A stretch of DNA of 64,000 nt from a virus. The translations under genes were made by a program, and so were the position numbers. Positions 1 through 64,000 of this stretch are shown here, piece by piece. Below the pieces are notes generated by a model that was not told where the DNA came from, searched no databases, and saw only the letters and a program-made list of their open reading frames with translations. Location of the stretch: positions 1 to 64,000 of the IMG/VR virus record IMGVR_UViG_3300047546_002006; one strand, written 5' to 3'. Each line of letters starts with the position of its first letter. Positions within the stretch are counted from its first letter, which is position 1.

Positions 1-85
1 ACCGCAGAAGAGCAGCGTCAGGTCCGAGGGAACCAGGGTTTCTGCTGCTTCCTCTGGTTGGAAAGCGAATGACCTTGCAGGTTGA

Positions 86-352
86 TCACTGTGGGGTCAC
101 ACCCTCCAGCTCGGCGGCGATGGCGAGAAGCGCGGCGCGTGTTTCTTCCCGCTCTTGTTCGACTACTCGCTCGCAACAGTTACCACAAAAGAACTCTGGG
201 TCGTCAATGAGCGGCACCACCTGATCCGCAGCAGCACGCAGGGCGGCGGCGATTTGCTGGCGGCGGCGATCCTCATGGCTTTTGCAGTTGACGGGACTGA
301 GTTGCCAAGCGGCGTCCCAAACAGCTTGCGCGGCGGGAGAGAGGTCAGCCAT
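86..352 (-). CDS. small protein, SPAAQ/AAELEG family, copy 2
   Basis: An 88-residue protein of unknown function. It begins with MADLSPAAQAV, has a central IAAALRAAADQVVP segment and ends near LLAIAAELEG; the same three blocks occur in the gene just upstream (345-590). I chose the ATG at 352 because it aligns with the paralogue's start and overlaps that gene's TGA, which suggests translational coupling. A CxxC pair lies mid-protein (FCGNCC). Its DNA is clearly more GC-rich than the rest of the window. I recall similar small proteins from picocyanobacteria, but that is memory, not a search; a host origin is inferred. Confidence 0.7.
   Translation of the reverse strand: MADLSPAAQAVWDAAWQLSPVNCKSHEDRRRQQIAAALRAAADQVVPLIDDPEFFCGNCCERVVEQEREETRAALLAIAAELEGVTPQ
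212..253. repeat. 42-bp perfect direct repeat, copy a
   Basis: A 42-nt stretch identical to 462-503, 250 nt away. It encodes the shared IAAALRAAADQVVP block of the two paralogous genes on the minus strand. Confidence 0.9.
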
Positions 353-590
353 CAGCACCCTCCAGCTCGGCGGCAATAGCGAGGAGTTGATGGCGGGTTA
401 CGCGGCGCTGGATCTCATAAGCCCTGGGTGCGCCAGGCACAAAATCACTGTTTTGTTCTTCCGGCACCACCTGATCCGCAGCAGCACGCAGGGCGGCGGC
501 GATGCTGGGGCAATCACGCAGGTCAGGCACAGCACGGAACGCATCCAGCACCGCCTGCGCGGCGGGACTTAGTGAGGTGGGGTTAGTCAT
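345..590 (-). CDS. small protein, SPAAQ/AAELEG family, copy 1
   Basis: An 81-residue paralogue of the next gene. It starts MTNPTSLSPAAQAVLDAF and contains IAAALRAAADQVVPE and LLAIAAELEG, with a variable middle of about 25 residues. The alanine-rich helices suggest a small helical protein; no enzymatic motif is visible. It is the first gene of a coupled pair and its stop overlaps the start of copy 2. The high GC content and near-identical stretches shared with copy 2 point to a recent duplication, possibly after transfer from the host. Confidence 0.7.
   Translation of the reverse strand: MTNPTSLSPAAQAVLDAFRAVPDLRDCPSIAAALRAAADQVVPEEQNSDFVPGAPRAYEIQRRVTRHQLLAIAAELEGADG
462..503. repeat. 42-bp perfect direct repeat, copy b
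   Basis: Identical in sequence to 212-253. Perfect identity, including synonymous positions, suggests recent duplication or gene conversion within the gene pair. Confidence 0.9.
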
Positions 591-635
591 GATTAAAAAA
601 ACAAACGGGCGTAACCTTCATTGATCCATTGCTCC

Positions 636-1286
636 TCAGCAGATTCCTTCTGCTGATTGAAAGACAGCTTCTCCAATGATTGGGAATTGTTCGCAGAAGA
701 TTTCTTTGATGTGTTCTGCAATGACTCGGTGTTCGAGTTGGGTTCCGTTGTCACAACGTAGTTGTAGGTAATGTATCCACGAACGGAGTGTTCCGTTCAT
801 GTATAGCTTAGTAGGAGTTGCAAGCGGCAGGATGCTACGTGCGCATTCCTTGGCAACACCACTGCTAACCATCTCACGATAAAGGTGTTCAGCATCTTCA
901 AACAGCTGACTGATGCGACGGTAGTAATGGCTGATGTGCTCTGGATCTAGATCATCAATAGAGTTCTGTCTGTTCTTGGTATCTTGCCGACGCAGATGCG
1001 GCATGACACAAGAGCCTAGCTCACTGGTGTCTGCATAACGCTGGCTAAATTCCTGAAAGCTGAAAGAACGATGACGTAATATCTGAGCTGAGATAGCACG
1101 TGTTGTACTGATTTCAATACACATACCAGCCATCTCATATGGACTCCAGTGTTTATGCGTAATGAGATAACGCAATAACTTTGGAGCTGTATCCATGTTG
1201 GATTGATTCTTTGGTGCAGAAACTCGCGCCATATAGGTGATGAGTTCCTCTGCGTTAGGTGTTGCCCAGACCAAGGATACTGTCAT
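636..1286 (-). CDS. thyX: flavin-dependent thymidylate synthase ThyX
   Basis: Makes dTMP from dUMP using methylene-tetrahydrofolate and FAD, supplying thymidine for phage DNA replication. The ThyX signature RHRxxSxxxxSxR is present as RHRSFSFQEFSQR at residues 71-83. The length of 216 residues is normal for the family. A C-terminal RSWIHYLQLR segment matches the family's conserved substrate-binding part. Its start overlaps the stop of the 51-residue gene upstream (ATGA). Phages often carry thyX alongside other nucleotide genes; here dcd is at 51117. Confidence 0.95.
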   Translation of the reverse strand: MTVSLVWATPNAEELITYMARVSAPKNQSNMDTAPKLLRYLITHKHWSPYEMAGMCIEISTTRAISAQILRHRSFSFQEFSQRYADTSELGSCVMPHLRRQDTKNRQNSIDDLDPEHISHYYRRISQLFEDAEHLYREMVSSGVAKECARSILPLATPTKLYMNGTLRSWIHYLQLRCDNGTQLEHRVIAEHIKEIFCEQFPIIGEAVFQSAEGIC

Positions 1287-1438
1287 TTGGATTCTTCAGT
1301 TTTGTTTTGAGATTCAATGCCAGCTTTATAGCCAAAGCTATAGGCAGTACTTACCAGGTAACGAACAACCTCATTTTGTTGTTTAAGTTTGTAATCTTTT
1401 GCCATAGCAATAATTTCATTGAAAGTTGTTTCGTCCAT
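1283..1438 (-). CDS. small hypothetical protein coupled to thyX
   Basis: A 51-residue protein, MDETTFNEI at the start and NKTEESK at the end. It is largely helical and charged, with no recognised domain. It fits exactly between the gene ending at 1457 and thyX, and its TGA overlaps the thyX ATG as ATGA. That coupling and the lack of other coding content here support a real gene. Confidence 0.65.
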   Translation of the reverse strand: MDETTFNEIIAMAKDYKLKQQNEVVRYLVSTAYSFGYKAGIESQNKTEESK

Positions 1439-1456
1439 GGTTTGAAATAAAATCGG

Positions 1457-1753
1457 TTATTCCCCTGGAACATTAACAGAGGAGGTCAGCTTGGCAAGTT
1501 CATCAATAGGACAGATGCGATGTCTCGCATGAACCATTGGAGACTTGAGGTGGTCCCATTGAATAACAAGAAATTTAGTGCGTGCACCATTCTTGTTTAA
1601 TTTGGTTTCATAACCAAGGACTGTGCCATAACGCTGACTGCGATTACGTTTAGCAATCTCCAATGATTCTGGCCTAACGGCCATTAATGCATGTGCCTTG
1701 GGACGCTCTGCGACACGATCACCAATTTGAAAACTGTATTGTTTCTTGGTCAT
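1457..1753 (-). CDS. hypothetical protein
   Basis: A 98-residue basic protein beginning MTKKQYSFQIGDRV. The N-terminal half has a FQIGDRVAERP...YGTVLGY pattern, like short SH3-like/KOW-type barrels that start with a GDRV strand, but this is only suggestive. I chose the start at 1753 because its ATG overlaps the TAA of the zinc-ribbon gene upstream (TAATG). Confidence 0.7.
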   Translation of the reverse strand: MTKKQYSFQIGDRVAERPKAHALMAVRPESLEIAKRNRSQRYGTVLGYETKLNKNGARTKFLVIQWDHLKSPMVHARHRICPIDELAKLTSSVNVPGE

Positions 1754-2097
1754 TAAACATGCCTCCAAGCTTTGCGGTTGACAATGCGTGATGTGTAAGA
1801 TGTACTGATTCCATATTTGTCTGCAATTGATTTCAGGGTTTGCCCTTCTTCAAATAGCAGACGCATCATATGGATATCAGCTTCTGTAAATACAGAAGAT
1901 CCATGGGATGAACCACGAGCAATTTTACCTGGCCTTGGTTTGCCAAACGCAGGGCCAGGCTTTGGTTTTTCATACTGCTCAACAGTACGAAACTTAGCGC
2001 CACAATCAAGACACCGACAATAACGCTTGGTAAATTTGTCGTAGTGATCAGTGCATGTAACGCGTGTGTTCGTGCTGTTGCATTCACGACACCTCAT
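1753..2097 (-). CDS. zinc-ribbon plus helix-turn-helix DNA-binding protein
   Basis: A 114-residue protein. Residues 3-36 hold a four-cysteine ribbon (CRECNSTNTRV, then CRCLDCGAKFRTVE), resembling the zinc ribbons of NrdR and phage Ogr-type regulators. A Pro/Gly/Lys-rich linker follows. The C-terminus (about residues 75-114) reads as a helix-turn-helix, with GQTLKSIADKYGISTSYTSR then NRKAWRHV. The AWRH ending also occurs in the gene at 10158. The likely role is a DNA-binding regulator of phage transcription; the target is unknown. Confidence 0.75.
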   Translation of the reverse strand: MRCRECNSTNTRVTCTDHYDKFTKRYCRCLDCGAKFRTVEQYEKPKPGPAFGKPRPGKIARGSSHGSSVFTEADIHMMRLLFEEGQTLKSIADKYGISTSYTSRIVNRKAWRHV

Positions 2098-2411
2098 GCA
2101 AAATCACCTGTTCTAATTTTGTCTAGTTGTAAACGATCAAGAAGATTAACAGTAGCTTCAATACCAGAAATTTTAATAAGGTCAATGATAAGTTCTTTAC
2201 CCATCATTGGAATGTCATAGTAATTGTCAAGGATGATTTCTGCTTTCTCAAAACCATCAGGCTCGCCTGTTAATTTGGTTAATACATCAGATGTCATGTT
2301 GTCTACAAAGTATTCAACAATAGCTGTCTTGACAATGTCCCAAGTGTGAGATGGAATGTGTTGAACGATTTGATCAACAAGATCAAGATCGATAAGTTCA
2401 GTAGTTGACAT
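2094..2411 (-). CDS. hypothetical helical protein
   Basis: A 105-residue acidic, helix-rich protein starting MSTTELIDLDLVDQIV. I recognise no domain. It overlaps the next gene's start by four bases. Its own ATG lies eight bases after a strong hairpin (2420-2439), with no Shine-Dalgarno sequence between them. Confidence 0.7.
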   Translation of the reverse strand: MSTTELIDLDLVDQIVQHIPSHTWDIVKTAIVEYFVDNMTSDVLTKLTGEPDGFEKAEIILDNYYDIPMMGKELIIDLIKISGIEATVNLLDRLQLDKIRTGDFA

Positions 2412-2419
2412 AAAGAAAG

Positions 2420-2439
2420 GCCCCTGGAAAACCAGGGGC
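2420..2439 (-). other. terminator-like hairpin abutting a start codon
   Basis: On the minus strand this is an 8-bp perfect stem, GCCCCTGG/CCAGGGGC, with a TTTT loop, followed by CTTTCTTT and then the ATG of the gene at 2411. It looks like an intrinsic terminator, but the gene begins inside its T-rich tail, so either read-through, RNA processing or translational insulation is implied. Confidence 0.8.
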
Positions 2440-2456
2440 GTAGTTGCGTTCAGAGA

Positions 2457-2819
2457 TTAGGCAGGCTGTGCGTCTGTGTCCACGATGCTGCTCAAAACGC
2501 CAGCATCTTGTAACTTTTGAAGCATACCAACCATGATTGAGGCATGGGTCTGAGTCTGCTCCATGAAGTGCTTGGCACGTTCAGCAGACATGGTATGGAC
2601 GTTGCCATTGGGCTCCACGTAACGCCAGCTGCCATCAGGCTGAGGCTCGCCTTGGAGGGCAAGGCGCTCTGAGTTGTGGACGTACCTAAACTCGATGTTG
2701 TGGTAGTCCTGGAGGTTATCAGTGCCAGTCCATGTAGCACCTACGTTGTAACGATTGTCATCGTCAGCGTAGGCATGGAACTGAGGAATGATGTGCTTGA
2801 GTGCAGCAAAGATTGACAT
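2457..2819 (-). CDS. hypothetical protein
   Basis: A 120-residue protein starting MSIFAALKHIIPQF. The middle is aromatic and rich in N, D and Y, and the C-terminal third is helical (SAERAKHFMEQTQTH). No known family is recognised. It follows the tRNA-Leu gene directly. Its leader ACACACTCAACTTCAACATC has no Shine-Dalgarno sequence and matches the CAACTC-type leaders of the 10-14 kb genes. Confidence 0.65.
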   Translation of the reverse strand: MSIFAALKHIIPQFHAYADDDNRYNVGATWTGTDNLQDYHNIEFRYVHNSERLALQGEPQPDGSWRYVEPNGNVHTMSAERAKHFMEQTQTHASIMVGMLQKLQDAGVLSSIVDTDAQPA

Positions 2820-2839
2820 GATGTTGAAGTTGAGTGTGT

Positions 2840-2925
2840 TGGTAGGGACAGAGAGACTTGAACTCTCACAGCCAATGGCTTACGGATTTTAAGTCCGTTG
2901 CGTCTACCGATTCCGCCATGTCCCC
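2840..2925 (-). tRNA. tRNA-Leu (anticodon UAA)
   Basis: An 86-nt cloverleaf read on the minus strand. The acceptor strand GGGGACA pairs with TGTCCCT (one G-T). The anticodon stem ACGGA/TCCGT encloses the loop CTTAAAA with anticodon TAA. A long class-II variable arm (GCCATTGGC), a T-arm GAGAG-TTCAAGT-CTCTC and an encoded CCA 3' end are present. It reads UUA/UUG leucine codons, which suit AT-richer phage genes. It sits between two protein genes, in the slot held by hairpins elsewhere. Confidence 0.95.
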
Positions 2926-2942
2926 ATGAGTCACATCTTAAC

Positions 2943-3917
2943 TCATAAACCAAGATACGATCTGATCTGTTGTTGTAAAAATTGAGATGCCGTTGGAAGA
3001 TTCTCTTTAACTTTTTGAATGCCGGCTGCCTGTGCTGTGCCTGTTAAAAAGTTCATTGCAATAGGTTCATCATGATACATTTGTACACGACGAACATTGG
3101 TTGGATCAACAATTGCTTTTGTACCACGAATTTCTGCAATAGGTTGTGCAACCCAATCAACTCTTCCAACTTTTGGATTGATTCGAACATTAAAACGTTC
3201 GGTATCATTGACAGGAATGTTGCCTTCATACTTAAGTACATCAGGGCGTTGTTGGGAAATAATGCGATAGTCAGGATCAACATCAAGTAATTCAAATGAT
3301 GGATTGTATTGAGTTGGTGATTGTCTCGTAGTCAAATCAAAAGCACGATAACCCCCTGGAGATTGATAAAGCCTGAGTGTTGATTGTGGATTTTGTGATA
3401 GATAATTTTGAATGCGATCTTCAACGTCACCTAAATGACGTATTGTTGCATTGCGTTCAGCATGATAAGGACCAGCAACATCCCAATCCATCATTGGTGT
3501 GTCTTTAAATCCCACAAACTCTTGGATTACACCTGGAGAAGATGGAGTGGGACGTGCTTGATTGGATGGAATTTTATGTTGGCGTTTGTAATAAACACCT
3601 GGCTCTAACACATAATGTGTTGTTGGGTATTTAAGTGTTTCAGAAAGATTAGATGTAATGCCAATAGATCCAAGGATCTTATCTAGTTCATAAGCACCAG
3701 AATCAATTTGTTGTTGTAATGCTCTTTGAGCAAATTGCTGTGACTTATGTAGAGCTTGGGTTAGATCACCATTGTTTTGACGATTAACAATTGTTTCAGG
3801 ATCAATTACAAAACGTTGTTTTGACTGTGCAAATAACTCATCAAACAACTGTTGTTTTGTTACATTAGATGGACCTGGATTAACAATCCTGCCGATACTT
3901 TTTAAAACGCCGTTCAT
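2943..3917 (-). CDS. hypothetical protein
   Basis: A 324-residue protein not confidently recognised. The N-terminal 100 residues are helical and Q-rich. The middle has a DWDVAGPYHAERN segment, then STLRLYQSPGGYRAFDL and a FELLDVDPDYRI stretch. Acidic D-x-D plus glycine-turn motifs of this kind occur in primase-polymerase-like proteins, but no fold can be claimed. The C-terminus is Q/L-rich. Its start lies inside the end of the 57-residue gene at 3880-4053. Confidence 0.75.
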   Translation of the reverse strand: MNGVLKSIGRIVNPGPSNVTKQQLFDELFAQSKQRFVIDPETIVNRQNNGDLTQALHKSQQFAQRALQQQIDSGAYELDKILGSIGITSNLSETLKYPTTHYVLEPGVYYKRQHKIPSNQARPTPSSPGVIQEFVGFKDTPMMDWDVAGPYHAERNATIRHLGDVEDRIQNYLSQNPQSTLRLYQSPGGYRAFDLTTRQSPTQYNPSFELLDVDPDYRIISQQRPDVLKYEGNIPVNDTERFNVRINPKVGRVDWVAQPIAEIRGTKAIVDPTNVRRVQMYHDEPIAMNFLTGTAQAAGIQKVKENLPTASQFLQQQIRSYLGL

Positions 3918-4053
3918 ATCTATTTAATGCTTTGTGTTTTAAATGTAGGCAGCGATTGTACTCATCTTGTTTCTGCTGGTAAGCAAACTGCCAACAAAGT
4001 TTTTCTAAAACCTGGAACAAAGAATATGATTGTTCCAAAAGATCTTTTGTCAT
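3880..4053 (-). CDS. small hypothetical protein
   Basis: A 57-residue basic protein, MTKDLLEQSYSLF at the start and KKYRQDC at the end, rich in K, Q, R and Y. Its ATG overlaps the TGA of the gene at 4050 (ATGA), and its end overlaps the next gene by 38 nt. It fills a 130-nt gap that would otherwise be empty. No domain is recognised. Confidence 0.6.
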   Translation of the reverse strand: MTKDLLEQSYSLFQVLEKLCWQFAYQQKQDEYNRCLHLKHKALNRYERRFKKYRQDC

Positions 4054-4262
4054 TTTACTTCAGTTGAATTGATTTCTACTGACGTTGAACGCCAGGTGTG
4101 GTCATGAGGTAATGGCTCAGTGCCATAACTCCATGTATCGTAGTCATCCTCATTGCGAGGATCATCTTCAATCAAGATGTACTGTGGTGAATTGTCATGA
4201 ATGTACTCACCAATGTTGGCCATGGCCATGGCAAGTAGTTGTTCGTCAGTGAAGTCAGACAT
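4050..4262 (-). CDS. small acidic hypothetical protein
   Basis: A 70-residue acidic protein starting MSDFTDEQLLAMAMANIG. I chose the ATG at 4262 because the longer reading frame upstream runs through a hairpin (4270-4304). The beginning resembles many small cyanophage proteins of unknown role. It ends in an ATGA overlap with the following small gene. Confidence 0.65.
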   Translation of the reverse strand: MSDFTDEQLLAMAMANIGEYIHDNSPQYILIEDDPRNEDDYDTWSYGTEPLPHDHTWRSTSVEINSTEVK

Positions 4263-4269
4263 AAAGAAA

Positions 4270-4304
4270 TGGACCTGCCCCTTAACGAGGATAGGACAGG
4301 TCCA
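4270..4304 (-). other. hairpin abutting a start codon
   Basis: On the minus strand the stem TGGACCTGTCC pairs with GGGCAGGTCCA (one G-T), with a loop of about 12 nt. TTTCTTT and the ATG at 4262 follow directly. Same arrangement as 2420-2439. Confidence 0.75.
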
Positions 4305-4312
4305 TGTTGGCT

Positions 4313-6088
4313 TCAACGTTCTGATTTTAGTTGCTCATCACGAATGCGCAATGCGTTGCTAAACACTTGCGTGTAAATGTTACGTTCTGTATCGCTGAGT
4401 CTGGTGTTGGCAAAACCAACAATCTGCTCAACAGACATGACACCCATGTTGACCTTGAGCTGAATGGTAAACGTAGGCTTGCCATTCAACATACCAAGGA
4501 CAATGAAGTGTTGCTTCTTACGTACACCTTCGGCATACGATGCAGCATTGCCAACGCAATTGCGTACGGCCTGGCCCCATTGCGCAAGTTGATGTGTATC
4601 AATGGGCTGGAAGAATGACCAGTTGTCATCTTGATAAGTAACCTTGACAGGTTGTGGGAATAGATCTTGTGGTAGTGAGTGATTTGGATTCTGAATTTTC
4701 CATGATTCTGCTTGCACATGATCATGGAATTCTGTGATGCGCCAACGACGTGGCGGATCAATTGTCTTGCCGTTATCAAAGATACGAGCAAGCATTGAGA
4801 ATGTGTCGTTGAGTTCATTGAATCGGAACAGCCAATGGTCAGTGTCCTCATCCCAATCCCAACGACGACGCCTTTCTGATGCAGCAGTAGATTCTGCTAC
4901 TTTGTCTGTATAGTATTTGTTCATGATCTGAAACAATGATGCAACAGGCATGTGCTCACGCAACCATGCTTTGCACAGAGGAACGTCTGGCTCATAGAGA
5001 CGACGGATGCCAAGCAGTACATCAAGATGATTCTGATAGTAATCAATTGGAGTATCAGGCCAGATGCGATTGATTGTACTAATTGCATCTGCCAGTTGAT
5101 AGATGCGTTGTATTGGTACAACAATACTTTTACGTGTACAGTTGTCTGGATCATGGAATCGTTGCGTGGCTAAATCGCATTGCAATTGAATCCACTTACG
5201 AAAGAATGGTGTACTTAGAATCTTTTTGCTATCACAAATAGAACGGATACCAACATAACCATAGCCAATGTCGTTTGTATGACATACATCAATTAATTCA
5301 AAGAATGTATCAGATGTCAGCTGCCAATTGTCAAGTGTCATCTGATATTTCTCTTGGCAGATATCAAAGTACTTATCTTTGTATTTACCAGAGATACGTT
5401 CAAACAATACTTTGAATAGATCATTACCAATACGTAGACGCTCAAAGCTATTGACTGAATCATCCCATGTAGGTACAGATGCAAATAGCTGTTTGTCAAA
5501 TCGACGCACAGCTTCGCCCATCAGTCTGCCCTTCTGGCCGTAGCTATTGCACATAGACCATGGACGATCACGCCATCTCTCTGATTGTTGAATAAATTCC
5601 TTGGTGACATATACAGTCTTAATAAGGTAATCGCTGCGACCAACAGTTTCACGCAAGAATGTAGTGTCTGACACAATACTGTGCATCAACATCTTGCGTG
5701 TTGTTGCAGTGTCCTTGTAACAATGTGTATAGGCGTAGATGTATTCAGATTCCTTGCCCTTAGGCGGCAGCCATGCTGCTACCCATAAACCTTCCCAGTG
5801 ATAGATCACTGCATGTGTGATGTATTCAACATCGGGTATGGTGCCAACAGGCATACGGAATTCATGGAAACGCTCTGGTGCAGGATTAGCATTGATGTCA
5901 TCAATTGCACCTTCATACAATGAAGAACGCACCACATCGTTTGGTATCAGGACTGGTGGCAGTCCAACAGGATACTTAGGTTTCTTAGTCTTAGATGTTT
6001 GAGCTTTCTCTTGCCGTGCCAACTTCTTAAGCGTTGGATCGTAGGCAAGCAGCTCAGTTTGCAGGTTAGTAGGGAGTTGGAATTGCAT
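4313..6088 (-). CDS. PcfJ-domain protein
   Basis: A 591-residue protein. The last 100 residues carry the PcfJ-like pattern: a helix with QAVRNCVGNAASYAEGV, then IVLGMLNGKPTFTIQLKV and a short strand with VEQIVGFAN. This domain is named after a gene of an enterococcal conjugative plasmid and is widespread on plasmids and phages; its activity is not established. The N-terminal 480 residues are aromatic and Trp-rich with no domain I can name. It is the largest early-region gene here. Its leader CTGAACCTACC has no clear Shine-Dalgarno sequence. Confidence 0.8.
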   Translation of the reverse strand: MQFQLPTNLQTELLAYDPTLKKLARQEKAQTSKTKKPKYPVGLPPVLIPNDVVRSSLYEGAIDDINANPAPERFHEFRMPVGTIPDVEYITHAVIYHWEGLWVAAWLPPKGKESEYIYAYTHCYKDTATTRKMLMHSIVSDTTFLRETVGRSDYLIKTVYVTKEFIQQSERWRDRPWSMCNSYGQKGRLMGEAVRRFDKQLFASVPTWDDSVNSFERLRIGNDLFKVLFERISGKYKDKYFDICQEKYQMTLDNWQLTSDTFFELIDVCHTNDIGYGYVGIRSICDSKKILSTPFFRKWIQLQCDLATQRFHDPDNCTRKSIVVPIQRIYQLADAISTINRIWPDTPIDYYQNHLDVLLGIRRLYEPDVPLCKAWLREHMPVASLFQIMNKYYTDKVAESTAASERRRRWDWDEDTDHWLFRFNELNDTFSMLARIFDNGKTIDPPRRWRITEFHDHVQAESWKIQNPNHSLPQDLFPQPVKVTYQDDNWSFFQPIDTHQLAQWGQAVRNCVGNAASYAEGVRKKQHFIVLGMLNGKPTFTIQLKVNMGVMSVEQIVGFANTRLSDTERNIYTQVFSNALRIRDEQLKSER

Positions 6089-6117
6089 GGTAGGTTCAGG
6101 GTTTAGTTCAGGGTAGT

Positions 6118-6145
6118 GAGCAGTTTAACGTCATGCTCAGGACGG
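6118..6145 (-). repeat. 28-nt intergenic box, copy 1
   Basis: A 28-nt sequence that matches 10081-10108 at 27 of 28 positions. On the minus strand it reads CGTCCTGAGCATGACGTT in its core and can fold CGTC/GACG around CTGAGCAT. It lies between the stop of the gene at 6150 and the PcfJ gene start. Confidence 0.8.
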
Positions 6146-6149
6146 ATGA

Positions 6150-6410
6150 TCAATCTAAATACCAGTCGGAGGTATCGACGAGTTGCCAGTCAAGATCGAG
6201 GTGAGCAAGATACTCGCAGAACCCATCTTCATCAACAGGGATTGATTCTTCTGGATCCAGAGTAAAACTTGCTGAACACAATGCTGGAGCGTACTCAGCA
6301 GGGTCTTCATGGCTGCCTTTATAGATGCAGCGCATGTCATTAACCACTGCTTCAACTGTGACATTGTTGTTCTTGATGGTGGTGGATTCGACAGCAAGGA
6401 TGTAAGTCAT
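6150..6410 (-). CDS. acidic hypothetical protein
   Basis: An 86-residue protein starting MTYILAVESTTIKNNN and ending LVDTSDWYLD. It is strongly acidic and probably beta-rich in its first half. I chose the ATG at 6410 because it overlaps the TGA of the gene upstream (TGATG). The function is unknown; an acidic DNA-mimic role is possible but there is no evidence for it. Confidence 0.65.
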   Translation of the reverse strand: MTYILAVESTTIKNNNVTVEAVVNDMRCIYKGSHEDPAEYAPALCSASFTLDPEESIPVDEDGFCEYLAHLDLDWQLVDTSDWYLD

Positions 6411-6595
6411 CAGTGGTTCTCTACGTACTGGTACTTCTTGGAAATGATGCAACGATACTTGTTCCAATGACGAGCAGTTTCATACTCGTCAATGAATCGT
6501 TCTTTGTTGCATACGTTTTGTTCGGCACGCTTCATTGCACAATGTGCAAGGTTAATGCGGTCGAACAAAGTAAGTTCATCAATTAATGCAGACAT
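6410..6595 (-). CDS. small hypothetical protein
   Basis: A 61-residue basic, helical protein starting MSALIDELTLFDRIN, with a conserved-looking CAMKRAEQNVCNKER stretch. Unknown function. Its leader TTGCAACTCAACTC before the ATG has no Shine-Dalgarno sequence, and the complex hairpin at 6620-6679 precedes it. Confidence 0.65.
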   Translation of the reverse strand: MSALIDELTLFDRINLAHCAMKRAEQNVCNKERFIDEYETARHWNKYRCIISKKYQYVENH

Positions 6596-6619
6596 GAGTT
6601 GAGTTGCAATGGGAATTTG

Positions 6620-6679
6620 GCCTGGGACTTACACTGTATCTTTCTGTGCTATGTGCACAGCGATTACAGATGCCCAGGC
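6620..6679 (-). other. large intergenic hairpin
   Basis: A 60-nt imperfect hairpin between genes. The outer stem is GCCTGGG/CCCAGGC, a middle stem CTGTA/TACAG and an inner stem CTGTGC/GCACAG with loop ACATA. A CAACTCAACTC leader and the start at 6595 follow. Its position matches the two-hairpin elements further right. Confidence 0.75.
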
Positions 6680-6680
6680 A

Positions 6681-6878
6681 TTAGAACAGTCTGATGTTGC
6701 GCTTGCTAATACCAGTGCCTGGGATACTGATCGATCCAAGGACACCAGACTTGCGTGCATTCAACGTTAGTTGGAATGGACCAAGTTGAAATGATTTGGT
6801 GTAGGACTTAACACCATGTTCAGTGATGTTAAATCCTGCAATTGTTTTGTCAAAGTTTAATGGAGATTTCTGAGTCAT
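6681..6878 (-). CDS. DUF4236-like small protein
   Basis: A 65-residue protein starting MTQKSPLNFDKTIAGFN. Its second half, FQLTLNARKSGVLGSISIPG then TGISKRN, matches the DUF4236 pattern of an LNLSKSG strand followed by a PGTG turn. The role of that domain is unknown. Its start overlaps the end of the gene at 6850 by 29 nt. Confidence 0.6.
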   Translation of the reverse strand: MTQKSPLNFDKTIAGFNITEHGVKSYTKSFQLGPFQLTLNARKSGVLGSISIPGTGISKRNIRLF

Positions 6879-7200
6879 GTTTGAGTTTTGTAATGAGTTG
6901 TTCAATTTCAAGTTCAGTACCAGTAATAGATACTGTCACTGATACTTTCTTAGGTTTAGGTCTACGTGCATTACGCAGATCACGTACAGAAGAATTCCTT
7001 TGGAACTTAGTGCCGCATACAGAATTTGATTGAAATAATCTGCAGCACTCTTCTAATTCCTGATCTGCGCCCCACTGGGCAGCAGTAATTGCAATAAGCT
7101 CAATTAGTTCATAATGTTTGACTTTGGTGTCATACCAAGTATTTAACCAATTCTTTATAAGTTCAGGCGATGGTTTAATTGGGTGCTGTTGATTAATCAT
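6850..7200 (-). CDS. hypothetical protein
   Basis: A 116-residue protein starting MINQQHPIKPSPELIKNWLN. The first half is helical with several Cys and Trp (QELEECCRLFQSNSVCG); the second half is basic, then TVSITGTELEIEQLITKL. I chose the start at 7200 because the ATG overlaps the upstream TAA. No family recognised. Confidence 0.65.
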   Translation of the reverse strand: MINQQHPIKPSPELIKNWLNTWYDTKVKHYELIELIAITAAQWGADQELEECCRLFQSNSVCGTKFQRNSSVRDLRNARRPKPKKVSVTVSITGTELEIEQLITKLKHDSEISIKL

Positions 7201-7495
7201 TGTCATTGAATGCTTCAGCGAGTACAAACTTGAGATGGAAATACTCTTGATCTTTATCTGTCGCTGGATGGTAACGAGCATGGAACCCACCACTACCAAT
7301 AGATTCAAGCTTGATTGCTTCACGTAATAAATGTGAAGCAGCAGCTTTCAATCGTGGTATGGATGGAAGTTCCAGTCCATTACCTCTAGTTGTTTGCCAG
7401 CGCCAGTCAAGAGCTGTCATTGCAGCATGGACTTTAATGAAGTCAAATGCTTCAATAACTTCCATGATTAATTCTTCATGAACATTAGATGTCAT
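7193..7495 (-). CDS. hypothetical protein
   Basis: A 100-residue protein: helical N-terminus (HEELIMEVIEAFDFIKVH), then WRWQTTRGNG and IGSGGFHARYHP, and a helical C-terminus ending FNDND. It resembles small conserved cyanophage proteins but I cannot name a family. It is coupled to both neighbours by start-stop overlaps. Confidence 0.65.
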   Translation of the reverse strand: MTSNVHEELIMEVIEAFDFIKVHAAMTALDWRWQTTRGNGLELPSIPRLKAAASHLLREAIKLESIGSGGFHARYHPATDKDQEYFHLKFVLAEAFNDND

Positions 7496-7695
7496 TGGAG
7501 TTCATCAGGCATGAGGTACTGAACATCATCATCTTCCATATTTGTCATTACAAATTTCTCTCCATTGGGGGCAATGAAGCCCCCAATGAATCCAACGCCA
7601 TGTTTATCTGCTGATTCCTTCATGCGTGCAACAAGTTGCATAGCAGCAAGACGTTGGTTGTCAATGGAATCAGGAATGCGTGGTTTGTCGGACAT
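7492..7695 (-). CDS. hypothetical protein
   Basis: A 67-residue protein: helical start (SIDNQRLAAMQLVARMKESA), then a beta hairpin GVGFIGGFIAPNGEKFV and an acidic tail. Unknown function. Its leader is SD-less and CAACTTCAATTCACTC-like, preceded by two hairpins (7729-7774). The stop overlaps the next start (ATGA). Confidence 0.65.
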   Translation of the reverse strand: MSDKPRIPDSIDNQRLAAMQLVARMKESADKHGVGFIGGFIAPNGEKFVMTNMEDDDVQYLMPDELQ

Positions 7696-7728
7696 TTGAT
7701 GTGTGATTTGTAGAGTGAATTGAAGTTG

Positions 7729-7774
7729 GGTCTGAGACCTGGTCAGTCTACCCCGGATGTCAAGTCCAGGGTAG
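7729..7774 (-). other. intergenic two-hairpin element
   Basis: On the minus strand the first hairpin is CTACCCTGGA/TCCGGGGTAG, a 10-bp stem with one wobble and loop CTTGACA. The second, GGTCTCAGACC, is a small stem with a CTCA core. Same order as the elements at 11.4-13.8 kb. Confidence 0.7.
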
Positions 7775-7806
7775 AGCTACAGATTCTCTTAATGTTTCGT
7801 AGTGAT

Positions 7807-8097
7807 TTACTTGTGCATCTCCTGGTGCTGTTGCCATGCAGCAGTGTGCATCTCATCAGCAGTCATGGGTGGTTCAGTGATTTCATCATCTGAATAATCA
7901 ACATCTAATTCATTGTCAAGCATGGGGATAATCTCATCGGTTAACAATGAGTACATGCTTGGTGTTAGATGTTGATCCATCTCATGACGTTTATCCTCAC
8001 GAGCAATGATGTCTTTGAGGATTGTCAATGCTTGTTGTACATGGACATACTCATTCTTAGTCCATGTAATCTCTGGGTACTTCTGTTGTTGATTCAT
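7807..8097 (-). CDS. acidic hypothetical protein
   Basis: A 96-residue protein starting MNQQQKYPEITWTKNEYVHV. Helical with a strongly acidic C-terminal half (LDNELDVDYSDDEITEPP). I chose the ATG at 8097 because the longer upstream frame has no coding character. It is the first gene after the palindrome-rich region 8098-8335, so it may open a transcription unit. Confidence 0.65.
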   Translation of the reverse strand: MNQQQKYPEITWTKNEYVHVQQALTILKDIIAREDKRHEMDQHLTPSMYSLLTDEIIPMLDNELDVDYSDDEITEPPMTADEMHTAAWQQHQEMHK

Positions 8098-8335
8098 GGT
8101 TAGTGTGTGGAATGAATGGTATGTATCTAATAGAAATATAAGTGTGCTCCTGGTACTCCTTTCGGGGGTGCAGGGGGTAGGCCAACGAAGCTGTGGTGAT
8201 TTGCTGTGATGGTTAATAACCACACATAGTTAAACACTGTGTTTACCACACTTCGTGTCTGGCATTACCCTGTGCATTCTCTATTCGCGAATAGCGAATA
8301 ATGCTACCGTTATATAAGCTGAGCTTATATGTTGG
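8098..8335. promoter_or_regulatory. palindrome cluster, probable control region
   Basis: A 238-nt non-coding stretch with four short perfect palindromes: GGTTAATAACC (8211-8221), TAAACACTGTGTTTA (8231-8245), CTATTCGCGAATAG (8281-8294) and ATATAAGCTGAGCTTATAT (8312-8330). It separates the winged-helix-like gene at 8336 from the gene at 7807. It is a candidate operator/promoter region for the leftward genes. Confidence 0.6.
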
Positions 8336-8611
8336 TTACATGTTACCTTGCGGTTTCTCTGGATCAAGCATGATCCAACCGGTGTATCGAAACGCTGTAC
8401 GATCCACGCGTATTAATCCGTATTCTTCCAGACGTCTTAATGCATGTAGATAGTCTCTAATCCTGGTGGATTGCATCGGAAGCTTTGGTACAAAACACGG
8501 TGTGTTTCTATGTTTCTTCCTGTGATTCAGGAAGTAGAACCAAAGATTCCGTTGGTTGATTGATAGCTTGATCTTTGGGTCAAGCTTGGGCAAATCCAGT
8601 TGGCTTGGCAC
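8336..8611 (-). CDS. winged-helix-like DNA-binding protein
   Basis: About 91 residues from a GTG at 8611; an in-frame ATG at 8707 is also possible but would overlap two other genes. It is basic, with LSINQRNLWFYFLNHRKKH and then RDYLHALRRLEEYGLIRVDR, the recognition-helix pattern of winged-helix regulators, and a final strand YTGWIML. It lies directly upstream of the palindrome cluster at 8098-8335, suggesting a regulator acting there (inference). Confidence 0.6.
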   Translation of the reverse strand: MPSQLDLPKLDPKIKLSINQRNLWFYFLNHRKKHRNTPCFVPKLPMQSTRIRDYLHALRRLEEYGLIRVDRTAFRYTGWIMLDPEKPQGNM

Positions 8612-9065
8612 GGAGTTCTTTGGGTTGTGTGTTAGCAGTAGTACGGGCGCTCCTGCGGGTACGGCTTGGCGTATCCGTTGGAGAAGGTAACAGACCATGC
8701 GTCCCAACCGAGGTTGTCACGCTGTGGTCCGTAGGTTTCTGTTGCTTCTGCTTCAAGCTTGATTGCTTCACGGATGGCTTGCTTCTTGGAGAAGACACAG
8801 ACCGTTTTGACGGGCCATCCTTGCTGGTAGTACCAACCTCCTTCTTCTGGTCCACCGTACCTGCTGTCGCATTCGTAGACACAAATGGTGGTTGGTTCTT
8901 GGTCTTCAAAGGTACAGTGCAGGTTGTACCTTGAGATCCAACGGCGGGCTGGTGCAGTGTCAATAGACATTTGATGAAATCTCCAATGAGTGTGATTGTG
9001 ATGCTGATGCAGACAATGCATAGGATGATTGGATCTTCATCCCATACATTCTTGGTTTCAGTCAT
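8580..9065 (-). CDS. putative membrane protein overlapping another gene
   Basis: A 161-residue frame starting MTETKNVWDEDP, with one hydrophobic span of about 20 residues (IILCIVCISITITLIGDFIK), then a long S/T/K/P-rich tail. Its ATG overlaps the TGA of the gene at 9058. Only the first 95 nt are free; the rest fully contains the gene 8632-8970 in another frame. The membrane span and coupling argue for a real start; the low-complexity tail could be just an open shadow frame. Confidence 0.4.
   Translation of the reverse strand: MTETKNVWDEDPIILCIVCISITITLIGDFIKCLLTLHQPAVGSQGTTCTVPLKTKNQPPFVSTNATAGTVDQKKEVGTTSKDGPSKRSVSSPRSKPSVKQSSLKQKQQKPTDHSVTTSVGTHGLLPSPTDTPSRTRRSARTTANTQPKELRAKPTGFAQA
8632..8970 (-). 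CDS. hypothetical protein
   Basis: A 112-residue protein starting MSIDTAPARRWISRYNL. Trp/Tyr/Glu-rich, with TTICVYECDSRYGG, GGWYYQQGWPVKTV and a helix KKQAIREAIKLEAEATETYG. The start has a Shine-Dalgarno-like TTGGAGAT, one of the few in this region. Composition is that of a normal folded protein. It is nested inside the membrane-protein frame at 8580-9065. Confidence 0.65.
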   Translation of the reverse strand: MSIDTAPARRWISRYNLHCTFEDQEPTTICVYECDSRYGGPEEGGWYYQQGWPVKTVCVFSKKQAIREAIKLEAEATETYGPQRDNLGWDAWSVTFSNGYAKPYPQERPYYC

Positions 9066-9261
9066 GGTAGTCATGAGCATACCTCTCGTTGTAGTGGTCA
9101 CATGCGTAGCGTTCTTCATTTGATATCTCATCATTGAAGACGCCTGTCCAACCGTCTTGTTCTGCCTCACGCATGGCTTCTTCTAATTCGTATACACGAT
9201 CAGCCATGGCATCGAGGTAATTAGCATTGCGTTGTTCGTCAATGAAGTCAGAGTCTCTCAT
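9058..9261 (-). CDS. acidic hypothetical protein
   Basis: A 67-residue protein, MRDSDFIDEQRNANYLDAMA, mainly helical, with a His/Tyr/Asp-rich end (ACDHYNERYAHDYHD). Unknown function. It is the first gene of the leftward block, transcribed from the short divergent region 9262-9342. Its leader TTGCAACTCAACC has no Shine-Dalgarno sequence. Confidence 0.65.
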   Translation of the reverse strand: MRDSDFIDEQRNANYLDAMADRVYELEEAMREAEQDGWTGVFNDEISNEERYACDHYNERYAHDYHD

Positions 9262-9342
9262 GGTTGAGTTGCAATGGTGTAGTCTGCGTTTATAGGATGC
9301 GCAGCCCCCTGATAATATAAATAATTATTGGTTAACAAATAA
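9262..9342. promoter_or_regulatory. divergent promoter region
   Basis: An 81-nt gap between divergent genes at 9261 and 9343. It contains an AT-rich stretch (GATAATATAAATAATTATTG) suitable for a -10 element towards the right. No -35 can be fixed by eye. Confidence 0.45.
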
Positions 9343-9906
9343 ATGCCTGTGCCAGTTACTAAATTTCAAGATTTGCTAAATGCGTTTACCAAAAATCCTG
9401 AATACTTTACGCCTGGTTACACACAGGGATCTCCATTGTATAAAGGTGCACCTGGTCAGATGTTGAACGCATTTAAGTCCTTTGTCCCCGGACAAGGCGG
9501 CATGTTAACACGCGCAGATGAAACAGGTATGTTTGGCATTTCGCCTTTGAGTGGACAAATGACATTAAAATCTAGTACCGGCTGGGGCTTTAATGCTAAT
9601 CCTGTAACTAAATCAATAGGGTTTGATAAAGGTAGTTTTGCAGTTGGCGGTTCTTTCAATAAGTATTCACCTAGTGCATACATAAATTATGGTCCAGTTA
9701 ATATACAAGGTTCTTTAGGCTTTGATCCAAGTATTCAAATGAATATTAATACTAATGCCAGTAAAGACTTTATTGAACCAACAATGATGCAAGAGTTTCT
9801 TGCTGGTGATACAGTGCCACAACAATCAGATCCAACTGCAAGAGAAGAGTTGGAACAACAAATTAATCAATATCGCAATTCAAATCCAACCTGGTACAGA
9901 CCATAG
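9343..9906 (+). CDS. hypothetical, possibly structural protein
   Basis: A 187-residue protein starting MPVPVTKFQDLLNAFTKNP. Gly/Asn/Phe-rich middle with repeated short strands (FAVGGSFNKYSPSAYINYG), suggesting a beta-rich fold; a helical Q/E-rich end. It is the only plus-strand gene in the left third. The style resembles the virion-associated proteins of the 15-23 kb block, so a structural role is a weak guess. Confidence 0.6.
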   Translation: MPVPVTKFQDLLNAFTKNPEYFTPGYTQGSPLYKGAPGQMLNAFKSFVPGQGGMLTRADETGMFGISPLSGQMTLKSSTGWGFNANPVTKSIGFDKGSFAVGGSFNKYSPSAYINYGPVNIQGSLGFDPSIQMNINTNASKDFIEPTMMQEFLAGDTVPQQSDPTAREELEQQINQYRNSNPTWYRP

Positions 9907-10058
9907 GATTGATTGCAACGATAAATCTGTTGTTGTTGTGTGCAATAATAAATACCATTTTGGGATTGATAAAGAAAATGCATGCCATCACTTAATATGA
10001 TTCCACCAACACCAAGGTATTGCTGTAAGCATGCAAATGTTGTGCAAATAAAGTTCAT
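9867..10058 (-). CDS. small hypothetical protein
   Basis: A 63-residue frame starting MNFICTTFACLQQYLGVGG, rich in Cys, Gln and Tyr. It sits after a hairpin-plus-box element (10081-10136) like other genes of the leftward array, and its end overlaps the end of the plus-strand gene at 9906. No domain; support is mainly its position. Confidence 0.4.
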   Translation of the reverse strand: MNFICTTFACLQQYLGVGGIILSDGMHFLYQSQNGIYYCTQQQQIYRCNQSYGLYQVGFELRY

Positions 10059-10080
10059 AGTTAGACCAAATAAAAACAAT

Positions 10081-10136
10081 GAGCAGTTTAACGTCATACT
10101 CAGGACGGCAATAGTACCACCCCAGAAAAGGGTGGT
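10081..10136 (-). other. intergenic hairpin plus 28-nt box, copy 2
   Basis: On the minus strand: hairpin ACCACCC/GGGTGGT (10116-10136), then ACTATTGCC, then the 28-nt box (10081-10108) shared with 6118-6145. The TATTGCC linker also occurs in the elements at 12928, 13459 and 13790. Confidence 0.75.
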
Positions 10137-10157
10137 ATCACTCCATGAAGGGGTAGT

Positions 10158-10595
10158 TCATACAGTGATGTGACGCCAGGCAATGCCACGTGCAATGTTG
10201 CCAATGGCACAGCCTGTCACACTGTATGCTTTACCGATCTCTTCATATGCTTTCGTCTTACTTGAATACTTACTCATGATGTCTGGATCGTTGACCATCA
10301 TCTTGATGTCACGAACATCAGACGGAGTAAGTTTTGGTGTGTAGCCAGTGTAACGAACATGTGTAGTACCCACTCCACCCACAGGCTTAAGCCTGGGTCC
10401 ATCTCCAGTTACTTGCTTTGTCACCACTGCAGCCGGTGCTGCTGGTGGCGTAATGGAGAGGGGAGTGGTTTTAAGTGGGAACCCAAGTGTCACTGATGTG
10501 CCGTCTTTGACAACGGAGATCGTGACCTTGCCATCACGCGTGATGACAGATACGTGATCTGGGTGTTGAACGTCGAGTTGGCTGAGTGCTTCCAT
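10158..10595 (-). CDS. helix-turn-helix protein
   Basis: A 145-residue protein starting MEALSQLDVQHPDHVSV. The first 50 residues form a small beta-rich part (VSVITRDGKVTISVVKDG), followed by a Pro/Ala linker. The C-terminal 55 residues read as a helix-turn-helix (LTPSDVRDIKMMVNDPDI, then EEIGKAYSVTGCAIGNIARG, AWRHITV). The AWRH end matches the zinc-ribbon protein at 1753, so both probably share a DNA-binding module. A phage transcription regulator is likely. Confidence 0.65.
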   Translation of the reverse strand: MEALSQLDVQHPDHVSVITRDGKVTISVVKDGTSVTLGFPLKTTPLSITPPAAPAAVVTKQVTGDGPRLKPVGGVGTTHVRYTGYTPKLTPSDVRDIKMMVNDPDIMSKYSSKTKAYEEIGKAYSVTGCAIGNIARGIAWRHITV

Positions 10596-10637
10596 TGAGA
10601 TGAGATGGTCTGAGTTGATGGATGCAAAGCAAGAATA

Positions 10638-10667
10638 GCTGGTACGTACAAGGATGCAAGTACCAGC
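10638..10667 (-). other. intergenic hairpin
   Basis: The stem GCTGGTAC/GTACCAGC (8 bp) with a 14-nt loop lies between the genes at 10693 and 10595. The leader with ATCAACTCAGACC follows it. Confidence 0.7.
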
Positions 10668-10692
10668 CGTAGCGTTTGGCTGACGTAGGACA

Positions 10693-10920
10693 CTAGCCGT
10701 GTGGTATGAAGTCAGAGTCGTTGAGGAGCTGATGAACTGACAAGCAGTCTTCAGCAATCTCCTCCTTGCTACAACCAACCCAGTCGTCAGTCTGGTCCTC
10801 AATCACCTCGCAGCCAATGTCTTCGAGTTGATCTGAGAACTTAGACCATGTTGGTGCGTTGCCCCAGACATGGGCATAACGACCGGATGCGTCAGCGACT
10901 AACGCGATGTAGTTGTTCAT
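10693..10920 (-). CDS. acidic hypothetical protein
   Basis: A 75-residue protein, MNNYIALVADASGRYAHVWG at the start, then ACID-rich helix segments (QLEDIGCEVIEDQTDDWVG). Unknown function. I chose the ATG at 10920, which overlaps the end of the membrane-protein gene at 10892 by 29 nt. Confidence 0.6.
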   Translation of the reverse strand: MNNYIALVADASGRYAHVWGNAPTWSKFSDQLEDIGCEVIEDQTDDWVGCSKEEIAEDCLSVHQLLNDSDFIPHG

Positions 10921-11098
10921 GGTCAGGTGAGGATTGAGGTGATGTGATATCAATGCCAAGCATGGCACCGATAGTGATTGAACTGATGGCAATGGCAATG
11001 ACACCAATGAATAGATTCCACCGTCGAGTCTTATGAGACTCACCGTAAGAATCAAGGTGCATGAACCTGCCCTTGCCAAGAGGAACGATGTGTTTCAT
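10892..11098 (-). CDS. small membrane protein
   Basis: A 68-residue protein starting MKHIVPLGKGRFMHLDSYG. A basic stretch (HKTRRW) precedes one hydrophobic span of about 22 residues (NLFIGVIAIAISSITIGAML), giving a predicted N-in single-pass inner-membrane protein with a short polar tail. Could act on the host envelope; a holin is not supported by a single span alone. Confidence 0.6.
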   Translation of the reverse strand: MKHIVPLGKGRFMHLDSYGESHKTRRWNLFIGVIAIAISSITIGAMLGIDITSPQSSPDHEQLHRVSR

Positions 11099-11099
11099 A

Positions 11100-11363
11100 T
11101 CAGAGTGTGTTGAGAATGTATCGAACGCAGACCAAAGGTTCTGGTTCGTAGTTCGGGGGCAGTTCTTCATAACAGAACCATTGCCCCTTGATGTCAATGT
11201 CCATGCATTCTGTAAACGATGCTAAATGAAAAGCATTTGGACCCTTGGTGCACCAAACGATATAAATAACGTTAGGTTCACACAATAAATAATAATCATC
11301 TTCCTTAATGTTGAACCGCTTGAGTGCGTCTTGTATCTCTTGATGATCTGTTGTCAATGCCAT
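11100..11363 (-). CDS. hypothetical protein, paralogue of 11443
   Basis: An 87-residue protein, MALTTDHQEIQDALKRFNIK, then EDDYYLLCEPN and DIDIKGQWFCYEE. The same order of blocks (LT-DxQxI, NI-DD-Y, IKG-W) appears in the gene just upstream (11443-11802). Unknown function. The start at 11363 has a TCTCAACTCAACC leader with no Shine-Dalgarno sequence. Confidence 0.65.
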   Translation of the reverse strand: MALTTDHQEIQDALKRFNIKEDDYYLLCEPNVIYIVWCTKGPNAFHLASFTECMDIDIKGQWFCYEELPPNYEPEPLVCVRYILNTL

Positions 11364-11388
11364 GGTTGAGTTGAGATGTTGGGTGGAT

Positions 11389-11430
11389 GCAGGATGTTGA
11401 GTCCTGCAGAAACCCATCATTGCTGATGGG
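11389..11430 (-). other. intergenic two-hairpin element H
   Basis: Minus strand order: hairpin 1 CCCATCA-GCAA-TGATGGG (GNRA loop), TTTCT, hairpin 2 GCAGGA-CTCAACA-TCCTGC. Lies between genes 11443 and 11363. Confidence 0.8.
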
Positions 11431-11442
11431 AATGTGCAGAAA

Positions 11443-11802
11443 TCAGCTAAACGGACCTTCAGGATCACCAATAGAACCTGTTCCAGTGCCATCAATAAAA
11501 TAACGGCATTTAACGTGCTTCTGTCTTTTCAGCCAATCAATAATTTCTTGATAAATCAAAAAATCTGATTCGTCATAATCCATATGACACCACTTGCCTT
11601 TAATCTCTAAATAAACATTGTCAATTTCACAAGGTAAATCTTGGTAATAATTAAAAACGTCTGGTTGTCCAATCCAATACATATGTGCTGAAATCTGTTT
11701 GCCAGAATTTTCAGTCTTCACAGCAAAATAAACATCATCAATAGTGATGTTCATAATTTCAAAAACCCGTTTAATGTCTTGATAATCAAAAGTAAGTTCC
11801 AT
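11443..11802 (-). CDS. hypothetical protein, paralogue of 11100
   Basis: A 119-residue acidic protein starting MELTFDYQDIKRVFEIMN (an ATG one codon earlier is possible). It shares the LT-DxQxI, NI-DD-Y and EIKGKW blocks with its downstream paralogue but adds an insertion and a C-terminal tail ending DPEGPFS. Unknown function; a tandem duplication. Confidence 0.65.
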   Translation of the reverse strand: MELTFDYQDIKRVFEIMNITIDDVYFAVKTENSGKQISAHMYWIGQPDVFNYYQDLPCEIDNVYLEIKGKWCHMDYDESDFLIYQEIIDWLKRQKHVKCRYFIDGTGTGSIGDPEGPFS

Positions 11803-11829
11803 CATGGTGTAGATAATTAAGTAATGACA

Positions 11830-11874
11830 GCAGGATATTGAGTCCTGCAAGAAAGGCCCTGGTAACCCAAGGCC
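11830..11874 (-). other. intergenic two-hairpin element G
   Basis: Minus strand: hairpin 1 GGCCTTGG-GTTA-CCAGGGCC (one wobble), TTTCTT, hairpin 2 GCAGGA-CTCAATA-TCCTGC. Lies between the SSB gene and 11802. Confidence 0.8.
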
Positions 11875-11887
11875 CTTGATGCAGAAG

Positions 11888-12289
11888 TCAGAATGGAATT
11901 TCTTCCAGTGTGGGCACAGCTGGTGCTGATGCCATAGCCACTGGTATTGCAGAAGCAGGAGGCAGATATTGCGGTGCGGCACCAATGATAGCCCTCACAT
12001 TCGTGAGGTTGATCTGTGGGTAACGCAATGCAATAAGCTGACCATCCTTGATGTAATGGCTGCGGATCGTATTGATACGAACCTCCCACTGCGTGAGGAT
12101 AAGTTCTTGTCCTACGACCAGGGTGCCATTACGAAATGCTGTAAGCAAACCATTGGCATTATTGAATTTGATGCGGCAACCATTACCAGACTTGTCGTTG
12201 ACAGCCATGGTAACTGCAAGGAACTCGCTACCTTCATGGGTAGCAACTTCCAAGTAGCAGATGTTGCCGACAATCGCTTGAGTAAACAT
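11888..12289 (-). CDS. ssb: single-stranded DNA-binding protein
   Basis: Coats single-stranded DNA during phage replication. The 133-residue protein has an OB-fold pattern: GNICYLEVATHEGSEFLAVT, then MAVNDKS, a central strand block, QLIALRYPQINLTNVRAII, and a Pro/Ala linker. It ends in TLEEIPF, the acidic tip ending in PF by which bacterial SSBs bind partner proteins. I chose the ATG at 12289 because the longer frame upstream runs through hairpins. Its position within a run of tiny unknown genes is unusual. Confidence 0.8.
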   Translation of the reverse strand: MFTQAIVGNICYLEVATHEGSEFLAVTMAVNDKSGNGCRIKFNNANGLLTAFRNGTLVVGQELILTQWEVRINTIRSHYIKDGQLIALRYPQINLTNVRAIIGAAPQYLPPASAIPVAMASAPAVPTLEEIPF

Positions 12290-12314
12290 GTTAGTAATGA
12301 GTTGAATTGAGGTA

Positions 12315-12377
12315 CAGGATATTGAGTCCTGCAGAAAACCCACCGTCCGATACGAATTCGTATCAAACGGAAGGGTT
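12315..12377 (-). other. intergenic two-hairpin element F with palindrome
   Basis: Minus strand: a long hairpin 1 (outer AACCC/GGGTT, middle CCGT/ACGG, inner palindrome GATACGAATTCGTATC at 12349-12364), then hairpin 2 CAGGA-CTCAATA-TCCTG. The palindrome recurs at 14187-14202. Confidence 0.75.
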
Positions 12378-12388
12378 AAGTGCAAGAG

Positions 12389-12628
12389 TCAGTCTGCGTT
12401 ACGGTACTCCCACTTGAGTAGTTCTCGGTTGAGATCTACCTTCCGTTGGAGCACCACGCAGAATGGCATCAGGTCTTGAAACTCACGCATGCCGTCCTGC
12501 CATTGGAAGAACAAGTCGAGTGCAGCTTGACGCTGGCTCTCAAGTTCTGTGTCAATGACAGGGGCATCCCTCCTGGCAAGCAGGCGGGCATCTTGCGTGA
12601 GCAGATATTCAACAGCTTTAGGAGTCAT
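12389..12628 (-). CDS. hypothetical helical protein
   Basis: A 79-residue protein, MTPKAVEYLLTQDARLLARR, helical and charged throughout, ending LLKWEYRNAD. No family recognised. Leader with CAAACTCAGCTCAATTC and no Shine-Dalgarno sequence. Confidence 0.65.
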   Translation of the reverse strand: MTPKAVEYLLTQDARLLARRDAPVIDTELESQRQAALDLFFQWQDGMREFQDLMPFCVVLQRKVDLNRELLKWEYRNAD

Positions 12629-12666
12629 GGTTGATTCCAGTTGGTGTGAATTGAGCTGAGTTTGAT

Positions 12667-12704
12667 GCAGACTTGAGGTCTGCAGAGAAGGCCCGTAGGC
12701 CCTC
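12667..12704 (-). other. intergenic two-hairpin element E
   Basis: Minus strand: the stop context TGACGTTTGCACT, hairpin 1 GAGGGCC-TACG-GGCCTTC (UNCG-type loop), then hairpin 2 GCAGAC-CTCAA-GTCTGC. Confidence 0.8.
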
Positions 12705-12714
12705 AGTGCAAACG

Positions 12715-12903
12715 TCAGATATTAATCTTGGGTGTAATAACGAATGCCATATCGTTCGGCATGACGAGTGCCGCTGCCCGAACCCTGAGTTCGTTCAGCT
12801 TCTCGGATGCCTGTGCCTTGGTAGGCACCTTGGCATTCTCTACTGCCGATGCGGCAAGCCGCATGATATTGGCAGTGTTCTTCCTGATGTTGAGTGCAGT
12901 CAT
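12715..12903 (-). CDS. small hypothetical protein
   Basis: A 62-residue protein, MTALNIRKNTANIMRLAASA, basic and helical, then a small beta end (DMAFVITPKINI). Unknown. The stop sits in a TGACGTTTGCACT context shared with the gene at 13255. Confidence 0.6.
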   Translation of the reverse strand: MTALNIRKNTANIMRLAASAVENAKVPTKAQASEKLNELRVRAAALVMPNDMAFVITPKINI

Positions 12904-12927
12904 AGTATGGTGTTGAGTTGAGTAAAT

Positions 12928-12971
12928 GCCACGGGATTGTGGCAATAGTTGTGTGGGGGATTCGATCCCCC
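12928..12971 (-). other. intergenic two-hairpin element C
   Basis: Minus strand: hairpin 1 GGGGG-ATCGAAT-CCCCC, with a seven-base loop like a tRNA T-arm, then ACTATTGCC joined to hairpin 2 GCCAC-AATCCC-GTGGC. An ACTCAACTCAAC leader follows. Confidence 0.8.
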
Positions 12972-12984
12972 GGCTCACGCCTGG

Positions 12985-13179
12985 TCAAATGACCATCACA
13001 ACATCGTCGGCTTCCATCATCTCCTGGAAGGACATGATCTGCACGTCATGCGTGCCTTGGATGCCGTCGTTAAGTTCAGGTGAGTTGAGTTCGAAGTCGT
13101 ATTGTGCAGCTTCGATAAGCGCTTCTTCCCAAAGGAAGGAAACGCCATGCTGCACACCATTGATCACGATGTAATACAT
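12985..13179 (-). CDS. small acidic hypothetical protein
   Basis: A 64-residue protein, MYYIVINGVQHGVSFLWEEA at the start, acidic with a Met/Val-rich end (QEMMEADDVVMVI). Probably a beta-hairpin followed by a helix. Unknown function. Confidence 0.6.
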   Translation of the reverse strand: MYYIVINGVQHGVSFLWEEALIEAAQYDFELNSPELNDGIQGTHDVQIMSFQEMMEADDVVMVI

Positions 13180-13200
13180 GAGTCGAGTTGTAAGTTGAAC

Positions 13201-13242
13201 GCAGACTTGAGGTCTGCAGTAACCCCTGGCTTTCACCAGGGG
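13201..13242 (-). other. intergenic two-hairpin element D
   Basis: Minus strand: TGACGTTTGCACT, hairpin 1 CCCCTGG-TGAAAG-CCAGGGG, then hairpin 2 GCAGAC-CTCAA-GTCTGC. Stem 1 matches the terminators at 33809 and 2420. Confidence 0.8.
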
Positions 13243-13254
13243 AAAGTGCAAACG

Positions 13255-13440
13255 TCAGTTAGTCTTGTAACCATTATCTGCACACCAGTCCATATGGATC
13301 TGATGCGCAGCTTTAGGCCATGCGTGATCACGGCATTGCTTGGCAGCAGCTTGGTCCAGCATGTGTGCACCAATCTGGCTAGCAATGCCTGCACCGATGG
13401 CAGTAACAATGACAAGGATAAAGAACTGATTCTTGGTCAT
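13255..13440 (-). CDS. small membrane or exported protein
   Basis: A 61-residue protein, MTKNQFFILVIVTAIGAGIA, a short basic start followed by a hydrophobic span of about 18 residues, then a polar part with two Cys (AAAKQCRDHAW, HMDWCADNGY). Either a single-pass inner-membrane protein or one with an uncleaved signal; the two cysteines could form a periplasmic disulfide. Unknown role. Leader TTCAACTCAACTT. Confidence 0.6.
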   Translation of the reverse strand: MTKNQFFILVIVTAIGAGIASQIGAHMLDQAAAKQCRDHAWPKAAHQIHMDWCADNGYKTN

Positions 13441-13458
13441 AAGTTGAGTTGAATGTAA

Positions 13459-13506
13459 GCCACACTCAGTGTGTGGCAATAACTGGGCCAGGGTTTGCAC
13501 CTGGCC
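13459..13506 (-). other. intergenic two-hairpin element B
   Basis: Minus strand: hairpin 1 GGCCAGG-TGCAAAC-CCTGGCC (seven-base loop), AGTTATTGCC linker, hairpin 2 GCCACAC-ACTGA-GTGTGGC. Confidence 0.8.
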
Positions 13507-13521
13507 TCCCGCTTTAACGGA

Positions 13522-13767
13522 TCAGCTTGCAAGCTTCAGCACCTGAATGCTGAAATTAGGAAACAGATGAAGGCGATAATCGCAGTCACGCTTACCGCAC
13601 TCACATGGATTGGAATCCCAATCCTCCTGTTCCTTAACAATGGCTTCTGCTTTAAGCAATGCCATTGCATTCTCCGCACTCTGACGAGTGGGATAAAGAG
13701 TGTCCTGGTGAATCCAACGATAATAAGAATCGTCTGGAGTAGAAACCTGGACGGCAAAGAGTTCCAC
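13522..13767 (-). CDS. hypothetical protein with CxCxxxxC motif
   Basis: An 81-residue protein from a GTG start with a good Shine-Dalgarno sequence (AGGAG). MELFAVQVSTPDDSYYRW and a helix NAMALLKAEAIVKEQEDW are followed by CECGKRDCDYRLHLFP, a cysteine cluster that could bind a metal. Unknown function. An exception among its neighbours in having a real Shine-Dalgarno sequence. Confidence 0.65.
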   Translation of the reverse strand: MELFAVQVSTPDDSYYRWIHQDTLYPTRQSAENAMALLKAEAIVKEQEDWDSNPCECGKRDCDYRLHLFPNFSIQVLKLAS

Positions 13768-13789
13768 AAGGAATCTCCTGTTGTGCGGT

Positions 13790-13837
13790 GCCTATCTCCG
13801 CTGGAGGCAATAACCAGAGCCAGGCATTGCACCTGGC
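13790..13837 (-). other. intergenic two-hairpin element A
   Basis: Minus strand: hairpin 1 GCCAGG-TGCAATG-CCTGGC (seven-base loop), GGTTATTGCC linker, and a less regular hairpin 2 (GCCT...AGGC around CTCCAGCGGAG). Confidence 0.7.
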
Positions 13838-13851
13838 ATGGGAGCTATCAC

Positions 13852-14031
13852 TCACCTGGCCTGGAGTTGACGCACGAACTTGCGTGCGTTCTCCACTGAC
13901 ATTGTGGTACTGCAGTCATAACCCCTCTGGCCCTTGCGGACCAGCTTGGTGATGCGTGCCATACCTACTTCCTTGTTAACAACAAAGCAGTACGTGGCCT
14001 GCTTGGTTGCAACAGTGCAGAAAATGTCCAT
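13852..14031 (-). CDS. small basic hypothetical protein
   Basis: A 59-residue basic protein: MDIFCTVATKQATYCFVVNK, then MARITKLVRKGQRGYDC and a helix ENARKFVRQLQAR. It looks like a small beta-sheet plus helix fold. It is the first gene of the leftward hairpin-punctuated array. Unknown function. Confidence 0.65.
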   Translation of the reverse strand: MDIFCTVATKQATYCFVVNKEVGMARITKLVRKGQRGYDCSTTMSVENARKFVRQLQAR

Positions 14032-14423
14032 GATGAATCGAATGCGATGGAGTTGAATGCGCTACGTTTAACGCCCAGCTTGGCGTGATTAATCCCGAGT
14101 TGTCAGGTCGGAATTAACAAACTGTAATTATGGCAACTGTTCTGTATGAACAAACGTGCGGCGTGGGGCGCGACACTCCCATGTGCGATACGAATTCGTA
14201 TCAAAAAACAGTATAAAAGTAGGTAGAAGTACCTAAAATCCTCACTAAATTGTCGCTCGCTCCTCCGGGCGAACGCAGTGAGCATTCCTTAGCCTTCTCT
14301 TAACGAACGAAGTGAGTTCTAACCCCCACTTACTCTTACCCATCACACATTTCTTTTTTTCTTCCCACATTTCGTGTCGCGTAGGTGTGTGGAGAAGCCC
14401 CAGAAATTTTATTTTCCTTTTTA
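14032..14423. other. non-coding region with inverted and direct repeats
   Basis: About 390 nt without a convincing gene. It holds a hairpin near 14070-14090 (ACGCC/GGCGT), the palindrome GATACGAATTCGTATC (14187-14202, also at 12349), an AT-rich TATAAAAGTAGG stretch and two GAACGNAGTGAG repeats (14271-14282 and 14305-14316). It could hold the promoter for the leftward array, a non-coding RNA, or an origin. Confidence 0.5.
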
Positions 14424-14447
14424 GGCCCTATACGAGGGCCGGTTTTT
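14424..14447 (+). terminator. intrinsic terminator, plus strand
   Basis: GGCCCT-ATACG-AGGGCC followed by GGTTTTT. No plus-strand protein gene ends here, so it may end a non-coding transcript from 14032-14423 or act as an insulator. Confidence 0.55.
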
Positions 14448-14492
14448 AGCAAAAAGTGTCGGCATATCAAGGGTTTTGCCCTAATTTTTAGA

Positions 14493-14519
14493 CAAAAAAG
14501 CCAGGATTTTACTCCTGGC
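14493..14519 (-). terminator. intrinsic terminator, minus strand
   Basis: Read on the minus strand GCCAGGA-GTAAAA-TCCTGGC is followed by six T. It lies 26 nt past the stop of the gene at 14545 and would end its transcript. Confidence 0.8.
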
Positions 14520-14544
14520 GGTAATTTAAATTGTTTTTATGTAA

Positions 14545-14757
14545 TTAATTTTTATTTGCATCTGCCCATTTCATGGCAGCAGTAGCAGCTTTTGCCCTGC
14601 TATCTAAATCAGGACGTTCTTTAGACAGCTCTTCCTTGGCACCAATAATAAAATTGGTGACTTCTAGATTATTTGCGCCTGCTTTTTCCATTTGTTCTGC
14701 GGAATCAGCAATTGCGTGTAAAGCAAGACCGCGCTCCATGCGATTACGTGGGTGCAT
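14545..14757 (-). CDS. small hypothetical protein
   Basis: A 70-residue protein, MHPRNRMERGLALHAIADSA, entirely helical and charged (EEQMEKAG, SRAKAATAAMKWADANKN). It stands alone: own divergent promoter region (14758-14878) and own terminator (14493-14519). Unknown function; a compact helical protein of this type may be a small inhibitor or anti-repressor, but nothing shows it. Confidence 0.65.
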   Translation of the reverse strand: MHPRNRMERGLALHAIADSAEQMEKAGANNLEVTNFIIGAKEELSKERPDLDSRAKAATAAMKWADANKN

Positions 14758-14878
14758 TGTCCTTTTTTTTGCGTAAACAACTTGTTTTCAATAAAGATAG
14801 TCTATAGCATGGCGTTTTTTCTTTATTTATCCACAGTAGAATTCAACTATTAATGAATACGTAAATAAAAGGTATCTA
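14758..14878. promoter_or_regulatory. divergent promoter region before the structural module
   Basis: A 121-nt AT-rich gap between the minus gene at 14757 and the first plus-strand virion gene. GATAGTCTATAGCATGG and TATTAATGAATACG segments offer candidate -10 elements in both directions. Confidence 0.5.
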
Positions 14879-17683
14879 ATGGCGCTAGCACCTGCTGATT
14901 TTTACGCTTATAGCCGCGCTACTGGTACGCCAGTTCCAGAAGATCCAGAAGAACGAGCGCAGATGGCGCCTGAGGTGCTTGAATTCCGCCGTAATCAGCT
15001 CAAAGCTCCACAACAAGAATCAAACCCGCTGGCTGCCCTTGGGACTGTAGCTGCAGGTTTAGGTTTATTGGCCGGTGGCTTGTATGCTGCCAAGCGATTT
15101 GGTACTGGTCGTGCTGCTGTAGCCCCTTCTAAGGTGCCAAACCTGACGCAGCAGGGTATTTCTGATGTTAGTGCCGTTGCAAAACAACAAAATGCTGAAC
15201 GTGTACAACGTGAGTTGAGTAAACAACGTCCACAAGGCGTGGTGCAGACAGATCTTGGTTTTGTTGATGAATTACTCAATGATCCAAGTTTACTTTCGCA
15301 AGTTGAGTACCAAGAATTTACCGAAGGTTTAACTGGGCCAGCCCTATCTCAACTTCGTGGCGCTGAATCTAGAGCACGTAATGAGTATCGCGGTTTGGTA
15401 ACAGAGATTGGTGATCAGATTATTGCAGAAGAACGTGCCAAAGTCCAATCACAAACTTTAAGTGCACTGGAGTCTGGCGAAGACCAGATGACAGGTCGTG
15501 TCAAAATGCAACTGTCGCGTAATGAAGATTTAGATTTAAGTCAAATTGAAACGCTTGAAAATATTGCAGAAGAAAATAATGCGCTAATGCGAGAGCAAGC
15601 AGATCCCTCTCAAATGCAAGGATATGTGCCAGACCAAGCAATTAACCAAGCAGCATCTCAGTTACCAGATGGCCCTCCCCTGGACCAAGCGGAAGGAAAA
15701 CGTGTTTTTGATTTGAGTGGGGGCAAATCAAAAATTACTGGAAATATTGTTACGCAAGGTTCAAAACAATATTTTACGGCTTCTCCTAATGTTTTAAATC
15801 AAGGACAAGCTGATGACGCATTAGTGCAAGAAGCAATACGTCATTTGCGAGCTCAAGAAATTGATACTGATTTTGATTATTCGCTAGAAAACAAAATTCA
15901 AGCTGCACAAGTTAACGATCGTATTCAAAGAGCGCAAGCATTACAAAACCAAGCAAATCAAATCCTTTCTGAAATTCAAGCAGAAGCACAACCAGTTACA
16001 CAACAACTATCTCCTGAAGAATTTGCTTCAGCTTTTAATAAGCAATACCGAGAAGAGTTAAATGCTTCATTGCAACTTGTTGATAATGCACGCCAACGTG
16101 CTGAGCAACGTTCTGCACAAACAGAAGCAACAGGCGAAGATCTCGAATCCCTGCTTTTAGGTGAACCTGGAACTATTGAAACCACCATGCAAGGCAAAGC
16201 CCTCCGTGGCGGGAAGCCAAACATTACTGGTGATATTGTTTATCAAAATGATGCAGGGAATTTTGTTACTGCAGATGCCGGATTAAAAACACGTTTAAAT
16301 CAAGGTCAACAATATGAACAACGTGCACGCCGTTTAAATCAACTAAGGTCTGCTTCAGATGAAGAATTAACAGGGTTGTTCTTCCAGGGTCAGCAAGCTA
16401 TTGCAAATAAACAACCCATGACGCAATTAGATTTAGATACAATGAGATTTGCGTCTGAAATTTTGCGCACCAGGGCATTAAAAGAAGTAGAACCTACCCG
16501 TTTGCAACTAGACGCATTAGAACGATCAAAAGCTTCGATTGCAAAATCCCAAGAGATTTTACAAGCTGCTAGAAATTTACGGCCAACCGTTTCCCCTGGA
16601 CCTGCGCAAGATGTTGCACGTTCTATGGAAACACTGCGTCGTGCAATGATTGTTGATCCTTCGGAACCGCTGCCTAGCTATCCATCTGTACAACAACTCA
16701 GGACAGGTTTTATTGATGCAGGTGATTACGCTGAATTAGGGCCAATTGTTGGTGCTCCTGATGTTTATACCGGAGCTGCGGCAGAAGCTGCTGGACCTGT
16801 GATTTTTACTGGCAAAAGCAAAGCTAATACTGTTATTAAACAACCAGATATTACCGGATCCGTCACTACGCCAGTTGGCAAATATTTAACACAAGATAAT
16901 CCAGATGTCCTTGGCACAGTTTATAGAGTTGCCGGTACTCCAGCCAATCGTGCAATTTCGGCACAGGTGGAAGCAAATGCACAAGCATTTTTAGCAGATG
17001 CTCTTACTGGTGGTTTACAACAAAAAACACAACGCGTTCCAGAACCTTATCGAACCCCAGGTACTTATGGGGTTCAACAACTTAATCTTTTAACTCCTCC
17101 TCTTTCTGAAAAAGGTTTCTCCCAGAATCCTCTCGGCCTTACAGGTTCTGCGCCAAGTCAACGTACTTTGTATGCTCAGTATCAACCTGGCCGCAGTGCT
17201 TCAACTCCTTTAAGTCCATTTATTGGCGAGATGCTTGGTGGCACGGTAAATGTTGTACCACCTTCTACTGCTGGTGCTGCAATGCGGCGTGATATTGGCG
17301 CTCCACCCGGCAGTATTGATTTGACGCGGCGTGGCGAACGTGGACGTTACTTCAGCCGCTATCCTGAGCAACCTTTTGTTACGGGTATGGAGCCAGCTCC
17401 AATTGGACCCATCGTTCCTTCACCAGGTTTATCTCGCGTTGGTGGCATGCAACAAAAAACAATTAAAGGTGCCGGTAATTTGCCGATCACTCAATTGACT
17501 ACACAAGGACAAAAGATTTCATATCCACACATGGATCCCCTAGTTAAAGCAACTGGTTTCCGTGGAGAGCAAATTACAAATGTTCCACGTTATGGTATTA
17601 ACCCAGGAGCTGAAGATTGGCGCACGGATTTAATGCGTTCAGAGTTTAGGCGCAGCGGTCCTCTTCGCAGGTATCAAGCGTAA
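14879..17683 (+). CDS. large presumed virion or ejection protein
   Basis: A 934-residue protein. After about 50 residues there is one hydrophobic segment (LAALGTVAAGLGLLAGGLYA), then long Q/A/E-rich helical, probably coiled-coil regions. Three imperfect repeats follow, with cores KSKITGNIVTQG, KPNITGDIVYQN and QPDITGSVTTPV, each with an FxxxD/P strand after it. The C-terminus is Pro/Gly/Arg-rich. It opens a run of Ala/Gly-rich proteins before the packaging genes. By size, helical content and one hydrophobic span it could be an internal virion protein delivered with the DNA (inference). Confidence 0.7.
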   Translation: MALAPADFYAYSRATGTPVPEDPEERAQMAPEVLEFRRNQLKAPQQESNPLAALGTVAAGLGLLAGGLYAAKRFGTGRAAVAPSKVPNLTQQGISDVSAVAKQQNAERVQRELSKQRPQGVVQTDLGFVDELLNDPSLLSQVEYQEFTEGLTGPALSQLRGAESRARNEYRGLVTEIGDQIIAEERAKVQSQTLSALESGEDQMTGRVKMQLSRNEDLDLSQIETLENIAEENNALMREQADPSQMQGYVPDQAINQAASQLPDGPPLDQAEGKRVFDLSGGKSKITGNIVTQGSKQYFTASPNVLNQGQADDALVQEAIRHLRAQEIDTDFDYSLENKIQAAQVNDRIQRAQALQNQANQILSEIQAEAQPVTQQLSPEEFASAFNKQYREELNASLQLVDNARQRAEQRSAQTEATGEDLESLLLGEPGTIETTMQGKALRGGKPNITGDIVYQNDAGNFVTADAGLKTRLNQGQQYEQRARRLNQLRSASDEELTGLFFQGQQAIANKQPMTQLDLDTMRFASEILRTRALKEVEPTRLQLDALERSKASIAKSQEILQAARNLRPTVSPGPAQDVARSMETLRRAMIVDPSEPLPSYPSVQQLRTGFIDAGDYAELGPIVGAPDVYTGAAAEAAGPVIFTGKSKANTVIKQPDITGSVTTPVGKYLTQDNPDVLGTVYRVAGTPANRAISAQVEANAQAFLADALTGGLQQKTQRVPEPYRTPGTYGVQQLNLLTPPLSEKGFSQNPLGLTGSAPSQRTLYAQYQPGRSASTPLSPFIGEMLGGTVNVVPPSTAGAAMRRDIGAPPGSIDLTRRGERGRYFSRYPEQPFVTGMEPAPIGPIVPSPGLSRVGGMQQKTIKGAGNLPITQLTTQGQKISYPHMDPLVKATGFRGEQITNVPRYGINPGAEDWRTDLMRSEFRRSGPLRRYQA

Positions 17684-17716
17684 TCTTGATAAAATTAAAA
17701 CATCATCTTTAAACTA

Positions 17717-18028
17717 ATGGCTGACGACAAGAAAGACAAAAAGTGGATTCAAGACATGGATATGAAGGAAGGTGCCTTTACTGCTAAAGCACGCCGTAAA
17801 GGCATCACCTCTGCTCAGCTTCAAGAAAACGTATTATCTGATCCAGATAAATACGATGAAAAAACAGTAAAGCAAGCACGGTTGCGTCAAACATTAGTAA
17901 GCTTAAAAAAGAAAAAGAAACGAGGCAAAGGCGTGCAAGGCTCTACGGGCAACACTGGAGCACAAGGTACCACCGGAGCACAAGGTACCACCGGAGCACA
18001 AGATTCAAAACGTAAAGCAGAAAGCTGA
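17717..18028 (+). CDS. small basic protein with short collagen-like tail
   Basis: A 103-residue protein. Residues 1-75 are highly charged (MADDKKDKKWIQDMDMKEG, AKARRKGITSAQLQENVL). Then comes KKKKKRGKG and a short Gly-X-Thr/Gln run (GSTGNTGAQGTTGAQGTTGA). The repeat is made by two exact 18-bp units at 17957-17992. Probably a minor virion or DNA-binding protein. It overlaps the next start (TGATG). Confidence 0.7.
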   Translation: MADDKKDKKWIQDMDMKEGAFTAKARRKGITSAQLQENVLSDPDKYDEKTVKQARLRQTLVSLKKKKKRGKGVQGSTGNTGAQGTTGAQGTTGAQDSKRKAES

Positions 18029-18621
18029 TGGCTAAAGATTATCGTTTAGACCTTGGTCGTTACATTGATTACTCCAAGGATGTTTTTGCCAAAAAGAAAC
18101 AGTTAAATTTTGATGATCTGTTTTCAGCCAAAGCATCAACAGGTGCAGCCCCTTGGATGCCAAGCAGGTTTGAAACGACAGACTTGCTTCGTCGCATTCA
18201 AACGCGTAAGCTAAAACTTAATCCATCTCTTAATTTTGTTGGTGATACACCAGAAGAGTATGAGGTTTTTGCAAATATTGGTAGGTTTACACGTAAAGAA
18301 GGATATGACTTTACAGTTGGCCGCCCACTTACAAAATTAAGGCCGCAAGAACAGCCTGGCTATAGTTCAACCTGGATGGATGCATACAATTTAAGTCCAA
18401 CACTTAAACCTGATGATCGAGTAAGTAATCCAATGCCTCGGTTGAGCAACCCAGATCCCAACGGTTATATTATGGCGGCAGCAGAAAACCGTGCTAAAAA
18501 TGAATTAGAAGGCAATCGATCTGTTGCTCAATTACTTTCCAACAAAACAGAAGATAAGCCAACAGATGGTCCATCAGAAAAATCCGACTATCGCTCGGCA
18601 CCAGAAGCAAAACCAGCTTAA
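18028..18621 (+). CDS. hypothetical, possibly virion protein
   Basis: A 197-residue protein, MAKDYRLDLGRYIDYSKDVF at the start and a Pro/Lys/Asp-rich tail (EDKPTDGPSEKSDYRSAPE). Not recognised. Coupled to the gene before it and part of the same rightward run. Confidence 0.65.
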   Translation: MAKDYRLDLGRYIDYSKDVFAKKKQLNFDDLFSAKASTGAAPWMPSRFETTDLLRRIQTRKLKLNPSLNFVGDTPEEYEVFANIGRFTRKEGYDFTVGRPLTKLRPQEQPGYSSTWMDAYNLSPTLKPDDRVSNPMPRLSNPDPNGYIMAAAENRAKNELEGNRSVAQLLSNKTEDKPTDGPSEKSDYRSAPEAKPA

Positions 18622-18667
18622 TTATTTAATACCCACACTTTATAATAATTAAAAAGGAAATGGATAA

Positions 18668-19258
18668 GTGAGCTTTCTGCGCCGCCTGAATCTTGCCGGA
18701 CGTAACGCACCAACGTCCTTTTCGCCTGCTCAGTTGATGTCTCAAGTGGCCAAACCCTCTTTAACGAGTGGTGCTTATTCAGGTGGCTTATCACTGTTGT
18801 TGGGTGCTAATCCCATACAAGCACTTGCTGCCGGTGCCGTTGATGCTGGTGCGTCTGCAGCTTCTCTAGGTTTATTGCGTAAATTAAATCCCAAATCTTA
18901 TGGACAACGTACGTTAATTGATACTAAAACCGGTGAAAAAATAACACAAGAAATTACCCATCCTTTAGAGACACCTCTTAATGTTGCTACAAGTATTGGT
19001 GTGAATTTTTTAGCAGGCCCTCTTATCTATGGAGGCGGACAAAAAGAGCAAATTTCTCAACAAATCGAACAGCGCTCTCTTGTAAATCAAACACCCATTA
19101 ATCAACAACTTGTTTCCCCTGGCACGCAATTCCAAATGGCTGGGTTACCCGATGCAAGTCAATTCGAGCAACTTCTTAACCAACGTGGCAATTGGACTCA
19201 ATATCTGAGCCCAGAAGATCAGGCCTTAATTGCCGGCGTTGTTTCACCAAGGTTGTGA
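18668..19258 (+). CDS. Ala/Gly-rich presumed virion protein
   Basis: A 196-residue protein from a GTG start. A basic N-terminus (MSFLRRLNLAGRN) is followed by a hydrophobic A/G/L-rich region (LLLGANPIQALAAGAVDAGA) and a second apolar patch (VATSIGVNFLAGPLIYGGG), then a polar Q-rich end. The pattern suits a membrane-interacting internal protein. A TTTATAATAA motif lies about 20 nt upstream. Confidence 0.65.
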   Translation: MSFLRRLNLAGRNAPTSFSPAQLMSQVAKPSLTSGAYSGGLSLLLGANPIQALAAGAVDAGASAASLGLLRKLNPKSYGQRTLIDTKTGEKITQEITHPLETPLNVATSIGVNFLAGPLIYGGGQKEQISQQIEQRSLVNQTPINQQLVSPGTQFQMAGLPDASQFEQLLNQRGNWTQYLSPEDQALIAGVVSPRL

Positions 19259-19259
19259 T

Positions 19260-20222
19260 ATGTTTCAAGAGTTTCTTAACAAATTAACAACAGGTGCACG
19301 TAAAAGTGCAGAGGCATCAAAACGTGCAGCTTCCTACGATCCTGATCTGCCTGCCGGCATTAAACAAGATGTTGAACGCAATCCAACTATTCTTAAAAGT
19401 ATTCCTGGCTTGCGTGGTCGTTACCATGACGAGCTACGTGCTCTTGGTGTCTCGTTAAAAGAAACACCTATCGAAGCAGCCGGTGCATTTGGCACTCGTT
19501 TGCTTACTGATTTAACCAATGACGGTACACGCGGCATTTACTGGCGTTACAACCATCCCCTTGCCTGGTTAGAAGAGGGTGCTAAAGCAGCAATTGGCGA
19601 GAAGGCATATAAAGAACTTGGCCCCACAAAAACCGGTCTTATTGTCGGTGCTGGTGTTGCATTACCTGCCACTGCATTAACAGGCGCATACGACATCTTG
19701 AATCCAGGGGAGATGTTTCGCCCCAAAGGATTTGCTCAAGGTTATGCAGAAGAAGGTTCACAAGATCGTAGAGAAACATCGCAACCTGTACCAGAGTTAT
19801 TTGAACGTTTCTTCCTTGGACGCACTGGCCGCCCATTAAGTTATGAAACAGCAAAAGAAGATATTCCTTCTTTAACGCCAGAGCGTTATGGTAACTATCT
19901 GCGTAATTATTATCAAGACCATGGATTTATGGGTCTTGTAAAAGCAACTCCAGAAAATCTGCAAGGTGTACCAGAAGCTCGAGTTCTTGGTTATCCAGTT
20001 ACTATTCCATCTGTGACTACAGCGGTTGGTGGTATTGCTGGTGCAGCATTATCCATTCGTACTGCACCAACGGTTAAGAATGCATTCCGTCGTGGCCTTG
20101 CTGGCGCTGCTGCAGGTTCTGCTGCTGGTGCAATGGTAGGTAATCTTGCCAATGCAGTATTAGCATCAAAAGCAACACAACAGACCATGCCTACCACTGC
20201 TCAGTATGAAATGATGCAGTGA
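19260..20222 (+). CDS. Ala/Gly-rich presumed virion protein
   Basis: A 320-residue protein, MFQEFLNKLTTGARKSAEAS, with hydrophobic patches near the middle (TGLIVGAGVALPATALTGAY) and near the end (GGIAGAALSIRTAP, GLAGAAAGSAAGAMVGNLAN). I chose the ATG one base after the previous TGA. Part of the suspected ejection-protein set. Confidence 0.65.
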   Translation: MFQEFLNKLTTGARKSAEASKRAASYDPDLPAGIKQDVERNPTILKSIPGLRGRYHDELRALGVSLKETPIEAAGAFGTRLLTDLTNDGTRGIYWRYNHPLAWLEEGAKAAIGEKAYKELGPTKTGLIVGAGVALPATALTGAYDILNPGEMFRPKGFAQGYAEEGSQDRRETSQPVPELFERFFLGRTGRPLSYETAKEDIPSLTPERYGNYLRNYYQDHGFMGLVKATPENLQGVPEARVLGYPVTIPSVTTAVGGIAGAALSIRTAPTVKNAFRRGLAGAAAGSAAGAMVGNLANAVLASKATQQTMPTTAQYEMMQ

Positions 20223-20252
20223 TAGAATTTATAAAAAAGGTAGAGTGTTGAA

Positions 20253-21212
20253 GTGCTTAATCCTTACGCATCTTACGGAATTACGCCTAATTTTCAATTA
20301 GGAACGACAGGATCTTTTGCTCCACAGCCTGGCATGTTCGCTGGTGGTGCAGCACCTTCTGTACGTCTTGATCCACGAGCACAACAAGTTTTGGCAGATC
20401 AATCAGCAGCTGCAGGCGCTGTTAATCTTGGTGGTATTGCAGGTGGTCCTCAAGCACCTCAACCTGGTACCGGCCAACGCATTCGAGAAGGGCTTCAGAC
20501 AGCGAAAGGTAAGGGACAAGAATTTTTAAATGCGTTTCTTCAGGGTGCCTCTGCCCTGCCAGTTGGCCGTATTGGTGCAGCTGCTGGAATGATTTCACCA
20601 GCCATTACAGCTATCGGGGAAGCAACTGAAGGCCGTCCAGTCGGTGCTCTGGGTGCCATTGGTGGTGGTGCCGCTGGTGTCGGTCTTGGCGCCGCCGCAG
20701 CCCGCTTAATTCCTGGCCGTCTGGGTAAGATTGCTGGTGCTGTTCTTCCCACTGTGGGCGGTATGATCGGCGCTCCTACAGGCGCTCAAGCGGCTGAGTC
20801 CATTCGTCAAAAAGCAACAGGTGAGCCCACCAAAGGTAAAGAGGGTGAGTTCAGTACTCAAATGGCAATGGCTCAGCAAATCAATGAGTTAGGTGCCACG
20901 CAATATCGCGATCAGATGGGTACATATACAAGTGCTCTTAAAGATCTTTCCAAACATTATTCTGATCAACAGTATTACGATCTGCAGCGCAATATGCCGC
21001 TGATCGAAAAAATGAAGAACTCTGAGCTTGTTCGTCAGCAAGCCCTTAATGCACACATGGCGCAACAACAGGCCATGCTTGGTACTTTGGCAACTGCAGG
21101 TGCCCTGGCACAAGGTGCACAAGCTGAGTCTGGTGCAACACTCCGCACAGCATTAACATCTGCTCCATATGCAGGCGCTGTACTGCAAGCTCCCCAAATT
21201 CGCTTTGGTTGA
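20253..21212 (+). CDS. Ala/Gly-rich presumed virion protein
   Basis: A 319-residue protein from a GTG start. Residues about 100-190 are a long glycine-zipper-like hydrophobic region (GALGAIGGGAAGVGLGAAAA, then AGAVLPTVGGMIGAPTGAQA). The last 100 residues are helical with QTMA/Q-rich stretches. Glycine-zipper segments commonly insert into membranes; a DNA-delivery role is inferred. Confidence 0.65.
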   Translation: MLNPYASYGITPNFQLGTTGSFAPQPGMFAGGAAPSVRLDPRAQQVLADQSAAAGAVNLGGIAGGPQAPQPGTGQRIREGLQTAKGKGQEFLNAFLQGASALPVGRIGAAAGMISPAITAIGEATEGRPVGALGAIGGGAAGVGLGAAAARLIPGRLGKIAGAVLPTVGGMIGAPTGAQAAESIRQKATGEPTKGKEGEFSTQMAMAQQINELGATQYRDQMGTYTSALKDLSKHYSDQQYYDLQRNMPLIEKMKNSELVRQQALNAHMAQQQAMLGTLATAGALAQGAQAESGATLRTALTSAPYAGAVLQAPQIRFG

Positions 21213-21214
21213 TC

Positions 21215-21736
21215 ATGGCACCACGCAACTTTTTTGAGAAACCAAATGCATTGAGCTGGGTGAACTACTACGGTTCTCAGGAACCCCAGGTCACCATGCG
21301 GGATTTTACCCCGCAACAAACACCTGCTGCAACCACGCCACAACTATGGAATGGTGAAATTCCAGTAGCTGGGCAAACATCTACCGGCAATGCATATCAA
21401 CGGGTAATGTCACAGTTGCCACCAGAGTTATTTGGTGATGACAAAGACCCAATGTCCAAATTAATGCGTTGGTCAATCTTCCGCGATATGTATGAAAATG
21501 ATCCAGAGATCATTCGTCAACGTGGACAGATTTATGGTGACATCATGAATCAAATGGCAGATAAAGCAAATGCTCGTGCCATGCAAAGCAATCTTTTTGC
21601 TGGTCTATTAAGCCTGCCAAAACAATTTGCTACAGCAGCTGAACGTCGCCTGGAGTACCTGCCTTATCAGTTACAGGTTGCTCAACCGCCGCAAAACTCT
21701 AGTTTTGTAACCAGGCAATACGCAACTGTTGTTTAA
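21215..21736 (+). CDS. hypothetical virion-associated protein
   Basis: A 173-residue protein, MAPRNFFEKPNALSWVNYYG, with a helical centre (QLPPELFGDDKDPMSKLMRW, MADKANARAMQS). No family recognised. The ATG is two bases past the previous stop. Confidence 0.65.
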   Translation: MAPRNFFEKPNALSWVNYYGSQEPQVTMRDFTPQQTPAATTPQLWNGEIPVAGQTSTGNAYQRVMSQLPPELFGDDKDPMSKLMRWSIFRDMYENDPEIIRQRGQIYGDIMNQMADKANARAMQSNLFAGLLSLPKQFATAAERRLEYLPYQLQVAQPPQNSSFVTRQYATVV

Positions 21737-21767
21737 TCTTTTATGTTAATCTAAAAGAAAAATAATC

Positions 21768-22187
21768 ATGGACTTAGGAAGTATTCTTTCTGGCATTAGT
21801 CAATACGGAGCAATTCCAGATCAACCAACAATTAATTCTTTTCCTTTAGCTAAAGGTGCTACTGGTGGCTTTGGTTTGTTTGGTGGCTACAATCCAATGC
21901 AGATGGCTGGCATGCTAGGCATTGGCCAGTTTGGTGCTCAGCTTGCGGGTCAAGAAGCAGCCGGTAAATCTGGACAAGCGGGTTTGGATACCATGGCTGA
22001 CTTACGTGATATTGATTTTGGTACAGATCTTTTTGCTGCAAATAAAGATATTTTTGAACAAAGAGATATGCCACGGTTTTTTGATAAGTACCGTGCCACT
22101 AATCCTTTCTATCGTCAAAATCAACTACGCCAAAATCTGCCAGATCTCGCTGGACGCTATGGTCGCTTTGGTGCCTTCGTCGCTTAA
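21768..22187 (+). CDS. hypothetical virion-associated protein
   Basis: A 139-residue protein, MDLGSILSGISQYGAIPDQP, then a Gly/Phe/Met region (GGFGLFGGYNPMQMAGMLG) and a basic tail with repeated R-x-N (RATNPFYRQNQLRQNLPDLA). Unknown. Confidence 0.65.
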   Translation: MDLGSILSGISQYGAIPDQPTINSFPLAKGATGGFGLFGGYNPMQMAGMLGIGQFGAQLAGQEAAGKSGQAGLDTMADLRDIDFGTDLFAANKDIFEQRDMPRFFDKYRATNPFYRQNQLRQNLPDLAGRYGRFGAFVA

Positions 22188-22226
22188 ATTTTTACAGTTA
22201 AAATATACATAATATGAGTATCAAAT

Positions 22227-22922
22227 ATGGCTTTTAGTTTAGGTGGCTTCCTAGGTGGCGCAGGCTCTGGTGCAGCAGCGGGCTCTACCTTTGGTCCAAT
22301 TGGTACTGCAATCGGCGCAATCGGTGGTGGCCTGTTTGGTGGCATCGGTGGATCCGGTCAAACACCACAATACCAACCAACTGAATTACAAAAAGATTTA
22401 ACAAGCTACGGGCAAAAACAAGTTAAAGCAACTCGCGCAACACAAGATCGTATTATTAGCGAATACGAATCGATGATACGCGCGGGTAACCGTGGTGCGG
22501 CAGAGAATTTCCTAGAGCAATATGTAAATCGTTACTCCAATTCCAAGCCTTTTGAAAAAGCATTGGCAAAGAGCTATCAGCAAGATATTGATTACAGCCA
22601 AGGTAGTTATTGGAATGAAGCAAACGAATTGTACAAACAACAAAACTTAGGATTTAGCCCTGAAGATTTTGCTTCCTTTGCTGACCGGGCCAGGGGGCTC
22701 AATATCCGTAGTCCACAGGCTTTTAGTGATATGTTAAAACAGCAGTTAATTGCAGGGGGCAAGGTGATGACCCCGCAACAAGAGCAATTAAGCCTGGTAT
22801 TTGGAGATCCATATCGTGATGAAACGGGACGTTATAGAAACTATTATCAAGCCCTGCGAACATCTACCAAACCTGGCTTTGTTTCAAAATTTGAAACTTC
22901 TCAACTAGCACCAACTACATAA
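22227..22922 (+). CDS. virion-associated protein with glycine-zipper N-terminus
   Basis: A 231-residue protein. The first 45 residues are a hydrophobic Gly/Ala zipper (LGGFLGGAGSGAAAGSTFGP, GTAIGAIGGGLFGGIGG), the rest is helical and polar (LQKDLTSYGQKQVKATRATQ). The layout resembles small phage internal/membrane-piercing proteins. Not otherwise recognised. Confidence 0.65.
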   Translation: MAFSLGGFLGGAGSGAAAGSTFGPIGTAIGAIGGGLFGGIGGSGQTPQYQPTELQKDLTSYGQKQVKATRATQDRIISEYESMIRAGNRGAAENFLEQYVNRYSNSKPFEKALAKSYQQDIDYSQGSYWNEANELYKQQNLGFSPEDFASFADRARGLNIRSPQAFSDMLKQQLIAGGKVMTPQQEQLSLVFGDPYRDETGRYRNYYQALRTSTKPGFVSKFETSQLAPTT

Positions 22923-22950
22923 TAAAATTAATATAACAAAGAGAGTTGAC

Positions 22951-23829
22951 ATGGCCAAGTGGAAACGAGAATTACAAGAACTTTCTTTAGGTGGTTTAAG
23001 CCATGAAGAATACGATCAGTTTAAAACTTCTTATGGTAACGTATCGGCAGACAAGCTAAATGCTTTTGCCTTAAAAAAGAATATTCTTTTTCCCTCTGGA
23101 AGTACAACCACTACTACACCAACATATCAAGGAGGAGGCACCACTACAACAAGCGGAGATACCACTACAAGTGGAAATGCTTCTGGCATTGCTCCCAGTG
23201 GATATGCCACAAATCTTCAAAACCAGTATGATTATGAGCTCGGTTTAATTAACGCACAAGGTGAATATTCCGTAAGGGCTGCTGATATTGCGGCAAATGC
23301 ACAGCTTAGTTCTACGCAAACTAGAGCTGAGGCCGATAAAGAAATTAATCGTGCCCGAACTGAAGCTGATCGATATGCGGCAGAACTTGGCTTAAAAGGA
23401 ATTGAGTCCCAAACCTCTGCACAACGTTATCTTGGTGAGCTTGGATTAAAAGGCACACAACTTCAAACAGACGCTCAGCGTTATCTTGGTGAGTTAGGCT
23501 TACAAGGTACACAACTTCAAACAGACGCGCAACGTTATCTCGGTGAGTTAGGTTTACAAGGTACTAAATATTCTGCTGATAAAGAATCAGAGTGGCGCAA
23601 GGCAGTTGCTGGAATTGAAGTAGAAGGTCGATTAAATCTCCAGCCAATTATCAATGCTGGCCTTGCACGTGTTGCTGAGATTGAAGGTGCAGCCGCTCGT
23701 GATGTTGCTGAAACAACCGGTCGTTATAGCCTGGAGTCCATGCGCACACGCTCTGAAGCAGACAAAGCCATCGGCAAAATGCAGCTCGCTGGCGCGCAGT
23801 ATGGATTAATTGGTTCAGTATTTGGTTAA
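22951..23829 (+). CDS. coiled-coil repeat protein
   Basis: A 292-residue protein. A short helical domain is followed by a Thr/Gly/Ser-rich linker, then helical repeats: four units of 18 residues with core RYLGELGLQGTQLQTDAQ. The end returns to helical Ala/Glu-rich sequence (EGAAARDVAETTGRYSLESM). A rod-like virion component is likely (inference). Confidence 0.7.
   Translation: MAKWKRELQELSLGGLSHEEYDQFKTSYGNVSADKLNAFALKKNILFPSGSTTTTTPTYQGGGTTTTSGDTTTSGNASGIAPSGYATNLQNQYDYELGLINAQGEYSVRAADIAANAQLSSTQTRAEADKEINRARTEADRYAAELGLKGIESQTSAQRYLGELGLKGTQLQTDAQRYLGELGLQGTQLQTDAQRYLGELGLQGTKYSADKESEWRKAVAGIEVEGRLNLQPIINAGLARVAEIEGAAARDVAETTGRYSLESMRTRSEADKAIGKMQLAGAQYGLIGSVFG
23371..23586 (+). repeat. 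four tandem 54-bp units in coding sequence
   Basis: Four in-frame 54-bp units encode the 18-residue repeat of the coiled-coil protein. Units 2 and 3 are nearly identical; units 1 and 4 have diverged. Confidence 0.85.
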
Positions 23830-23867
23830 TTTGCTATAAAATATAGAGAGATTAACGGGCATTATCT

Positions 23868-24047
23868 ATGACAGCTTCTGTGCCTGCTGGCCAAAGTGCT
23901 GCAGACGACTATTTTAATATCGATCGTTTTCAGCAGCTTTTAGACAAGCTGGAGGCCTCTAAAGGTCGTCAAACACGTCAAAAATCCGTAGAGGGTCGAC
24001 GCGATGTGTTTGCCCAAGGCCTTGCCAGCATGATGAGCAACTTCTGA
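23868..24047 (+). CDS. small protein, tandem copy 1
   Basis: A 59-residue protein: MTASVPAGQSAADDYFNIDR, then a helical FQQLLDKLEASKGRQTRQKS and FAQGLASMMSNF. Nearly identical to the next gene. Charged and helical; unknown function. A CTATAAAATA motif is about 25 nt upstream. Its position just before the terminase genes suggests a packaging or head role (inference). Confidence 0.75.
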   Translation: MTASVPAGQSAADDYFNIDRFQQLLDKLEASKGRQTRQKSVEGRRDVFAQGLASMMSNF

Positions 24048-24058
24048 TTTAACTAGCC

Positions 24059-24238
24059 ATGACATCTTCTGTACCTACTGGTCAAACCGAAGCAGACGAT
24101 TATTTTAATATTGATCGCTTCCAGCAACTCCTCGATAAATTAGAGGCTTCCAAGGGTCGTCAAACACGCCAAAAGTCGATTGAAGGTCGTCGTGACGTGT
24201 TTGCCCAAGGTCTTGCCAGCATGATGAGCAACTTCTGA
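24059..24238 (+). CDS. small protein, tandem copy 2
   Basis: A 59-residue near-twin of copy 1: MTSSVPTGQTEADDYFNIDR, with the rest differing mainly at one residue (KSIEGRR for KSVEGRR). At the DNA level many synonymous positions differ, so the duplication is not brand-new and the protein is being conserved. Confidence 0.75.
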   Translation: MTSSVPTGQTEADDYFNIDRFQQLLDKLEASKGRQTRQKSIEGRRDVFAQGLASMMSNF

Positions 24239-24249
24239 TTTAAATCCCA

Positions 24250-24498
24250 ATGACATCCAGCGTTCCCACTGGTCAGCTAGATACTGATGACTGGTTTGAT
24301 CTAGATAAATACAAACAAGCTGCTGAAGTAGCTTATAGTTTCTCTAAGAAAAAAATGGAGACTGCTGGTGAACAGGAACGCGAAACCATTGGAAAAGGAG
24401 CAGAAGAACAGCGCACTTCCGCAGAGCAAGGGCAACAGTTCCGTCAAGCAGACGAAGCAAGGGATTACAACCAAGCCCAACGAGCTTATCGATATTGA
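24250..24498 (+). CDS. small protein, diverged copy 3
   Basis: An 82-residue protein. The N-terminus MTSSVPTGQLDTDDWFDLDK aligns with copies 1 and 2, but the C-terminus is replaced by a longer charged helix (KKKMETAGEQERETIGKGAE, ending QRAYRY). A diverged third member of the tandem family, overlapping the following gene by 131 nt. Confidence 0.65.
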   Translation: MTSSVPTGQLDTDDWFDLDKYKQAAEVAYSFSKKKMETAGEQERETIGKGAEEQRTSAEQGQQFRQADEARDYNQAQRAYRY

Positions 24499-24988
24499 GT
24501 TATTTGACCAATGGGTTGATAACTTAACTTGCTCAGAACAAGAAGCGTTTACTTCTTTTTCTGCCAGCAATTATTCAATTATTGAAGCCTTCCTTTATGC
24601 CCGGTTCCTTGGGTATAGAGGAAGCATTGTTGCTTGTGAAGCTTGGGTTAATGATCGGTATCCCAAGCCCGATCATCGTAAAACCCTGCTGTATGAAATT
24701 GAAGAGATGCAAGAAGACATTCGCAAGCTTCGCAGTGATGTGGATGAAGGTCTTGTTAAGCGTGATGCTGGTGTTGCACGAATTGCTTCTATGCAAAAAG
24801 AATTACGCGGCACCATTGCACAGATTGAACAGTTTGTTAATAACCGTGATCGCAAAGGTTTATTGATGGCAGGTGCTGATCGTGCCATTCGTGAATTACT
24901 TTCTGTGTTTAAAGACGATCCAATTGAAATTCCTCTGGAAGAAGCTTCGATGAGCGTCTGGGCTAAAATACAATTTGATGAAGGTTAA
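24368..24988 (+). CDS. candidate terminase small subunit
   Basis: A 206-residue protein. The core from about residue 42 reads IDIELFDQWVDNLTCSEQEA, with RFLGYRGSIVACEAWVNDRY and a long coiled-coil helix (EIEEMQEDIRKLRSDVDEG). Position, size and the helix-plus-coiled-coil layout fit a small terminase that recognises packaging DNA, but no signature proves it. The first in-frame ATG lies inside the previous gene (131-nt overlap). Confidence 0.5.
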   Translation: MNRNAKPLEKEQKNSALPQSKGNSSVKQTKQGITTKPNELIDIELFDQWVDNLTCSEQEAFTSFSASNYSIIEAFLYARFLGYRGSIVACEAWVNDRYPKPDHRKTLLYEIEEMQEDIRKLRSDVDEGLVKRDAGVARIASMQKELRGTIAQIEQFVNNRDRKGLLMAGADRAIRELLSVFKDDPIEIPLEEASMSVWAKIQFDEG

Positions 24989-25002
24989 CTTAAAGTAGAT
25001 AC

Positions 25003-25317
25003 ATGGATCCCAACGCACAACCACCTGCAGCTTCCGACGCCCGTCTTGCGGGTGGTTTGATGTCTGTGGTACAACAACTCCAAAAGAATCGTTTTGGTGG
25101 ATTACGTGAACTGCAAGGTTCTCCTATCGGAGCCGAAGCAAAAGGATCTGCTGTTTTGAATGCTTTAAGTAAAAACAAACAACAAAATGAGCAAGAACAA
25201 AATGCCGCCCCAGCTCCTGGAGCACTTCAAGAAGAAAGAAGCCAAGAACAAGGACGGCAGCGAAATGTCGGACAACGAGAAGCGCAAGGCCGCTTTGGAC
25301 AAGGCCCGCAAGTATAA
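25003..25317 (+). CDS. hypothetical protein
   Basis: A 104-residue protein: MDPNAQPPAASDARLAGGLM, a short helix, then a Q/E/R-rich low-complexity half (NEQEQNAAPAPG). The second half overlaps the gene at 25202 in another frame. One of the two frames may be secondary. Confidence 0.55.
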   Translation: MDPNAQPPAASDARLAGGLMSVVQQLQKNRFGGLRELQGSPIGAEAKGSAVLNALSKNKQQNEQEQNAAPAPGALQEERSQEQGRQRNVGQREAQGRFGQGPQV

Positions 25318-25348
25318 AAATCAAAAAGACAAAGATTCTGATAAATGA
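25202..25348 (+). CDS. small basic protein overlapping 25003
   Basis: A 48-residue, Lys-rich protein: MPPQLLEHFKKKEAKNKDGS, then EKRKAALDKARKYKNQKDKD. Short proteins with the LLEHFKKKE start and a Lys-rich helical tail are common near terminase genes in cyanophages, to my recollection. It overlaps 116 nt of the previous gene. Confidence 0.6.
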   Translation: MPPQLLEHFKKKEAKNKDGSEMSDNEKRKAALDKARKYKNQKDKDSDK

Positions 25349-25382
25349 GTTAGTATTCAGTAACTGACTGAATGCTTAAGCT

Positions 25383-26909
25383 GTGCCAGCATATCAACAT
25401 CTTGCTTATCGACGCAATGCACGCGCGGCTGCGCAACAGCAACAAATTAGACCACCTAAAAATGCCGAAGCTCTTCAGCGTGCACGCGAGGACTTTGGCT
25501 TTTTTTGTGAGTATGTAGCCGATAAACCCCCAGCAGAGCATCATAAACATTGGCACAGGCAATTCGTAACAGAAGAAAACAGTAGTTGCCTGATTAAAAT
25601 TGCTGGACCAAATATTGATTTACTTGCGCCTCGTGGCTCTGCAAAATCCACTGTTCTTGGCCTTCTAACGGCATGGGCAATTGGTATTCACACACATGCC
25701 AAAATGCCTCTGCAGATTCTCTATTTGTCATACACGGTTGATATTGCACGCTCCAAATCTGCAACTATTAAGCGGATCATTGAAAGCAAGCGATATCAAG
25801 AAGTATTTCCCAAGGTTCGTTTACTGAAGAGTGCAACCAGTAATGAGTACTGGTCTATTGACCACAAATTTGCTGGCATTGCTACAACAGGTGATGAACA
25901 ATTTACTCTCTGCGCTGCAGGTCTAAAAGGTTCCGTGACATCAAAACGATCACACCTTGTGATGATTGATGACGCCATTAAATCTGCTGCTGATATTGCA
26001 AATCCAGATATCCGCAAGCAGATGCAGGAGAACTGGAATGCGGTGATTGCGCCAACCATGTTTGAGGGTGCCAGGGCCATCTGTCTTGGCACTCGATTCC
26101 GACATGATGACATTCATTCAACTACATTCAATGAACAAAACAACTGGCGTCAAATTGTCTTATCTGCAATCTTGAATGATCCCAAGACAGGTGAGGAATT
26201 ATCGTATTGGCCAGAGATGTGGTCACTGGATTACTTAAAAGAAAAGAAAAGGCAGGCGCCAATTGCTTTTTCTTTCCAGTACATGAATCAAGTCATCAGG
26301 CAAAATGAGTTATCACTTGCACCTGAACTGATTGTTAAAGCAGAAATTTCAACAGAGTTTGATACCTTAGGAGTTGGCATTGATTTGTCTGCTGGCACTA
26401 AAGAGAAGAATGACTATACCGTCATGGTACTTGGTGGCCGTATTGGCGATCAGATTCACATTATTGATTATCGCCGTATTCGTGTAATGGGCAATCTTGA
26501 GAAATTAGATGCGCTCAAAGAACTACTTAATGATTGGTCAATCCTCGGCAAAGATGAAAACGGTAATTACTTCCCAACCCACTCAACGTGTGACATCTGG
26601 TCAGAAGCTGTACAGTACCAGGCATCCCTGGAAGCAGACTTCAAACGTATCTGCTTAAACAATGAGGGCCTCTGGAACTTGTTGTGGCATCCCGTCAAAG
26701 GCTTCCGTTCCGATAAGCTGGCGCGATTCCGTGGGTGCATGGGTCTATTTGAGGAACGCAAGATTATCTTTAATCGCTACCGTAATTTCACTGCCATGTT
26801 TGAAGAGTTAACCAACTTTGGTGTTAGTAGTCATGATGACTGTGTTGATGCTTTAGTTTGGTTGATTAACGGATTAATGCGTAAGGGTAATCTTCATCTT
26901 GATTACTGA
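25383..26909 (+). CDS. terL: terminase large subunit
   Basis: The ATP-driven motor and nuclease that packages phage DNA into the procapsid. The 508-residue protein starts at a GTG. Walker A is LAPRGSAKST (residues 81-90), Walker B LVMIDDA (192-198), and a QYMNQV-type coupling motif appears mid-protein. The RNase-H-like nuclease starts at GIDLSAGTKEKNDYTVMVL, and the last catalytic Asp lies in SSHDDCVDALVW. It is followed by membrane-coil, AbrB-like and portal genes, the normal packaging order. Confidence 0.95.
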   Translation: MPAYQHLAYRRNARAAAQQQQIRPPKNAEALQRAREDFGFFCEYVADKPPAEHHKHWHRQFVTEENSSCLIKIAGPNIDLLAPRGSAKSTVLGLLTAWAIGIHTHAKMPLQILYLSYTVDIARSKSATIKRIIESKRYQEVFPKVRLLKSATSNEYWSIDHKFAGIATTGDEQFTLCAAGLKGSVTSKRSHLVMIDDAIKSAADIANPDIRKQMQENWNAVIAPTMFEGARAICLGTRFRHDDIHSTTFNEQNNWRQIVLSAILNDPKTGEELSYWPEMWSLDYLKEKKRQAPIAFSFQYMNQVIRQNELSLAPELIVKAEISTEFDTLGVGIDLSAGTKEKNDYTVMVLGGRIGDQIHIIDYRRIRVMGNLEKLDALKELLNDWSILGKDENGNYFPTHSTCDIWSEAVQYQASLEADFKRICLNNEGLWNLLWHPVKGFRSDKLARFRGCMGLFEERKIIFNRYRNFTAMFEELTNFGVSSHDDCVDALVWLINGLMRKGNLHLDY

Positions 26910-26938
26910 ATCTAGAATTAGAAAAAAGCTTTATTCCA

Positions 26939-27232
26939 GTGGGACCAGAATATTTAGCTGTTGGCCTTACGGCTATCATTTCTGCTGTTACAGGCGGTAG
27001 TTGGGCTATGAATAAACTACTGGGCAGGCAGCAGGAAAAGCTGGATCAGGCCTATAGTTACATCAGTTCTCAGAAACGGCGTGTTGATATGCTTGAAGAT
27101 CAGATCAACCGCATGCCTATTGAATATGTACTGAAGGTTGATTTCTTAAGAGAAATTCAAGAAATGCAGGATAATTTCCGTGAGATCAACAATAAACTTG
27201 ATAAACTGATTGAAAAGTTACTTAGCAAATGA
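26939..27232 (+). CDS. membrane-anchored coiled-coil protein
   Basis: A 97-residue protein from a GTG start. An N-terminal hydrophobic span (YLAVGLTAIISAVTGGSWAM) is followed by a long coiled coil (QEKLDQAYSYISSQKRRVDM, NKLDKLIEKLL). This layout fits inner-membrane spanin-like or holin-associated proteins, or a capsid-membrane tether; no partner outer-membrane protein was found. It overlaps the next gene by four bases. Confidence 0.65.
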   Translation: MGPEYLAVGLTAIISAVTGGSWAMNKLLGRQQEKLDQAYSYISSQKRRVDMLEDQINRMPIEYVLKVDFLREIQEMQDNFREINNKLDKLIEKLLSK

Positions 27233-27414
27233 CTAGCTACATTCTTGAGGTTCAAGAAGACGAAAACGGAGATTGTTACATCACCCTTCCAGATGAAGTG
27301 ATTGAAGATCTCGGCTGGCAAGAAGGCGATGTTCTCGATTGGGATGTCAAAGGAAATGGTATTGTTTTATCCAAGGTGAATGACGCATCCGGATATGAAG
27401 TTTTAGAAGATTAG
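27229..27414 (+). CDS. AbrB/MazE-like small protein
   Basis: A 61-residue swapped-hairpin (AbrB/MazE) protein: ILEVQEDENGDCYITLPDEV, then LGWQEGDVLDWDV. This fold usually binds DNA as a dimer in regulators and antitoxins. No toxin gene is adjacent, so it is more likely a phage transcription regulator. Small AbrB-like proteins of this kind are frequent in cyanophages. Confidence 0.8.
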   Translation: MTSYILEVQEDENGDCYITLPDEVIEDLGWQEGDVLDWDVKGNGIVLSKVNDASGYEVLED

Positions 27415-27434
27415 AATAAAGAAAAAATAAGATC

Positions 27435-27761
27435 ATGTTTTATAGCGGCGAATCAAACGTTCCAGGAGCACCAGGTAATTTACTTGCTGGTGGCCCTAGT
27501 TTTGACATTAATCGTACCCCCGGCTCACTTGGTGGGCGTTCTGGCGAACAGTTGAAGCGCTTGTATGAAGGCGGGACGCAGCAAAACCAGCAGTTGAATG
27601 AGGAACTCCGTCGTCGGGGTATCATGCCAGGTTCTGGTCCACAACTTCCGCTTGCATACAACCCCATGTTTGGCCCTGTTCCTATGGGTAATGCCGGCTT
27701 CTTTGCTGGACCGCAGATGGGACAAATGCCAGCCGGATTCCAAAATAAATTTGTTTCTTGA
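27435..27761 (+). CDS. hypothetical Gly/Pro-rich protein
   Basis: A 108-residue protein, MFYSGESNVPGAPGNLLAGG, with one helical piece (SGEQLKRLYEGGTQQNQQLN) and a Gly/Pro/Met-rich end. Probably a minor virion protein. It overlaps the next gene's start (TGATG). Confidence 0.6.
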   Translation: MFYSGESNVPGAPGNLLAGGPSFDINRTPGSLGGRSGEQLKRLYEGGTQQNQQLNEELRRRGIMPGSGPQLPLAYNPMFGPVPMGNAGFFAGPQMGQMPAGFQNKFVS

Positions 27762-27916
27762 TGAAAAAGAAAAAACTGGTAAAACTTGCCCTTAAAAATC
27801 CAGGGTTATATACACCGGCTGAACTTGCTTATTTTCAATGCTGGTTGCGCTTACGAAAAGAGCGCAAGAAAGCTGCTAAGATGAATTTAAACAATAAGGA
27901 AGATATTAATGGCTGA
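27761..27916 (+). CDS. small basic protein before portal
   Basis: A 51-residue Lys-rich protein: MKKKKLVKLALKNPGLYTPA then ELAYFQCWLRLRKERKKAAK. It overlaps its upstream neighbour by one base and the portal start by eight. Small proteins with the KNPxLYTPAEL motif sit before the portal in several cyanophages (from memory). Possibly a head-assembly or DNA-binding accessory protein. Confidence 0.7.
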   Translation: MKKKKLVKLALKNPGLYTPAELAYFQCWLRLRKERKKAAKMNLNNKEDING

Positions 27917-30206
27917 CGCCAAGGCACGGCTTCAAGAAATCATCAATTCCTATCTTGAAAAAGATAGTGACATTGTTGTTGACACCGGCGTTGTTGCGTC
28001 TCATGTTGCACAGATGAAATTATTTGGCATCCGCCAGGGTGTTGAATTTTTTCCCTCGCAAGATAACTTTGGCGGGCAGCGCAAAGATTTTATCGATCGC
28101 GTCCTCAAATACAACAAGATGGATACCCGCTTGGATTCCATCTGGGAATATTTTTTGTGCGATGGAAAAGGCCTGTTTTATATCCGCCCAACAGAGCAGA
28201 GTTATCGTCTGTATTATTTTCGTGAGCATGAATATCGATCTTATTACAATGTGGATGGCGAGCTGGATGAAGTTGTAATTATCTACAGCTACAAGGTGCG
28301 TCGGGGCAACGGCTTTGGTACCGATATTGCAACCAGCAATATTTCTGGTGGCAAATCAACCTGGAGCCCAGGAGCTAAAAGGTATATTCGTTTATCAATT
28401 AAACAACGCGAAATTGAAGAAACGCACTCAGACTCAGAGTTGTCGTTTGAAATGCCAACGTATGCCTTGACGGGCACTACCAAAAATTTCAAGAACACCC
28501 TTGGGTTTATTCCTTGTGTTGAGATCTTTAATAATCCCAAAGGTTTCTCCACTGAAGGCGTCGGTGAGTTTGATGCCATGGCAAATCATATTTGTACTCA
28601 CGACGAATTGATGCGAACGATACGCAAAAACATTACATTCTTTGGTAACCCAACATTACTGTCTTCCAGGCCCAAGACAGATCTCATGGAAGCAGGAGAT
28701 ACTGCAGTTGTACAGCGGCCATCGATTGCGGCAAACTCTGGCTTCACCAGTGCCGCACCTTTAAGTCGTTCTATGTTTAAGGCTGATCCAGTCAGCCGTG
28801 GCATGGATGGTGCAATTCGTGTGCCGCGTATCATTGCAAACCTGGAGCCAAACGATCGAGTTGGTTACATTGTTCCAGATGCAATTACTGGTGACCAGAA
28901 TGCATTTGCTCGTCAATATCGAGAAGAAATTCGCACGGCATTAGGCGGCGTGGATGAGCTGTCTATTTCTGCTGGTGTTACTGCAACTGAATACAAATCA
29001 TTATTTGGTCGTGTTGCCGCAACATCCAAAAAGAAAGCAAATGCAATCTATACACATGGCATTTGTCGTTGCCTTGAGTTAATTATTTATCAAGAAGAGC
29101 AGTTATTCAAGACAACACTTGCGGCGGCAGCAGGTATTGAAAAACCGGTTGATCTTGGACCTAATGCAACACCAGAAGAAGAGCAGGCATATAAAGAAGC
29201 AATGAAACAACATAATGACATCCTGAAAAGGATTATGCTTGCTCTTGTGGAGACCCAGGTGATTCCACCTGGAGTTATGGGTCTTATTCCGGATGGTGAC
29301 GTTACTGTCCTTTGGCGTTGGCTTGGTCCTGTTTATGAGGAATCTACACAGGACATCCTGAACAACTCCATTGTGGTGCGAAACCTTCAGGAATTAGGTG
29401 TTGATAGCATTGAAGCACTGAAATACCTCTTCCCGTCTAAGACGGATGAGGAACGGGCCGAGATGTTATCTGGGTTCCCGTTCAGGATGGTTAATGAGTT
29501 GCAGGGTGCATACGCTGCATTCTCAAAGCTAGTGGGGGGAATGATGCAGACTCCTCACCCGCAAGCACCGGATCTTCCGATGGCTGCGGATCCAAGATTG
29601 GATTTAACACCATATCTGTATCGAACATTAGAAGCTCTACAAAAGGAGATGAGTTATGCAGGACGCTACCGTCCAATCGATCCCACAGACGAGCCAAACT
29701 CCGGCAGCGGTGGCTCCAAGCAGCTACGTGGTCCCAACACCCAGCTACCAGGCAGCTCCAGCTCAGACAGCACCGGTGGCTTATCAGGTGGGTACCAGTT
29801 ACCCACAGGCGGTACCTCAGGCGGTCCCCAGCTACCAATCCGCCCCTACTCAGTACGCCCCCCAATCCCAACCGGAGGCTCCGAGCAGCAACCCATGGGA
29901 ATCGGCGTTCAACAAGGTGGTGAACCTTCTGAGCGCACCAGTTCAATCCCCGTTCCAGAATCAATCGTCAACACCGACGATTCAGTACAGTCCGGCCAAC
30001 TACGGCCAGCAGTACAGCAGCCCAGCTACGCAACAATCGGCTCCGCAGACCTGGTCTCCCAGCCAGACATCCTCGCCCAACTCTTCCCCAACTTCCTCCA
30101 ATCAGTACTTGGAGCAGGCGGCGCAAGCAGTAGTGCAAAACCTGAGCCCGGAAAGCCAGTACGTAATCAGCGCGTACGGTCTCGAGGCGCCCGCAATCCT
30201 AAATAA
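27909..30206 (+). CDS. portal protein with low-complexity C-terminal extension
   Basis: Forms the dodecameric head vertex through which DNA is packaged and the tail attaches. The first 580 or so residues read as a portal: helical N-terminus, a beta/wing part (YYFREHEYRSYYNVDGELDE), and a long helical crown (ATEYKSLFGRVAATSKKKAN, IIYQEEQLFKTTL). Identification rests on position between TerL and scaffold/capsid, size and helical layout. From about residue 583 the chain is only S/G/T/P/Q-rich; this part overlaps the scaffold-like gene in another frame for 551 nt. Confidence 0.85.
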   Translation: MADAKARLQEIINSYLEKDSDIVVDTGVVASHVAQMKLFGIRQGVEFFPSQDNFGGQRKDFIDRVLKYNKMDTRLDSIWEYFLCDGKGLFYIRPTEQSYRLYYFREHEYRSYYNVDGELDEVVIIYSYKVRRGNGFGTDIATSNISGGKSTWSPGAKRYIRLSIKQREIEETHSDSELSFEMPTYALTGTTKNFKNTLGFIPCVEIFNNPKGFSTEGVGEFDAMANHICTHDELMRTIRKNITFFGNPTLLSSRPKTDLMEAGDTAVVQRPSIAANSGFTSAAPLSRSMFKADPVSRGMDGAIRVPRIIANLEPNDRVGYIVPDAITGDQNAFARQYREEIRTALGGVDELSISAGVTATEYKSLFGRVAATSKKKANAIYTHGICRCLELIIYQEEQLFKTTLAAAAGIEKPVDLGPNATPEEEQAYKEAMKQHNDILKRIMLALVETQVIPPGVMGLIPDGDVTVLWRWLGPVYEESTQDILNNSIVVRNLQELGVDSIEALKYLFPSKTDEERAEMLSGFPFRMVNELQGAYAAFSKLVGGMMQTPHPQAPDLPMAADPRLDLTPYLYRTLEALQKEMSYAGRYRPIDPTDEPNSGSGGSKQLRGPNTQLPGSSSSDSTGGLSGGYQLPTGGTSGGPQLPIRPYSVRPPIPTGGSEQQPMGIGVQQGGEPSERTSSIPVPESIVNTDDSVQSGQLRPAVQQPSYATIGSADLVSQPDILAQLFPNFLQSVLGAGGASSSAKPEPGKPVRNQRVRSRGARNPK

Positions 30207-30630
30207 CTATGCCCTCCAGCTGGAAGGCATGCTGGATAGTGCAGTTGCTTGGGGCGGTCAAGCCAAAGAATTGATCGAGGGCTACGCCAATTTTGCTGTC
30301 AATGAGCATCAAGAGAATCTTGCTTATAACGAGATCCTCACCAATCCCGATGTGCTGAGTGACTACACCCTGAAGTTCTTTGGTCCAGAAGGTCCGTACC
30401 CTGTGTATGAGAACGAAGGCGAACTGGAGACCCAAGGTTATCCGACTCAAGCGGTGAATCCTGCATTTAATCAGTTCCCGGCACCTCCTGCCGCAGCTGC
30501 TCCTCAGCAGCCAGAGAATTTCTGGGGCACCTTTAAGCAACAAATGGATATGGACCCCAGCCAAGCCTGGCGCATCCTGAACCAAGCTCAGCCTCAAGTT
30601 GTTGCAAACAAACTGTTTGTGATGGAGTGA
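29656..30630 (+). CDS. scaffold-like capsid assembly protein, overlapping portal
   Basis: A 324-residue protein. The first 185 residues are Pro/Gln/Ser/Ala-rich (TPAAVAPSSYVVPTPSYQAA), the rest helical and acidic (LEGMLDSAVAWGGQAKELIE, NILTNPDVLSDYTLKFF) with a helical end (MDPSQAWRILNQAQPQVV). Position between portal and major capsid and the helical acidic C-terminus fit a scaffold that shapes the procapsid. The ATG has a strong Shine-Dalgarno sequence (AAAGGAG, about ten bases upstream). Its first 551 nt are also read in the portal frame. Confidence 0.7.
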   Translation: MQDATVQSIPQTSQTPAAVAPSSYVVPTPSYQAAPAQTAPVAYQVGTSYPQAVPQAVPSYQSAPTQYAPQSQPEAPSSNPWESAFNKVVNLLSAPVQSPFQNQSSTPTIQYSPANYGQQYSSPATQQSAPQTWSPSQTSSPNSSPTSSNQYLEQAAQAVVQNLSPESQYVISAYGLEAPAILNNYALQLEGMLDSAVAWGGQAKELIEGYANFAVNEHQENLAYNEILTNPDVLSDYTLKFFGPEGPYPVYENEGELETQGYPTQAVNPAFNQFPAPPAAAAPQQPENFWGTFKQQMDMDPSQAWRILNQAQPQVVANKLFVME

Positions 30631-30634
30631 TGCC

Positions 30635-31210
30635 ATGCGTGGCGCTCTTAAATATGGCGTACCTATTGCCGCTGGCTTAGCCACGGGTGGGTACGCCCTT
30701 TCTCAAGGTGAAGATCCTGGTTCTGCAATTCTTGCTGGTGCTGCAGGTGGCCTAGGTGGTGCCGCAGGTTTACTTGGCGCAGGTAAACTCGCAGGTAAAT
30801 ATGGCCAAGTTGTTCCAGGGCTAATCGAAAAAGGTTTGGACAAGTCTGTAGGTAAGTCCGGTCTTTCTACGCGTCAACGGATTAATCAAGCAATTGTTAA
30901 TAGTCCTGAATACATGCGTCGCGGTCAATCTGCGACTCTTTATTCTCCTGCCACTGCTGGCAACATTGCAAGAACAGGTTTACTTGCAGCACCAGCAAAT
31001 ATTGCTGCAGCAGCAAAACCTGCCTTTGCAGCGGCTGCAGTACCAGCGTCCGCCGTTGCCGCTGGCCTTGGTGGCGTAGCCCTTGGCGCTATTCCTGGTG
31101 CTATGGGTATCCCAGGATTCCAGCAGAATGTTGCCCTTGATCCTGAATCTTACGGTTCTAGTAATTCTGAAGGTGCTCGCTATAAAGCACCTACCATGCA
31201 GTATGTGTAA
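30635..31210 (+). CDS. Ala/Gly-rich presumed virion protein
   Basis: A 191-residue protein with two hydrophobic glycine-zipper regions (GVPIAAGLATGGYALSQGED with AILAGAAGGLGGAAGLLGAG, and VPASAVAAGLGGVALGAIPG). Similar in character to the proteins at 18668-22922, yet placed between scaffold and capsid. Function unknown; membrane-active internal protein is a guess. Confidence 0.6.
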   Translation: MRGALKYGVPIAAGLATGGYALSQGEDPGSAILAGAAGGLGGAAGLLGAGKLAGKYGQVVPGLIEKGLDKSVGKSGLSTRQRINQAIVNSPEYMRRGQSATLYSPATAGNIARTGLLAAPANIAAAAKPAFAAAAVPASAVAAGLGGVALGAIPGAMGIPGFQQNVALDPESYGSSNSEGARYKAPTMQYV

Positions 31211-31314
31211 TAAATAAATTACCGACTGCTAAAATTTGTGTTAGATAAGACATAATAATGTCTGAATCTTTCACCCGATAAAAACACTTCCGCGACACTG
31301 GAGGATAAACCAAA

Positions 31315-32478
31315 GTGTTCATTGATAACGATTTTCCAAAAATCTTGGGCGCCGAACTCTATCGGCCCCATCCTGCTTATATTGCTGAAATGGCTGTCGA
31401 GCCAGTGGTCGTGCATGACTTCACTCGTCAGCCCGGTCAAACCGTTCAGTTAGACCGCTATAAGTTCTGGGGTACCCCTGGTACGAAGGACAGCCGTGAG
31501 CGTATTGCTGATCAAACGATCGGTACCGCTAACAGCCGTAACATCACCAAGGAGAAAGTCCTGGTGGTGCTCAAGGAGTACACTGGTCCTGCCGACCCGG
31601 GTGATCCGACCCAGCCCAGCACTTTCAAGATTGCCCGCGAGACCCTGATCACAGCTCAGCGCCTGCTGCTGGATTCGGGCAACCTGAATATGTTCCACCA
31701 GTCCATCGGCAGCCTGACACTGCTGGATGACTACCGCCGGTGGCGCGACCGCGTGTTCATCGACGAACTCGCCAAAGCTGAAGCTAACGGTGCTGCTTCT
31801 ACCAGCCAAGGTGGTTACTTCTTCCCTGGCGGCAAGATCAAAGATTCCTCTGGTCGTATTTCGTACACTGGTACTGAGTACACGGCCGACCTCCAGCAGT
31901 TCTCGGTGCGTACCGACCTGCTGAATGTTGTCAAGGATCTGCGTAAGCGCAACACTCCGACATTTGCTGATGGTCTGTATCGCTGCATCTGCGATCCTAC
32001 CTTCATGATGCATCTGCGTCGTGATCCAGACTTCCGTGAGATCGCTCGTTACGCTGGTAATCCTGGCCAAGGCATGTACATGGGCAACCCCATGATGCCT
32101 AACAACGCCAGCTTCTACATGGGTCCTCAAGCTGGTCAAGGTTATTTCCTGGCCGGTGAACCTGTTATGCCGACCGGTGTGCAGTTTGAAGGCGTTAAGT
32201 TCTTCGAGTCGACCAACTTCCCCACCAAAAACGTTAATACTTCGTTCGATGGTGGTTCGACCTATGCTTCCAAGGAAGTTGCTCAGGGCTTCTTCTTCGG
32301 TCCTCAGTCGGTTGGCGTTGGTATCGGCGGCCCGAACGCCCAGGTGCTCATCAACAACAACGATGACTTCAGCCGCTTCATCATTCTGATTTGGCAACTG
32401 TATGCTGGTTTCGAGATTCTGAACAAAGACTTTGTTACCACTGCTTACAGCTACGTTCAAGATGACGGTACCGTCTGA
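31315..32478 (+). CDS. major capsid protein (HK97-fold candidate)
   Basis: The presumed shell subunit, 387 residues from a GTG start with a strong Shine-Dalgarno sequence (GGAGG). Placed after portal and scaffold. Features of the fold: an N-arm, a long helix region (SGNLNMFHQSIGSLTLLDDY), E-loop/A-domain strands and a C-terminal ALINNNDDFSRF-type strand. Codon use is markedly more biased (CTG, CGC, ACC) than in flanking genes, as expected of the most abundant protein. A 100-nt untranslated leader precedes it. Confidence 0.8.
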   Translation: MFIDNDFPKILGAELYRPHPAYIAEMAVEPVVVHDFTRQPGQTVQLDRYKFWGTPGTKDSRERIADQTIGTANSRNITKEKVLVVLKEYTGPADPGDPTQPSTFKIARETLITAQRLLLDSGNLNMFHQSIGSLTLLDDYRRWRDRVFIDELAKAEANGAASTSQGGYFFPGGKIKDSSGRISYTGTEYTADLQQFSVRTDLLNVVKDLRKRNTPTFADGLYRCICDPTFMMHLRRDPDFREIARYAGNPGQGMYMGNPMMPNNASFYMGPQAGQGYFLAGEPVMPTGVQFEGVKFFESTNFPTKNVNTSFDGGSTYASKEVAQGFFFGPQSVGVGIGGPNAQVLINNNDDFSRFIILIWQLYAGFEILNKDFVTTAYSYVQDDGTV

Positions 32479-32512
32479 TAATTAGTTAACAAACAAACAT
32501 AGGAAAAGATAA

Positions 32513-33316
32513 ATGACCTATTTGTCCGCTAAAAAAATCTACCCAGGTAACTGGGCTGAGCCTCTGAACGGCTGGTATAAGAACATTGATACCGACGACA
32601 GCGGCGCTATTGATGGCTCTAAAGGTGGCCCTACTTCGGTGCTGGCTATCCCTGGCTATCGCTACTTCCAGCAGCGTGGTTATGTCCCCGTGACAACCAC
32701 CTCTGGTGCTGGTGCAGTCGCTTCTGCTGATGTGATTGTTCCTTCGCCTTATCGTCAGGATGACACACGTCCTGATATCACGGGCATGGTGATCTCTGGC
32801 AGCAGCACTCTGCCTGCTTATGTGTATCGTGCCACCATCTCCGTTGCTTCTGGCTGGGGTGATGGCCGCGTTGCTTCTGGTGTTTATGCCGCTACCGGTA
32901 ACGTTCTTTCGTTTGGCCGTAGTAACGCCGGCAGCCCTACCGCTGCTTCCGGTATTGGCGAAGCTGTGATTCAGGCCAACCTGACATCTACCACCTCTGG
33001 TACCCAGGCTGGCGAGATCCTGTTTGCTGCTGGTTCCGCTGGTTATAGTGCCAACCCCTTCCTGATTGCCAGCGGTGCTGCTGGCGTGACCGCCGGTAAC
33101 GTGTACTACGCTGCTACCGCGTCTACTACTCTGAAGGTGTTCGCCAAAGAGACTGCTAACTCCACCACAACTTCTGGTGGTTTCTACATCTCCAGCGGTG
33201 ATGCAAGTGCCGGCCGTACTGGCTACCTCGTGGTTGAGTGCTGCTACATTCAGCCTGATGTTGCACCTGGCTACGAAGACATTGATGGCTACCTCCTGGG
33301 CCGCACTGTCAGCTGA
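32513..33316 (+). CDS. presumed head decoration protein
   Basis: A 267-residue, Gly/Ser/Thr/Ala-rich, beta-type protein with almost no charge clusters. It directly follows the capsid gene and shares its biased codon use, so it is probably made in large amounts, as head decoration or minor capsid protein. A CDxxD-like stretch (NIDTDDSGAIDGSKGG) near residue 25 could bind calcium. Confidence 0.65.
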   Translation: MTYLSAKKIYPGNWAEPLNGWYKNIDTDDSGAIDGSKGGPTSVLAIPGYRYFQQRGYVPVTTTSGAGAVASADVIVPSPYRQDDTRPDITGMVISGSSTLPAYVYRATISVASGWGDGRVASGVYAATGNVLSFGRSNAGSPTAASGIGEAVIQANLTSTTSGTQAGEILFAAGSAGYSANPFLIASGAAGVTAGNVYYAATASTTLKVFAKETANSTTTSGGFYISSGDASAGRTGYLVVECCYIQPDVAPGYEDIDGYLLGRTVS

Positions 33317-33351
33317 GTGAGTTAAACTAGGACCAGACAATAACTGGTCCT

Positions 33352-33783
33352 ATGACAACTCTTTCGGCAGAAATGCTTTATCAGCATAAAAAAACAGGTG
33401 CACGTGTCAAGGTTGTAAGTGAATGGGATAACGGCGATTGGTACATGGTCGAAGATCAGGACGGTCGCCTTTTCACTGCTTACAAAACTGAGCTTGCACC
33501 TGATGAAGATGCAACCAAAAAGGTTAAAACTCTTCAGGTGAAAGATAAAGCAGCGAAAGAAGAGCCACGCACTTTCCCGCCCGATCACCGTTTGAATATC
33601 AATTCAGCTACCGCCCAGATGATCGCTGATCACATTAAGGGTATTGGATTGAAAACGGCACGAGAGATTAAAGATCTTCAGATGTCCTTATCGGGTGAAA
33701 GGTTTAATAATCTTGAGCAACTCAAGCAAATCAAGCGGGTTGATTGGGACGCTGTACTGGCTGCAGACCTCATCCGTGTATAA
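33352..33783 (+). CDS. helix-hairpin-helix protein, head-linked
   Basis: A 143-residue protein. Residues 1-55 look like a small beta barrel (TGARVKVVSEWDNGDWYMVE). The C-terminal 60 residues carry a ComEA-like helix-hairpin-helix: LNINSATAQMIADHIKGIGL, TAREIKDLQ, then FNNLEQLKQIKRVDW. HhH domains bind DNA without sequence preference. In this position it may hold the DNA end in the head-tail channel (inference). A strong terminator follows. Confidence 0.75.
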   Translation: MTTLSAEMLYQHKKTGARVKVVSEWDNGDWYMVEDQDGRLFTAYKTELAPDEDATKKVKTLQVKDKAAKEEPRTFPPDHRLNINSATAQMIADHIKGIGLKTAREIKDLQMSLSGERFNNLEQLKQIKRVDWDAVLAADLIRV

Positions 33784-33808
33784 TTACTTTTATAGGAAAA
33801 AGGCACAG

Positions 33809-33832
33809 CCCCTGGGAAACCAGGGGTTTTTT
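33809..33832 (+). terminator. intrinsic terminator after the head genes
   Basis: CCCCTGG-GAAA-CCAGGGG with a GNRA loop, followed by six T. It separates the highly expressed capsid genes from the genes that follow. The same stem is used at 2420, 13223 and 61457. Confidence 0.9.
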
Positions 33833-33860
33833 CGTTTTACAATGAAAAATAAAACATATA

Positions 33861-34616
33861 ATGTCTTACGTTCCAATTCGATCTGGATACACTGGACCCA
33901 GCGCGAAAATTGGTGGTTCAACCGATTATCACATCGATTTAAAATTACTTGAATCATTGCCGATTGGCGAGCGCGTAAAAGCATTAGATACACTTGCAAA
34001 GCAATACAGATCAATTGGACGTGAGATTGAATTCTCTAATCCTGCTGTATCCGGTAGGCGCTGGAATCCTGAGTCTGATTTAAGTGATCGAGTACAGTTA
34101 TTGAATCAAGCGGCTGCTGCTCATGGACATAGCCAGCATCCTGGTTGGCAATCGCTCGACTTTTATGTACCTTTTAAGGGCAAATCTCGTTTTGATCCTG
34201 GCGCAGTAGAAGATGCTTCTATTTTTATTCCAGGTGTAGCAGGAGGAAAAGTTAAACGTAGCTCTGGTGGTGGGTATGGCTACTTTTCTGAATCACTTAA
34301 TCCACAAGGGCAAGTAATCTTTAGAGTTGGACATGGCAACATTGATCGGCCTGAGCAGGAAGCAGAGCTTGCGATTCCCGGAGCACCTCAGTTACCTGGT
34401 CCTCAAGTTGTTCAAGGTCAAACACAACAACAACCTGAAGCACAGATAAGCGATAAAGAATTCCTCGAAAAATACATTAAAGAAAACCTTGAGAGTCAAT
34501 TAATGAGTGGGATGCTATCCGAAATGTTCCAACGCAAACGGAAAGATCCCTTTGCTGAGTTTCAGGAAATGATGCAGGCTTATGGTGTACCAGGTATTTC
34601 TAATCCCCTGCTTTAA
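33861..34616 (+). CDS. hypothetical virion protein
   Basis: A 251-residue protein. The middle (HSQHPGWQSLDFYVPFKGKS to SGGGYGYFSESLNP and IFRVGHGNI) loosely follows the H-D...GYG...H-G-H order of M23 metallopeptidases, but key residues are not clearly kept, so activity is doubtful. The C-terminal half is Pro/Gln-rich. Probably tail- or head-associated. Confidence 0.55.
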   Translation: MSYVPIRSGYTGPSAKIGGSTDYHIDLKLLESLPIGERVKALDTLAKQYRSIGREIEFSNPAVSGRRWNPESDLSDRVQLLNQAAAAHGHSQHPGWQSLDFYVPFKGKSRFDPGAVEDASIFIPGVAGGKVKRSSGGGYGYFSESLNPQGQVIFRVGHGNIDRPEQEAELAIPGAPQLPGPQVVQGQTQQQPEAQISDKEFLEKYIKENLESQLMSGMLSEMFQRKRKDPFAEFQEMMQAYGVPGISNPLL

Positions 34617-34625
34617 TTCAGTTCA

Positions 34626-34635
34626 TCTATAATTA
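34626..34635 (+). promoter_or_regulatory. TCTAYAATA-type motif
   Basis: TCTATAATTA 21 nt before the GTG at 34656. One of a set of similar motifs before plus-strand virion genes; candidate late promoter -10 element. Confidence 0.5.
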
Positions 34636-34655
34636 AAAACATACGGAAATAAACT

Positions 34656-35117
34656 GTGCAGCTGTCAGATTTTGACAAAAGTAGAGTCCGGTATCACCTG
34701 GGCTACTTCACGGTATCCGTGCCAGCGGGCGATTACGCGCGTTTAGAGGAAGCACTTAACACTGTTCCTGATTCGTATTTTTACGACAAAATTGTTATTC
34801 AATTAGGTCGTTGTGATACGGCAGAAAAGAAAACTGAGGTTGCTACTTCTCCTTCCACGCGTCTTGAAAGCATTGCTGGCGACGTTGATCGTACGATTCG
34901 CTCCAGTAATGCACGAGAAGCATTAAAGGTTTGGGACGAAATCTACCTGTACGAAACCAATCGTCTTGCTGGAATCCTTTACGTGCCTAACTACAAAGAT
35001 CCAATGCAAGCACGGTATCGTTACGAACGATCTGGTGCAGAGTTTATTCAGGCATTACCAGGACCTGCAGATACTGCAATTGGTTCACGCATCTATTTAC
35101 ATGAGGTTTGGCGCTAA
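34656..35117 (+). CDS. possible head-tail connector protein
   Basis: A 153-residue protein from a GTG start. The N-terminus (FDKSRVRYHLGYFTVSVPAG) is followed by a helical, charged body with RLESIAGDVDRTIRSSNARE and KDPMQARYRYERSGAEF. The size and position after the capsid genes fit a connector or tail-completion protein. Not proven by any motif. Confidence 0.5.
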   Translation: MQLSDFDKSRVRYHLGYFTVSVPAGDYARLEEALNTVPDSYFYDKIVIQLGRCDTAEKKTEVATSPSTRLESIAGDVDRTIRSSNAREALKVWDEIYLYETNRLAGILYVPNYKDPMQARYRYERSGAEFIQALPGPADTAIGSRIYLHEVWR

Positions 35118-36424
35118 TGAATCCGTTTCTCGCTCAGTTTATTCAACGTGCTCCTCAAGTATTAAGGGCTGTACAAGGTTTTGGTGCTAAAGCAGCGCCT
35201 AAAGCTGTACAAGGTGTTGTAGATACTGTTACAAATCCCCAGACATATCGCCGTTTAGCGGCTAGCGCAGAAAATACACTTCAACGCACATTACCAAAAG
35301 CATTTGCTGGTCCAAACTTTGGCAATATTCCTGCTCGTTTTACCGGTTTAATCAGTGATGTTGCACAGATGCCGGCTGGTTTAGCTCGTGATGTGCAATC
35401 TGGAATGGTTGGACGTGCAATTCAAGAAGCAGCTGGTTTTGCGCCACAACTATCCCGTGGTGCCAGTCAGGCTGCAACAGGTGCATTACGTGCTCCGGTC
35501 ATTGGAGACGCACTGCGTGCAGGTCAATCTGTATTAACAAGTCCACTGCAGACTGCAATTCAAACCGGTGGTCAATTTGCCAGGGATCCTGGGTTACGCC
35601 GTGAGTTCTTGAAGCAATTTGGTGGCACTACAGAGAAAGCAGCACGTGCTTTAAGCGGCACTACAAATGTTGGCCGCGTCGGCGGGTTACTGCAGAGCCT
35701 TTCTCCTGGTGGTGTGACAGGACTGCGTGGATCACTTGCGCTGCCAGGTGCTCTTGGTGGCGCTGCATGGGAAGTCCCTAATATAATCGAAGCAAGTAGT
35801 TGGTTGGGTGATCGCTTGTCTGATGTTGGCATTGGATATGATCCGCGCAGAGATCCTCGTGTTACACCAATTCAAAATCGTCCAGTTGTAAATCCTGGTG
35901 AACTTGCACCCGATTACAGTGGCGCCGCAGATCGTGCAGCTCGTTTTGCTCAATATGCAAACATGGGCCAAGGATTACAAGATGCTAACCTGACTCCTGG
36001 TGCAACACCACCAAACCAACCTGCTCCCCCACCGCCGCAGTTACCTGCTGCTCGGGGCTCAGTTGAGCAGCAAGCCGGACAACCGACTTTACCACCACCT
36101 CCAGGCGGCATGCTTGGTCAAGTGGTTCTGTCGAACGGGGCCGGTGTTCCCGCACAACGTCAGAATGTTCAAGAACGCGCACTCTCTCAAGAAGTACTTA
36201 ATGCTGCTCAGCAGTACGCTGCTCCTACAGGTGTCCCCCTTCCTTCCTTCTATGCGGGCCAGCAGCAATTGGGTAGGAGTATGGCACAGACTGGAGAGTT
36301 GCAACGGCGTCTGACGGATCTTGGAGCTGCTCCGGATATGCAACAGGAGGCTCTGAAGTCCTGGGTGAGAGAGAACCCTGGTCTTGCTTACCGCGAACTG
36401 ATGAAACTCCAGAGAGGCCAGTGA
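35117..36424 (+). CDS. hypothetical virion protein
   Basis: A 435-residue protein, MNPFLAQFIQRAPQVLRAVQ. Helical and Ala/Gly/Gln-rich, a Pro-rich region around residues 295-330 (PPNQPAPPPPQLPAARG) and a polar helical end. No transmembrane span. It overlaps the next start (GTGA). Possibly an internal or tail-hub protein. Confidence 0.6.
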   Translation: MNPFLAQFIQRAPQVLRAVQGFGAKAAPKAVQGVVDTVTNPQTYRRLAASAENTLQRTLPKAFAGPNFGNIPARFTGLISDVAQMPAGLARDVQSGMVGRAIQEAAGFAPQLSRGASQAATGALRAPVIGDALRAGQSVLTSPLQTAIQTGGQFARDPGLRREFLKQFGGTTEKAARALSGTTNVGRVGGLLQSLSPGGVTGLRGSLALPGALGGAAWEVPNIIEASSWLGDRLSDVGIGYDPRRDPRVTPIQNRPVVNPGELAPDYSGAADRAARFAQYANMGQGLQDANLTPGATPPNQPAPPPPQLPAARGSVEQQAGQPTLPPPPGGMLGQVVLSNGAGVPAQRQNVQERALSQEVLNAAQQYAAPTGVPLPSFYAGQQQLGRSMAQTGELQRRLTDLGAAPDMQQEALKSWVRENPGLAYRELMKLQRGQ

Positions 36425-37122
36425 AAACCATGCCAGCAAATCCAATTCGTCAAAAATACGAACAGATCTTAAACAAACCTTATTCTCAAGGTTTGTTAAA
36501 TATGATCCGGACCGGCGAAGGCACTGCTGGGCCAGAAGGATATCGCACGCAGTTTACTGGCAAGTTGTTTGATACATCCAGAGGATGGCGCCATCCTAAC
36601 GAGGCAATTTCTTCTGGTGGATACACAAGCACAGCCGCTGGAGCCTATCAGTTTTTAACACCTACATGGAACGAAGCAGCAAGAACGCTAGGTTTAACCA
36701 GCATGGATCCACGTTCCCAAGATCTTGCTGCGTTGTATCTTGCTGATAGAAGAGGTGCTTTAGGCATCCTTCAACAAGGTGGCAAATTGGTCGATGTTGC
36801 AGATAAGCTGGCGCCTGAATGGGCTTCTATCCCAACAAGAGAAGGGAAAAGTTACTACGGGCAACCTGTTAAAAGTATGTCTGACCTTGCAAAAGCATAC
36901 GAACAAGGCAAGGCGCGAGTTGTTGGATCCCCTGCAGTAACAACAACAACAGTACAAAAGCCACAAGTACAACCCCAGCTTGCAGGGCAAGCAGATCCTG
37001 CATTAATGAATATGGCGCAGCAGTTGGTTGCACCATTGGTTGGTTCGTTCTTAAATCGAGGCAGTAGCCCAACTTCTTCTTTTGGTAATTTTTTGAATAT
37101 GTTCGGATCAATGCTTCGGTAA
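36421..37122 (+). CDS. GH104-type lytic transglycosylase
   Basis: Cleaves peptidoglycan glycan strands. The 233-residue protein has the lambda-R-like layout: catalytic Glu in MIRTGEGT (E33), then HPNEAISSGGYTSTAAGAYQ, TWNEAA, DLAALYLADRRGALGILQQG and PEWASIPT...YGQP. The last 80 residues are a Val/Gln-rich tail that could anchor it in the virion. Placed inside the structural block, it is probably a virion-associated enzyme used at entry, distinct from the GH24 and GH73/M15 enzymes elsewhere. Confidence 0.8.
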   Translation: MKTMPANPIRQKYEQILNKPYSQGLLNMIRTGEGTAGPEGYRTQFTGKLFDTSRGWRHPNEAISSGGYTSTAAGAYQFLTPTWNEAARTLGLTSMDPRSQDLAALYLADRRGALGILQQGGKLVDVADKLAPEWASIPTREGKSYYGQPVKSMSDLAKAYEQGKARVVGSPAVTTTTVQKPQVQPQLAGQADPALMNMAQQLVAPLVGSFLNRGSSPTSSFGNFLNMFGSMLR

Positions 37123-37124
37123 CG

Positions 37125-37134
37125 TCTATAATAA
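37125..37134 (+). promoter_or_regulatory. TCTAYAATA-type motif
   Basis: TCTATAATAA 22 nt before the TTG start at 37156. Part of the candidate late-promoter set. Confidence 0.5.
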
Positions 37135-37155
37135 GTAAAAATAGGAAGTATAGCC

Positions 37156-37941
37156 TTGGCCTCGACATCTACTAATAAACAACCAATGTTGGTTGATCGG
37201 CCGTTATTTGATTCGGTTCGAGTAACTACACAAACAGTTGGTAGTGCTTCTACGAATACATTATTTGTACAAGGCGGCCAGGCTCCATCCATTCTTGTTG
37301 ATATGGATGCCGGATTAGAAGAAGATAATAATAGTGGTGGTGTTGTAGACTCCATTACAATCGCACGTAATGATTTTTATAGGGATGCAGATTACACGGT
37401 CAATGCGTCGACTTCTGGTACTCCTGTATCTCTTGTCAGTGGTCAAATTGTTTTTATTTCTTCCACTGGGGTCTTGACTGGTGGAGGTGCGCCGTTTAGT
37501 GGTTATGGTTACTATCAATACACTGGTGCAACTACGTTGACGGGTATCAATACTGCTCTTAATTATTCAGGCGGTATTGCATCTGGCTTTGATTACAAAG
37601 GTGTTGCTTACGGTTATCAACCAGCGGTGACTTTTGTTTTCTACCAAACCCGTGGCACAACGACACCTATTCCCGCTTCTGGGGATTACCGCTTACTCTT
37701 TTCTAAAACAGTTCCGGCAGATAGTGGAATTGTTGATTGTTCTGATGTGATGCCACAACTTGCGGTACCCTCTGTTTCTGCTGGTAATACCAATGGCTTA
37801 GGTGCAACTGCGCCACTACGCAATAAAGGGATTTACCTGGAGCGCGGCGATCGTTTATACGTTGGCGTGTTTCCCGATGGCCCAAATAGTTCAGGTTATA
37901 TTCCAGGTGTACACATTACTGCGCAGGGCGGGTTCTTCTGA
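37156..37941 (+). CDS. presumed tail or decoration protein
   Basis: A 261-residue, beta-rich protein from a TTG start with an AGGAAG Shine-Dalgarno sequence. It is Thr/Ser/Gly-rich and low in charge, with a C-terminal YLERGDRLYVGVFPDG strand pair like tail or fibre-attached jelly-roll domains. No specific family recognised. Confidence 0.6.
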   Translation: MASTSTNKQPMLVDRPLFDSVRVTTQTVGSASTNTLFVQGGQAPSILVDMDAGLEEDNNSGGVVDSITIARNDFYRDADYTVNASTSGTPVSLVSGQIVFISSTGVLTGGGAPFSGYGYYQYTGATTLTGINTALNYSGGIASGFDYKGVAYGYQPAVTFVFYQTRGTTTPIPASGDYRLLFSKTVPADSGIVDCSDVMPQLAVPSVSAGNTNGLGATAPLRNKGIYLERGDRLYVGVFPDGPNSSGYIPGVHITAQGGFF

Positions 37942-37943
37942 TC

Positions 37944-39578
37944 ATGGCCAAAAAGAGTGGCAACTCTTTTGGTGATTTTACACAAGTAAAAGACTTTGTG
38001 CCTCGCAAGGTACAGCCGATTAAAACTGAATTTTCCAAAGGATCAATTCCCGATTCTTTTTATGCAGTTAATAGGGAATCTTCATGGACGCGCTGGCGGC
38101 GTGGCTATGAACTGGCAACTGCAACAGTAACCGATACAGCATACGAATATCCATTTAATTATCAAATTCCACTGCCACAAGGTGTGCAACAGAGTGGTAA
38201 TAACCCACCTACAATTCCGGGAATTTTCAAGGGGTTCCCAACTGTCCACAAAGAATTTGGTATGCACTGGGCAGGCATACGCGTTGCTGGAAGCCTAAGA
38301 TTTGACAATATACGAAACACAAGAGTCACCAATCCTTTTTATTGGCACGACGCACAATTTAATGATTACGAAAATATCGGTCAATGGTTTGATCCGGAGT
38401 TCTATATCACTAACAGTATTGCGTCCATTGAGTCTGTTACAGAAGATGATGAGTATTGGTACGTAAAGATTAAAGGTGATTGGAGTACTCAAAACCCACT
38501 TCCTCCACCGCTTTATGTGCCAATCCCAGGTGTACCTGGCGGTCTAAAAGCAATTAATGGTGAAGTACTTGAAGATCGAATTATTGAAGCAAATGGTGTG
38601 CCAATCACCAGAGACACGATTGATCCAACAACACAAAAACGTTATGGATATGTCCAAGCTATTTTGGTTGACACTAATCCTTTTACAGGTGTTTTAACAC
38701 TAAGAAAAAGAGGATCAGTAGAAGCAACCCCAGACCGCGCTTTGGTTACGCCAGCAACAAGACCACCGAATGTGGGTCGATTTTTCATGACCGGCACACG
38801 TTATTGCTGTTCATGTCAAGATTTCAATCGTCGTGATTTTATGTTCATGACAAATTTAAAAGGAGGCAATTGGAAGCCATTCCCAAGAAATACTATTAGT
38901 ACTGTTAAACCAGGTCGTCGTGAGATCATCACACTTAGCGGATTATTAAATAATGCAGCCATGACACCTGGTGCAACAAACCGTGACATGGCTATCATTT
39001 CACCCGCAGTGGAATATAACGTACCTCCAACTATTACACCAACATCAACAACAGTATCTGGAACAGCACGCGACAACCCTGGTGTATATACAGATTTTGG
39101 ATCTGTTTACCTACGCGGAACAAACCCTGCCCTACCAGGGAGCAAGGCAGATGGTATGGTGACATATGAAGATTACGCAACTTCAAATGAAGAGCTGACC
39201 TCTCTTACTGATACATGGACTCCTTTACTAGATGAATTTCGCTATTGCAAACACATTTATGCCATGCGATTTAAAGAAGGCGTGTTTCCACCAGAGCCTT
39301 CTGATATCCCCGTTGAAAATGGTAGTCTTGTATCCTGGGAGCAAAAGCTAGTTTCTGATAATGAAAAAGACCAAGAAAAAATACGCGTAGAACTTGCACG
39401 TCAATCTTTGTCATACATGGATGTACCGCCCTATAACTGTCAATCTCCAATGATGATGCCAATGATGCAGAAACTGTTTAATGTGCCAAGTAGCTTTGTT
39501 CGCATGCAAGGTTTTACCATGTATGACAAAGAAGGCAATCAATACATTCCATCTCAGAATCAAAAACCAGCAACTTAA
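37944..39578 (+). CDS. virion protein with SWIM-like cysteine motif
   Basis: A 544-residue protein, mainly beta, not recognised as a whole. A striking C-x-C...C-x-H arrangement is present: TRYCCSCQDFNRRDFMF at about residue 291 and RYCKHIYAMRFKEG at about 435. In SWIM zinc fingers the same four ligands bind zinc; here the two halves are about 140 residues apart. Located between a beta-rich tail candidate and the collagen-like fibre, so probably tail-associated. Confidence 0.6.
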   Translation: MAKKSGNSFGDFTQVKDFVPRKVQPIKTEFSKGSIPDSFYAVNRESSWTRWRRGYELATATVTDTAYEYPFNYQIPLPQGVQQSGNNPPTIPGIFKGFPTVHKEFGMHWAGIRVAGSLRFDNIRNTRVTNPFYWHDAQFNDYENIGQWFDPEFYITNSIASIESVTEDDEYWYVKIKGDWSTQNPLPPPLYVPIPGVPGGLKAINGEVLEDRIIEANGVPITRDTIDPTTQKRYGYVQAILVDTNPFTGVLTLRKRGSVEATPDRALVTPATRPPNVGRFFMTGTRYCCSCQDFNRRDFMFMTNLKGGNWKPFPRNTISTVKPGRREIITLSGLLNNAAMTPGATNRDMAIISPAVEYNVPPTITPTSTTVSGTARDNPGVYTDFGSVYLRGTNPALPGSKADGMVTYEDYATSNEELTSLTDTWTPLLDEFRYCKHIYAMRFKEGVFPPEPSDIPVENGSLVSWEQKLVSDNEKDQEKIRVELARQSLSYMDVPPYNCQSPMMMPMMQKLFNVPSSFVRMQGFTMYDKEGNQYIPSQNQKPAT

Positions 39579-39584
39579 ACTTCG

Positions 39585-39593
39585 TCTACAATA
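39585..39593 (+). promoter_or_regulatory. TCTAYAATA-type motif
   Basis: TCTACAATA 27 nt before the ATG at 39621; same family as the motifs at 37125 and 53945. Confidence 0.5.
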
Positions 39594-39620
39594 GGAATAC
39601 TGCTTCAAGGTATTGCCAAT

Positions 39621-42497
39621 ATGTTGCTTCTTACGTCGACTGTCGATATCGTTCAGATCGTAGCGACAAGTGCAACACAATTAGAAATCCATGCTTCTTA
39701 TGCAGACAATGCATCAGGAGTGGTTACCGCTGGGCGCAAAGACACTATTGTTACAACTGCTACAACCGCTACAATCGTTAGTTCTCCTGCTCAAAATATT
39801 CAACGCAATGTACGTACGATTGTTGTACGCAATGATGATCCATCAACTTCCAACACTATAAAAGTAGAGCATTACGACGGCACCAATACGATTACACTTT
39901 GGTATGGTGCTTTAGCAGCAGGAGAAGAAGCAATACTTAGCCAGGAAGGCACATGGCATGTCTACGATATTACTGGGTTAGAAAAAAACTATAATGTAAT
40001 TGGACCGACTGGTCCAACAGGTCCTTCTGGTGGGCCTACTGGTCCACAAGGGGCAACAGGCCCACTAGGTCCTACTGGACCCACAGGCCCAACAGGTGCA
40101 ACAGGCCCACAAGGTGCAACAGGACCGCAAGGGACAACTGGTCCTATCGGCCCTTCTGGTGCGACAGGCGTACAAGGTGCAACCGGTGTTCAAGGCAGTA
40201 CAGGTATACAAGGCCCCTCGGGTGCCACTGGAGTACAAGGTGCCACAGGCATTCAAGGTCCAACAGGAACACAAGGTTCGACTGGCCCTCAAGGTACAAC
40301 AGGCCCCACGGGATTACAGGGAACTACTGGTCCTACAGGCGTACAAGGTGCCACGGGTCCACAAGGTGCTACTGGAATTGAGGGTCCAACTGGGGTAACA
40401 GGCGTACAAGGTGCCACAGGTCCGCAGGGTACAACAGGTCCCACTGGAGCAACTGGTGTTACAGGCGTTCAAGGAGCCACAGGTGTACAAGGAGCTACTG
40501 GTCCGCAGGGAACCACTGGCCCCACTGGAGTACAAGGTGTCACAGGACCGATTGGCCCCACAGGCGCTACTGGTATTCAAGGGCCTACGGGAGCCACGGG
40601 TCCGCAAGGATTTTCGTCTAGTGTTTTTAAATATCAAGCCAAAACAACGGCAACCAGTGGATATCCAGGGGACGGTTTTATCTTATGGAATAACGCCACC
40701 CAAACCAGTGCGTCAACTATTCTTGTTAGTCATTTAACATTTGACAATGTTGATGCAGATATTTTTCTTTCTCAATTAGAGCAAACAGAGCAAATTACGA
40801 TTCAAGATCAAAGCGCAAGTGCCAATTTTCAAGTATGGACAATTAATGGTACGCCAACCAACACAAACCCTGGCGCCGCTAATAGTTATTGGTCTTATCC
40901 TGTAACACTTTCAAGCTCCGGTGGAACAGGAACAACAAACTTTGCAAATAACCTCAATATTTTTATTGCTTTAACAAGTGGTGTTGATGGTGCCACTGGT
41001 GCCACTGGTGTTGCTGGCCCAACAGGTGCTACAGGTCCACAGGGCGTCACTGGTGCTACAGGTATTGGAATCACTGGTGCCACAGGTGCGACAGGGGTAC
41101 AAGGTGTTCAAGGCACTACAGGTCCCACTGGGGCAACTGGTGTTGCCGGCCCAACAGGCGCTACGGGTCCGCAAGGCACTACAGGTCCCACTGGAGTGCA
41201 AGGTATAGAAGGACCAACCGGAGCCACAGGCGTACAAGGTGCTACTGGTATTCAAGGCACTACAGGTCCCACAGGCGTACAAGGTGCCACTGGTATTCAA
41301 GGCCCCAGCGGTCCCACAGGCGCTACTGGAGTACAAGGTGCCACAGGTATTCAAGGTGCCACTGGTGCTACTGGAGTACAAGGAATCACAGGACCTACAG
41401 GTGCCACTGGTGTACAAGGTGCCACTGGTGCAACAGGTGTACAAGGAATTACTGGACCCACCGGTGCCACTGGCGTTGAAGGACCCACTGGTGCAACAGG
41501 AGTGCAAGGGCCAACAGGCGCTACAGGTGTGCAAGGTGCTACGGGTGCCACTGGTGTTGCGACCATCGGCGGCAGTAATGGCCAGGTTCAGTACAATAAC
41601 TCTGGAGCATTTGGTGGTGCCGCTGACGTAACTATCGAAAGCGGCGATCTTGTATTACTAAACCAAGCTTCTATTACATCTCCAACTGGCACGGGCACAA
41701 AGCTTGGAGCGCAATCAATTGGCGGCAGGTCACTTTTGGTCGCTAAAAATAATTCATCTTCAGCGGCTTATGCAATACAGCCTACGCTTGCGCAAAATCG
41801 AGTTAATATGTGGATTGGTATCGTCAATAACTCAACACTCGGCACTTTTGGTACAACTGCTTTTACTGCAACAGGCACAAACACCGCTACAGCGGTAGCA
41901 ACAACTAATCGTTTTACAAGAACTCAAAGACTTGAATATCTTGTTACTGTTGCTGCTGCAACCGCAGTTGCGGGCTGGCGAATTGTAAACAACGTTTGGA
42001 GTATTGGTGGAACAGCAAGTGATGAAGGTGGATTCTATTTTATTTGCCGCTGGGGTCCAGCAACAGGCGTTGCAACAACAACAAACCGTGCATTCGTTGG
42101 CATGACTAACTCTACAGTGGCGCCAACAGACGTTGAACCAAGTTCCATTACAAACATCGTTGGCATGGGCTGGGATGCTGCAGATGCAAACATACAAATG
42201 ATGCATCGTGGTACTGGCGCCGTTACAAAAATTGATCTTGGCGCTAGTTTTGCTGTGCCGACAACAGATCGAACAAAGGTATATGAGTTGGCAATGTTCT
42301 CGCCTCCGGGATCAACACAATCGGTTTCTTACTTAGTAACAGACTTGGTCACCGGATCCACAGCAAGTGGCAGCATTACAACAAACATGCCTACTACCAC
42401 CACGCTCTTGTCTCCACGAGGGTGGATGAGCGTTGGAGGCACAAGTAGTGTGATTGGCATTGCTTTTATGAGTTGCTATATTGAAACAGATTATTGA
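39621..42497 (+). CDS. collagen-like tail fibre
   Basis: A 958-residue fibre. Residues 1-125 are a beta-rich attachment domain. Two collagen-like Gly-X-Y blocks (nt about 40003-40612 and 40985-41562) use mainly GPT, GAT, GVQ and GIQ triplets and would form triple-helical rods. Between them is a domain of about 120 residues. The C-terminal 310 residues are a beta-rich trimeric receptor-binding candidate ending in MSCYIETDY. Its adhesion role is inferred from the architecture. Confidence 0.85.
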
Positions 42498-42523
42498 CGC
42501 CATAAATCCGATTGGTTACTATA

Positions 42524-42542
42524 CCTAAAGCTTAGGTTTTTT
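42524..42542 (+). terminator. terminator directly before a start codon
   Basis: CCTAA-AGC-TTAGG followed by six T, with the ATG of the glycosyltransferase gene only two bases beyond the T run. It would end the fibre transcript. Confidence 0.75.
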
Positions 42543-42544
42543 AA

Positions 42545-44161
42545 ATGCGGCTGCATTTGGTTGGTATTTTTCATACCCTTGCAAAAAGCAGTTATTCACA
42601 TTGTGCTTTTACAGGAAAAGCCCTTCGTTTCCCGCGCATGATGCAAGCGCAAGGATATGAAGTCATTGAGTACAGTAATGAAGGAAGCGAAGCAAATGCA
42701 ACTGAGCATGTCACCATGCTTACGTCATACGAATTTGACGAGCTATATGGACAACGAAAAGACACTGAATTCTATGGTGATAATGCAACGGTAGGTAGTA
42801 CCGGTCATCAAAAATTTGAAGAACGCCTAATCGTTGAAATGCGCAAACGTCTGGAGCCAGGCGATATTATCTGTCATCCATTTGGACACGCACATCAAAT
42901 CCTGATGGATAAATTTCCAGATTACAAGCATGTAGAAACTGGAATAGGCTATCCAACATTAATGCCTAATAGTTTTCGCATCTTTGAGTCATACGCCTGG
43001 ATGCACTATCATCAAGGCAAAGAAAACAGGCAGGGACGTAACTATGAATGGGTTGTGCCCAACTATTTTGATATTGAAGAATGGGAGCCAAATTATGAGC
43101 CTGGACAGTATTTAGCTTTCCTCGGTCGTATTTGTTCCGTCAAGGGAATGGATACAATTTTGGAAATAGCTAAATATAGTCCATGGCCCATTGTCATTCA
43201 TGGACAAGGTGACCCCATGCCCTGGAGCCATCCCAACATTCATTATGGAGGCCCAATTTCTGGTAAAGCACGTTCTGATTTTCTGCGTAATGCACGTGCG
43301 GCTTTAATGCCCACAAACTTTACAGAACCATTTGGCGGCAGTGGAGTAGAAGCAATGCTGTGCGGTACACCATTGATTGCGGTTGATTACGGGGCATTTA
43401 CAGAAACCATATCTAATGGCATCACTGGATTTAGATGTCATACCCTCCAGGAATGGCTTGATGCCATTGTTGATGTTGATCTATTAGATCGAAGAGTAGT
43501 TGCAGCTAATGCACGCAGTCGATACAGCCTGGATGCATGCGGTAAACAATATGATCAAATCTTTAGAACGCTAGATAATTTGCAACACAAGGGATGGTAT
43601 GAATTACGCGGCATTGAAACGCAAGCCATTGATTACTCTTTTTTAGATCAAGAAGAAAAGCCATTTGCACAACGTCTTGTTCCTTATCTTGTTGATACTT
43701 TTAAGCCAGATACTGTACTTGATCTTGGCTGCGGCCCAGGTACATATGTCAATGTATTTAATGACTTAGGCGTTGACTGCATTGGTTACGACACAGACGT
43801 GCGTGTCAAAGGTATGCCAAATATTTATTGCAAGAGCCTACATGAAGCAGAAGAGAAAGCAGACCTTGTTCTGTGTATGGAGGTAGCAGAACACATTGAT
43901 TCTTCTCAGAATGAATCAATTGTTCAAGTTATGTATGACGCTTTAAACCCAGGGGGAGTTTTAATTTGGACCGCTGCAAAACCAGGTCAAGGCGGCGTAG
44001 GACACATTAATTGCCAAGAAAAAACATATTGGGAAAAACTATTAAATGCAACTGGTTTAGTTCGTGATACTGTTGAAGAACAAAAAACCATCGAATATAT
44101 CCGCAATGGATATCATATGGGTTGGTTTTTACAAAACCTTATGATCTATAGAAAACCATGA
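42545..44161 (+). CDS. glycosyltransferase-methyltransferase fusion
   Basis: A 538-residue two-domain enzyme. Residues 1-340 are a GT-B/GT4-type glycosyltransferase, with FLGRICSVKGMDTILEIAKY and the donor-binding EPFGGSGVEAMLCGTPLIAV motif. From about residue 390 comes a class I SAM-dependent methyltransferase (VLDLGCGPGTYVNVF, VLCMEVAEHID, NPGGVLIWTAA). It could build a methylated sugar on the fibre or another virion protein, or alter host surface sugars. Its place right after the fibre favours the first (inference). Confidence 0.85.
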   Translation: MRLHLVGIFHTLAKSSYSHCAFTGKALRFPRMMQAQGYEVIEYSNEGSEANATEHVTMLTSYEFDELYGQRKDTEFYGDNATVGSTGHQKFEERLIVEMRKRLEPGDIICHPFGHAHQILMDKFPDYKHVETGIGYPTLMPNSFRIFESYAWMHYHQGKENRQGRNYEWVVPNYFDIEEWEPNYEPGQYLAFLGRICSVKGMDTILEIAKYSPWPIVIHGQGDPMPWSHPNIHYGGPISGKARSDFLRNARAALMPTNFTEPFGGSGVEAMLCGTPLIAVDYGAFTETISNGITGFRCHTLQEWLDAIVDVDLLDRRVVAANARSRYSLDACGKQYDQIFRTLDNLQHKGWYELRGIETQAIDYSFLDQEEKPFAQRLVPYLVDTFKPDTVLDLGCGPGTYVNVFNDLGVDCIGYDTDVRVKGMPNIYCKSLHEAEEKADLVLCMEVAEHIDSSQNESIVQVMYDALNPGGVLIWTAAKPGQGGVGHINCQEKTYWEKLLNATGLVRDTVEEQKTIEYIRNGYHMGWFLQNLMIYRKP

Positions 44162-44391
44162 CTAACACACCAAGCTTTGGTGACGTGGTGGATTCAACTT
44201 CACCAGCATCCCAAGAACAATTAGCTAAGCGCCAATACGGTTTTAGTACCATTTCTTACGACGGTTCTCCAACTGTTTACAAAGGAGGTGACGTTGTTCA
44301 TCTCCCATATGAGATAACAGAAAAATCAACGATGGAAGCAATAGGGCTTGCTTGGGCAGCATATGCGGAAGGTATTCCCGCACAAGAATAA
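44158..44391 (+). CDS. small hypothetical protein
   Basis: A 77-residue protein, MTNTPSFGDVVDSTSPASQE, then beta strands (GSPTVYKGGDVVHLPYE) and a helix (STMEAIGLAWAAYAEG). It is coupled to the glycosyltransferase gene by ATGA. Unknown. Confidence 0.6.
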   Translation: MTNTPSFGDVVDSTSPASQEQLAKRQYGFSTISYDGSPTVYKGGDVVHLPYEITEKSTMEAIGLAWAAYAEGIPAQE

Positions 44392-44491
44392 GGATACTTA
44401 ATGGATTAAAAGCAATAGATTAAAATATCTTTAAGCACTTGCGAGGGTGTACCGGCTTTTTCTATGGTCGGTGCATCTAGCTCAATTCAGT

Positions 44492-44923
44492 ATGTCCCAC
44501 TCTCCTCCACTTGATCAACGCATTGTCGATGAGTATTTCTCACTGGTTTCCAGGCGTAAAAACGAAGGCATCGCCTGGCTTTTTGGTATGACAGCAACCT
44601 TTGGCCTTACGCCAGAGCAATTTAAAAATGCAGGTGGCTTTACCTGGGATGGCAACAACTTGATTATCGCAGGACGTAAACGAGCCATACGTCCTCTACA
44701 TCCACAGTGGGTGCTTCTTTTCCAGCTAAAAGAAAAGCAGCCCCACGATGTGTGGAGCTGCTGGAGTCCCCTTGTGTCACGTCTGTATCGGGCTATGGCT
44801 CTCCAGGAGATCAGTATGAATGTCACTGATTTGATCCTGGCTCATAGCATGCGTAAAAGATATTATTCCTCCATCAAGCGGCAGCGGCAACGGGCTGCTC
44901 AATCTTTCGCAAGTGCTTCCTGA
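44492..44923 (+). CDS. degenerate tyrosine-recombinase-like protein
   Basis: A 143-residue protein, MSHSPPLDQRIVDEYFSLVS. GIAWLFGMTATFGLTPEQFK and then RAIRPLHPQWVLLFQLKEKQ follow the start of the catalytic domain of cyanobacterial phage-type integrases (consensus ATYGLRPHE...YPLxPxW). The first catalytic Arg is Thr here (GLTPE), and no H-x-x-R or tyrosine box is visible, so it is probably not an active integrase. It may be a domesticated DNA-binding remnant. Its 3' end overlaps the convergent excisionase-like gene by 50 nt. Confidence 0.55.
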   Translation: MSHSPPLDQRIVDEYFSLVSRRKNEGIAWLFGMTATFGLTPEQFKNAGGFTWDGNNLIIAGRKRAIRPLHPQWVLLFQLKEKQPHDVWSCWSPLVSRLYRAMALQEISMNVTDLILAHSMRKRYYSSIKRQRQRAAQSFASAS

Positions 44924-45095
44924 CAGCGTTTACGTTCCACAGATAGCTATCCCTGGAGCGCGTCTCGGGAAACGCTGCGTAGTGAGGACCCAGCTTCAGG
45001 GTGCCGTCATCCCGGTACTTGAACAAGGTTTTCTTGTCAATGCCGAGAAGCTCTTCTGCTTGCTGGGCCGAGACCCAACCTGGATGCTTAGCCAT
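44874..45095 (-). CDS. excisionase-like HTH protein
   Basis: A 73-residue protein, MAKHPGWVSAQQAEELLGID, then KKTLFKYRDDGTLKLGPHY and a second helix NVNAVRKHLRKIE. The order helix-turn-helix, then wing matches excisionase/MerR-like small DNA-binding proteins. Start chosen at 45095. It faces the recombinase-like gene, as Xis and Int genes often do, though here Int looks dead. Confidence 0.7.
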   Translation of the reverse strand: MAKHPGWVSAQQAEELLGIDKKTLFKYRDDGTLKLGPHYAAFPETRSRDSYLWNVNAVRKHLRKIEQPVAAAA

Positions 45096-45230
45096 AGGTA
45101 AGCAAATGTGTACTTCCATACAGTACGGAGTAAAACGACCTTGTCAAGGGTCTTAATTAAAGCTTTATCTCTTCTTGCAAGCTAAGTAACGTGTGTTGAA
45201 ATTAGAATAAATTAACGGCAACTAAAGAGT

Positions 45231-45569
45231 ATGTATTGCAACGAGCATGAGCCTCTCGCCCTGCTAGTTGAATTAACTCCTAAATTGGCTAAGAAAAAAT
45301 TTCGTGAAAGTATTTATCAGGCTTGGAATAATAAATGCGGTTACTGCCAGGAACAAGCAACAAGCCTAGATCATATTGTTCCACGGTTTAAATCAGGCTC
45401 GTCTAATCGCCATAATTTATTACCTTGTTGCAGGAAGTGCAATGCAAATAAAGGTTCAGAAGACATGAAAACATGGTACGAAAAACAAGAGTTTTTTTCT
45501 TTAGAAAAACTTGATAGGATTGAAGCCTGGACCAGGCAAACATCAGTATTTATTTTTGGTGACGTTTAA
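45231..45569 (+). CDS. HNH endonuclease
   Basis: A 112-residue HNH nuclease: CGYCQEQATSLDHIVPRFKS with the catalytic DH pair, then NRHNLLPCCRKCNANKGSED supplying Asn and the second zinc pair. The compact size suggests a stand-alone nuclease. In phages such enzymes serve in packaging or as homing endonucleases; it is far from terminase here. Its stop overlaps the next start by one base. Confidence 0.9.
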   Translation: MYCNEHEPLALLVELTPKLAKKKFRESIYQAWNNKCGYCQEQATSLDHIVPRFKSGSSNRHNLLPCCRKCNANKGSEDMKTWYEKQEFFSLEKLDRIEAWTRQTSVFIFGDV

Positions 45570-48500
45570 TGGCTTATTGGGATCCAAAGCAGGGATGGCA
45601 AGTTCTTTCTTATTCAACCGACTACAAAACAAACTACACAACAGTCGATCCATTAGCTTTATATCCATATAAAACTGTCAATGATTTTTTTGTAGAAGCG
45701 CCATATAAAACAATTACAGATTTTGAAACGCTTTTTCCTTATAAAACTGCAGCGGACATTGCCGCTGGCTTTACGCCAAAAACGGCCGATGATTTTCTTG
45801 CATTATTTCCCAATAAAACAGATCAAGATTTTGCAGATCAATATCCAGCTAACAGGCCAACAACGGTAACTTTCTGGACAAAAATTGATTCAGATGGCAA
45901 CAGACAAATAAGCTGGACAGAGCCAAATAAACCAGCTAATTGGAATCAAAAAAGCATCACATACCAAGGAACGCTTAAACAACAGTTTTCTGACGGCTTC
46001 CGCAATAGTTTAAGTGACAATCAAAAGGACTTACTTTTAGCTAAAATTGCCGAATTAAACACAAATAACACAAGCAATTTAAACGATATTGACGCCAGAA
46101 CTATTGCAGTTAATACGTATAATCAGCAACAAGCACTATTAAGAGATCAACAAGCAAATACTTACAATACAGAGGAACAACAGGCTGGACAACAAACTCT
46201 AGCGGAATACAATCAACAACAAGACCAACGGAGGCAGGAAGCGTTAACTACATTTAATCAGAATCAAGATACGCTTCGCCAACAATTAGCTTCAATCTAC
46301 AATCAAGGGCAAGACACTCTTCGCGCCACAGCACAAAGTAACAATTTAACTGCAGCAGACATCAATCAAAAAAATCTTCAACTTAATCAGAAAAACCAGA
46401 TACTTAACGAATGGAGCCAGGAAGTAGTTAATTATTTACAGGGTAGCAAAACAGGAACTCCAAACAATCCTGCATATGTATCTACGCGAGATGGATTGCC
46501 TACTCAAAAATTATCTAATTTATTGTCGCAAGGATTAATAACACAGAATGAATATGACACTTACGTTAATACAGCAAAAAGTGGATTTAAAGCTTATTAC
46601 TTAATTAATAGATTATCTCCTTGGAATCCCAAGGAAGGACTGCAACCTCCCACGGGGGTATTTAACTCATTGTATTACCGTACCCGGACCGGTGATATAG
46701 GAAACAGTGTTGATCAACGATTTAACGCCGCATTGCAAAATGATGATTTAGATATTTTGGGTCGTTTTGATCGCGATCTTTACGCACATTATCATTACAC
46801 TACTGTCGGAAATAAACTGGGTGCACGTGGAAACGATGTAGACGACGCACAACTTGTACAAAAGTATGCAGAATTTTTAACTGATGCAGATTATCAACTT
46901 TATAGGGATCGCGTTCTTGGCGTAGGTGACCAATCTTTACTTGGTGAGCAGGTATCTCAGTTAACAACAGAAGAAGAACAACAAAAAGAAAAAATGTTTG
47001 GCGCAATGACGCTAGACGCACTAAAAGAATCACTCCAGGCTTTGCAAAACGCAAAAGCACAAGAACAGCAATTTGATTTATATGCACAACTAGACGGATT
47101 TAAAGAAATTACAACATTAAATCAAGATATCAGTGCGTCTATTCTTGGTGATTTTGGTGCAGGCGGCATCATGGGTTGGATGGGAGGACAAGAAGATACA
47201 GAAGAAAAGTTTTCAAAAGAATTAGGAAAAATTACTGGAATCCCAAGTCGCAGCACGGCTGTATATAACTGGCAAAAGTGGTTTGATGAACAATTGACTA
47301 CAAAGTACAAGGAAGGAACAACTTTCCAGGATCTGGAAGACCCCACTAAAACCTATGTGTTGGATAAAGAATTTGCGGATAAGTACATTAATACTTACTT
47401 GAAGCCACGCTTTGATGCTTCCAAGTCAATGTCCGAATTTACAAGTTATCTGGATGTGTCACAAGCAGAACAAAACATATTCCGAACCCAAAGCTCTATT
47501 AGCGCATTAAAAGATATTGCAGATTTAAGGGCTAAGGCGTATTTAGATCAAATTTATCAGCAGTCCAATACGCAAAAATCAAATTTTGATCCTGCGTTTT
47601 ATTTAAATCCGACAGGTAATTTTAGTGCAGATGATCCAAAGCTTGCTAAATATGCCGAACAAAAAGCAAAAGTTGATTCAGATTATCAATTAGCCAAATC
47701 TAATCCCAATACTGTTGTTGAAGGCGTAGGAAAAACATGGGCACAACTTGCATATCAATATGGTTTAGATATCAACGATCCACTGCAATTTGCCAGATTA
47801 CATTATGAAGTTGTGGGTGGACCTAAATATAATTTTGACGGCGCAAGAGACGTTTTAACATTTCAAGATGCAAATCAATATATTCAAAATACAATATTGC
47901 CGCAAATTTTAGAGGAGAAAAACAATCTTGGCGATGTAACATTTATGAATTTTGTGACGCCAGAATCTTTTGCTGATGAGCTTTTGCGTGGCGTAAATCC
48001 TGAAACAAACAAAGAAGAATGGAATAAACTACTTGAGTCCCAGGGGTTGGCAGGTAGCGATGCTGGCATAGATGAAGTAAGGCAATATATCATCGATTCT
48101 TTTAGGACTAATGCCGCGCAACAAATTCGAGAATCTATTAAGTACTTAAACGAGAAAAGGTTGCGTCCAACACAAGAAAGGTTGGGAGTTGATTATATTG
48201 AAAGGACCAGTGACGCAGCAACAACTGGTTCGCCAGAAGAAACCGAATTATACAAAGTGTTTCGCAATGCTGGTTACCAAGGAACAGAAGATGATTTTTA
48301 TAACTCTTTTATGACTGATATTGATAGAGGAGAAATGGAATTATTTACACAAGGAAGTAAAGCTGGTGGAATTCAATTAGGCGGCAGTTACTCAGGATTG
48401 ACCAGTAGTGATCCCTTTGAAAGCATGGCATCAATGGAAAGTTTATTTGACAACGCAAAAGAAACAACAACAGAAGATAAACAAGCGCCTAGTTACTTTA

Positions 48501-48598
48501 GACTGTTTGATGAAGAGGATACAGATGACGATTACAAGTCTGCAACAGGACAAAAAATTCTTGGTGAATTTACATCGATGTTTAAAGGATTTAGCTAA
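45569..48598 (+). CDS. large presumed virion protein with 12-residue repeats
   Basis: A 1009-residue protein. Residues 33-92 are five exact 12-residue units (PYKTVNDFFVEA, PYKTITDFETLF and so on). Residues about 170-300 are Q/N-rich coiled coil (AEYNQQQDQRRQEALTTFNQ). The rest is long helical, acidic sequence with no transmembrane span. Size and helicity suit an internal virion or tail-core protein; a tape-measure role is possible but the lack of hydrophobic segments argues against it. Confidence 0.65.
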   Translation: MAYWDPKQGWQVLSYSTDYKTNYTTVDPLALYPYKTVNDFFVEAPYKTITDFETLFPYKTAADIAAGFTPKTADDFLALFPNKTDQDFADQYPANRPTTVTFWTKIDSDGNRQISWTEPNKPANWNQKSITYQGTLKQQFSDGFRNSLSDNQKDLLLAKIAELNTNNTSNLNDIDARTIAVNTYNQQQALLRDQQANTYNTEEQQAGQQTLAEYNQQQDQRRQEALTTFNQNQDTLRQQLASIYNQGQDTLRATAQSNNLTAADINQKNLQLNQKNQILNEWSQEVVNYLQGSKTGTPNNPAYVSTRDGLPTQKLSNLLSQGLITQNEYDTYVNTAKSGFKAYYLINRLSPWNPKEGLQPPTGVFNSLYYRTRTGDIGNSVDQRFNAALQNDDLDILGRFDRDLYAHYHYTTVGNKLGARGNDVDDAQLVQKYAEFLTDADYQLYRDRVLGVGDQSLLGEQVSQLTTEEEQQKEKMFGAMTLDALKESLQALQNAKAQEQQFDLYAQLDGFKEITTLNQDISASILGDFGAGGIMGWMGGQEDTEEKFSKELGKITGIPSRSTAVYNWQKWFDEQLTTKYKEGTTFQDLEDPTKTYVLDKEFADKYINTYLKPRFDASKSMSEFTSYLDVSQAEQNIFRTQSSISALKDIADLRAKAYLDQIYQQSNTQKSNFDPAFYLNPTGNFSADDPKLAKYAEQKAKVDSDYQLAKSNPNTVVEGVGKTWAQLAYQYGLDINDPLQFARLHYEVVGGPKYNFDGARDVLTFQDANQYIQNTILPQILEEKNNLGDVTFMNFVTPESFADELLRGVNPETNKEEWNKLLESQGLAGSDAGIDEVRQYIIDSFRTNAAQQIRESIKYLNEKRLRPTQERLGVDYIERTSDAATTGSPEETELYKVFRNAGYQGTEDDFYNSFMTDIDRGEMELFTQGSKAGGIQLGGSYSGLTSSDPFESMASMESLFDNAKETTTEDKQAPSYFRLFDEEDTDDDYKSATGQKILGEFTSMFKGFS
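45665..45844 (+). repeat. five in-frame 36-bp units
   Basis: Five 36-bp units encode 12-residue repeats with consensus xYKTxxDFxxxF near the N-terminus of the 1009-residue protein. The DNA has diverged, the protein pattern has not. Confidence 0.8.
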
Positions 48599-48897
48599 TG
48601 GCAGATAAGGCACGCAAAGCAGCAAAAGCAGCAAAATTACATAAAGATTCAATGGCGTGCAACAAACCACGCCGCACCCCTGGACATCCAACCAAATCAC
48701 ATGTTGTTAAAGCATGTAAAGGCGGAGAGGAAAAAATTATCAGGTTTGGTCAGCAAGGCGTAGAAGGTGCTGGTAAACACCCAACAACAGAGAAGGACAA
48801 AGCAAGGAAACGTTCATATTACGCACGGCATAATGCACAAGATCCTAATCCAAGCATCATGTCTGCCAGGTACTGGTCAAACCGTGTAAAGTGGTAG
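48598..48897 (+). CDS. DUF6321-like small basic protein
   Basis: A 99-residue, Lys/Arg-rich protein: SHVVKACKGGEEKIIRFGQQ, then GVEGAGKHPTTEKDKARKRS and ending ARYWSNRVKW. This matches a widespread phage family (I believe DUF6321) with the same VKAC-GG...RFGQQGV...W..KVKW order. The role is unknown; virion-associated DNA-binding is plausible given its charge. Confidence 0.75.
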   Translation: MADKARKAAKAAKLHKDSMACNKPRRTPGHPTKSHVVKACKGGEEKIIRFGQQGVEGAGKHPTTEKDKARKRSYYARHNAQDPNPSIMSARYWSNRVKW

Positions 48898-48915
48898 GGC
48901 CACTCATTCAATTAC

Positions 48916-49041
48916 ATGGCAAAACCTAAGTCATCTGCATCCATTAAGATCGAGTCTCGCCCTAAACTAACGCGACAGGGTGATGGCAAGCACTCAAAGC
49001 CAAATCATGGTCGCAAGTTAAGTCGCGGTCAAGGCAAATAA
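48916..49041 (+). CDS. tiny basic protein
   Basis: A 41-residue protein, MAKPKSSASIKIESRPKLTR at the start and SRGQGK at the end, strongly basic. I recall very similar short proteins with an RPKLTRQG...KPNHGRK...RGQG pattern in cyanophages. Probably a nucleic-acid-binding virion component. Confidence 0.65.
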   Translation: MAKPKSSASIKIESRPKLTRQGDGKHSKPNHGRKLSRGQGK

Positions 49042-49076
49042 ATTGTGTATGATTGGAAGTAATTATTGTTACTTCC

Positions 49077-49736
49077 ATGTCGGATTTTTCGTCTGCCATT
49101 AACATCATTCGTAAATACGAAGGATTTAACGAAAAGGCATACCCAGATCCGAACACAGGAGGAGACCCATATACCATCGGGTATGGAAGCCAATTCTATC
49201 CCGATGGTTCTCCTGTTAAAAAGGGACAATGCTGCAGTAAACAAAAGGCACTGGAGTATTTGTTCCATGAGGTCAATGTAATTGAAACTCAGCTTTTGAA
49301 ATTGAATTTGGGGTTAGATGATTGTATGCGTCAAGCCCTAATTTCTTTTATTCACTCGATTGGCTGGGAGCCTTTTTTGTACAGCCATGTTATTGATGCT
49401 ATTGAGCACGAAGATTTTTGCGGCGCCACAGAAGAAATGGGCAGATGGATTTTCAATGAAGACCATAAGGTTGTCGGTGGATTACTTGATCGCCGTAGGG
49501 AAGAAATTAGTTTATTCCTCCAGGAAGTTGACGCCAATCCCTGGTCCTCAACAGAAGTTTTGTTGACAGCATTTCGCAATTACACAGCAGCACCACACGA
49601 AGTACGCGCTATCAGAGGTTTAGAAGAAAGCATCAGTCCTTATGTCCTATCAAAATTTGCCAATGATTTTTGTATTGATGACAATCCATGGTCAGATTTT
49701 AGTACTGATGACGCAGATCTAGTATTTGGCGGCTAG
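49077..49736 (+). CDS. GH24 lysozyme, probable endolysin
   Basis: A T4-type lysozyme, 219 residues, that hydrolyses peptidoglycan at the end of infection. The catalytic triad E-x8-D-x8-T is visible as YEGFNEKAYPDPNTGGDPYT (E15, D24, T33), followed by IGYGSQF. The middle helical part (RQALISFIHSIGWEPFLYS) and GGLLDRRREE match the family. The start at 49077 is the ATG after a TTACTTCC leader. No signal peptide. The nblA-like gene is 24 bases further on. Confidence 0.9.
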   Translation: MSDFSSAINIIRKYEGFNEKAYPDPNTGGDPYTIGYGSQFYPDGSPVKKGQCCSKQKALEYLFHEVNVIETQLLKLNLGLDDCMRQALISFIHSIGWEPFLYSHVIDAIEHEDFCGATEEMGRWIFNEDHKVVGGLLDRRREEISLFLQEVDANPWSSTEVLLTAFRNYTAAPHEVRAIRGLEESISPYVLSKFANDFCIDDNPWSDFSTDDADLVFGG

Positions 49737-49760
49737 GCTTAGAATAATTGCATTGAGAAC

Positions 49761-50063
49761 ATGCAGAGCGGGATGGAGAGGTCAGTTGAGCCACGGGAAT
49801 TTGAACTCCCCCTAGAATTGCAGTTCTCAATGCGTAAAGCAGAACTTGCTGCGCAAGAAATGACATGGGAGGAGTTGTACTGTGCACTTCTCAATCTGTA
49901 CCACCAGCGCCTTATGGAATGGTACGCTATTAAATCCTTGATGGAAGATGAGAATATTTCTATTGATTTTGATATTCCAACTGAGATTGAGTTAGCAGAA
50001 CTCGCCGCCGCCTGCATTGACGACGACGAGGATGAAAACGAAGACGATCTTCAGCCTTTTTGA
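49761..50063 (+). CDS. nblA: NblA-like phycobilisome degradation protein
   Basis: NblA proteins direct the host's phycobilisomes to proteolysis by linking phycobiliproteins to the Clp protease. Residues about 12-63 follow the NblA pattern of two long helices: EFELPLELQFSMRKAELAAQ, EMTWEELYCALLNLYHQRLM, then EWYAIKSLMED. Typical NblA is about 60 residues; this one has 100, because of an N-terminal extension and an acidic C-terminal tail (ending DDDEDENEDDLQPF). The ATG at 49773 is an alternative start. Carrying nblA is known from freshwater cyanophages; it could free amino acids or alter host light use. Confidence 0.8.
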   Translation: MQSGMERSVEPREFELPLELQFSMRKAELAAQEMTWEELYCALLNLYHQRLMEWYAIKSLMEDENISIDFDIPTEIELAELAAACIDDDEDENEDDLQPF

Positions 50064-50341
50064 ATTTCGTCTAACTGAATCAAGCGATCAATGTACCACT
50101 GCGCTTTTTTAAGGGATTCAGTGCCCCCCTTCAAGCGTTCACGCCATACATATTTTTGAATGTTGCCTTTCAGGTAACCACGATACTCATCTGGTGTTAA
50201 TGAAGCCTCAATGGCCTCAATACACTCAATACTCCCACTATCTGTGTAGTGGGTAGGATGATTTACATTATCGCCCTGGAGCACAGGAGCCTCTTCTTTG
50301 ACAGCCCATGGTACTGGGCATACGCCACCAGGGCAATCCAT
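50051..50341 (-). CDS. DUF3310 (gp1.7-type) protein
   Basis: A 96-residue protein with the DUF3310 layout: VNHPTHYTDSGSIECIEAIE, then DEYRGYLKGNIQKYVWRERL and ESLKKAQWYIDRLI. The family includes T7 gp1.7, a nucleotide kinase. Start taken at the ATG after the upstream stop; a GTG a few codons earlier is possible. Its 3' end overlaps the end of the nblA-like gene on the other strand by 13 nt. Confidence 0.8.
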   Translation of the reverse strand: MDCPGGVCPVPWAVKEEAPVLQGDNVNHPTHYTDSGSIECIEAIEASLTPDEYRGYLKGNIQKYVWRERLKGGTESLKKAQWYIDRLIQLDEIQKG

Positions 50342-50358
50342 TACTTCAGGCACTGGAT

Positions 50359-50706
50359 CTACCGGAGCAAACCACGTCGTTTTGCCGACAACACTCGTTC
50401 CTTCTCCGAGGGCGCCTCCAGTTCCAGTACTAAGCTCTTCGGTCGTGGCGAGGAAGCTGGGTACTGCTCCAGTGCTTCCTCCATCGATGGGATGTAACCC
50501 GTCATTCCGGGCCGTTGCCCCTCGAGATTCAATGGATTCCGATCCAACCCTTGTTCGCATGCAACTAAACCGCGATTATACATATCGTACAGCGGCACAT
50601 CATTTTCTGCGTTATCAAGGGGTGCGCCAAAATCTTCTTCTGTCAAACAACGACATTTAACTTCGTCCTGAACAAAAGCATCTAAAAATCCAGCTGCAGA
50701 ATGCAT
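50359..50706 (-). CDS. hypothetical protein
   Basis: A 115-residue protein, MHSAAGFLDAFVQDEVKCRC, then LYDMYNRGLVACEQGLDRNP, GYIPSMEEALEQYP and a basic tail. It precedes the DUF3310 gene on the same strand. Unknown function; the middle reads as a helical, soluble protein. Confidence 0.6.
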   Translation of the reverse strand: MHSAAGFLDAFVQDEVKCRCLTEEDFGAPLDNAENDVPLYDMYNRGLVACEQGLDRNPLNLEGQRPGMTGYIPSMEEALEQYPASSPRPKSLVLELEAPSEKERVLSAKRRGLLR

Positions 50707-50731
50707 CACAACTAACTAACGATTTACTGCT

Positions 50732-50740
50732 TCTACAATA
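50732..50740 (+). promoter_or_regulatory. TCTAYAATA-type motif
   Basis: TCTACAATA only 5 nt before the ATG at 50746; a promoter here would give an almost leaderless transcript. Confidence 0.45.
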
Positions 50741-50745
50741 ATAAG

Positions 50746-51120
50746 ATGGCAAATACATATAGCTCTAATTACGATCCACGGATCAGCTCTGGAACTTCCG
50801 GGGCAGAAGCATCTGATTTACGGCCTGAACAGGCATACGACATTGATTTGCGGCGCTTAGATCCAGAGGAGCGAGCCGCTGCATCTTCTTTAAATAAAGA
50901 CCAAGAACGTATTGGGCGTTTTATGCGAGCAGCACGAACTGCTGGTGAATACAGACAAAGGGCAAGTATTGATGAACCAATGATTCGTGGCAGAACACCA
51001 AGAACAGGTGCAGTTATTAATGGCGTAGAACTACCAACTAGAGGAGACTCTGGAGGGCGTACCGGTTCAGTTGGATACGCCCGCACTCCTAAATCAATGT
51101 TTGGCCAGCCATTTGTTTAA
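50746..51120 (+). CDS. hypothetical protein
   Basis: A 124-residue protein, MANTYSSNYDPRISSGTSGA, charged and Arg/Gly/Thr-rich, ending YARTPKSMFGQPFV. It is an isolated plus gene between minus genes and overlaps dcd tail to tail by four bases. Possibly a minor virion protein expressed from its own late promoter. Confidence 0.6.
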   Translation: MANTYSSNYDPRISSGTSGAEASDLRPEQAYDIDLRRLDPEERAAASSLNKDQERIGRFMRAARTAGEYRQRASIDEPMIRGRTPRTGAVINGVELPTRGDSGGRTGSVGYARTPKSMFGQPFV

Positions 51121-51704
51121 ACTTGAGAAAACACCACGTTTTTGGGCTGGTCCTGGTACTTGCCCTTTCGATGCTGATAAGTCACCTCACAAGGTTTACC
51201 ACGATAGAAAAGAAGCTGTGTAATACCCTCGTTGGCGTAAATACGATTAAATAATCCAGTGCAATTACTAATCTCTAAGGTCAGATATCCTTCCCAGCCC
51301 GATTCGGCAGGAGTGATATTAACCAATATCCCTGATCGCGCATAGGTAGATTTACCTACTGCAACAACCGTTACGTCGCCAGGTAACTTTAAACGTTCTT
51401 GTGCTACACCAAGACAATAACCATATGGAGGCAAGATAAAATAATCACCTCTTTCATCAGACTGCAATTCAGCAGGCTTCAAAATATCAGGTTTAAAATT
51501 CTTCGGATCGCATTCCCCCTCTGAAATCCTTCCAAAAATTAAACATTGCTTGGGAGAAAGGCGGATATCGTAGCCGTAGGAACTGAGGCCATAGCTCAAT
51601 AGACGACGATTGTCTTCTTCGTTGACCAGATGGCCAACAAAAGGCTCAATCATGCCTTGTTTTTCGGCCAGCTCACGAATTTCCCAGTCAGCAAGAACGC
51701 TCAT
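51117..51704 (-). CDS. dcd: dCTP deaminase
   Basis: Converts dCTP to dUTP, feeding dUMP to thymidylate synthesis, here ThyX at 636. The 195-residue protein carries SSYGYDIRLS, the signature GKSTYARSG (residues 117-125), ITPAESGWEGYLTLEISN with the catalytic Glu, and ANEGITQLLFY near the end. Length is normal for the family. If the phage also makes dUTPase, it is outside the window. Confidence 0.95.
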   Translation of the reverse strand: MSVLADWEIRELAEKQGMIEPFVGHLVNEEDNRRLLSYGLSSYGYDIRLSPKQCLIFGRISEGECDPKNFKPDILKPAELQSDERGDYFILPPYGYCLGVAQERLKLPGDVTVVAVGKSTYARSGILVNITPAESGWEGYLTLEISNCTGLFNRIYANEGITQLLFYRGKPCEVTYQHRKGKYQDQPKNVVFSQV

Positions 51705-51737
51705 AGTTCCCTGTTATCGTTTCTTAGTATACAGAAG

Positions 51738-52325
51738 TCAACAAAGAATGCGCCCTTTGTGACCATAGATATCAATAAAATTACTGATTGCCTGATCGGT
51801 GTCCGTGGTAGGCGGAAAATAAACTAAAAATGAAGTTGCTGTTTTATGCCTCTTTACTTCATTCTCAATTCTTCGCATGAGAATGGGAGCAGTTTTTAAG
51901 ATGCACACAGGAAAATCAAATAACTTTTGTTCATAGCGAATCATGTCAGGGCAGTTGGTAAAATAAAGTCCTTGTTTTACTTCTCCTGCCATCCACTCAC
52001 GGTATAGACGCCGAAACCACACAGCATGAGAAGAAGTCAATGTACTAGAAGAAGCTCTGGTCATCTTCCAGCGTTGATTTTTTTCTTCCCAAAAGTAGCA
52101 TCCACTAGGCGGGAATAAATACACATTTCCATACCATGGTTGAGCATTTAAGCCGTCATCCAATGGTGTGTAAAAATGTTTTGCTTCTACATAAGTATTA
52201 GCCAATGTAGAGCTTGCAACATCAAGATCAATACCGCCCATTAATGCATGAGCGGCTGTAACAAGATCTTTATTTGTAATTAATTCAGCATCTTCTCTGC
52301 GAAGACTAGGAACAAATGTTGTCAT
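51738..52325 (-). CDS. Dam-like DNA N6-adenine methyltransferase family protein
   Basis: A 195-residue protein matching the phage Dam family (PF05869) in its first half: GGIDLDVASSTLANTYVEAK, then DDGLNAQPWYGNVYLFPPSG. The second half adds WFRRLYREWMAGEVKQGLYF. In active enzymes the NPPY/NPPF-type motif follows the W-G-NV strand; here it is FPPSG, so catalysis is uncertain. It may still bind DNA or protect phage DNA from restriction. Confidence 0.75.
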   Translation of the reverse strand: MTTFVPSLRREDAELITNKDLVTAAHALMGGIDLDVASSTLANTYVEAKHFYTPLDDGLNAQPWYGNVYLFPPSGCYFWEEKNQRWKMTRASSSTLTSSHAVWFRRLYREWMAGEVKQGLYFTNCPDMIRYEQKLFDFPVCILKTAPILMRRIENEVKRHKTATSFLVYFPPTTDTDQAISNFIDIYGHKGRILC

Positions 52326-52701
52326 CTACTTTGTTATAGTCCACTTCAAAATAACGCATCCCATCAGAATCGTTAATAACATATCCAGCTTTTTCTTTTG
52401 GATCGATTTTCTGCGCTGCAGACAGGATACGCCTAAAACTTTCTGCCATATCGCCGTCATTGGAGCGTTCACACTCTTCTTGTGCAGCATGCAATTCTTT
52501 TAATGTTAAGAAAAACATGGAACGTTCGCCAGATTCAGGTTGAAACACCATCACTCCTGGGCCTTCCACCTCCCAGAATTTACAGTACTGCTGGCCCATG
52601 TCACCAAGGATGAGCCGAACTGTTGCATCCAACATACGTGCTTTTGTTTGGTCCATTTTGGGACCAATGACAGAAGCGATTAATTGTTCTCTTTTACTCA
52701 T
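52306..52701 (-). CDS. hypothetical protein
   Basis: A 131-residue protein, MSKREQLIASVIGPKMDQTK, with a beta stretch (GPGVMVFQPESGERSMFFLT) and an acidic end (YFEVDYNKVDDNICS). Unknown. It overlaps both neighbours. Confidence 0.6.
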   Translation of the reverse strand: MSKREQLIASVIGPKMDQTKARMLDATVRLILGDMGQQYCKFWEVEGPGVMVFQPESGERSMFFLTLKELHAAQEECERSNDGDMAESFRRILSAAQKIDPKEKAGYVINDSDGMRYFEVDYNKVDDNICS

Positions 52702-53156
52702 CGTGCAATTAAATTTTGTTTGTAGAGGGCTTCCAGTAGCTTAGGCGTTGGCTGGTACATAACAACAAGCTTTCCCAGAGCGCCGCGTTTTTTTAGAAGC
52801 TTACCATTTTCATCTCGTAGTTTATCAAATTCTCCAGAGCGAATGAGATATTCAGCTACACAACGCAGCCGACGTTTCAAAGGCAGCTCTGCCTGGGGAA
52901 ATTTACCACAAATTGTATCTGGCATCATATCTTTAAATGCCAAACGAAGACGATTTGCAAGTGTCATGCCAGAGTTTTCGTCTTCTTCTTCAAATGCATG
53001 TAAATTTTCTAAATAACGTTGCAGACACCCATCATCAAAAGAGCCGTCAGGCGGCAAAAACATTTGCACTTGCAGGGCAAGGGATTTTGGTAGCAGTTCT
53101 AAGCAATTAGAAACCGTAAGGATGGATATATCAACACCCCTAAAACGATATGCCAT
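52698..53156 (-). CDS. hypothetical protein
   Basis: A 152-residue protein, MAYRFRGVDISILTVSNCLE, with a helical basic C-terminus (LPLKRRLRCVAEYLIRSGEF, KKRGALGKLVVMYQP) that could bind nucleic acid. I chose the ATG at 53156, two bases past the upstream TGA. Confidence 0.6.
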   Translation of the reverse strand: MAYRFRGVDISILTVSNCLELLPKSLALQVQMFLPPDGSFDDGCLQRYLENLHAFEEEDENSGMTLANRLRLAFKDMMPDTICGKFPQAELPLKRRLRCVAEYLIRSGEFDKLRDENGKLLKKRGALGKLVVMYQPTPKLLEALYKQNLIAR

Positions 53157-53158
53157 AA

Positions 53159-53581
53159 TCAAAGGCGGCCAAAAGGTTTCACGTTATACAGCTCCTTGCG
53201 TGTATTTTCATCGGCGCCTATTTCTTTGTAGCTAATATCTTTATTTTTTGCAAAGGATTGAATTAATCGGTTCCAGGGGATCCTAATCAATGCCTTGCGT
53301 TTGTTATCAGGAGATACATTGACATAATGAACACCTTCGACCCATCCTTTCGTTGGTTGTTTTCTGCCAATAGCAATCCAATTTCTTATGGTTTGATCTG
53401 AAACTCCAAGCCGGCGACCGCATTCTTCAGTTGAAATGTATTCATCTGCATATGCGTCTGGATTGAGGACATCAGTTTCTCCTTCTCCATACCTGCTATG
53501 CCAAAGAGAAGAGAGAATATTTTTGATGCCTTTTAATTCGTAGGCAACATCTTCAAATCCTTTACGAATACCGTACTGCAT
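53159..53581 (-). CDS. HTH DNA-binding protein, excisionase-like
   Basis: A 140-residue protein. Residues about 45-115 hold EYISTEECGRRLGVSDQTIR then NWIAIGRKQPTKGWVEGVHY and RIPWNRLIQSF, a MerR/excisionase-type winged helix. The first 40 and last 25 residues are extra. It heads the minus-strand block with dcd and the Dam-like gene, so it may regulate that block or phage integration; there is no active integrase in view. Confidence 0.65.
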   Translation of the reverse strand: MQYGIRKGFEDVAYELKGIKNILSSLWHSRYGEGETDVLNPDAYADEYISTEECGRRLGVSDQTIRNWIAIGRKQPTKGWVEGVHYVNVSPDNKRKALIRIPWNRLIQSFAKNKDISYKEIGADENTRKELYNVKPFGRL

Positions 53582-53630
53582 GCCAAGACCGTTTTTTAAA
53601 TGCTAATGTGTAAGAAAATCACTTGCAACA

Positions 53631-53936
53631 ATGGAAGAACAACAGGTTCCCCCTAGCCAACCAGCCTTTCAAGTTCCCCTGGAACAGATCACACCGGATC
53701 AACTGAATGAACTGAAGGCTCGTGCGCGTGAGCTTGCCGTCCGTCAAGCAATGGCAGAGAGGCAGGTTTTGCCTCAACCAGCTCAACCCCCTCAAGTTGT
53801 TTATGTTCGACGAAATTTAACTGTTGCCGAACTGCTGATCGTCCTCTTGATATCTTGTGGAATTGTAACAGGAATTCAGTTGGCTTGGAAAGGTGTTTCT
53901 CATGTTATTCCACGCATTGAAGTAAAGGTGAAATAA
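53631..53936 (+). CDS. single-pass membrane protein
   Basis: A 101-residue protein. A Pro/Gln-rich, helical soluble N-terminal part (about 60 residues) is followed by one hydrophobic span (VAELLIVLLISCGIVTGIQL) and a short basic-ended tail (HVIPRIEVKVK). Topology is probably N-in. Could be a tail- or lysis-related membrane protein; no partner identified. Confidence 0.6.
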   Translation: MEEQQVPPSQPAFQVPLEQITPDQLNELKARARELAVRQAMAERQVLPQPAQPPQVVYVRRNLTVAELLIVLLISCGIVTGIQLAWKGVSHVIPRIEVKVK

Positions 53937-53944
53937 ATAGAACA

Positions 53945-53953
53945 TCTATAATA
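53945..53953 (+). promoter_or_regulatory. TCTAYAATA-type motif
   Basis: TCTATAATA 27 nt before the GTG at 53981; same motif and similar spacing as 39585. Confidence 0.5.
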
Positions 53954-53980
53954 AAACAATAGAGTGCATTGTAACCGTAG

Positions 53981-55759
53981 GTGGCCAATAGAAAAATTAC
54001 CGAATTTTCGTCTATCGATAGTGCTTCTATCGACGACGCAGATGTATTAACTCTTGTCCACGTTTTTGAAGTAGATCCCACCCTAAGAAATAAAAAAATT
54101 ACTTTTACTGAATTCAAGGAATACTTGAATCAGTATTACATCAGCCCTAGCGGCACTGCTACATTTAGCGGTAATGTTGTAATTCAAAGTGGATTAACGG
54201 TTAGCGGAACAGCTCTTTTGGGGGCCTTAACTGCTACGGGTGCGGCAACCTTTAGTGGCGTTACTGTTCAAAATGATATTACTATTACCGGAACAACAAG
54301 CGGTACTATTGCCAGTTTTGCGACAGGTATTTTTACCAATACAGTTTCGGGCAATACGTTAACCGGACAAACTGTAAATGCTACAACAGGTAATTTTCAG
54401 TCAGTTACCAGTGTCACTGGTGTTTTTACAGGAACTCTGTCAGGTGCAACAGTAACTGGCACTGCAGCCCAATTCACTACTATTACAGGACAAAGCATTT
54501 CCGGAGCAAACGTTACTGGTGTATCGGGTGTATTTACAACCCAGCTCTCTGGGGCGACAGTCACTGGCAACACAGGATTATTTACAACGGTAACAGGACA
54601 AACACTTAGCGGTGCTACCGGTGTTTTTCAAAATTTAACAGCTAATTCACAAGCAATACAAAACAATTTAACAGTCACTGGAACCATTGTTGCTAATGGA
54701 TCAATTACAACAACAGGAAATCTAAACACCAGTGGTAATCTTGCCGTTGCTGGCTCAGGTGTTTTTGGATCTGGGATTCAAGTTACCGGAACCATTAGCG
54801 GCACAACTGTTACAGGTGCAACGGGTTCTTTTACTAATATCACCGGTGTTAACGGTACTTTCACTACACAAGTATCGGGTGCAACAGTAACAGGTAATAC
54901 AGGACAATTTAGTAATATTACTGGTGTTTCGGGAGTATTTACAAGTTATTTATCAGGTGCAACGGTTACAGGAACAACCGGTCAATTTACAACTGTTACT
55001 GGTATTAGTGGTGCATTTACATCGTTAACTGGTACTACCATTACTGGAACCACGGCTCAATTTACAACAATAACTGGTATCAGTGGTGCGTTCACCGTAG
55101 TCACAGGTGTCACGGTAACTGGAACAACAGCTAATTTTGTCTCAGGTGTATTTACGACTCAGCTTTCTGGGGCCACAATCACAGGTAATATTATCCGTGG
55201 TACCAGTGGAATTTTTGATACATTAACAGCGGTTAACCAAACATTCTCCGGTGGCTTAACTTTTTCTGGTGATACTAATACTATTGGCAATGCACAGTTT
55301 CGATCTGGCGTAACAGTCACCGGAACTTTAAGTGGCACTACCATTACAGGAACAACAGTACAAGCCACAACTGGCACATTTGTTTCTTTAACTGGAACAA
55401 CAACAACTGGTGTAACTGCAACTTTTGTTACTGGAATATTTACCACAGTTGTATCGGGTGCAACTGTTACTGGCACGACTGCTCAGTTTATTACTGTTAC
55501 AGGTGCATCAGGCGCATTTACTTCTCTTACGGGCACCACGGTTACTGGCACAACTGCTAATTTTGCAAGTGGTAACTTCAGTACAAGTGTTTCCGGTGCG
55601 ACAGTCACAGGGAATACCGGTTTATTTACAAACATCACTGGCAGCACAATAACAATCACTACACCTTCTGGCGCAACGCCAGCGGTCATCTGTTCAGGTG
55701 TAGTGTCCGGTGGAACTTCTGGATTTGTTATCCAAGGACCTTTGACGATTTTGCCTTGA
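53981..55759 (+). CDS. repetitive tail fibre 1
   Basis: A 592-residue fibre from a GTG start. Residues 1-50 (MANRKITEFSSIDSASIDDA) are the type of N-terminal head that docks many cyanophage fibres to the tail. The rest is repeats of 15-20 residues with core SGATVTGNTGLFTTVTG, strongly Thr/Gly/Val-rich, which would form a beta-helix shaft. The C-terminus is a short tip (SGFVIQGPLTILP). Likely a trimeric receptor-binding or linker fibre. Confidence 0.75.
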   Translation: MANRKITEFSSIDSASIDDADVLTLVHVFEVDPTLRNKKITFTEFKEYLNQYYISPSGTATFSGNVVIQSGLTVSGTALLGALTATGAATFSGVTVQNDITITGTTSGTIASFATGIFTNTVSGNTLTGQTVNATTGNFQSVTSVTGVFTGTLSGATVTGTAAQFTTITGQSISGANVTGVSGVFTTQLSGATVTGNTGLFTTVTGQTLSGATGVFQNLTANSQAIQNNLTVTGTIVANGSITTTGNLNTSGNLAVAGSGVFGSGIQVTGTISGTTVTGATGSFTNITGVNGTFTTQVSGATVTGNTGQFSNITGVSGVFTSYLSGATVTGTTGQFTTVTGISGAFTSLTGTTITGTTAQFTTITGISGAFTVVTGVTVTGTTANFVSGVFTTQLSGATITGNIIRGTSGIFDTLTAVNQTFSGGLTFSGDTNTIGNAQFRSGVTVTGTLSGTTITGTTVQATTGTFVSLTGTTTTGVTATFVTGIFTTVVSGATVTGTTAQFITVTGASGAFTSLTGTTVTGTTANFASGNFSTSVSGATVTGNTGLFTNITGSTITITTPSGATPAVICSGVVSGGTSGFVIQGPLTILP

Positions 55760-55800
55760 TATTTTGAACTAAAATAAACAAAAGACAGTAGAGAAAACAA

Positions 55801-57663
55801 ATGCCTTACGGTACCATCAAAGTTGACACGATTACGTTTACGAATGGTGGCGTAGATAAAAGTATTTCAATTTCTGGCTTAGCTCAGAATCCAACATTTA
55901 CAGGTAACGTAACAGCTACTGGTACTATTTCTGGGGACATTATCCAAGGTGGTACCACTGTTTCAGGTTTAACAGTTACTGGTACAACGGCTAATTTTGT
56001 CTCAGGTGTATTCACAACACAGATTTCTGGTGCTATTGTCAAGGTCCCAGCAGGAACTGCTGCTATACCTAGTTTGCAGGTAGGTACAGGCGCAAGTGTT
56101 TCCCCTGGTTTATACGGTGCGGGCACCGATTTACTGGGAATTAGTACGGGCGGAGCTAGTGCTGTAATTATTGATTCTGTTGGTCAGTTACGTGTTGTTA
56201 ATATAGGTTCTGCTGCCGCACCAGCATTTGTTGTAGGTAATGATTTAAATACAGGCATCTACAGCTCCGGTGCGGACCAGCTGGCGATCAGCACGAACGG
56301 CACGGAACGCCTCCGCATCGCTTCCACCGGTGCCTTTGGTCTATCTGGCGCTAACTACGGCACCAGCGGCCAGGTTTTAACCAGCAACGGTTCTGGTAGT
56401 ACTCCTACATGGACAACAATTAGTGCAGGTGGTGATGTCTTTTTATCAGCCAATAATGCATTTACTGGTGCCAACACGTTTTATAACAGCACTGGACAGA
56501 CGTTTGGCACAGCAACATCAACACAAGATGGCATTATACTTGCCGGACGCGCTGGTGGTACAACTTCATTAAGAGTTACTATTCGGCCAGATGCATTAAC
56601 AGCAAGCAGAACCTTAACGCTTCCAGACGCAAGCGGTACAGTTCTTTTAGGGGCCAGCAATAATGCATTCACTGGAGCTAATACATTTTATAACGGAACA
56701 GGACAGACGTTTGGCACTGCAACATCAACGCAAGATGGAATCATACTTGCCGGACGTGCTGGCGGCACTACATCATTAAGAGTCACGATTCAACCAGGGA
56801 CACTAACAACATCAAGAACACTCACTCTTCCCGATGTAACAGGAACCGTTGTCACAACAGGTGATACGGGTACAGTTACAAGCAACATGATTGCTACTGG
56901 AGCTATTGCAGATACAGATATCAACGCAAGTGCTGCAATTGCATATAGCAAACTAGCAAATATGACGGCAGGTTCTATCTTGCTTGGTAACGCGAGTAAC
57001 GTACCAACAGTTACCGCAATGAGCGGCGATGTAACTATTACAAGCGGTGGGGTTACATCAATTGGCACTGGTGTCATTGTTAATGCTGATGTAAATGCTT
57101 CGGCTGCAATTGCGGGAACAAAAATTAGCCCTGATTTTGGTAGCCAAAATATTATTACTACCGGATCAGTACAAGGAAGCCTTAAAGCGGAATCTGCTAT
57201 CTCAACAGTTTCTGTTAGTACTGCAACATTCTCTTCTATCCCAAGTTGGGTAAAACGAATTCATCTTTTATTTAGTGATGTCAGTACCACAGGGGCAGAT
57301 TCTTTTGGGATTCGAGTTGGCACTTCTGGTGGAATTGTTTCAACTGGATATTTAGGTGCAAATTTCCGTGTTTCAGATGGTGGCACACCAAGCGTAGCTG
57401 CTTTTTCAACAGAGTTTACAATAGTTTTTGCAGGCTCCAGTGGAGCAGCTAGCATCTATTCCGGCAGCCTGACTCTTTCCAATATTACAGGAAATACCTG
57501 GGTCATAGGTGGGACTTTTGCTGCAAACGCAACTGGCACAAATAATAGGACGGGATGTTTAAACGGCTATATTGCCCTGGCTGGAGCATTGACCCAAGTA
57601 CAGCTTGTTGATATTACTGCGGGATTTGACGCTGGATCCTTTAATATCTTATATGAAGGTTGA
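55801..57663 (+). CDS. repetitive tail fibre 2
   Basis: A 620-residue fibre. Its N-terminal 80 residues repeat the VTGTTANFVSGVFTTQISGA module of fibre 1. The middle carries two tandem 69-residue units (core NNAFTGANTFYN, ILAGRAGGTTSLRVTI, LTLPD). A region with NASAAIAYSKLANMTAGSIL suggests a phage-fibre repeat; the last 160 residues are a beta-rich tip ending FDAGSFNILYEG. Probably works with fibre 1 in host recognition. Confidence 0.75.
   Translation: MPYGTIKVDTITFTNGGVDKSISISGLAQNPTFTGNVTATGTISGDIIQGGTTVSGLTVTGTTANFVSGVFTTQISGAIVKVPAGTAAIPSLQVGTGASVSPGLYGAGTDLLGISTGGASAVIIDSVGQLRVVNIGSAAAPAFVVGNDLNTGIYSSGADQLAISTNGTERLRIASTGAFGLSGANYGTSGQVLTSNGSGSTPTWTTISAGGDVFLSANNAFTGANTFYNSTGQTFGTATSTQDGIILAGRAGGTTSLRVTIRPDALTASRTLTLPDASGTVLLGASNNAFTGANTFYNGTGQTFGTATSTQDGIILAGRAGGTTSLRVTIQPGTLTTSRTLTLPDVTGTVVTTGDTGTVTSNMIATGAIADTDINASAAIAYSKLANMTAGSILLGNASNVPTVTAMSGDVTITSGGVTSIGTGVIVNADVNASAAIAGTKISPDFGSQNIITTGSVQGSLKAESAISTVSVSTATFSSIPSWVKRIHLLFSDVSTTGADSFGIRVGTSGGIVSTGYLGANFRVSDGGTPSVAAFSTEFTIVFAGSSGAASIYSGSLTLSNITGNTWVIGGTFAANATGTNNRTGCLNGYIALAGALTQVQLVDITAGFDAGSFNILYEG
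56452..56865 (+). repeat. two tandem 207-bp units in fibre 2
   Basis: Units 56452-56658 and 56659-56865 are in-frame near-copies, 69 residues each. They show internal expansion of the fibre shaft. Confidence 0.8.
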
Positions 57664-57671
57664 TTTTAACC

Positions 57672-57836
57672 ATGGCTAAAAAGTACTCTATTGTTTTTGA
57701 TTGCGACACTAAAACAACGTCTTATTACGAAGAAGACGAAAATGGGATTGTCACTGAAATTGACAGTATTCCAGAACAGCCATTGGTTAATGAACAGATT
57801 TTACCGACGCAAGATCCATTGCCCGGCACAAATTGA
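57672..57836 (+). CDS. small hypothetical protein
   Basis: A 54-residue acidic protein, MAKKYSIVFDCDTKTTSYYE, probably a small beta fold followed by a Pro-rich tail (QDPLPGTN). It lies just after fibre 2. Unknown. Confidence 0.6.
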   Translation: MAKKYSIVFDCDTKTTSYYEEDENGIVTEIDSIPEQPLVNEQILPTQDPLPGTN

Positions 57837-57864
57837 TATACTTTATGTAAGGTGAACTAAAACC

Positions 57865-58050
57865 ATGACCTGCACAAAAGAAGACCTGGTTTCCGCAATT
57901 AATTCGTTTGGCGCAGCCAAAGCAACTAATGACATCAACCTCATTACGTTTGCTGGTAACTTGCTTGCTGAATTACTAGAAACCATTGAATTTGGAGAAG
58001 CTGTTCCACAAGGCGAAACGCCTGTAGTGACACCCGATGTTATTGAATGA
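57865..58050 (+). CDS. small hypothetical protein
   Basis: A 61-residue acidic helical protein, MTCTKEDLVSAINSFGAAKA, then ITFAGNLLAELLETIEFGE. Unknown. It is coupled to the wall-hydrolase gene by an ATGA overlap, suggesting co-expression. Confidence 0.6.
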   Translation: MTCTKEDLVSAINSFGAAKATNDINLITFAGNLLAELLETIEFGEAVPQGETPVVTPDVIE

Positions 58051-59114
58051 TAAAAGGTGACTTAGAGTTAGTAAAAGACTCTAGGTCCATGGCAATAAAG
58101 CTTGTAGAGGCAGCCGAGTTTTTTAAAGGTCTGCCTCATCAAATCAATGCTTTTGAATGGCTTCAGGGCAGAGTTTCTACTTCTGACCTGGAGCTTTTTG
58201 CGCGTAAATACAGAAATCAAGATAAACCTAAAGTTGAAATAGAAAACTTTACCAATGATTGGGCAGGTCTTATTGCAGCAGCAAAACAAGCAGGATCTAA
58301 ATATCCAGAAGTAGTTGCTGCACAGTGGGCTTTAGAATCAGGCTGGGGCAAACACACCTCCGGTACACATAATTATTTTGGGCTTAAAGGTACAGGATCA
58401 AACGTTAATACACAAGAATTTTTAAACGGTAAATGGATCACAATTAAAGCTGGGTTTATTGATTTTCCAGATCTTTATACCTGTGTCTGTTACTTAGTAG
58501 AAAGATGGTATAAAGATTTTGGAAAGTTTAAAGGAGTAAACCGTGCACAAAATAGAAATGAATGTGCACGATTATTAGTAGTAGAAGGTTACGCAACGGA
58601 TCCGTCTTATAGTGACAAGTTGATGCAAATTATGGACAGAGAGCTGGATATGAAGCCAGCACCAGCCCCTAAGCCAAGCCCTGCACCAGCCCCTAAATTC
58701 AATCCGTGGAGCCCTTTTACATATAAAATAACACCAAATATTGCATATGGTGAATTAACCCTTAATCAAGAAGGTCGTAGGTTTAACAAACAATACCAAT
58801 GTGACACTGCGCTAGAAATCTGCAAGTTTCTTGAAAAAGCTCGTTCAAAATTTGGGAACAAACCTTTAATTATTACTAGCGCAAATCGACCTCCAGCTGT
58901 TAATGCAGCAGTAGGCGGTGCATCAAATTCTGAGCATTTATATTCCGCACCTAATGTAGGTGCTATTGACTTTTATATTGAAGGAATTAATTTATGGACT
59001 TTACAGGACTGGTGTGATAATAATTGGCCATACTCAGTTGGCTATGGAGCACCAAAAGGTTTTGTCCATATTGGAATTAGAGCAGGAAAACCAAAAGTAA
59101 GATGGGATTATTAA
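58047..59114 (+). CDS. two-domain peptidoglycan hydrolase (GH73 + M15)
   Basis: A 355-residue enzyme. The first catalytic domain (about residues 65-205) is a GH73-type glucosaminidase: QWALESGWGKHTSGTHNYFG, then YLVERWYKDFGKFKGVN. A PAPAPKPSPAPAPK linker follows. The second domain (about 225-355) is an M15A-type zinc peptidase: ITSANRPPAVNAAVGGASNS, SEH and DFYI, then KGFVHIGIR. It would cut both glycan and peptide bonds. Placed with the fibres it may be a virion enzyme or a second lysis enzyme. Confidence 0.85.
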   Translation: MIKGDLELVKDSRSMAIKLVEAAEFFKGLPHQINAFEWLQGRVSTSDLELFARKYRNQDKPKVEIENFTNDWAGLIAAAKQAGSKYPEVVAAQWALESGWGKHTSGTHNYFGLKGTGSNVNTQEFLNGKWITIKAGFIDFPDLYTCVCYLVERWYKDFGKFKGVNRAQNRNECARLLVVEGYATDPSYSDKLMQIMDRELDMKPAPAPKPSPAPAPKFNPWSPFTYKITPNIAYGELTLNQEGRRFNKQYQCDTALEICKFLEKARSKFGNKPLIITSANRPPAVNAAVGGASNSEHLYSAPNVGAIDFYIEGINLWTLQDWCDNNWPYSVGYGAPKGFVHIGIRAGKPKVRWDY

Positions 59115-59117
59115 AGG

Positions 59118-59279
59118 ATGAAAAAGTATAAGGAGCCTTATATCAGGGTAAATATCTGCTGGGAAGTAGGAGAAGAAAAAAAATGCGTAACCTTGTCAAA
59201 AGAACAAGCTTACGCAACAAGAGAATGGGTTGAAAAGAATGATGGAACAGTATTTTGGTTCCAAGCATTACCAAATTAA
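59118..59279 (+). CDS. small hypothetical protein
   Basis: A 53-residue protein, MKKYKEPYIRVNICWEVGEE, then a helix (KEQAYATREWVEKN) and FWFQALPN. It follows the hydrolase by three bases and is convergent with the next minus gene. Unknown. Confidence 0.55.
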   Translation: MKKYKEPYIRVNICWEVGEEKKCVTLSKEQAYATREWVEKNDGTVFWFQALPN

Positions 59280-59444
59280 TCAACGTTGTTTGGCACGTCC
59301 AATAACTAAACCAGCAATTTCAATAAGACGATACGCTTTACGAGCAAGTGCATCATCCTTGGGCGTGGGAGTTAATGCGCAAATTGCAGAACATGCTGCA
59401 TGAATAGCTAAAGCAACTTCTAAATACTGATTAAGGTGAGACAT
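59280..59444 (-). CDS. small helical protein
   Basis: A 54-residue protein, MSHLNQYLEVALAIHAACSA, with a weakly apolar helical core (LEIAGLVIGRAKQR). Its ATG has a Shine-Dalgarno sequence (GGAGATAAC). Unknown; composition suggests an amphipathic helix pair. Confidence 0.6.
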   Translation of the reverse strand: MSHLNQYLEVALAIHAACSAICALTPTPKDDALARKAYRLIEIAGLVIGRAKQR

Positions 59445-59495
59445 TGTTATCTCCTGTTTCTTTTATTCTAAGAGCAAATATAATCTTTTAAATCT

Positions 59496-59612
59496 TTAAA
59501 CATCGTAAATGCGACACCCAGAAGCATGCGGGTTTTGGCTGCAATACTCAACCCAGGTTGGACTTGGTTTTTTAGGGGTTTGTTTAAATAATGCGAGTAA
59601 AAATTTAATCAT
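59496..59612 (-). CDS. tiny cyanophage-type protein (CRIYDV)
   Basis: A 38-residue protein with a short apolar start (MIKFLLALFKQ) and WVEYCSQNPHASGCRIYDV at the end. Short proteins ending CRxYDx are frequent in cyanophages and picocyanobacteria, to my recollection. Its ATG overlaps the TGA of the gene at 59609. Function unknown. Confidence 0.6.
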   Translation of the reverse strand: MIKFLLALFKQTPKKPSPTWVEYCSQNPHASGCRIYDV

Positions 59613-60355
59613 GCTCGATTAGCCAAAGGAACCAAGACTGAGGGAAATTTATCTGTATCTTGATGTGATGCAGACCAGATTTCCTTCCATTCTGACAGAG
59701 AGTGATCGTGAATAGACTCGTAGAAAGAATCATCAACAGGATCTAAGATAATATTAAAGCCATCCTCTGTCAAAAACAATCCGCCTTCAAAATCTTCAAC
59801 TTGAAAATAACCTTCAGTAGTTGGAAATTCAACAACTAGCACAAAGGCATAATCTTGTGGTTCATTCCTGGTAGTAGAAACACAAATTAAATAACTACCT
59901 TTGGTCAAAGGATAGTAGTGATCATCTCCTCGATCAAGGCGTACGGGAGAAAATGTATTATACAGATCAGATTGAGCGGCCATGACATCGCCAAAGTATG
60001 GATAATATGTTCCGTTTGTAGTAGGAACAGCTACAGAATCTTGATCAAAAATTGAATGACCTTGAATTGGATTAACGTTTAAATCGTATGCTGATAAATG
60101 AATATATTGAGGCCTGGGAGAATCATCAACTAGGATGATCCAAGCAGGAGAAGTAATTTCAACTTTAAACCAATGGTTATAAGTGCCGCCGCCAAAGCCC
60201 CCACGTGATTGATCCCAAGTATCTGCAGATCCTACTAATTGATTTTTGGGACCTAGCGAACCACGTAGATATTTAATTGCAGTAGAACTAAATGAACCAA
60301 GCATCAAAGGATTTTTTTGAGTCCTTTGCTGTTGAGTTACTGTTGATCTTGACAT
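59609..60355 (-). CDS. hypothetical, possibly surface or tail protein
   Basis: A 248-residue acidic, beta-rich protein. N-terminal part with YLRGSLGPKNQLVGSADTWD and GFGGGTYNHWFKVEI; middle GSYLICVSTTRNEPQDYAFV; end FYESIHDHSLSEWKEIWSAS. It looks like a C2/PPC-type beta sandwich with two Gly-rich loops. The position outside the main structural block leaves its role open. Confidence 0.6.
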   Translation of the reverse strand: MSRSTVTQQQRTQKNPLMLGSFSSTAIKYLRGSLGPKNQLVGSADTWDQSRGGFGGGTYNHWFKVEITSPAWIILVDDSPRPQYIHLSAYDLNVNPIQGHSIFDQDSVAVPTTNGTYYPYFGDVMAAQSDLYNTFSPVRLDRGDDHYYPLTKGSYLICVSTTRNEPQDYAFVLVVEFPTTEGYFQVEDFEGGLFLTEDGFNIILDPVDDSFYESIHDHSLSEWKEIWSASHQDTDKFPSVLVPLANRA

Positions 60356-61053
60356 TCTATCTTGTAATACTGCCTGTATTCATCATCATAATCTGGGCAA
60401 TTCCGGTGCACCAATGGATGTTGAATTGTCTGTTTGTACTTATGTTCACGTAACATTTTTAATTGTTTTTCCTCCCGCACCCTTGCAAACTGCATTAGTT
60501 TTTCTGGTTTAAATACATATTCAAATGGACTGATAGCACCAGGGGGGAAGGTGCGATTCCAACTAGAGATTAAATGCAGAGGATTTAAACAATGTTTATT
60601 GCCGCATACTCTGGTAACAAACATTGAACCAATATCGCCCCAGGCGGATTGATAAATAATTTTGTGAACAGTAACATTAGCTGAATTTTGCTTGGCATAT
60701 AAAGATCGATAGGATGGCATGCACAATCGTTTCTTAGTCAGCTTGGGAGCTTCCCAGCAATCTTCTAAATGACCGACAGGTATTTGACGCCAGAGATCCG
60801 CATATTTATGTTTGTAGTTTGCATTCATGTAATTAATATCAAAACCACAAATATTGTCACGAATTTTTAACGCACAGTGATAACACCAATGCATTTCTTT
60901 GTCACGAACAACATGATCATGGGCGCATGGAAACCCTTTGTAATAACCAAGCTCATCTAGCTGTTTTTCCGATAAATGGTCAATATCAGGAATCCAGGTA
61001 ATAGTTGGAAGTGTCTGTAAAACTTGAACTGCTTTTCTCGGAAGATTGGCCAT
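60337..61053 (-). CDS. HNH-like endonuclease
   Basis: A 238-residue protein. Zinc-type motifs frame the centre: an N-terminal HxxxxxC/CYHCALKIRDN segment, then VHKIIYQSAWGDIGSMFVTR, VCGNKHCLNPLHLISSWNR. The CxxxxCxNPxHL block is the end of many phage HNH domains; the first His of HNH appears to be replaced by Arg (TRVCGN), so activity is uncertain. Homing nuclease or structural zinc protein are possible. Confidence 0.65.
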   Translation of the reverse strand: MANLPRKAVQVLQTLPTITWIPDIDHLSEKQLDELGYYKGFPCAHDHVVRDKEMHWCYHCALKIRDNICGFDINYMNANYKHKYADLWRQIPVGHLEDCWEAPKLTKKRLCMPSYRSLYAKQNSANVTVHKIIYQSAWGDIGSMFVTRVCGNKHCLNPLHLISSWNRTFPPGAISPFEYVFKPEKLMQFARVREEKQLKMLREHKYKQTIQHPLVHRNCPDYDDEYRQYYKIECQDQQ

Positions 61054-61055
61054 GG

Positions 61056-61427
61056 TTAATTGCAGTGAGTTTTGGAATACATCCCACTTTTGACGTAAGG
61101 ACGTTTGTGGAGCTTTGGCGGCTCATGTACGTGAAACACCAACTCTTTTCGGTTGTCTTTGTCTATATTGTCTCGCATGTGTCTCACGTATCCACTCCCT
61201 GGATCGTGACCAGTACGCAAGTAATACACAATTCGATGCGCTGAGTAGGGAATGCCCCCCAGGTAAACCGTGTAGTAACCAGTGCGTTTGTTCTTTTTTC
61301 CTGCCATATCCCCCGCCTGATGCCGCCCATTTGTCTCCGCCCACGCCAGGCCGCTGGGGTATGCGTCAGACAAGCTCAGCTTCTCCTCCAGGTGCCAGAG
61401 CGGAAGCATTTGAGTGTACTCACGCAT
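61056..61427 (-). CDS. HNH/NUMOD-like protein
   Basis: A 123-residue protein. The centre reads GYYTVYLGGIPYSAHRIVYY, then GHDPGSGYVRHM and NIDKDNRKELVFH. AHRIVY...G.....V.H...N.dNR..L is the order of phage HNH homing endonucleases. The expected zinc cysteines are missing, which is normal for this subgroup. It is the first gene after the control region 61428-61679. Confidence 0.65.
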   Translation of the reverse strand: MREYTQMLPLWHLEEKLSLSDAYPSGLAWAETNGRHQAGDMAGKKNKRTGYYTVYLGGIPYSAHRIVYYLRTGHDPGSGYVRHMRDNIDKDNRKELVFHVHEPPKLHKRPYVKSGMYSKTHCN

Positions 61428-61456
61428 CTTTAACGCACCGCCACTAAGAACAGAGT

Positions 61457-61480
61457 ACCAGGGGGGAGCAGGCCCCTGGT
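61457..61480. other. hairpin with CCAGGGG stem
   Basis: ACCAGGGG-GGAGCAGG-CCCCTGGT, an 8-bp stem lying 30 nt upstream of the ATG at 61427. No T run follows on either strand. Same stem as at 2420, 13223 and 33809. Confidence 0.6.
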
Positions 61481-61537
61481 GGAAACAGAACCAAAATTCA
61501 TGTCAAAACATAGATTCTTCTTTAGTTAAACACGGAT

Positions 61538-61560
61538 TACACTTCGCTACCCAAAGTGTA
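61538..61560. promoter_or_regulatory. inverted-repeat operator candidate 1
   Basis: A 23-bp imperfect palindrome with arms TACACTT and AAGTGTA and an inner CCC/GGG pairing offset. The same element recurs exactly 110 bp away at 61648. A candidate regulator-binding site for the leftward genes. Confidence 0.55.
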
Positions 61561-61576
61561 TTGTTTTGTCAGTATT

Positions 61577-61619
61577 TCTCAAGTGAGATCAACCTGAGAA
61601 TACTAATCTTAACTTGAGA
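61577..61619. promoter_or_regulatory. inverted repeat between the operator candidates
   Basis: TCTCAAGT at 61577-61584 pairs with ACTTGAGA at 61612-61619. TCTCANNTGAGA overlaps the left arm. AT-rich DNA with TTGACT and TTGATC hexamers on the minus strand around it could hold promoters for the gene at 61427. Confidence 0.45.
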
Positions 61620-61647
61620 TTCCCTTGGACACCCTGAGTCAATTTCA

Positions 61648-61670
61648 TACACTTTTACACCTAAAGTGTA
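61648..61670. promoter_or_regulatory. inverted-repeat operator candidate 2
   Basis: Second 23-bp copy with arms TACACTT and AAGTGTA. It matches candidate 1 at both arms and several inner bases. The spacing of 110 bp (about ten helical turns) would place both on one face of the DNA. Confidence 0.55.
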
Positions 61671-61782
61671 ATTAGCGTCATGGTAAGAGTAAATCGACCC
61701 TTTGACATGAATTCTGCTGCATCCGCCCCTAACAAGAAGCAAGTCCGCGACCCAGGTGGTACTGGTGAGACAAAAGGGACAC

Positions 61783-61807
61783 AAAAAAGCCCCCGCAGAG
61801 CGGAGGC
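61783..61807 (-). terminator. intrinsic terminator of the glycosyltransferase gene
   Basis: On the minus strand GCCTCCGC-TCT-GCGGGGGC (one wobble) is followed by six T, 25 nt past the stop of the gene at 61832. Confidence 0.85.
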
Positions 61808-61831
61808 CCGGACCCCATGCAATCGACCGTT

Positions 61832-63112
61832 TTAGTTTAAGGCGCCTACCAGCCGGCGCTCCTTACGTTCTTTTTTCTTCTTGTTTTTCTTTTTTGGTTG
61901 AGTCTCATCTTGTTGAGTCTCATGTGATACATCTTTGAGTACATCTTCAAAGATGCCACCGAACTGAGAAGCGACTGTATCCCAGTCAAATTGGCTGTCA
62001 GTGACACGTTCGTAGCACCGCTGGGCCACAGCATCTAGCTCTGCCCGATCGTGGTACAGGCGGTTGAGGATTTCAGTTAGATGCTCGACAGATGGGCATG
62101 GCAGCTCTCGTGCGTAGTTGGTATCGACATCAACGTGATCGCAACGGATGAGTTCACCACATCCTTCAAAGATTTCCTTACAGGACGTGTGGTCAGGAAC
62201 CACCTGGGCGACACGGCAAGCAGCATGTTCAAAGTTAACAAGCCCCCAACCTTCACCCTTACATGTATTGATACCGATGTCAGCGGAGTTATAAATCCAG
62301 TTCAATACTTCCACAGAAACATTGGGAGGATTTGGTGTGTTTGCTGTCAAGACGATCCTTCCGTTTGGATCAAGGCCCACACGATCCATGGCACGCGCAA
62401 ATACGGACATGACATCCCAGCCTTGATCTTTCATGCCCATGTGAAGGTACAGCTGCGCCTCTGGTTTATCTACAGCAAACTGGGCGAAGGCATCAATAGT
62501 GATGTCAATTCGTTTGCGGAATTGATTGCGATTACCATTAAAGACAATAAATGCATCCTGTTTAATACCAAGACGCTCTCGTGCTTCTTTTTTATCACAT
62601 GGTTTGAATTGACCAGCAGTTACCCCATGTGGAATTACTGCAATTGGTTTAGTAATACCCCCACGAATAAATTCGTGGGCACCAAATTCAGTGTAAGAGA
62701 TGACAGCATCCCAGTTATTAGCTGTATCAGAAAGGCAACCAATCCAAGAATACGAATCCATGGGCGCATAACCCACAAATTTAAACTTACCTTCTTTGTG
62801 TAGATCTTCGATCCGCCTGTACTGCTCATTAATGATCCACATATCATTAATAGTGAAGACAACGTCTGGCTCTTCTTTTTCTACAACTTCCCTGATACGT
62901 TCTTCACCAAATGGAGCCTGCTGGAATCGATTGGACGAAGGATACATTTTATACTCAGCCTGTAGCGGAGTTGGATCACCCCACCAGTTATGGCCAAGGA
63001 CAACGATATCAAAGTTGTCTTTCAATCGACTGAGTACATTTTCTGTTACACGAGCAAATCCCGTCATGGCAACGATGTCACCACACCAGAGCAGTTTAGG
63101 TTTTTTGGTCAT
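61832..63112 (-). CDS. GT4-like glycosyltransferase
   Basis: A 426-residue GT-B glycosyltransferase. N-terminal domain with GDIVAMTGFARVTENVLSRL; hinge around VIPHGV; donor domain with FNGNRNQFRKRIDITIDAFA and the donor-binding KGEGWGLVNFEHAAC. The last 25 residues are a Lys-rich tail (QPKKKNKKKKERKERR), unusual for the family and perhaps DNA- or membrane-binding. Substrate unknown: phage DNA bases, a virion protein or host lipopolysaccharide are all possible. Confidence 0.85.
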   Translation of the reverse strand: MTKKPKLLWCGDIVAMTGFARVTENVLSRLKDNFDIVVLGHNWWGDPTPLQAEYKMYPSSNRFQQAPFGEERIREVVEKEEPDVVFTINDMWIINEQYRRIEDLHKEGKFKFVGYAPMDSYSWIGCLSDTANNWDAVISYTEFGAHEFIRGGITKPIAVIPHGVTAGQFKPCDKKEARERLGIKQDAFIVFNGNRNQFRKRIDITIDAFAQFAVDKPEAQLYLHMGMKDQGWDVMSVFARAMDRVGLDPNGRIVLTANTPNPPNVSVEVLNWIYNSADIGINTCKGEGWGLVNFEHAACRVAQVVPDHTSCKEIFEGCGELIRCDHVDVDTNYARELPCPSVEHLTEILNRLYHDRAELDAVAQRCYERVTDSQFDWDTVASQFGGIFEDVLKDVSHETQQDETQPKKKNKKKKERKERRLVGALN

Positions 63113-63141
63113 TTAACGAATGATTACTCGCCTTAGTATAT

Positions 63142-63495
63142 CTAATTTTGTGGAGTTACAGATCGCAAGATTTCTTTTTGCTCTATTGTTTTTGCTTGCA
63201 ATTTTTTCTTCAAAAATTCGGCAGCTCTATGGGTTTGTGTTGTATTTCCGCAGGTATACAGATCAATAGCGCAATATCCCATCTCCGGCCATGTATGAAT
63301 GGACGCATGAGATTCCGCCAGTAATGCTAGAAGCGTCACTCCTTGTGGCTGAAACTTTTCTCCAAAGATACGGAGAATAGTTGCATTAGCCATGACGAGC
63401 GAAGCTTCTAGCAGACGCTGCAGTTCTTCATAATCATCCAAGATGCCATGATCACAGTCATAGAGATCGAGGATTAAATGGCGACCATTGCTCAC
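63142..63495 (-). CDS. speD: S-adenosylmethionine decarboxylase proenzyme
   Basis: A pyruvoyl enzyme that makes decarboxylated SAM for spermidine synthesis. The 117-residue protein has the self-cleavage site LAESHASIHTWPEMGY: cleavage between E61 and S62 turns Ser into the pyruvoyl group. CAIDLYTCG follows, with the active-site Cys. Length matches the bacterial/archaeal short class. speD is a known cyanophage metabolic gene; polyamines may help pack DNA or support host metabolism. Its start overlaps the gene upstream. Confidence 0.95.
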   Translation of the reverse strand: MSNGRHLILDLYDCDHGILDDYEELQRLLEASLVMANATILRIFGEKFQPQGVTLLALLAESHASIHTWPEMGYCAIDLYTCGNTTQTHRAAEFLKKKLQAKTIEQKEILRSVTPQN

Positions 63496-64000
63496 ATATC
63501 GATAGCATTTTCATCCATTATGGCATCAGTAGTTGCAGTCAGCACAACACCATACAACTGTTGATACTCTTCAGGTTTGGCAGCGACTTCAACAATGGAT
63601 GGGTAATTGTCATACTTAGTCTTATTTGATTCACGTACTGCTGCATTGATAATGCGCATACCCTTAGCCCCTTTCATGCCGTAGACATTCAGTTTGAGCT
63701 GGTGCTTACAGATATCAAGGAACAAGGGTTCAAAACGACCACGAGACATGATGCCAACATTGCAGCTCCTGCTGAATTCCGCGTAGCTGGCATAGAGCCA
63801 TTCACTCCAGTTCATGTAGTAACCAGAGCCACCAGCAGGTTGTGCTTTACAGAATCCAACAGGTGAGGACACGCCTGGATCAAAAACAATTTTGTGTTCC
63901 ATCCAATCCAGCATTGGGTTGGAACGCAGGGATTGCGTCTTTTCATATTTCTGGAAGAACGAGACATTTTTACCGGTTTCCATGAGGTAAGAGCGCATGT
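63492..64000 (-). CDS. partial gene, possibly primase/helicase C-terminus
   Basis: The C-terminal 168 or so residues of a protein that runs off the right edge. The centre, YYMNWSEWLYASYAEFSRSC then NVGIMSRGRFEPLFLDICKH, resembles the winged-helix end of phage D5-type primase/helicases, in which the helicase is followed by a (Y)A-Y-F-R-F segment. This is only a weak match. A TGA/ATG overlap leads into speD. The first ATG in view is probably internal. Confidence 0.5.
   Translation of the reverse strand, partial: MRSYLMETGKNVSFFQKYEKTQSLRSNPMLDWMEHKIVFDPGVSSPVGFCKAQPAGGSGYYMNWSEWLYASYAEFSRSCNVGIMSRGRFEPLFLDICKHQLKLNVYGMKGAKGMRIINAAVRESNKTKYDNYPSIVEVAAKPEEYQQLYGVVLTATTDAIMDENAIDM

Follow-up and report, generated by a model that had tools for sequence, protein, structure and literature searches.

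Cyanobacterial NblA contacts ClpC near its N terminus and phycobiliproteins, or the phycobilisome, near its C terminus (PMC4103541; PMC7760959). NblA homologues are also encoded by cyanophages, and in that of Ma-LMM01 every highly conserved NblA residue is reportedly retained (PMC4103541). The acidic C terminus of the single-stranded DNA-binding protein (SSB-Ct) is bound in pockets that hold its terminal Phe carboxylate together with the acidic residues (PMC5872125). We describe here a phage protein in which an NblA-type core is joined to an acidic C-terminal extension that ends like SSB.

The DNA analysed (the window, 64,000 nucleotides) comes from a virus record of 79,218 bases (ends 1 and 79218), most of which is collinear with Synechococcus phage S-EIV1 (KJ410740). 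The record is without a region of ~6 kb that holds DNA polymerase A and SSB in S-EIV1, and therefore it is probably not the complete genome. As the host of S-EIV1 is Synechococcus sp. PCCC-A2c, the host of this virus is likely a member of the Cyanobiaceae.

The NblA-like gene and its core

The features of the locus are as follows, with coordinates of the window.

49077..49736, + strand: endolysin (phage lysozyme), directly upstream of the NblA-like gene; PF00959, E 2.6e-19; present in 174/174 loci
49761..50063, + strand: coding sequence of the NblA-like protein; 100 aa as listed, 96 aa from the conserved start at 49773
49800..49949, + strand: NblA-type helical hairpin, residues 14-63; PF04485, hhalign and AlphaFold2 (helices 18-32 and 36-63; mean pLDDT 85-90 over residues 21-70)
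49962..50021, + strand: conserved extension IDFDIPTEIELAELAAAC with a predicted third helix (residues 75-87); relatives and AlphaFold2; absent from cellular NblA
50019..50048, + strand: acidic run DDDEDENEDD, residues 87-96, predicted to be disordered; sequence, relatives and model
50049..50060, + strand: C-terminal tip LQPF; -PF in common with the SSB of the lineage, P and F kept through synonymous change
50051..50560, - strand: gene for a DUF3310 protein, convergent; shares 13 bp with the 3' end of the NblA-like gene

The open reading frame at 49761-50063 begins with ATG and runs for 100 codons with zero internal stops. Its relatives share the start MERSVEP, which makes translation from the inner ATG at 49773 more likely, and the protein is thus probably 96 aa long; the initial annotation had set 100 residues against about 60. 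At either length the protein differs from cellular NblA, which has ~60 aa and no acidic tail. A chance reading frame is ruled out by the synonymous-only change at its end and by its retention in 98 distinct proteins. A frameshift origin of the tail, which the initial annotation had named as what might undo it, is likewise ruled out, because only a few of the 98 distinct sequences do not conserve the tail.

The gene does lie directly behind the endolysin, as had been noted, and this order is kept in every locus of a relative with enough flank (174/174). It is the last gene before the convergent DUF3310 gene and lies on the same strand as the virion genes; given this place at the end of a rightward virion-lysis operon, we infer that it is expressed late. 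The earlier picture of an unusual extension, on a gene at the end of such an operon, is supported. A scan for promoters and terminators around the gene returned sites no more frequent than in shuffles. One scan for the family gave 539 confirmed stretches, and several hundred viral contigs carry a member, relatives of S-EIV1 included; the S-EIV1 counterpart, AHV82245.1, is annotated as hypothetical only. Elsewhere in the window, a 592-aa ORF with a GTG start (53981-55759, + strand) contains many degenerate VTGTT/SGATVTG repeats and is possibly a tail fibre.

On the evidence of PF04485 matches, profile-profile comparison and predicted helices, the core of the protein is homologous to NblA, remotely. 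The PF04485 search that had been proposed places the single protein below the gathering cut-off of 25 bits (20.9 bits, E 5e-4, residues 15-61 aligned to positions 1-47 of the 50 in the profile), but all 13 of the 13 family members scanned have a match (best E 1e-5). L210, a cellular protein related to the family, scores 26.5 bits, and the best NblA per genome in 29 other cyanobacterial genomes mostly scores 69-93 bits. With hhalign, the 98 distinct phage relatives matched 27 cellular NblA sequences at E 4.8e-6 over 54 ungapped columns, the best E among 20 column-shuffled versions being 0.013. The AlphaFold2 model (mean pLDDT 74.6, pTM 0.48) has helices at residues 18-32, 36-63 and 75-87 and a disordered end, and a two-helix hairpin extends over the full NblA profile. 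The NblA core that the initial annotation had called clear is real as homology, but weak and remote at the score of the single protein. A PHROGs search with the protein gave no match, tblastn with a short NblA query of approximate sequence found no phage NblA and carries no weight, and a scan of genome contigs with the phage family gave no confirmed match; a PDB fold search returned weak helical matches only, NblA not among them, although the small size of the hairpin makes this search uninformative.

By alignment, the C-terminal phycobiliprotein-binding motif is gone from the phage protein, which keeps most of the N-terminal motif region. On the ClpC side, L7, L9, E10, Q12, F13 and R16 are largely kept and Q11 is replaced by L (LSLEQQF in cellular NblA, LPLxLQF in the phage family); the LxxLYxQ stretch is also recognisable. 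Within the C-terminal motif, L51 and K53 reportedly matter, according to work of Bienert et al. in 2006. Of the 27 cellular sequences, 95% have K or R at position 53, whereas Q, A and E are the commonest residues there in 94 phage sequences, and W56-G57 of cellular NblA is replaced by N-I/V, leaving no recognisable motif across the L51, K53 and W56-G57 region. The loss of this motif favours the earlier suggestion of a tail that alters partner choice, with the qualification that the informative feature is the SSB-like -PF end, not acidity alone. The accompanying idea of an NblA that feeds replication from phycobilisomes is not supported as stated.

Matches to PF04485 (E <= 0.01) were found in 0/11 and 7/300 Cyanobiaceae genomes and in 29 of 30 other sampled cyanobacterial genomes, the remaining one of which may itself belong to the Cyanobiaceae; the profile of the phage family matched 1/300 Cyanobiaceae genomes. 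These counts do not support a recent acquisition of a host nblA. The sole match to the family profile among the 300 genomes (L248 5402-7060, on Cyanobiaceae contig G117:C41) is a 102-aa relative ending EEDPFLS. Its gene follows, after 13 bp, that of a 152-aa protein whose tail reads DVPTxxxL...acidic...ETF and which itself has matches in 3 other genomes. A PD-(D/E)XK/Cas4-like nuclease is also nearby, trigger factor-like and rhomboid-like neighbours look chromosomal, and the 102-aa protein appears as a cellular relative beside DNA-metabolism genes. In four genomes of the host family, probably marine Synechococcus, a short NblA-like gene (MTAPTSLSLESNFELERIKRSIDAMDD...; L244-L247) that is sub-threshold in Pfam lies directly beside a ribonucleotide reductase-like gene, and two phage-like contigs in Cyanobiaceae genomes (L241 and L243) have short, divergent NblA-like genes in the neighbourhood of DNA metabolism genes.

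The extension and its Pro-Phe end

All 98 distinct relatives have the two-helix NblA-type core, and nearly all have the third helix (DFDIPTxxEL) and the acidic tail; the extension module as a whole, DFDIPTxxELxxLA followed by the acidic run, is strongly conserved. The cellular NblA sequences that we fetched all end within ~15 aa of helix 2, and none has an acidic tail. The acidic extension described in the initial annotation is therefore real and conserved, but it starts with a conserved third helix and ends in DDLQPF, not in Asp/Glu. All but a few of the 98 sequences end with the acidic run followed by Pro and a hydrophobic residue. A tree of the core separates two clades, with the window and S-EIV1 in clade A; this tree rests on few columns, which leaves its deeper branching uncertain. 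In clade A the end is -PF in 42 of 44 dereplicated sequences and -VF in the other 2. In clade B, some early branches end in -PF and most others are extended (PFFG, PFFI, or PIFG as in QPIFG), and thus a free terminal Phe is not found throughout the family. Across 93 distinct DNA sequences ending -PF, Pro is encoded by 4 codons, Phe by 2 and the stop by 3; since codons and stops vary, the residues and not the bases are conserved, and on this codon evidence selection acts on the Pro-Phe end.

The window's protein ends DENEDDLQPF, with acidic residues before a C-terminal Pro-Phe as in SSB-Ct. Among 128 annotated S-EIV1 proteins, only the ssDNA-binding protein and the NblA-like protein end in -PF (2/128). 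SSB orthologues were present in 15 of 28 sampled contigs, and every one ends in -PF (15/15); the three that were tested score above the SSB cut-off of Pfam. Where clade A contigs have both genes, both products end in -PF (11/11), whereas in clade B contigs with SSB (n=4) only SSB does. Strict covariation of the two ends is ruled out by clade B, and the residues that much of this clade adds (PFFG) argue against a strict -PF rule. On a contig encoding an identical NblA-like protein, SSB ends ELDDQPF and the NblA-like protein EDDLQPF; chromosomal SSB of Cyanobium and marine Synechococcus ends in DEDVPF, DDDVPF, SEEVPF, EEEVPF or DDDEIPF. The NblA-like protein has no Pfam match to the OB-fold ssDNA-binding domain (PF00436), and its model is all-helical. 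Elsewhere in the window's record, -PF ends occur in a probably spurious 51-codon frame and in one small protein.

11888..12289, - strand: 133-aa small protein with a linker and C-terminal TLEEIPF; the only other plausible -PF gene in the record

Most relatives of this protein keep EEIPF, and it is possibly a second OB-fold or SSB-like protein; a Pfam search gave no match, and its structure model, all-beta and of low confidence (pLDDT 42), is not usable. A distant S-EIV1 counterpart ends LEPVAF, and only a 63-aa piece of it is annotated in S-EIV1. By these comparisons, the -PF end of the window's clade is, within the genome, common essentially only to SSB-type proteins.

Possible roles of the NblA-like protein

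One explanation for these observations, to which we give a probability of about 0.38, is that the protein is a hairpin derived from NblA whose tip resembles the SSB C terminus and docks on proteins that bind SSB. With an acidic tail that finishes in Pro-Phe, like the phage's SSB, in place of the pigment-binding end, the protein may direct proteins that handle DNA, either instead of phycobilisomes or in addition to them. It would be made late, alongside lysis and virion genes, and would dimerise through the hairpin; its acidic -PF tips would then dock into pockets that normally bind the SSB C terminus, on phage or host polymerase or primase, nucleases or recombination factors, in competition with SSB. 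Were the hairpin still able to bind ClpC, such targets could instead be delivered to the Clp protease by what would be an adaptor with a swapped bait. This last version, in which an NblA/ClpC-type hairpin with an SSB-Ct mimic hands SSB-interacting repair and replication proteins of host or phage to ClpC for destruction, is a subset of SSB-Ct docking with ClpC still bound, and we regard it as unlikely. Several points count against docking in general: much of clade B continues past Pro-Phe while SSB in the same genomes ends in -PF, which argues that a free terminal Phe is not needed in that clade; at the window's tip, one more residue than in DDDIPF stands between the hydrophobic residue and Pro; and acidic low-complexity tails are common.

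The main rival is a divergent but ordinary phage NblA, a bridge between phycobiliproteins and ClpC that would strip phycobilisomes late in infection; the extension would tune partner choice or stability, and the likeness to SSB would be coincidental. We consider this reading only slightly less probable than docking. The core is homologous, other cyanophages carry nblA genes that are expressed, and expression in S. elongatus of nblA genes from marine viral metagenomes leads to phycobilin loss (PMC9602691). With PF04485 matches in only 7/300 genomes of the host family, a phage-supplied adaptor could also be useful. An ordinary role fits poorly, however, with the absent C-terminal phycobiliprotein-binding motif, with a strongly conserved extension that cellular NblA does not have, and with the -PF end in common with SSB; an environmental cyanophage survey lists no nblA in the S-EIV1 group (PMC5332604), and we found no activity data for the family. 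The tail might alternatively tether the phage's own replication or packaging machinery, in the manner of T7 gp4, whose acidic C-terminal tails bind basic patches on gp5 (PMC12593628), with the hairpin as a dimerisation module only and no role for ClpC or phycobilisomes. The tip in common with SSB and the S-EIV1 family A polymerase gene close to the SSB gene would agree with such a tether, but it is improbable given that a late-operon place by the endolysin in every relative fits a replication role less well and that a tether would not account for the retention of the NblA N-terminal motif region. The invariant place behind the endolysin, near virion genes, would suit a late structural, scaffolding or lysis-timing helper in which the charged tail would serve only solubility or virion packing; as this would leave both the NblA likeness and the conservation of Pro-Phe across synonymous codon changes unexplained, we consider it very unlikely.

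If the tip works like that of SSB, phages would have turned a light-harvesting degradation adaptor on DNA metabolism, and the protein would be a retargeted protease adaptor, or an SSB decoy, of a new kind. Even as a plain NblA, it would be one that the S-EIV1 lineage supplies to a host family mostly without recognisable nblA.

Comparison with described systems

A literature search found no paper that joins NblA, phage and such a C-terminal extension, the S-EIV1 genome paper and Nadel et al. 2019 being outside its scope. The phage protein and cyanobacterial NblA (PF04485; structure 1OJH) have in common a two-helix hairpin, ungapped over 47-54 residues, and the patterns E-L-x-L-E-x-Q-F/R and L-x-x-L-Y-x-Q; the phage protein differs in falling below the Pfam cut-off, in its replaced K53 and W56-G57 region, and in ~35 extra residues that comprise the third helix, the acidic run and -PF. 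The NblA proteins of Ma-LMM01, MaMV-DC, PaV-LD and divergent marine cyanophages are likewise NblA homologues on cyanophages, and for none of these did we find a report of an acidic -PF extension; the proteins of the two phage-like Cyanobiaceae contigs also end without one. The C terminus of bacterial and phage SSB (DDDIPF) is likewise a disordered acidic run ending in Pro-Phe-COOH, but the NblA-like protein is without the OB fold or any ssDNA-binding domain, has an additional residue ahead of Pro in the window, and in much of clade B carries further residues after Pro-Phe. T7 gp4 is likewise a second phage protein besides SSB with an acidic C-terminal interaction tail, although gp4 is a helicase-primase and, unlike the protein described here, has no NblA-type hairpin.
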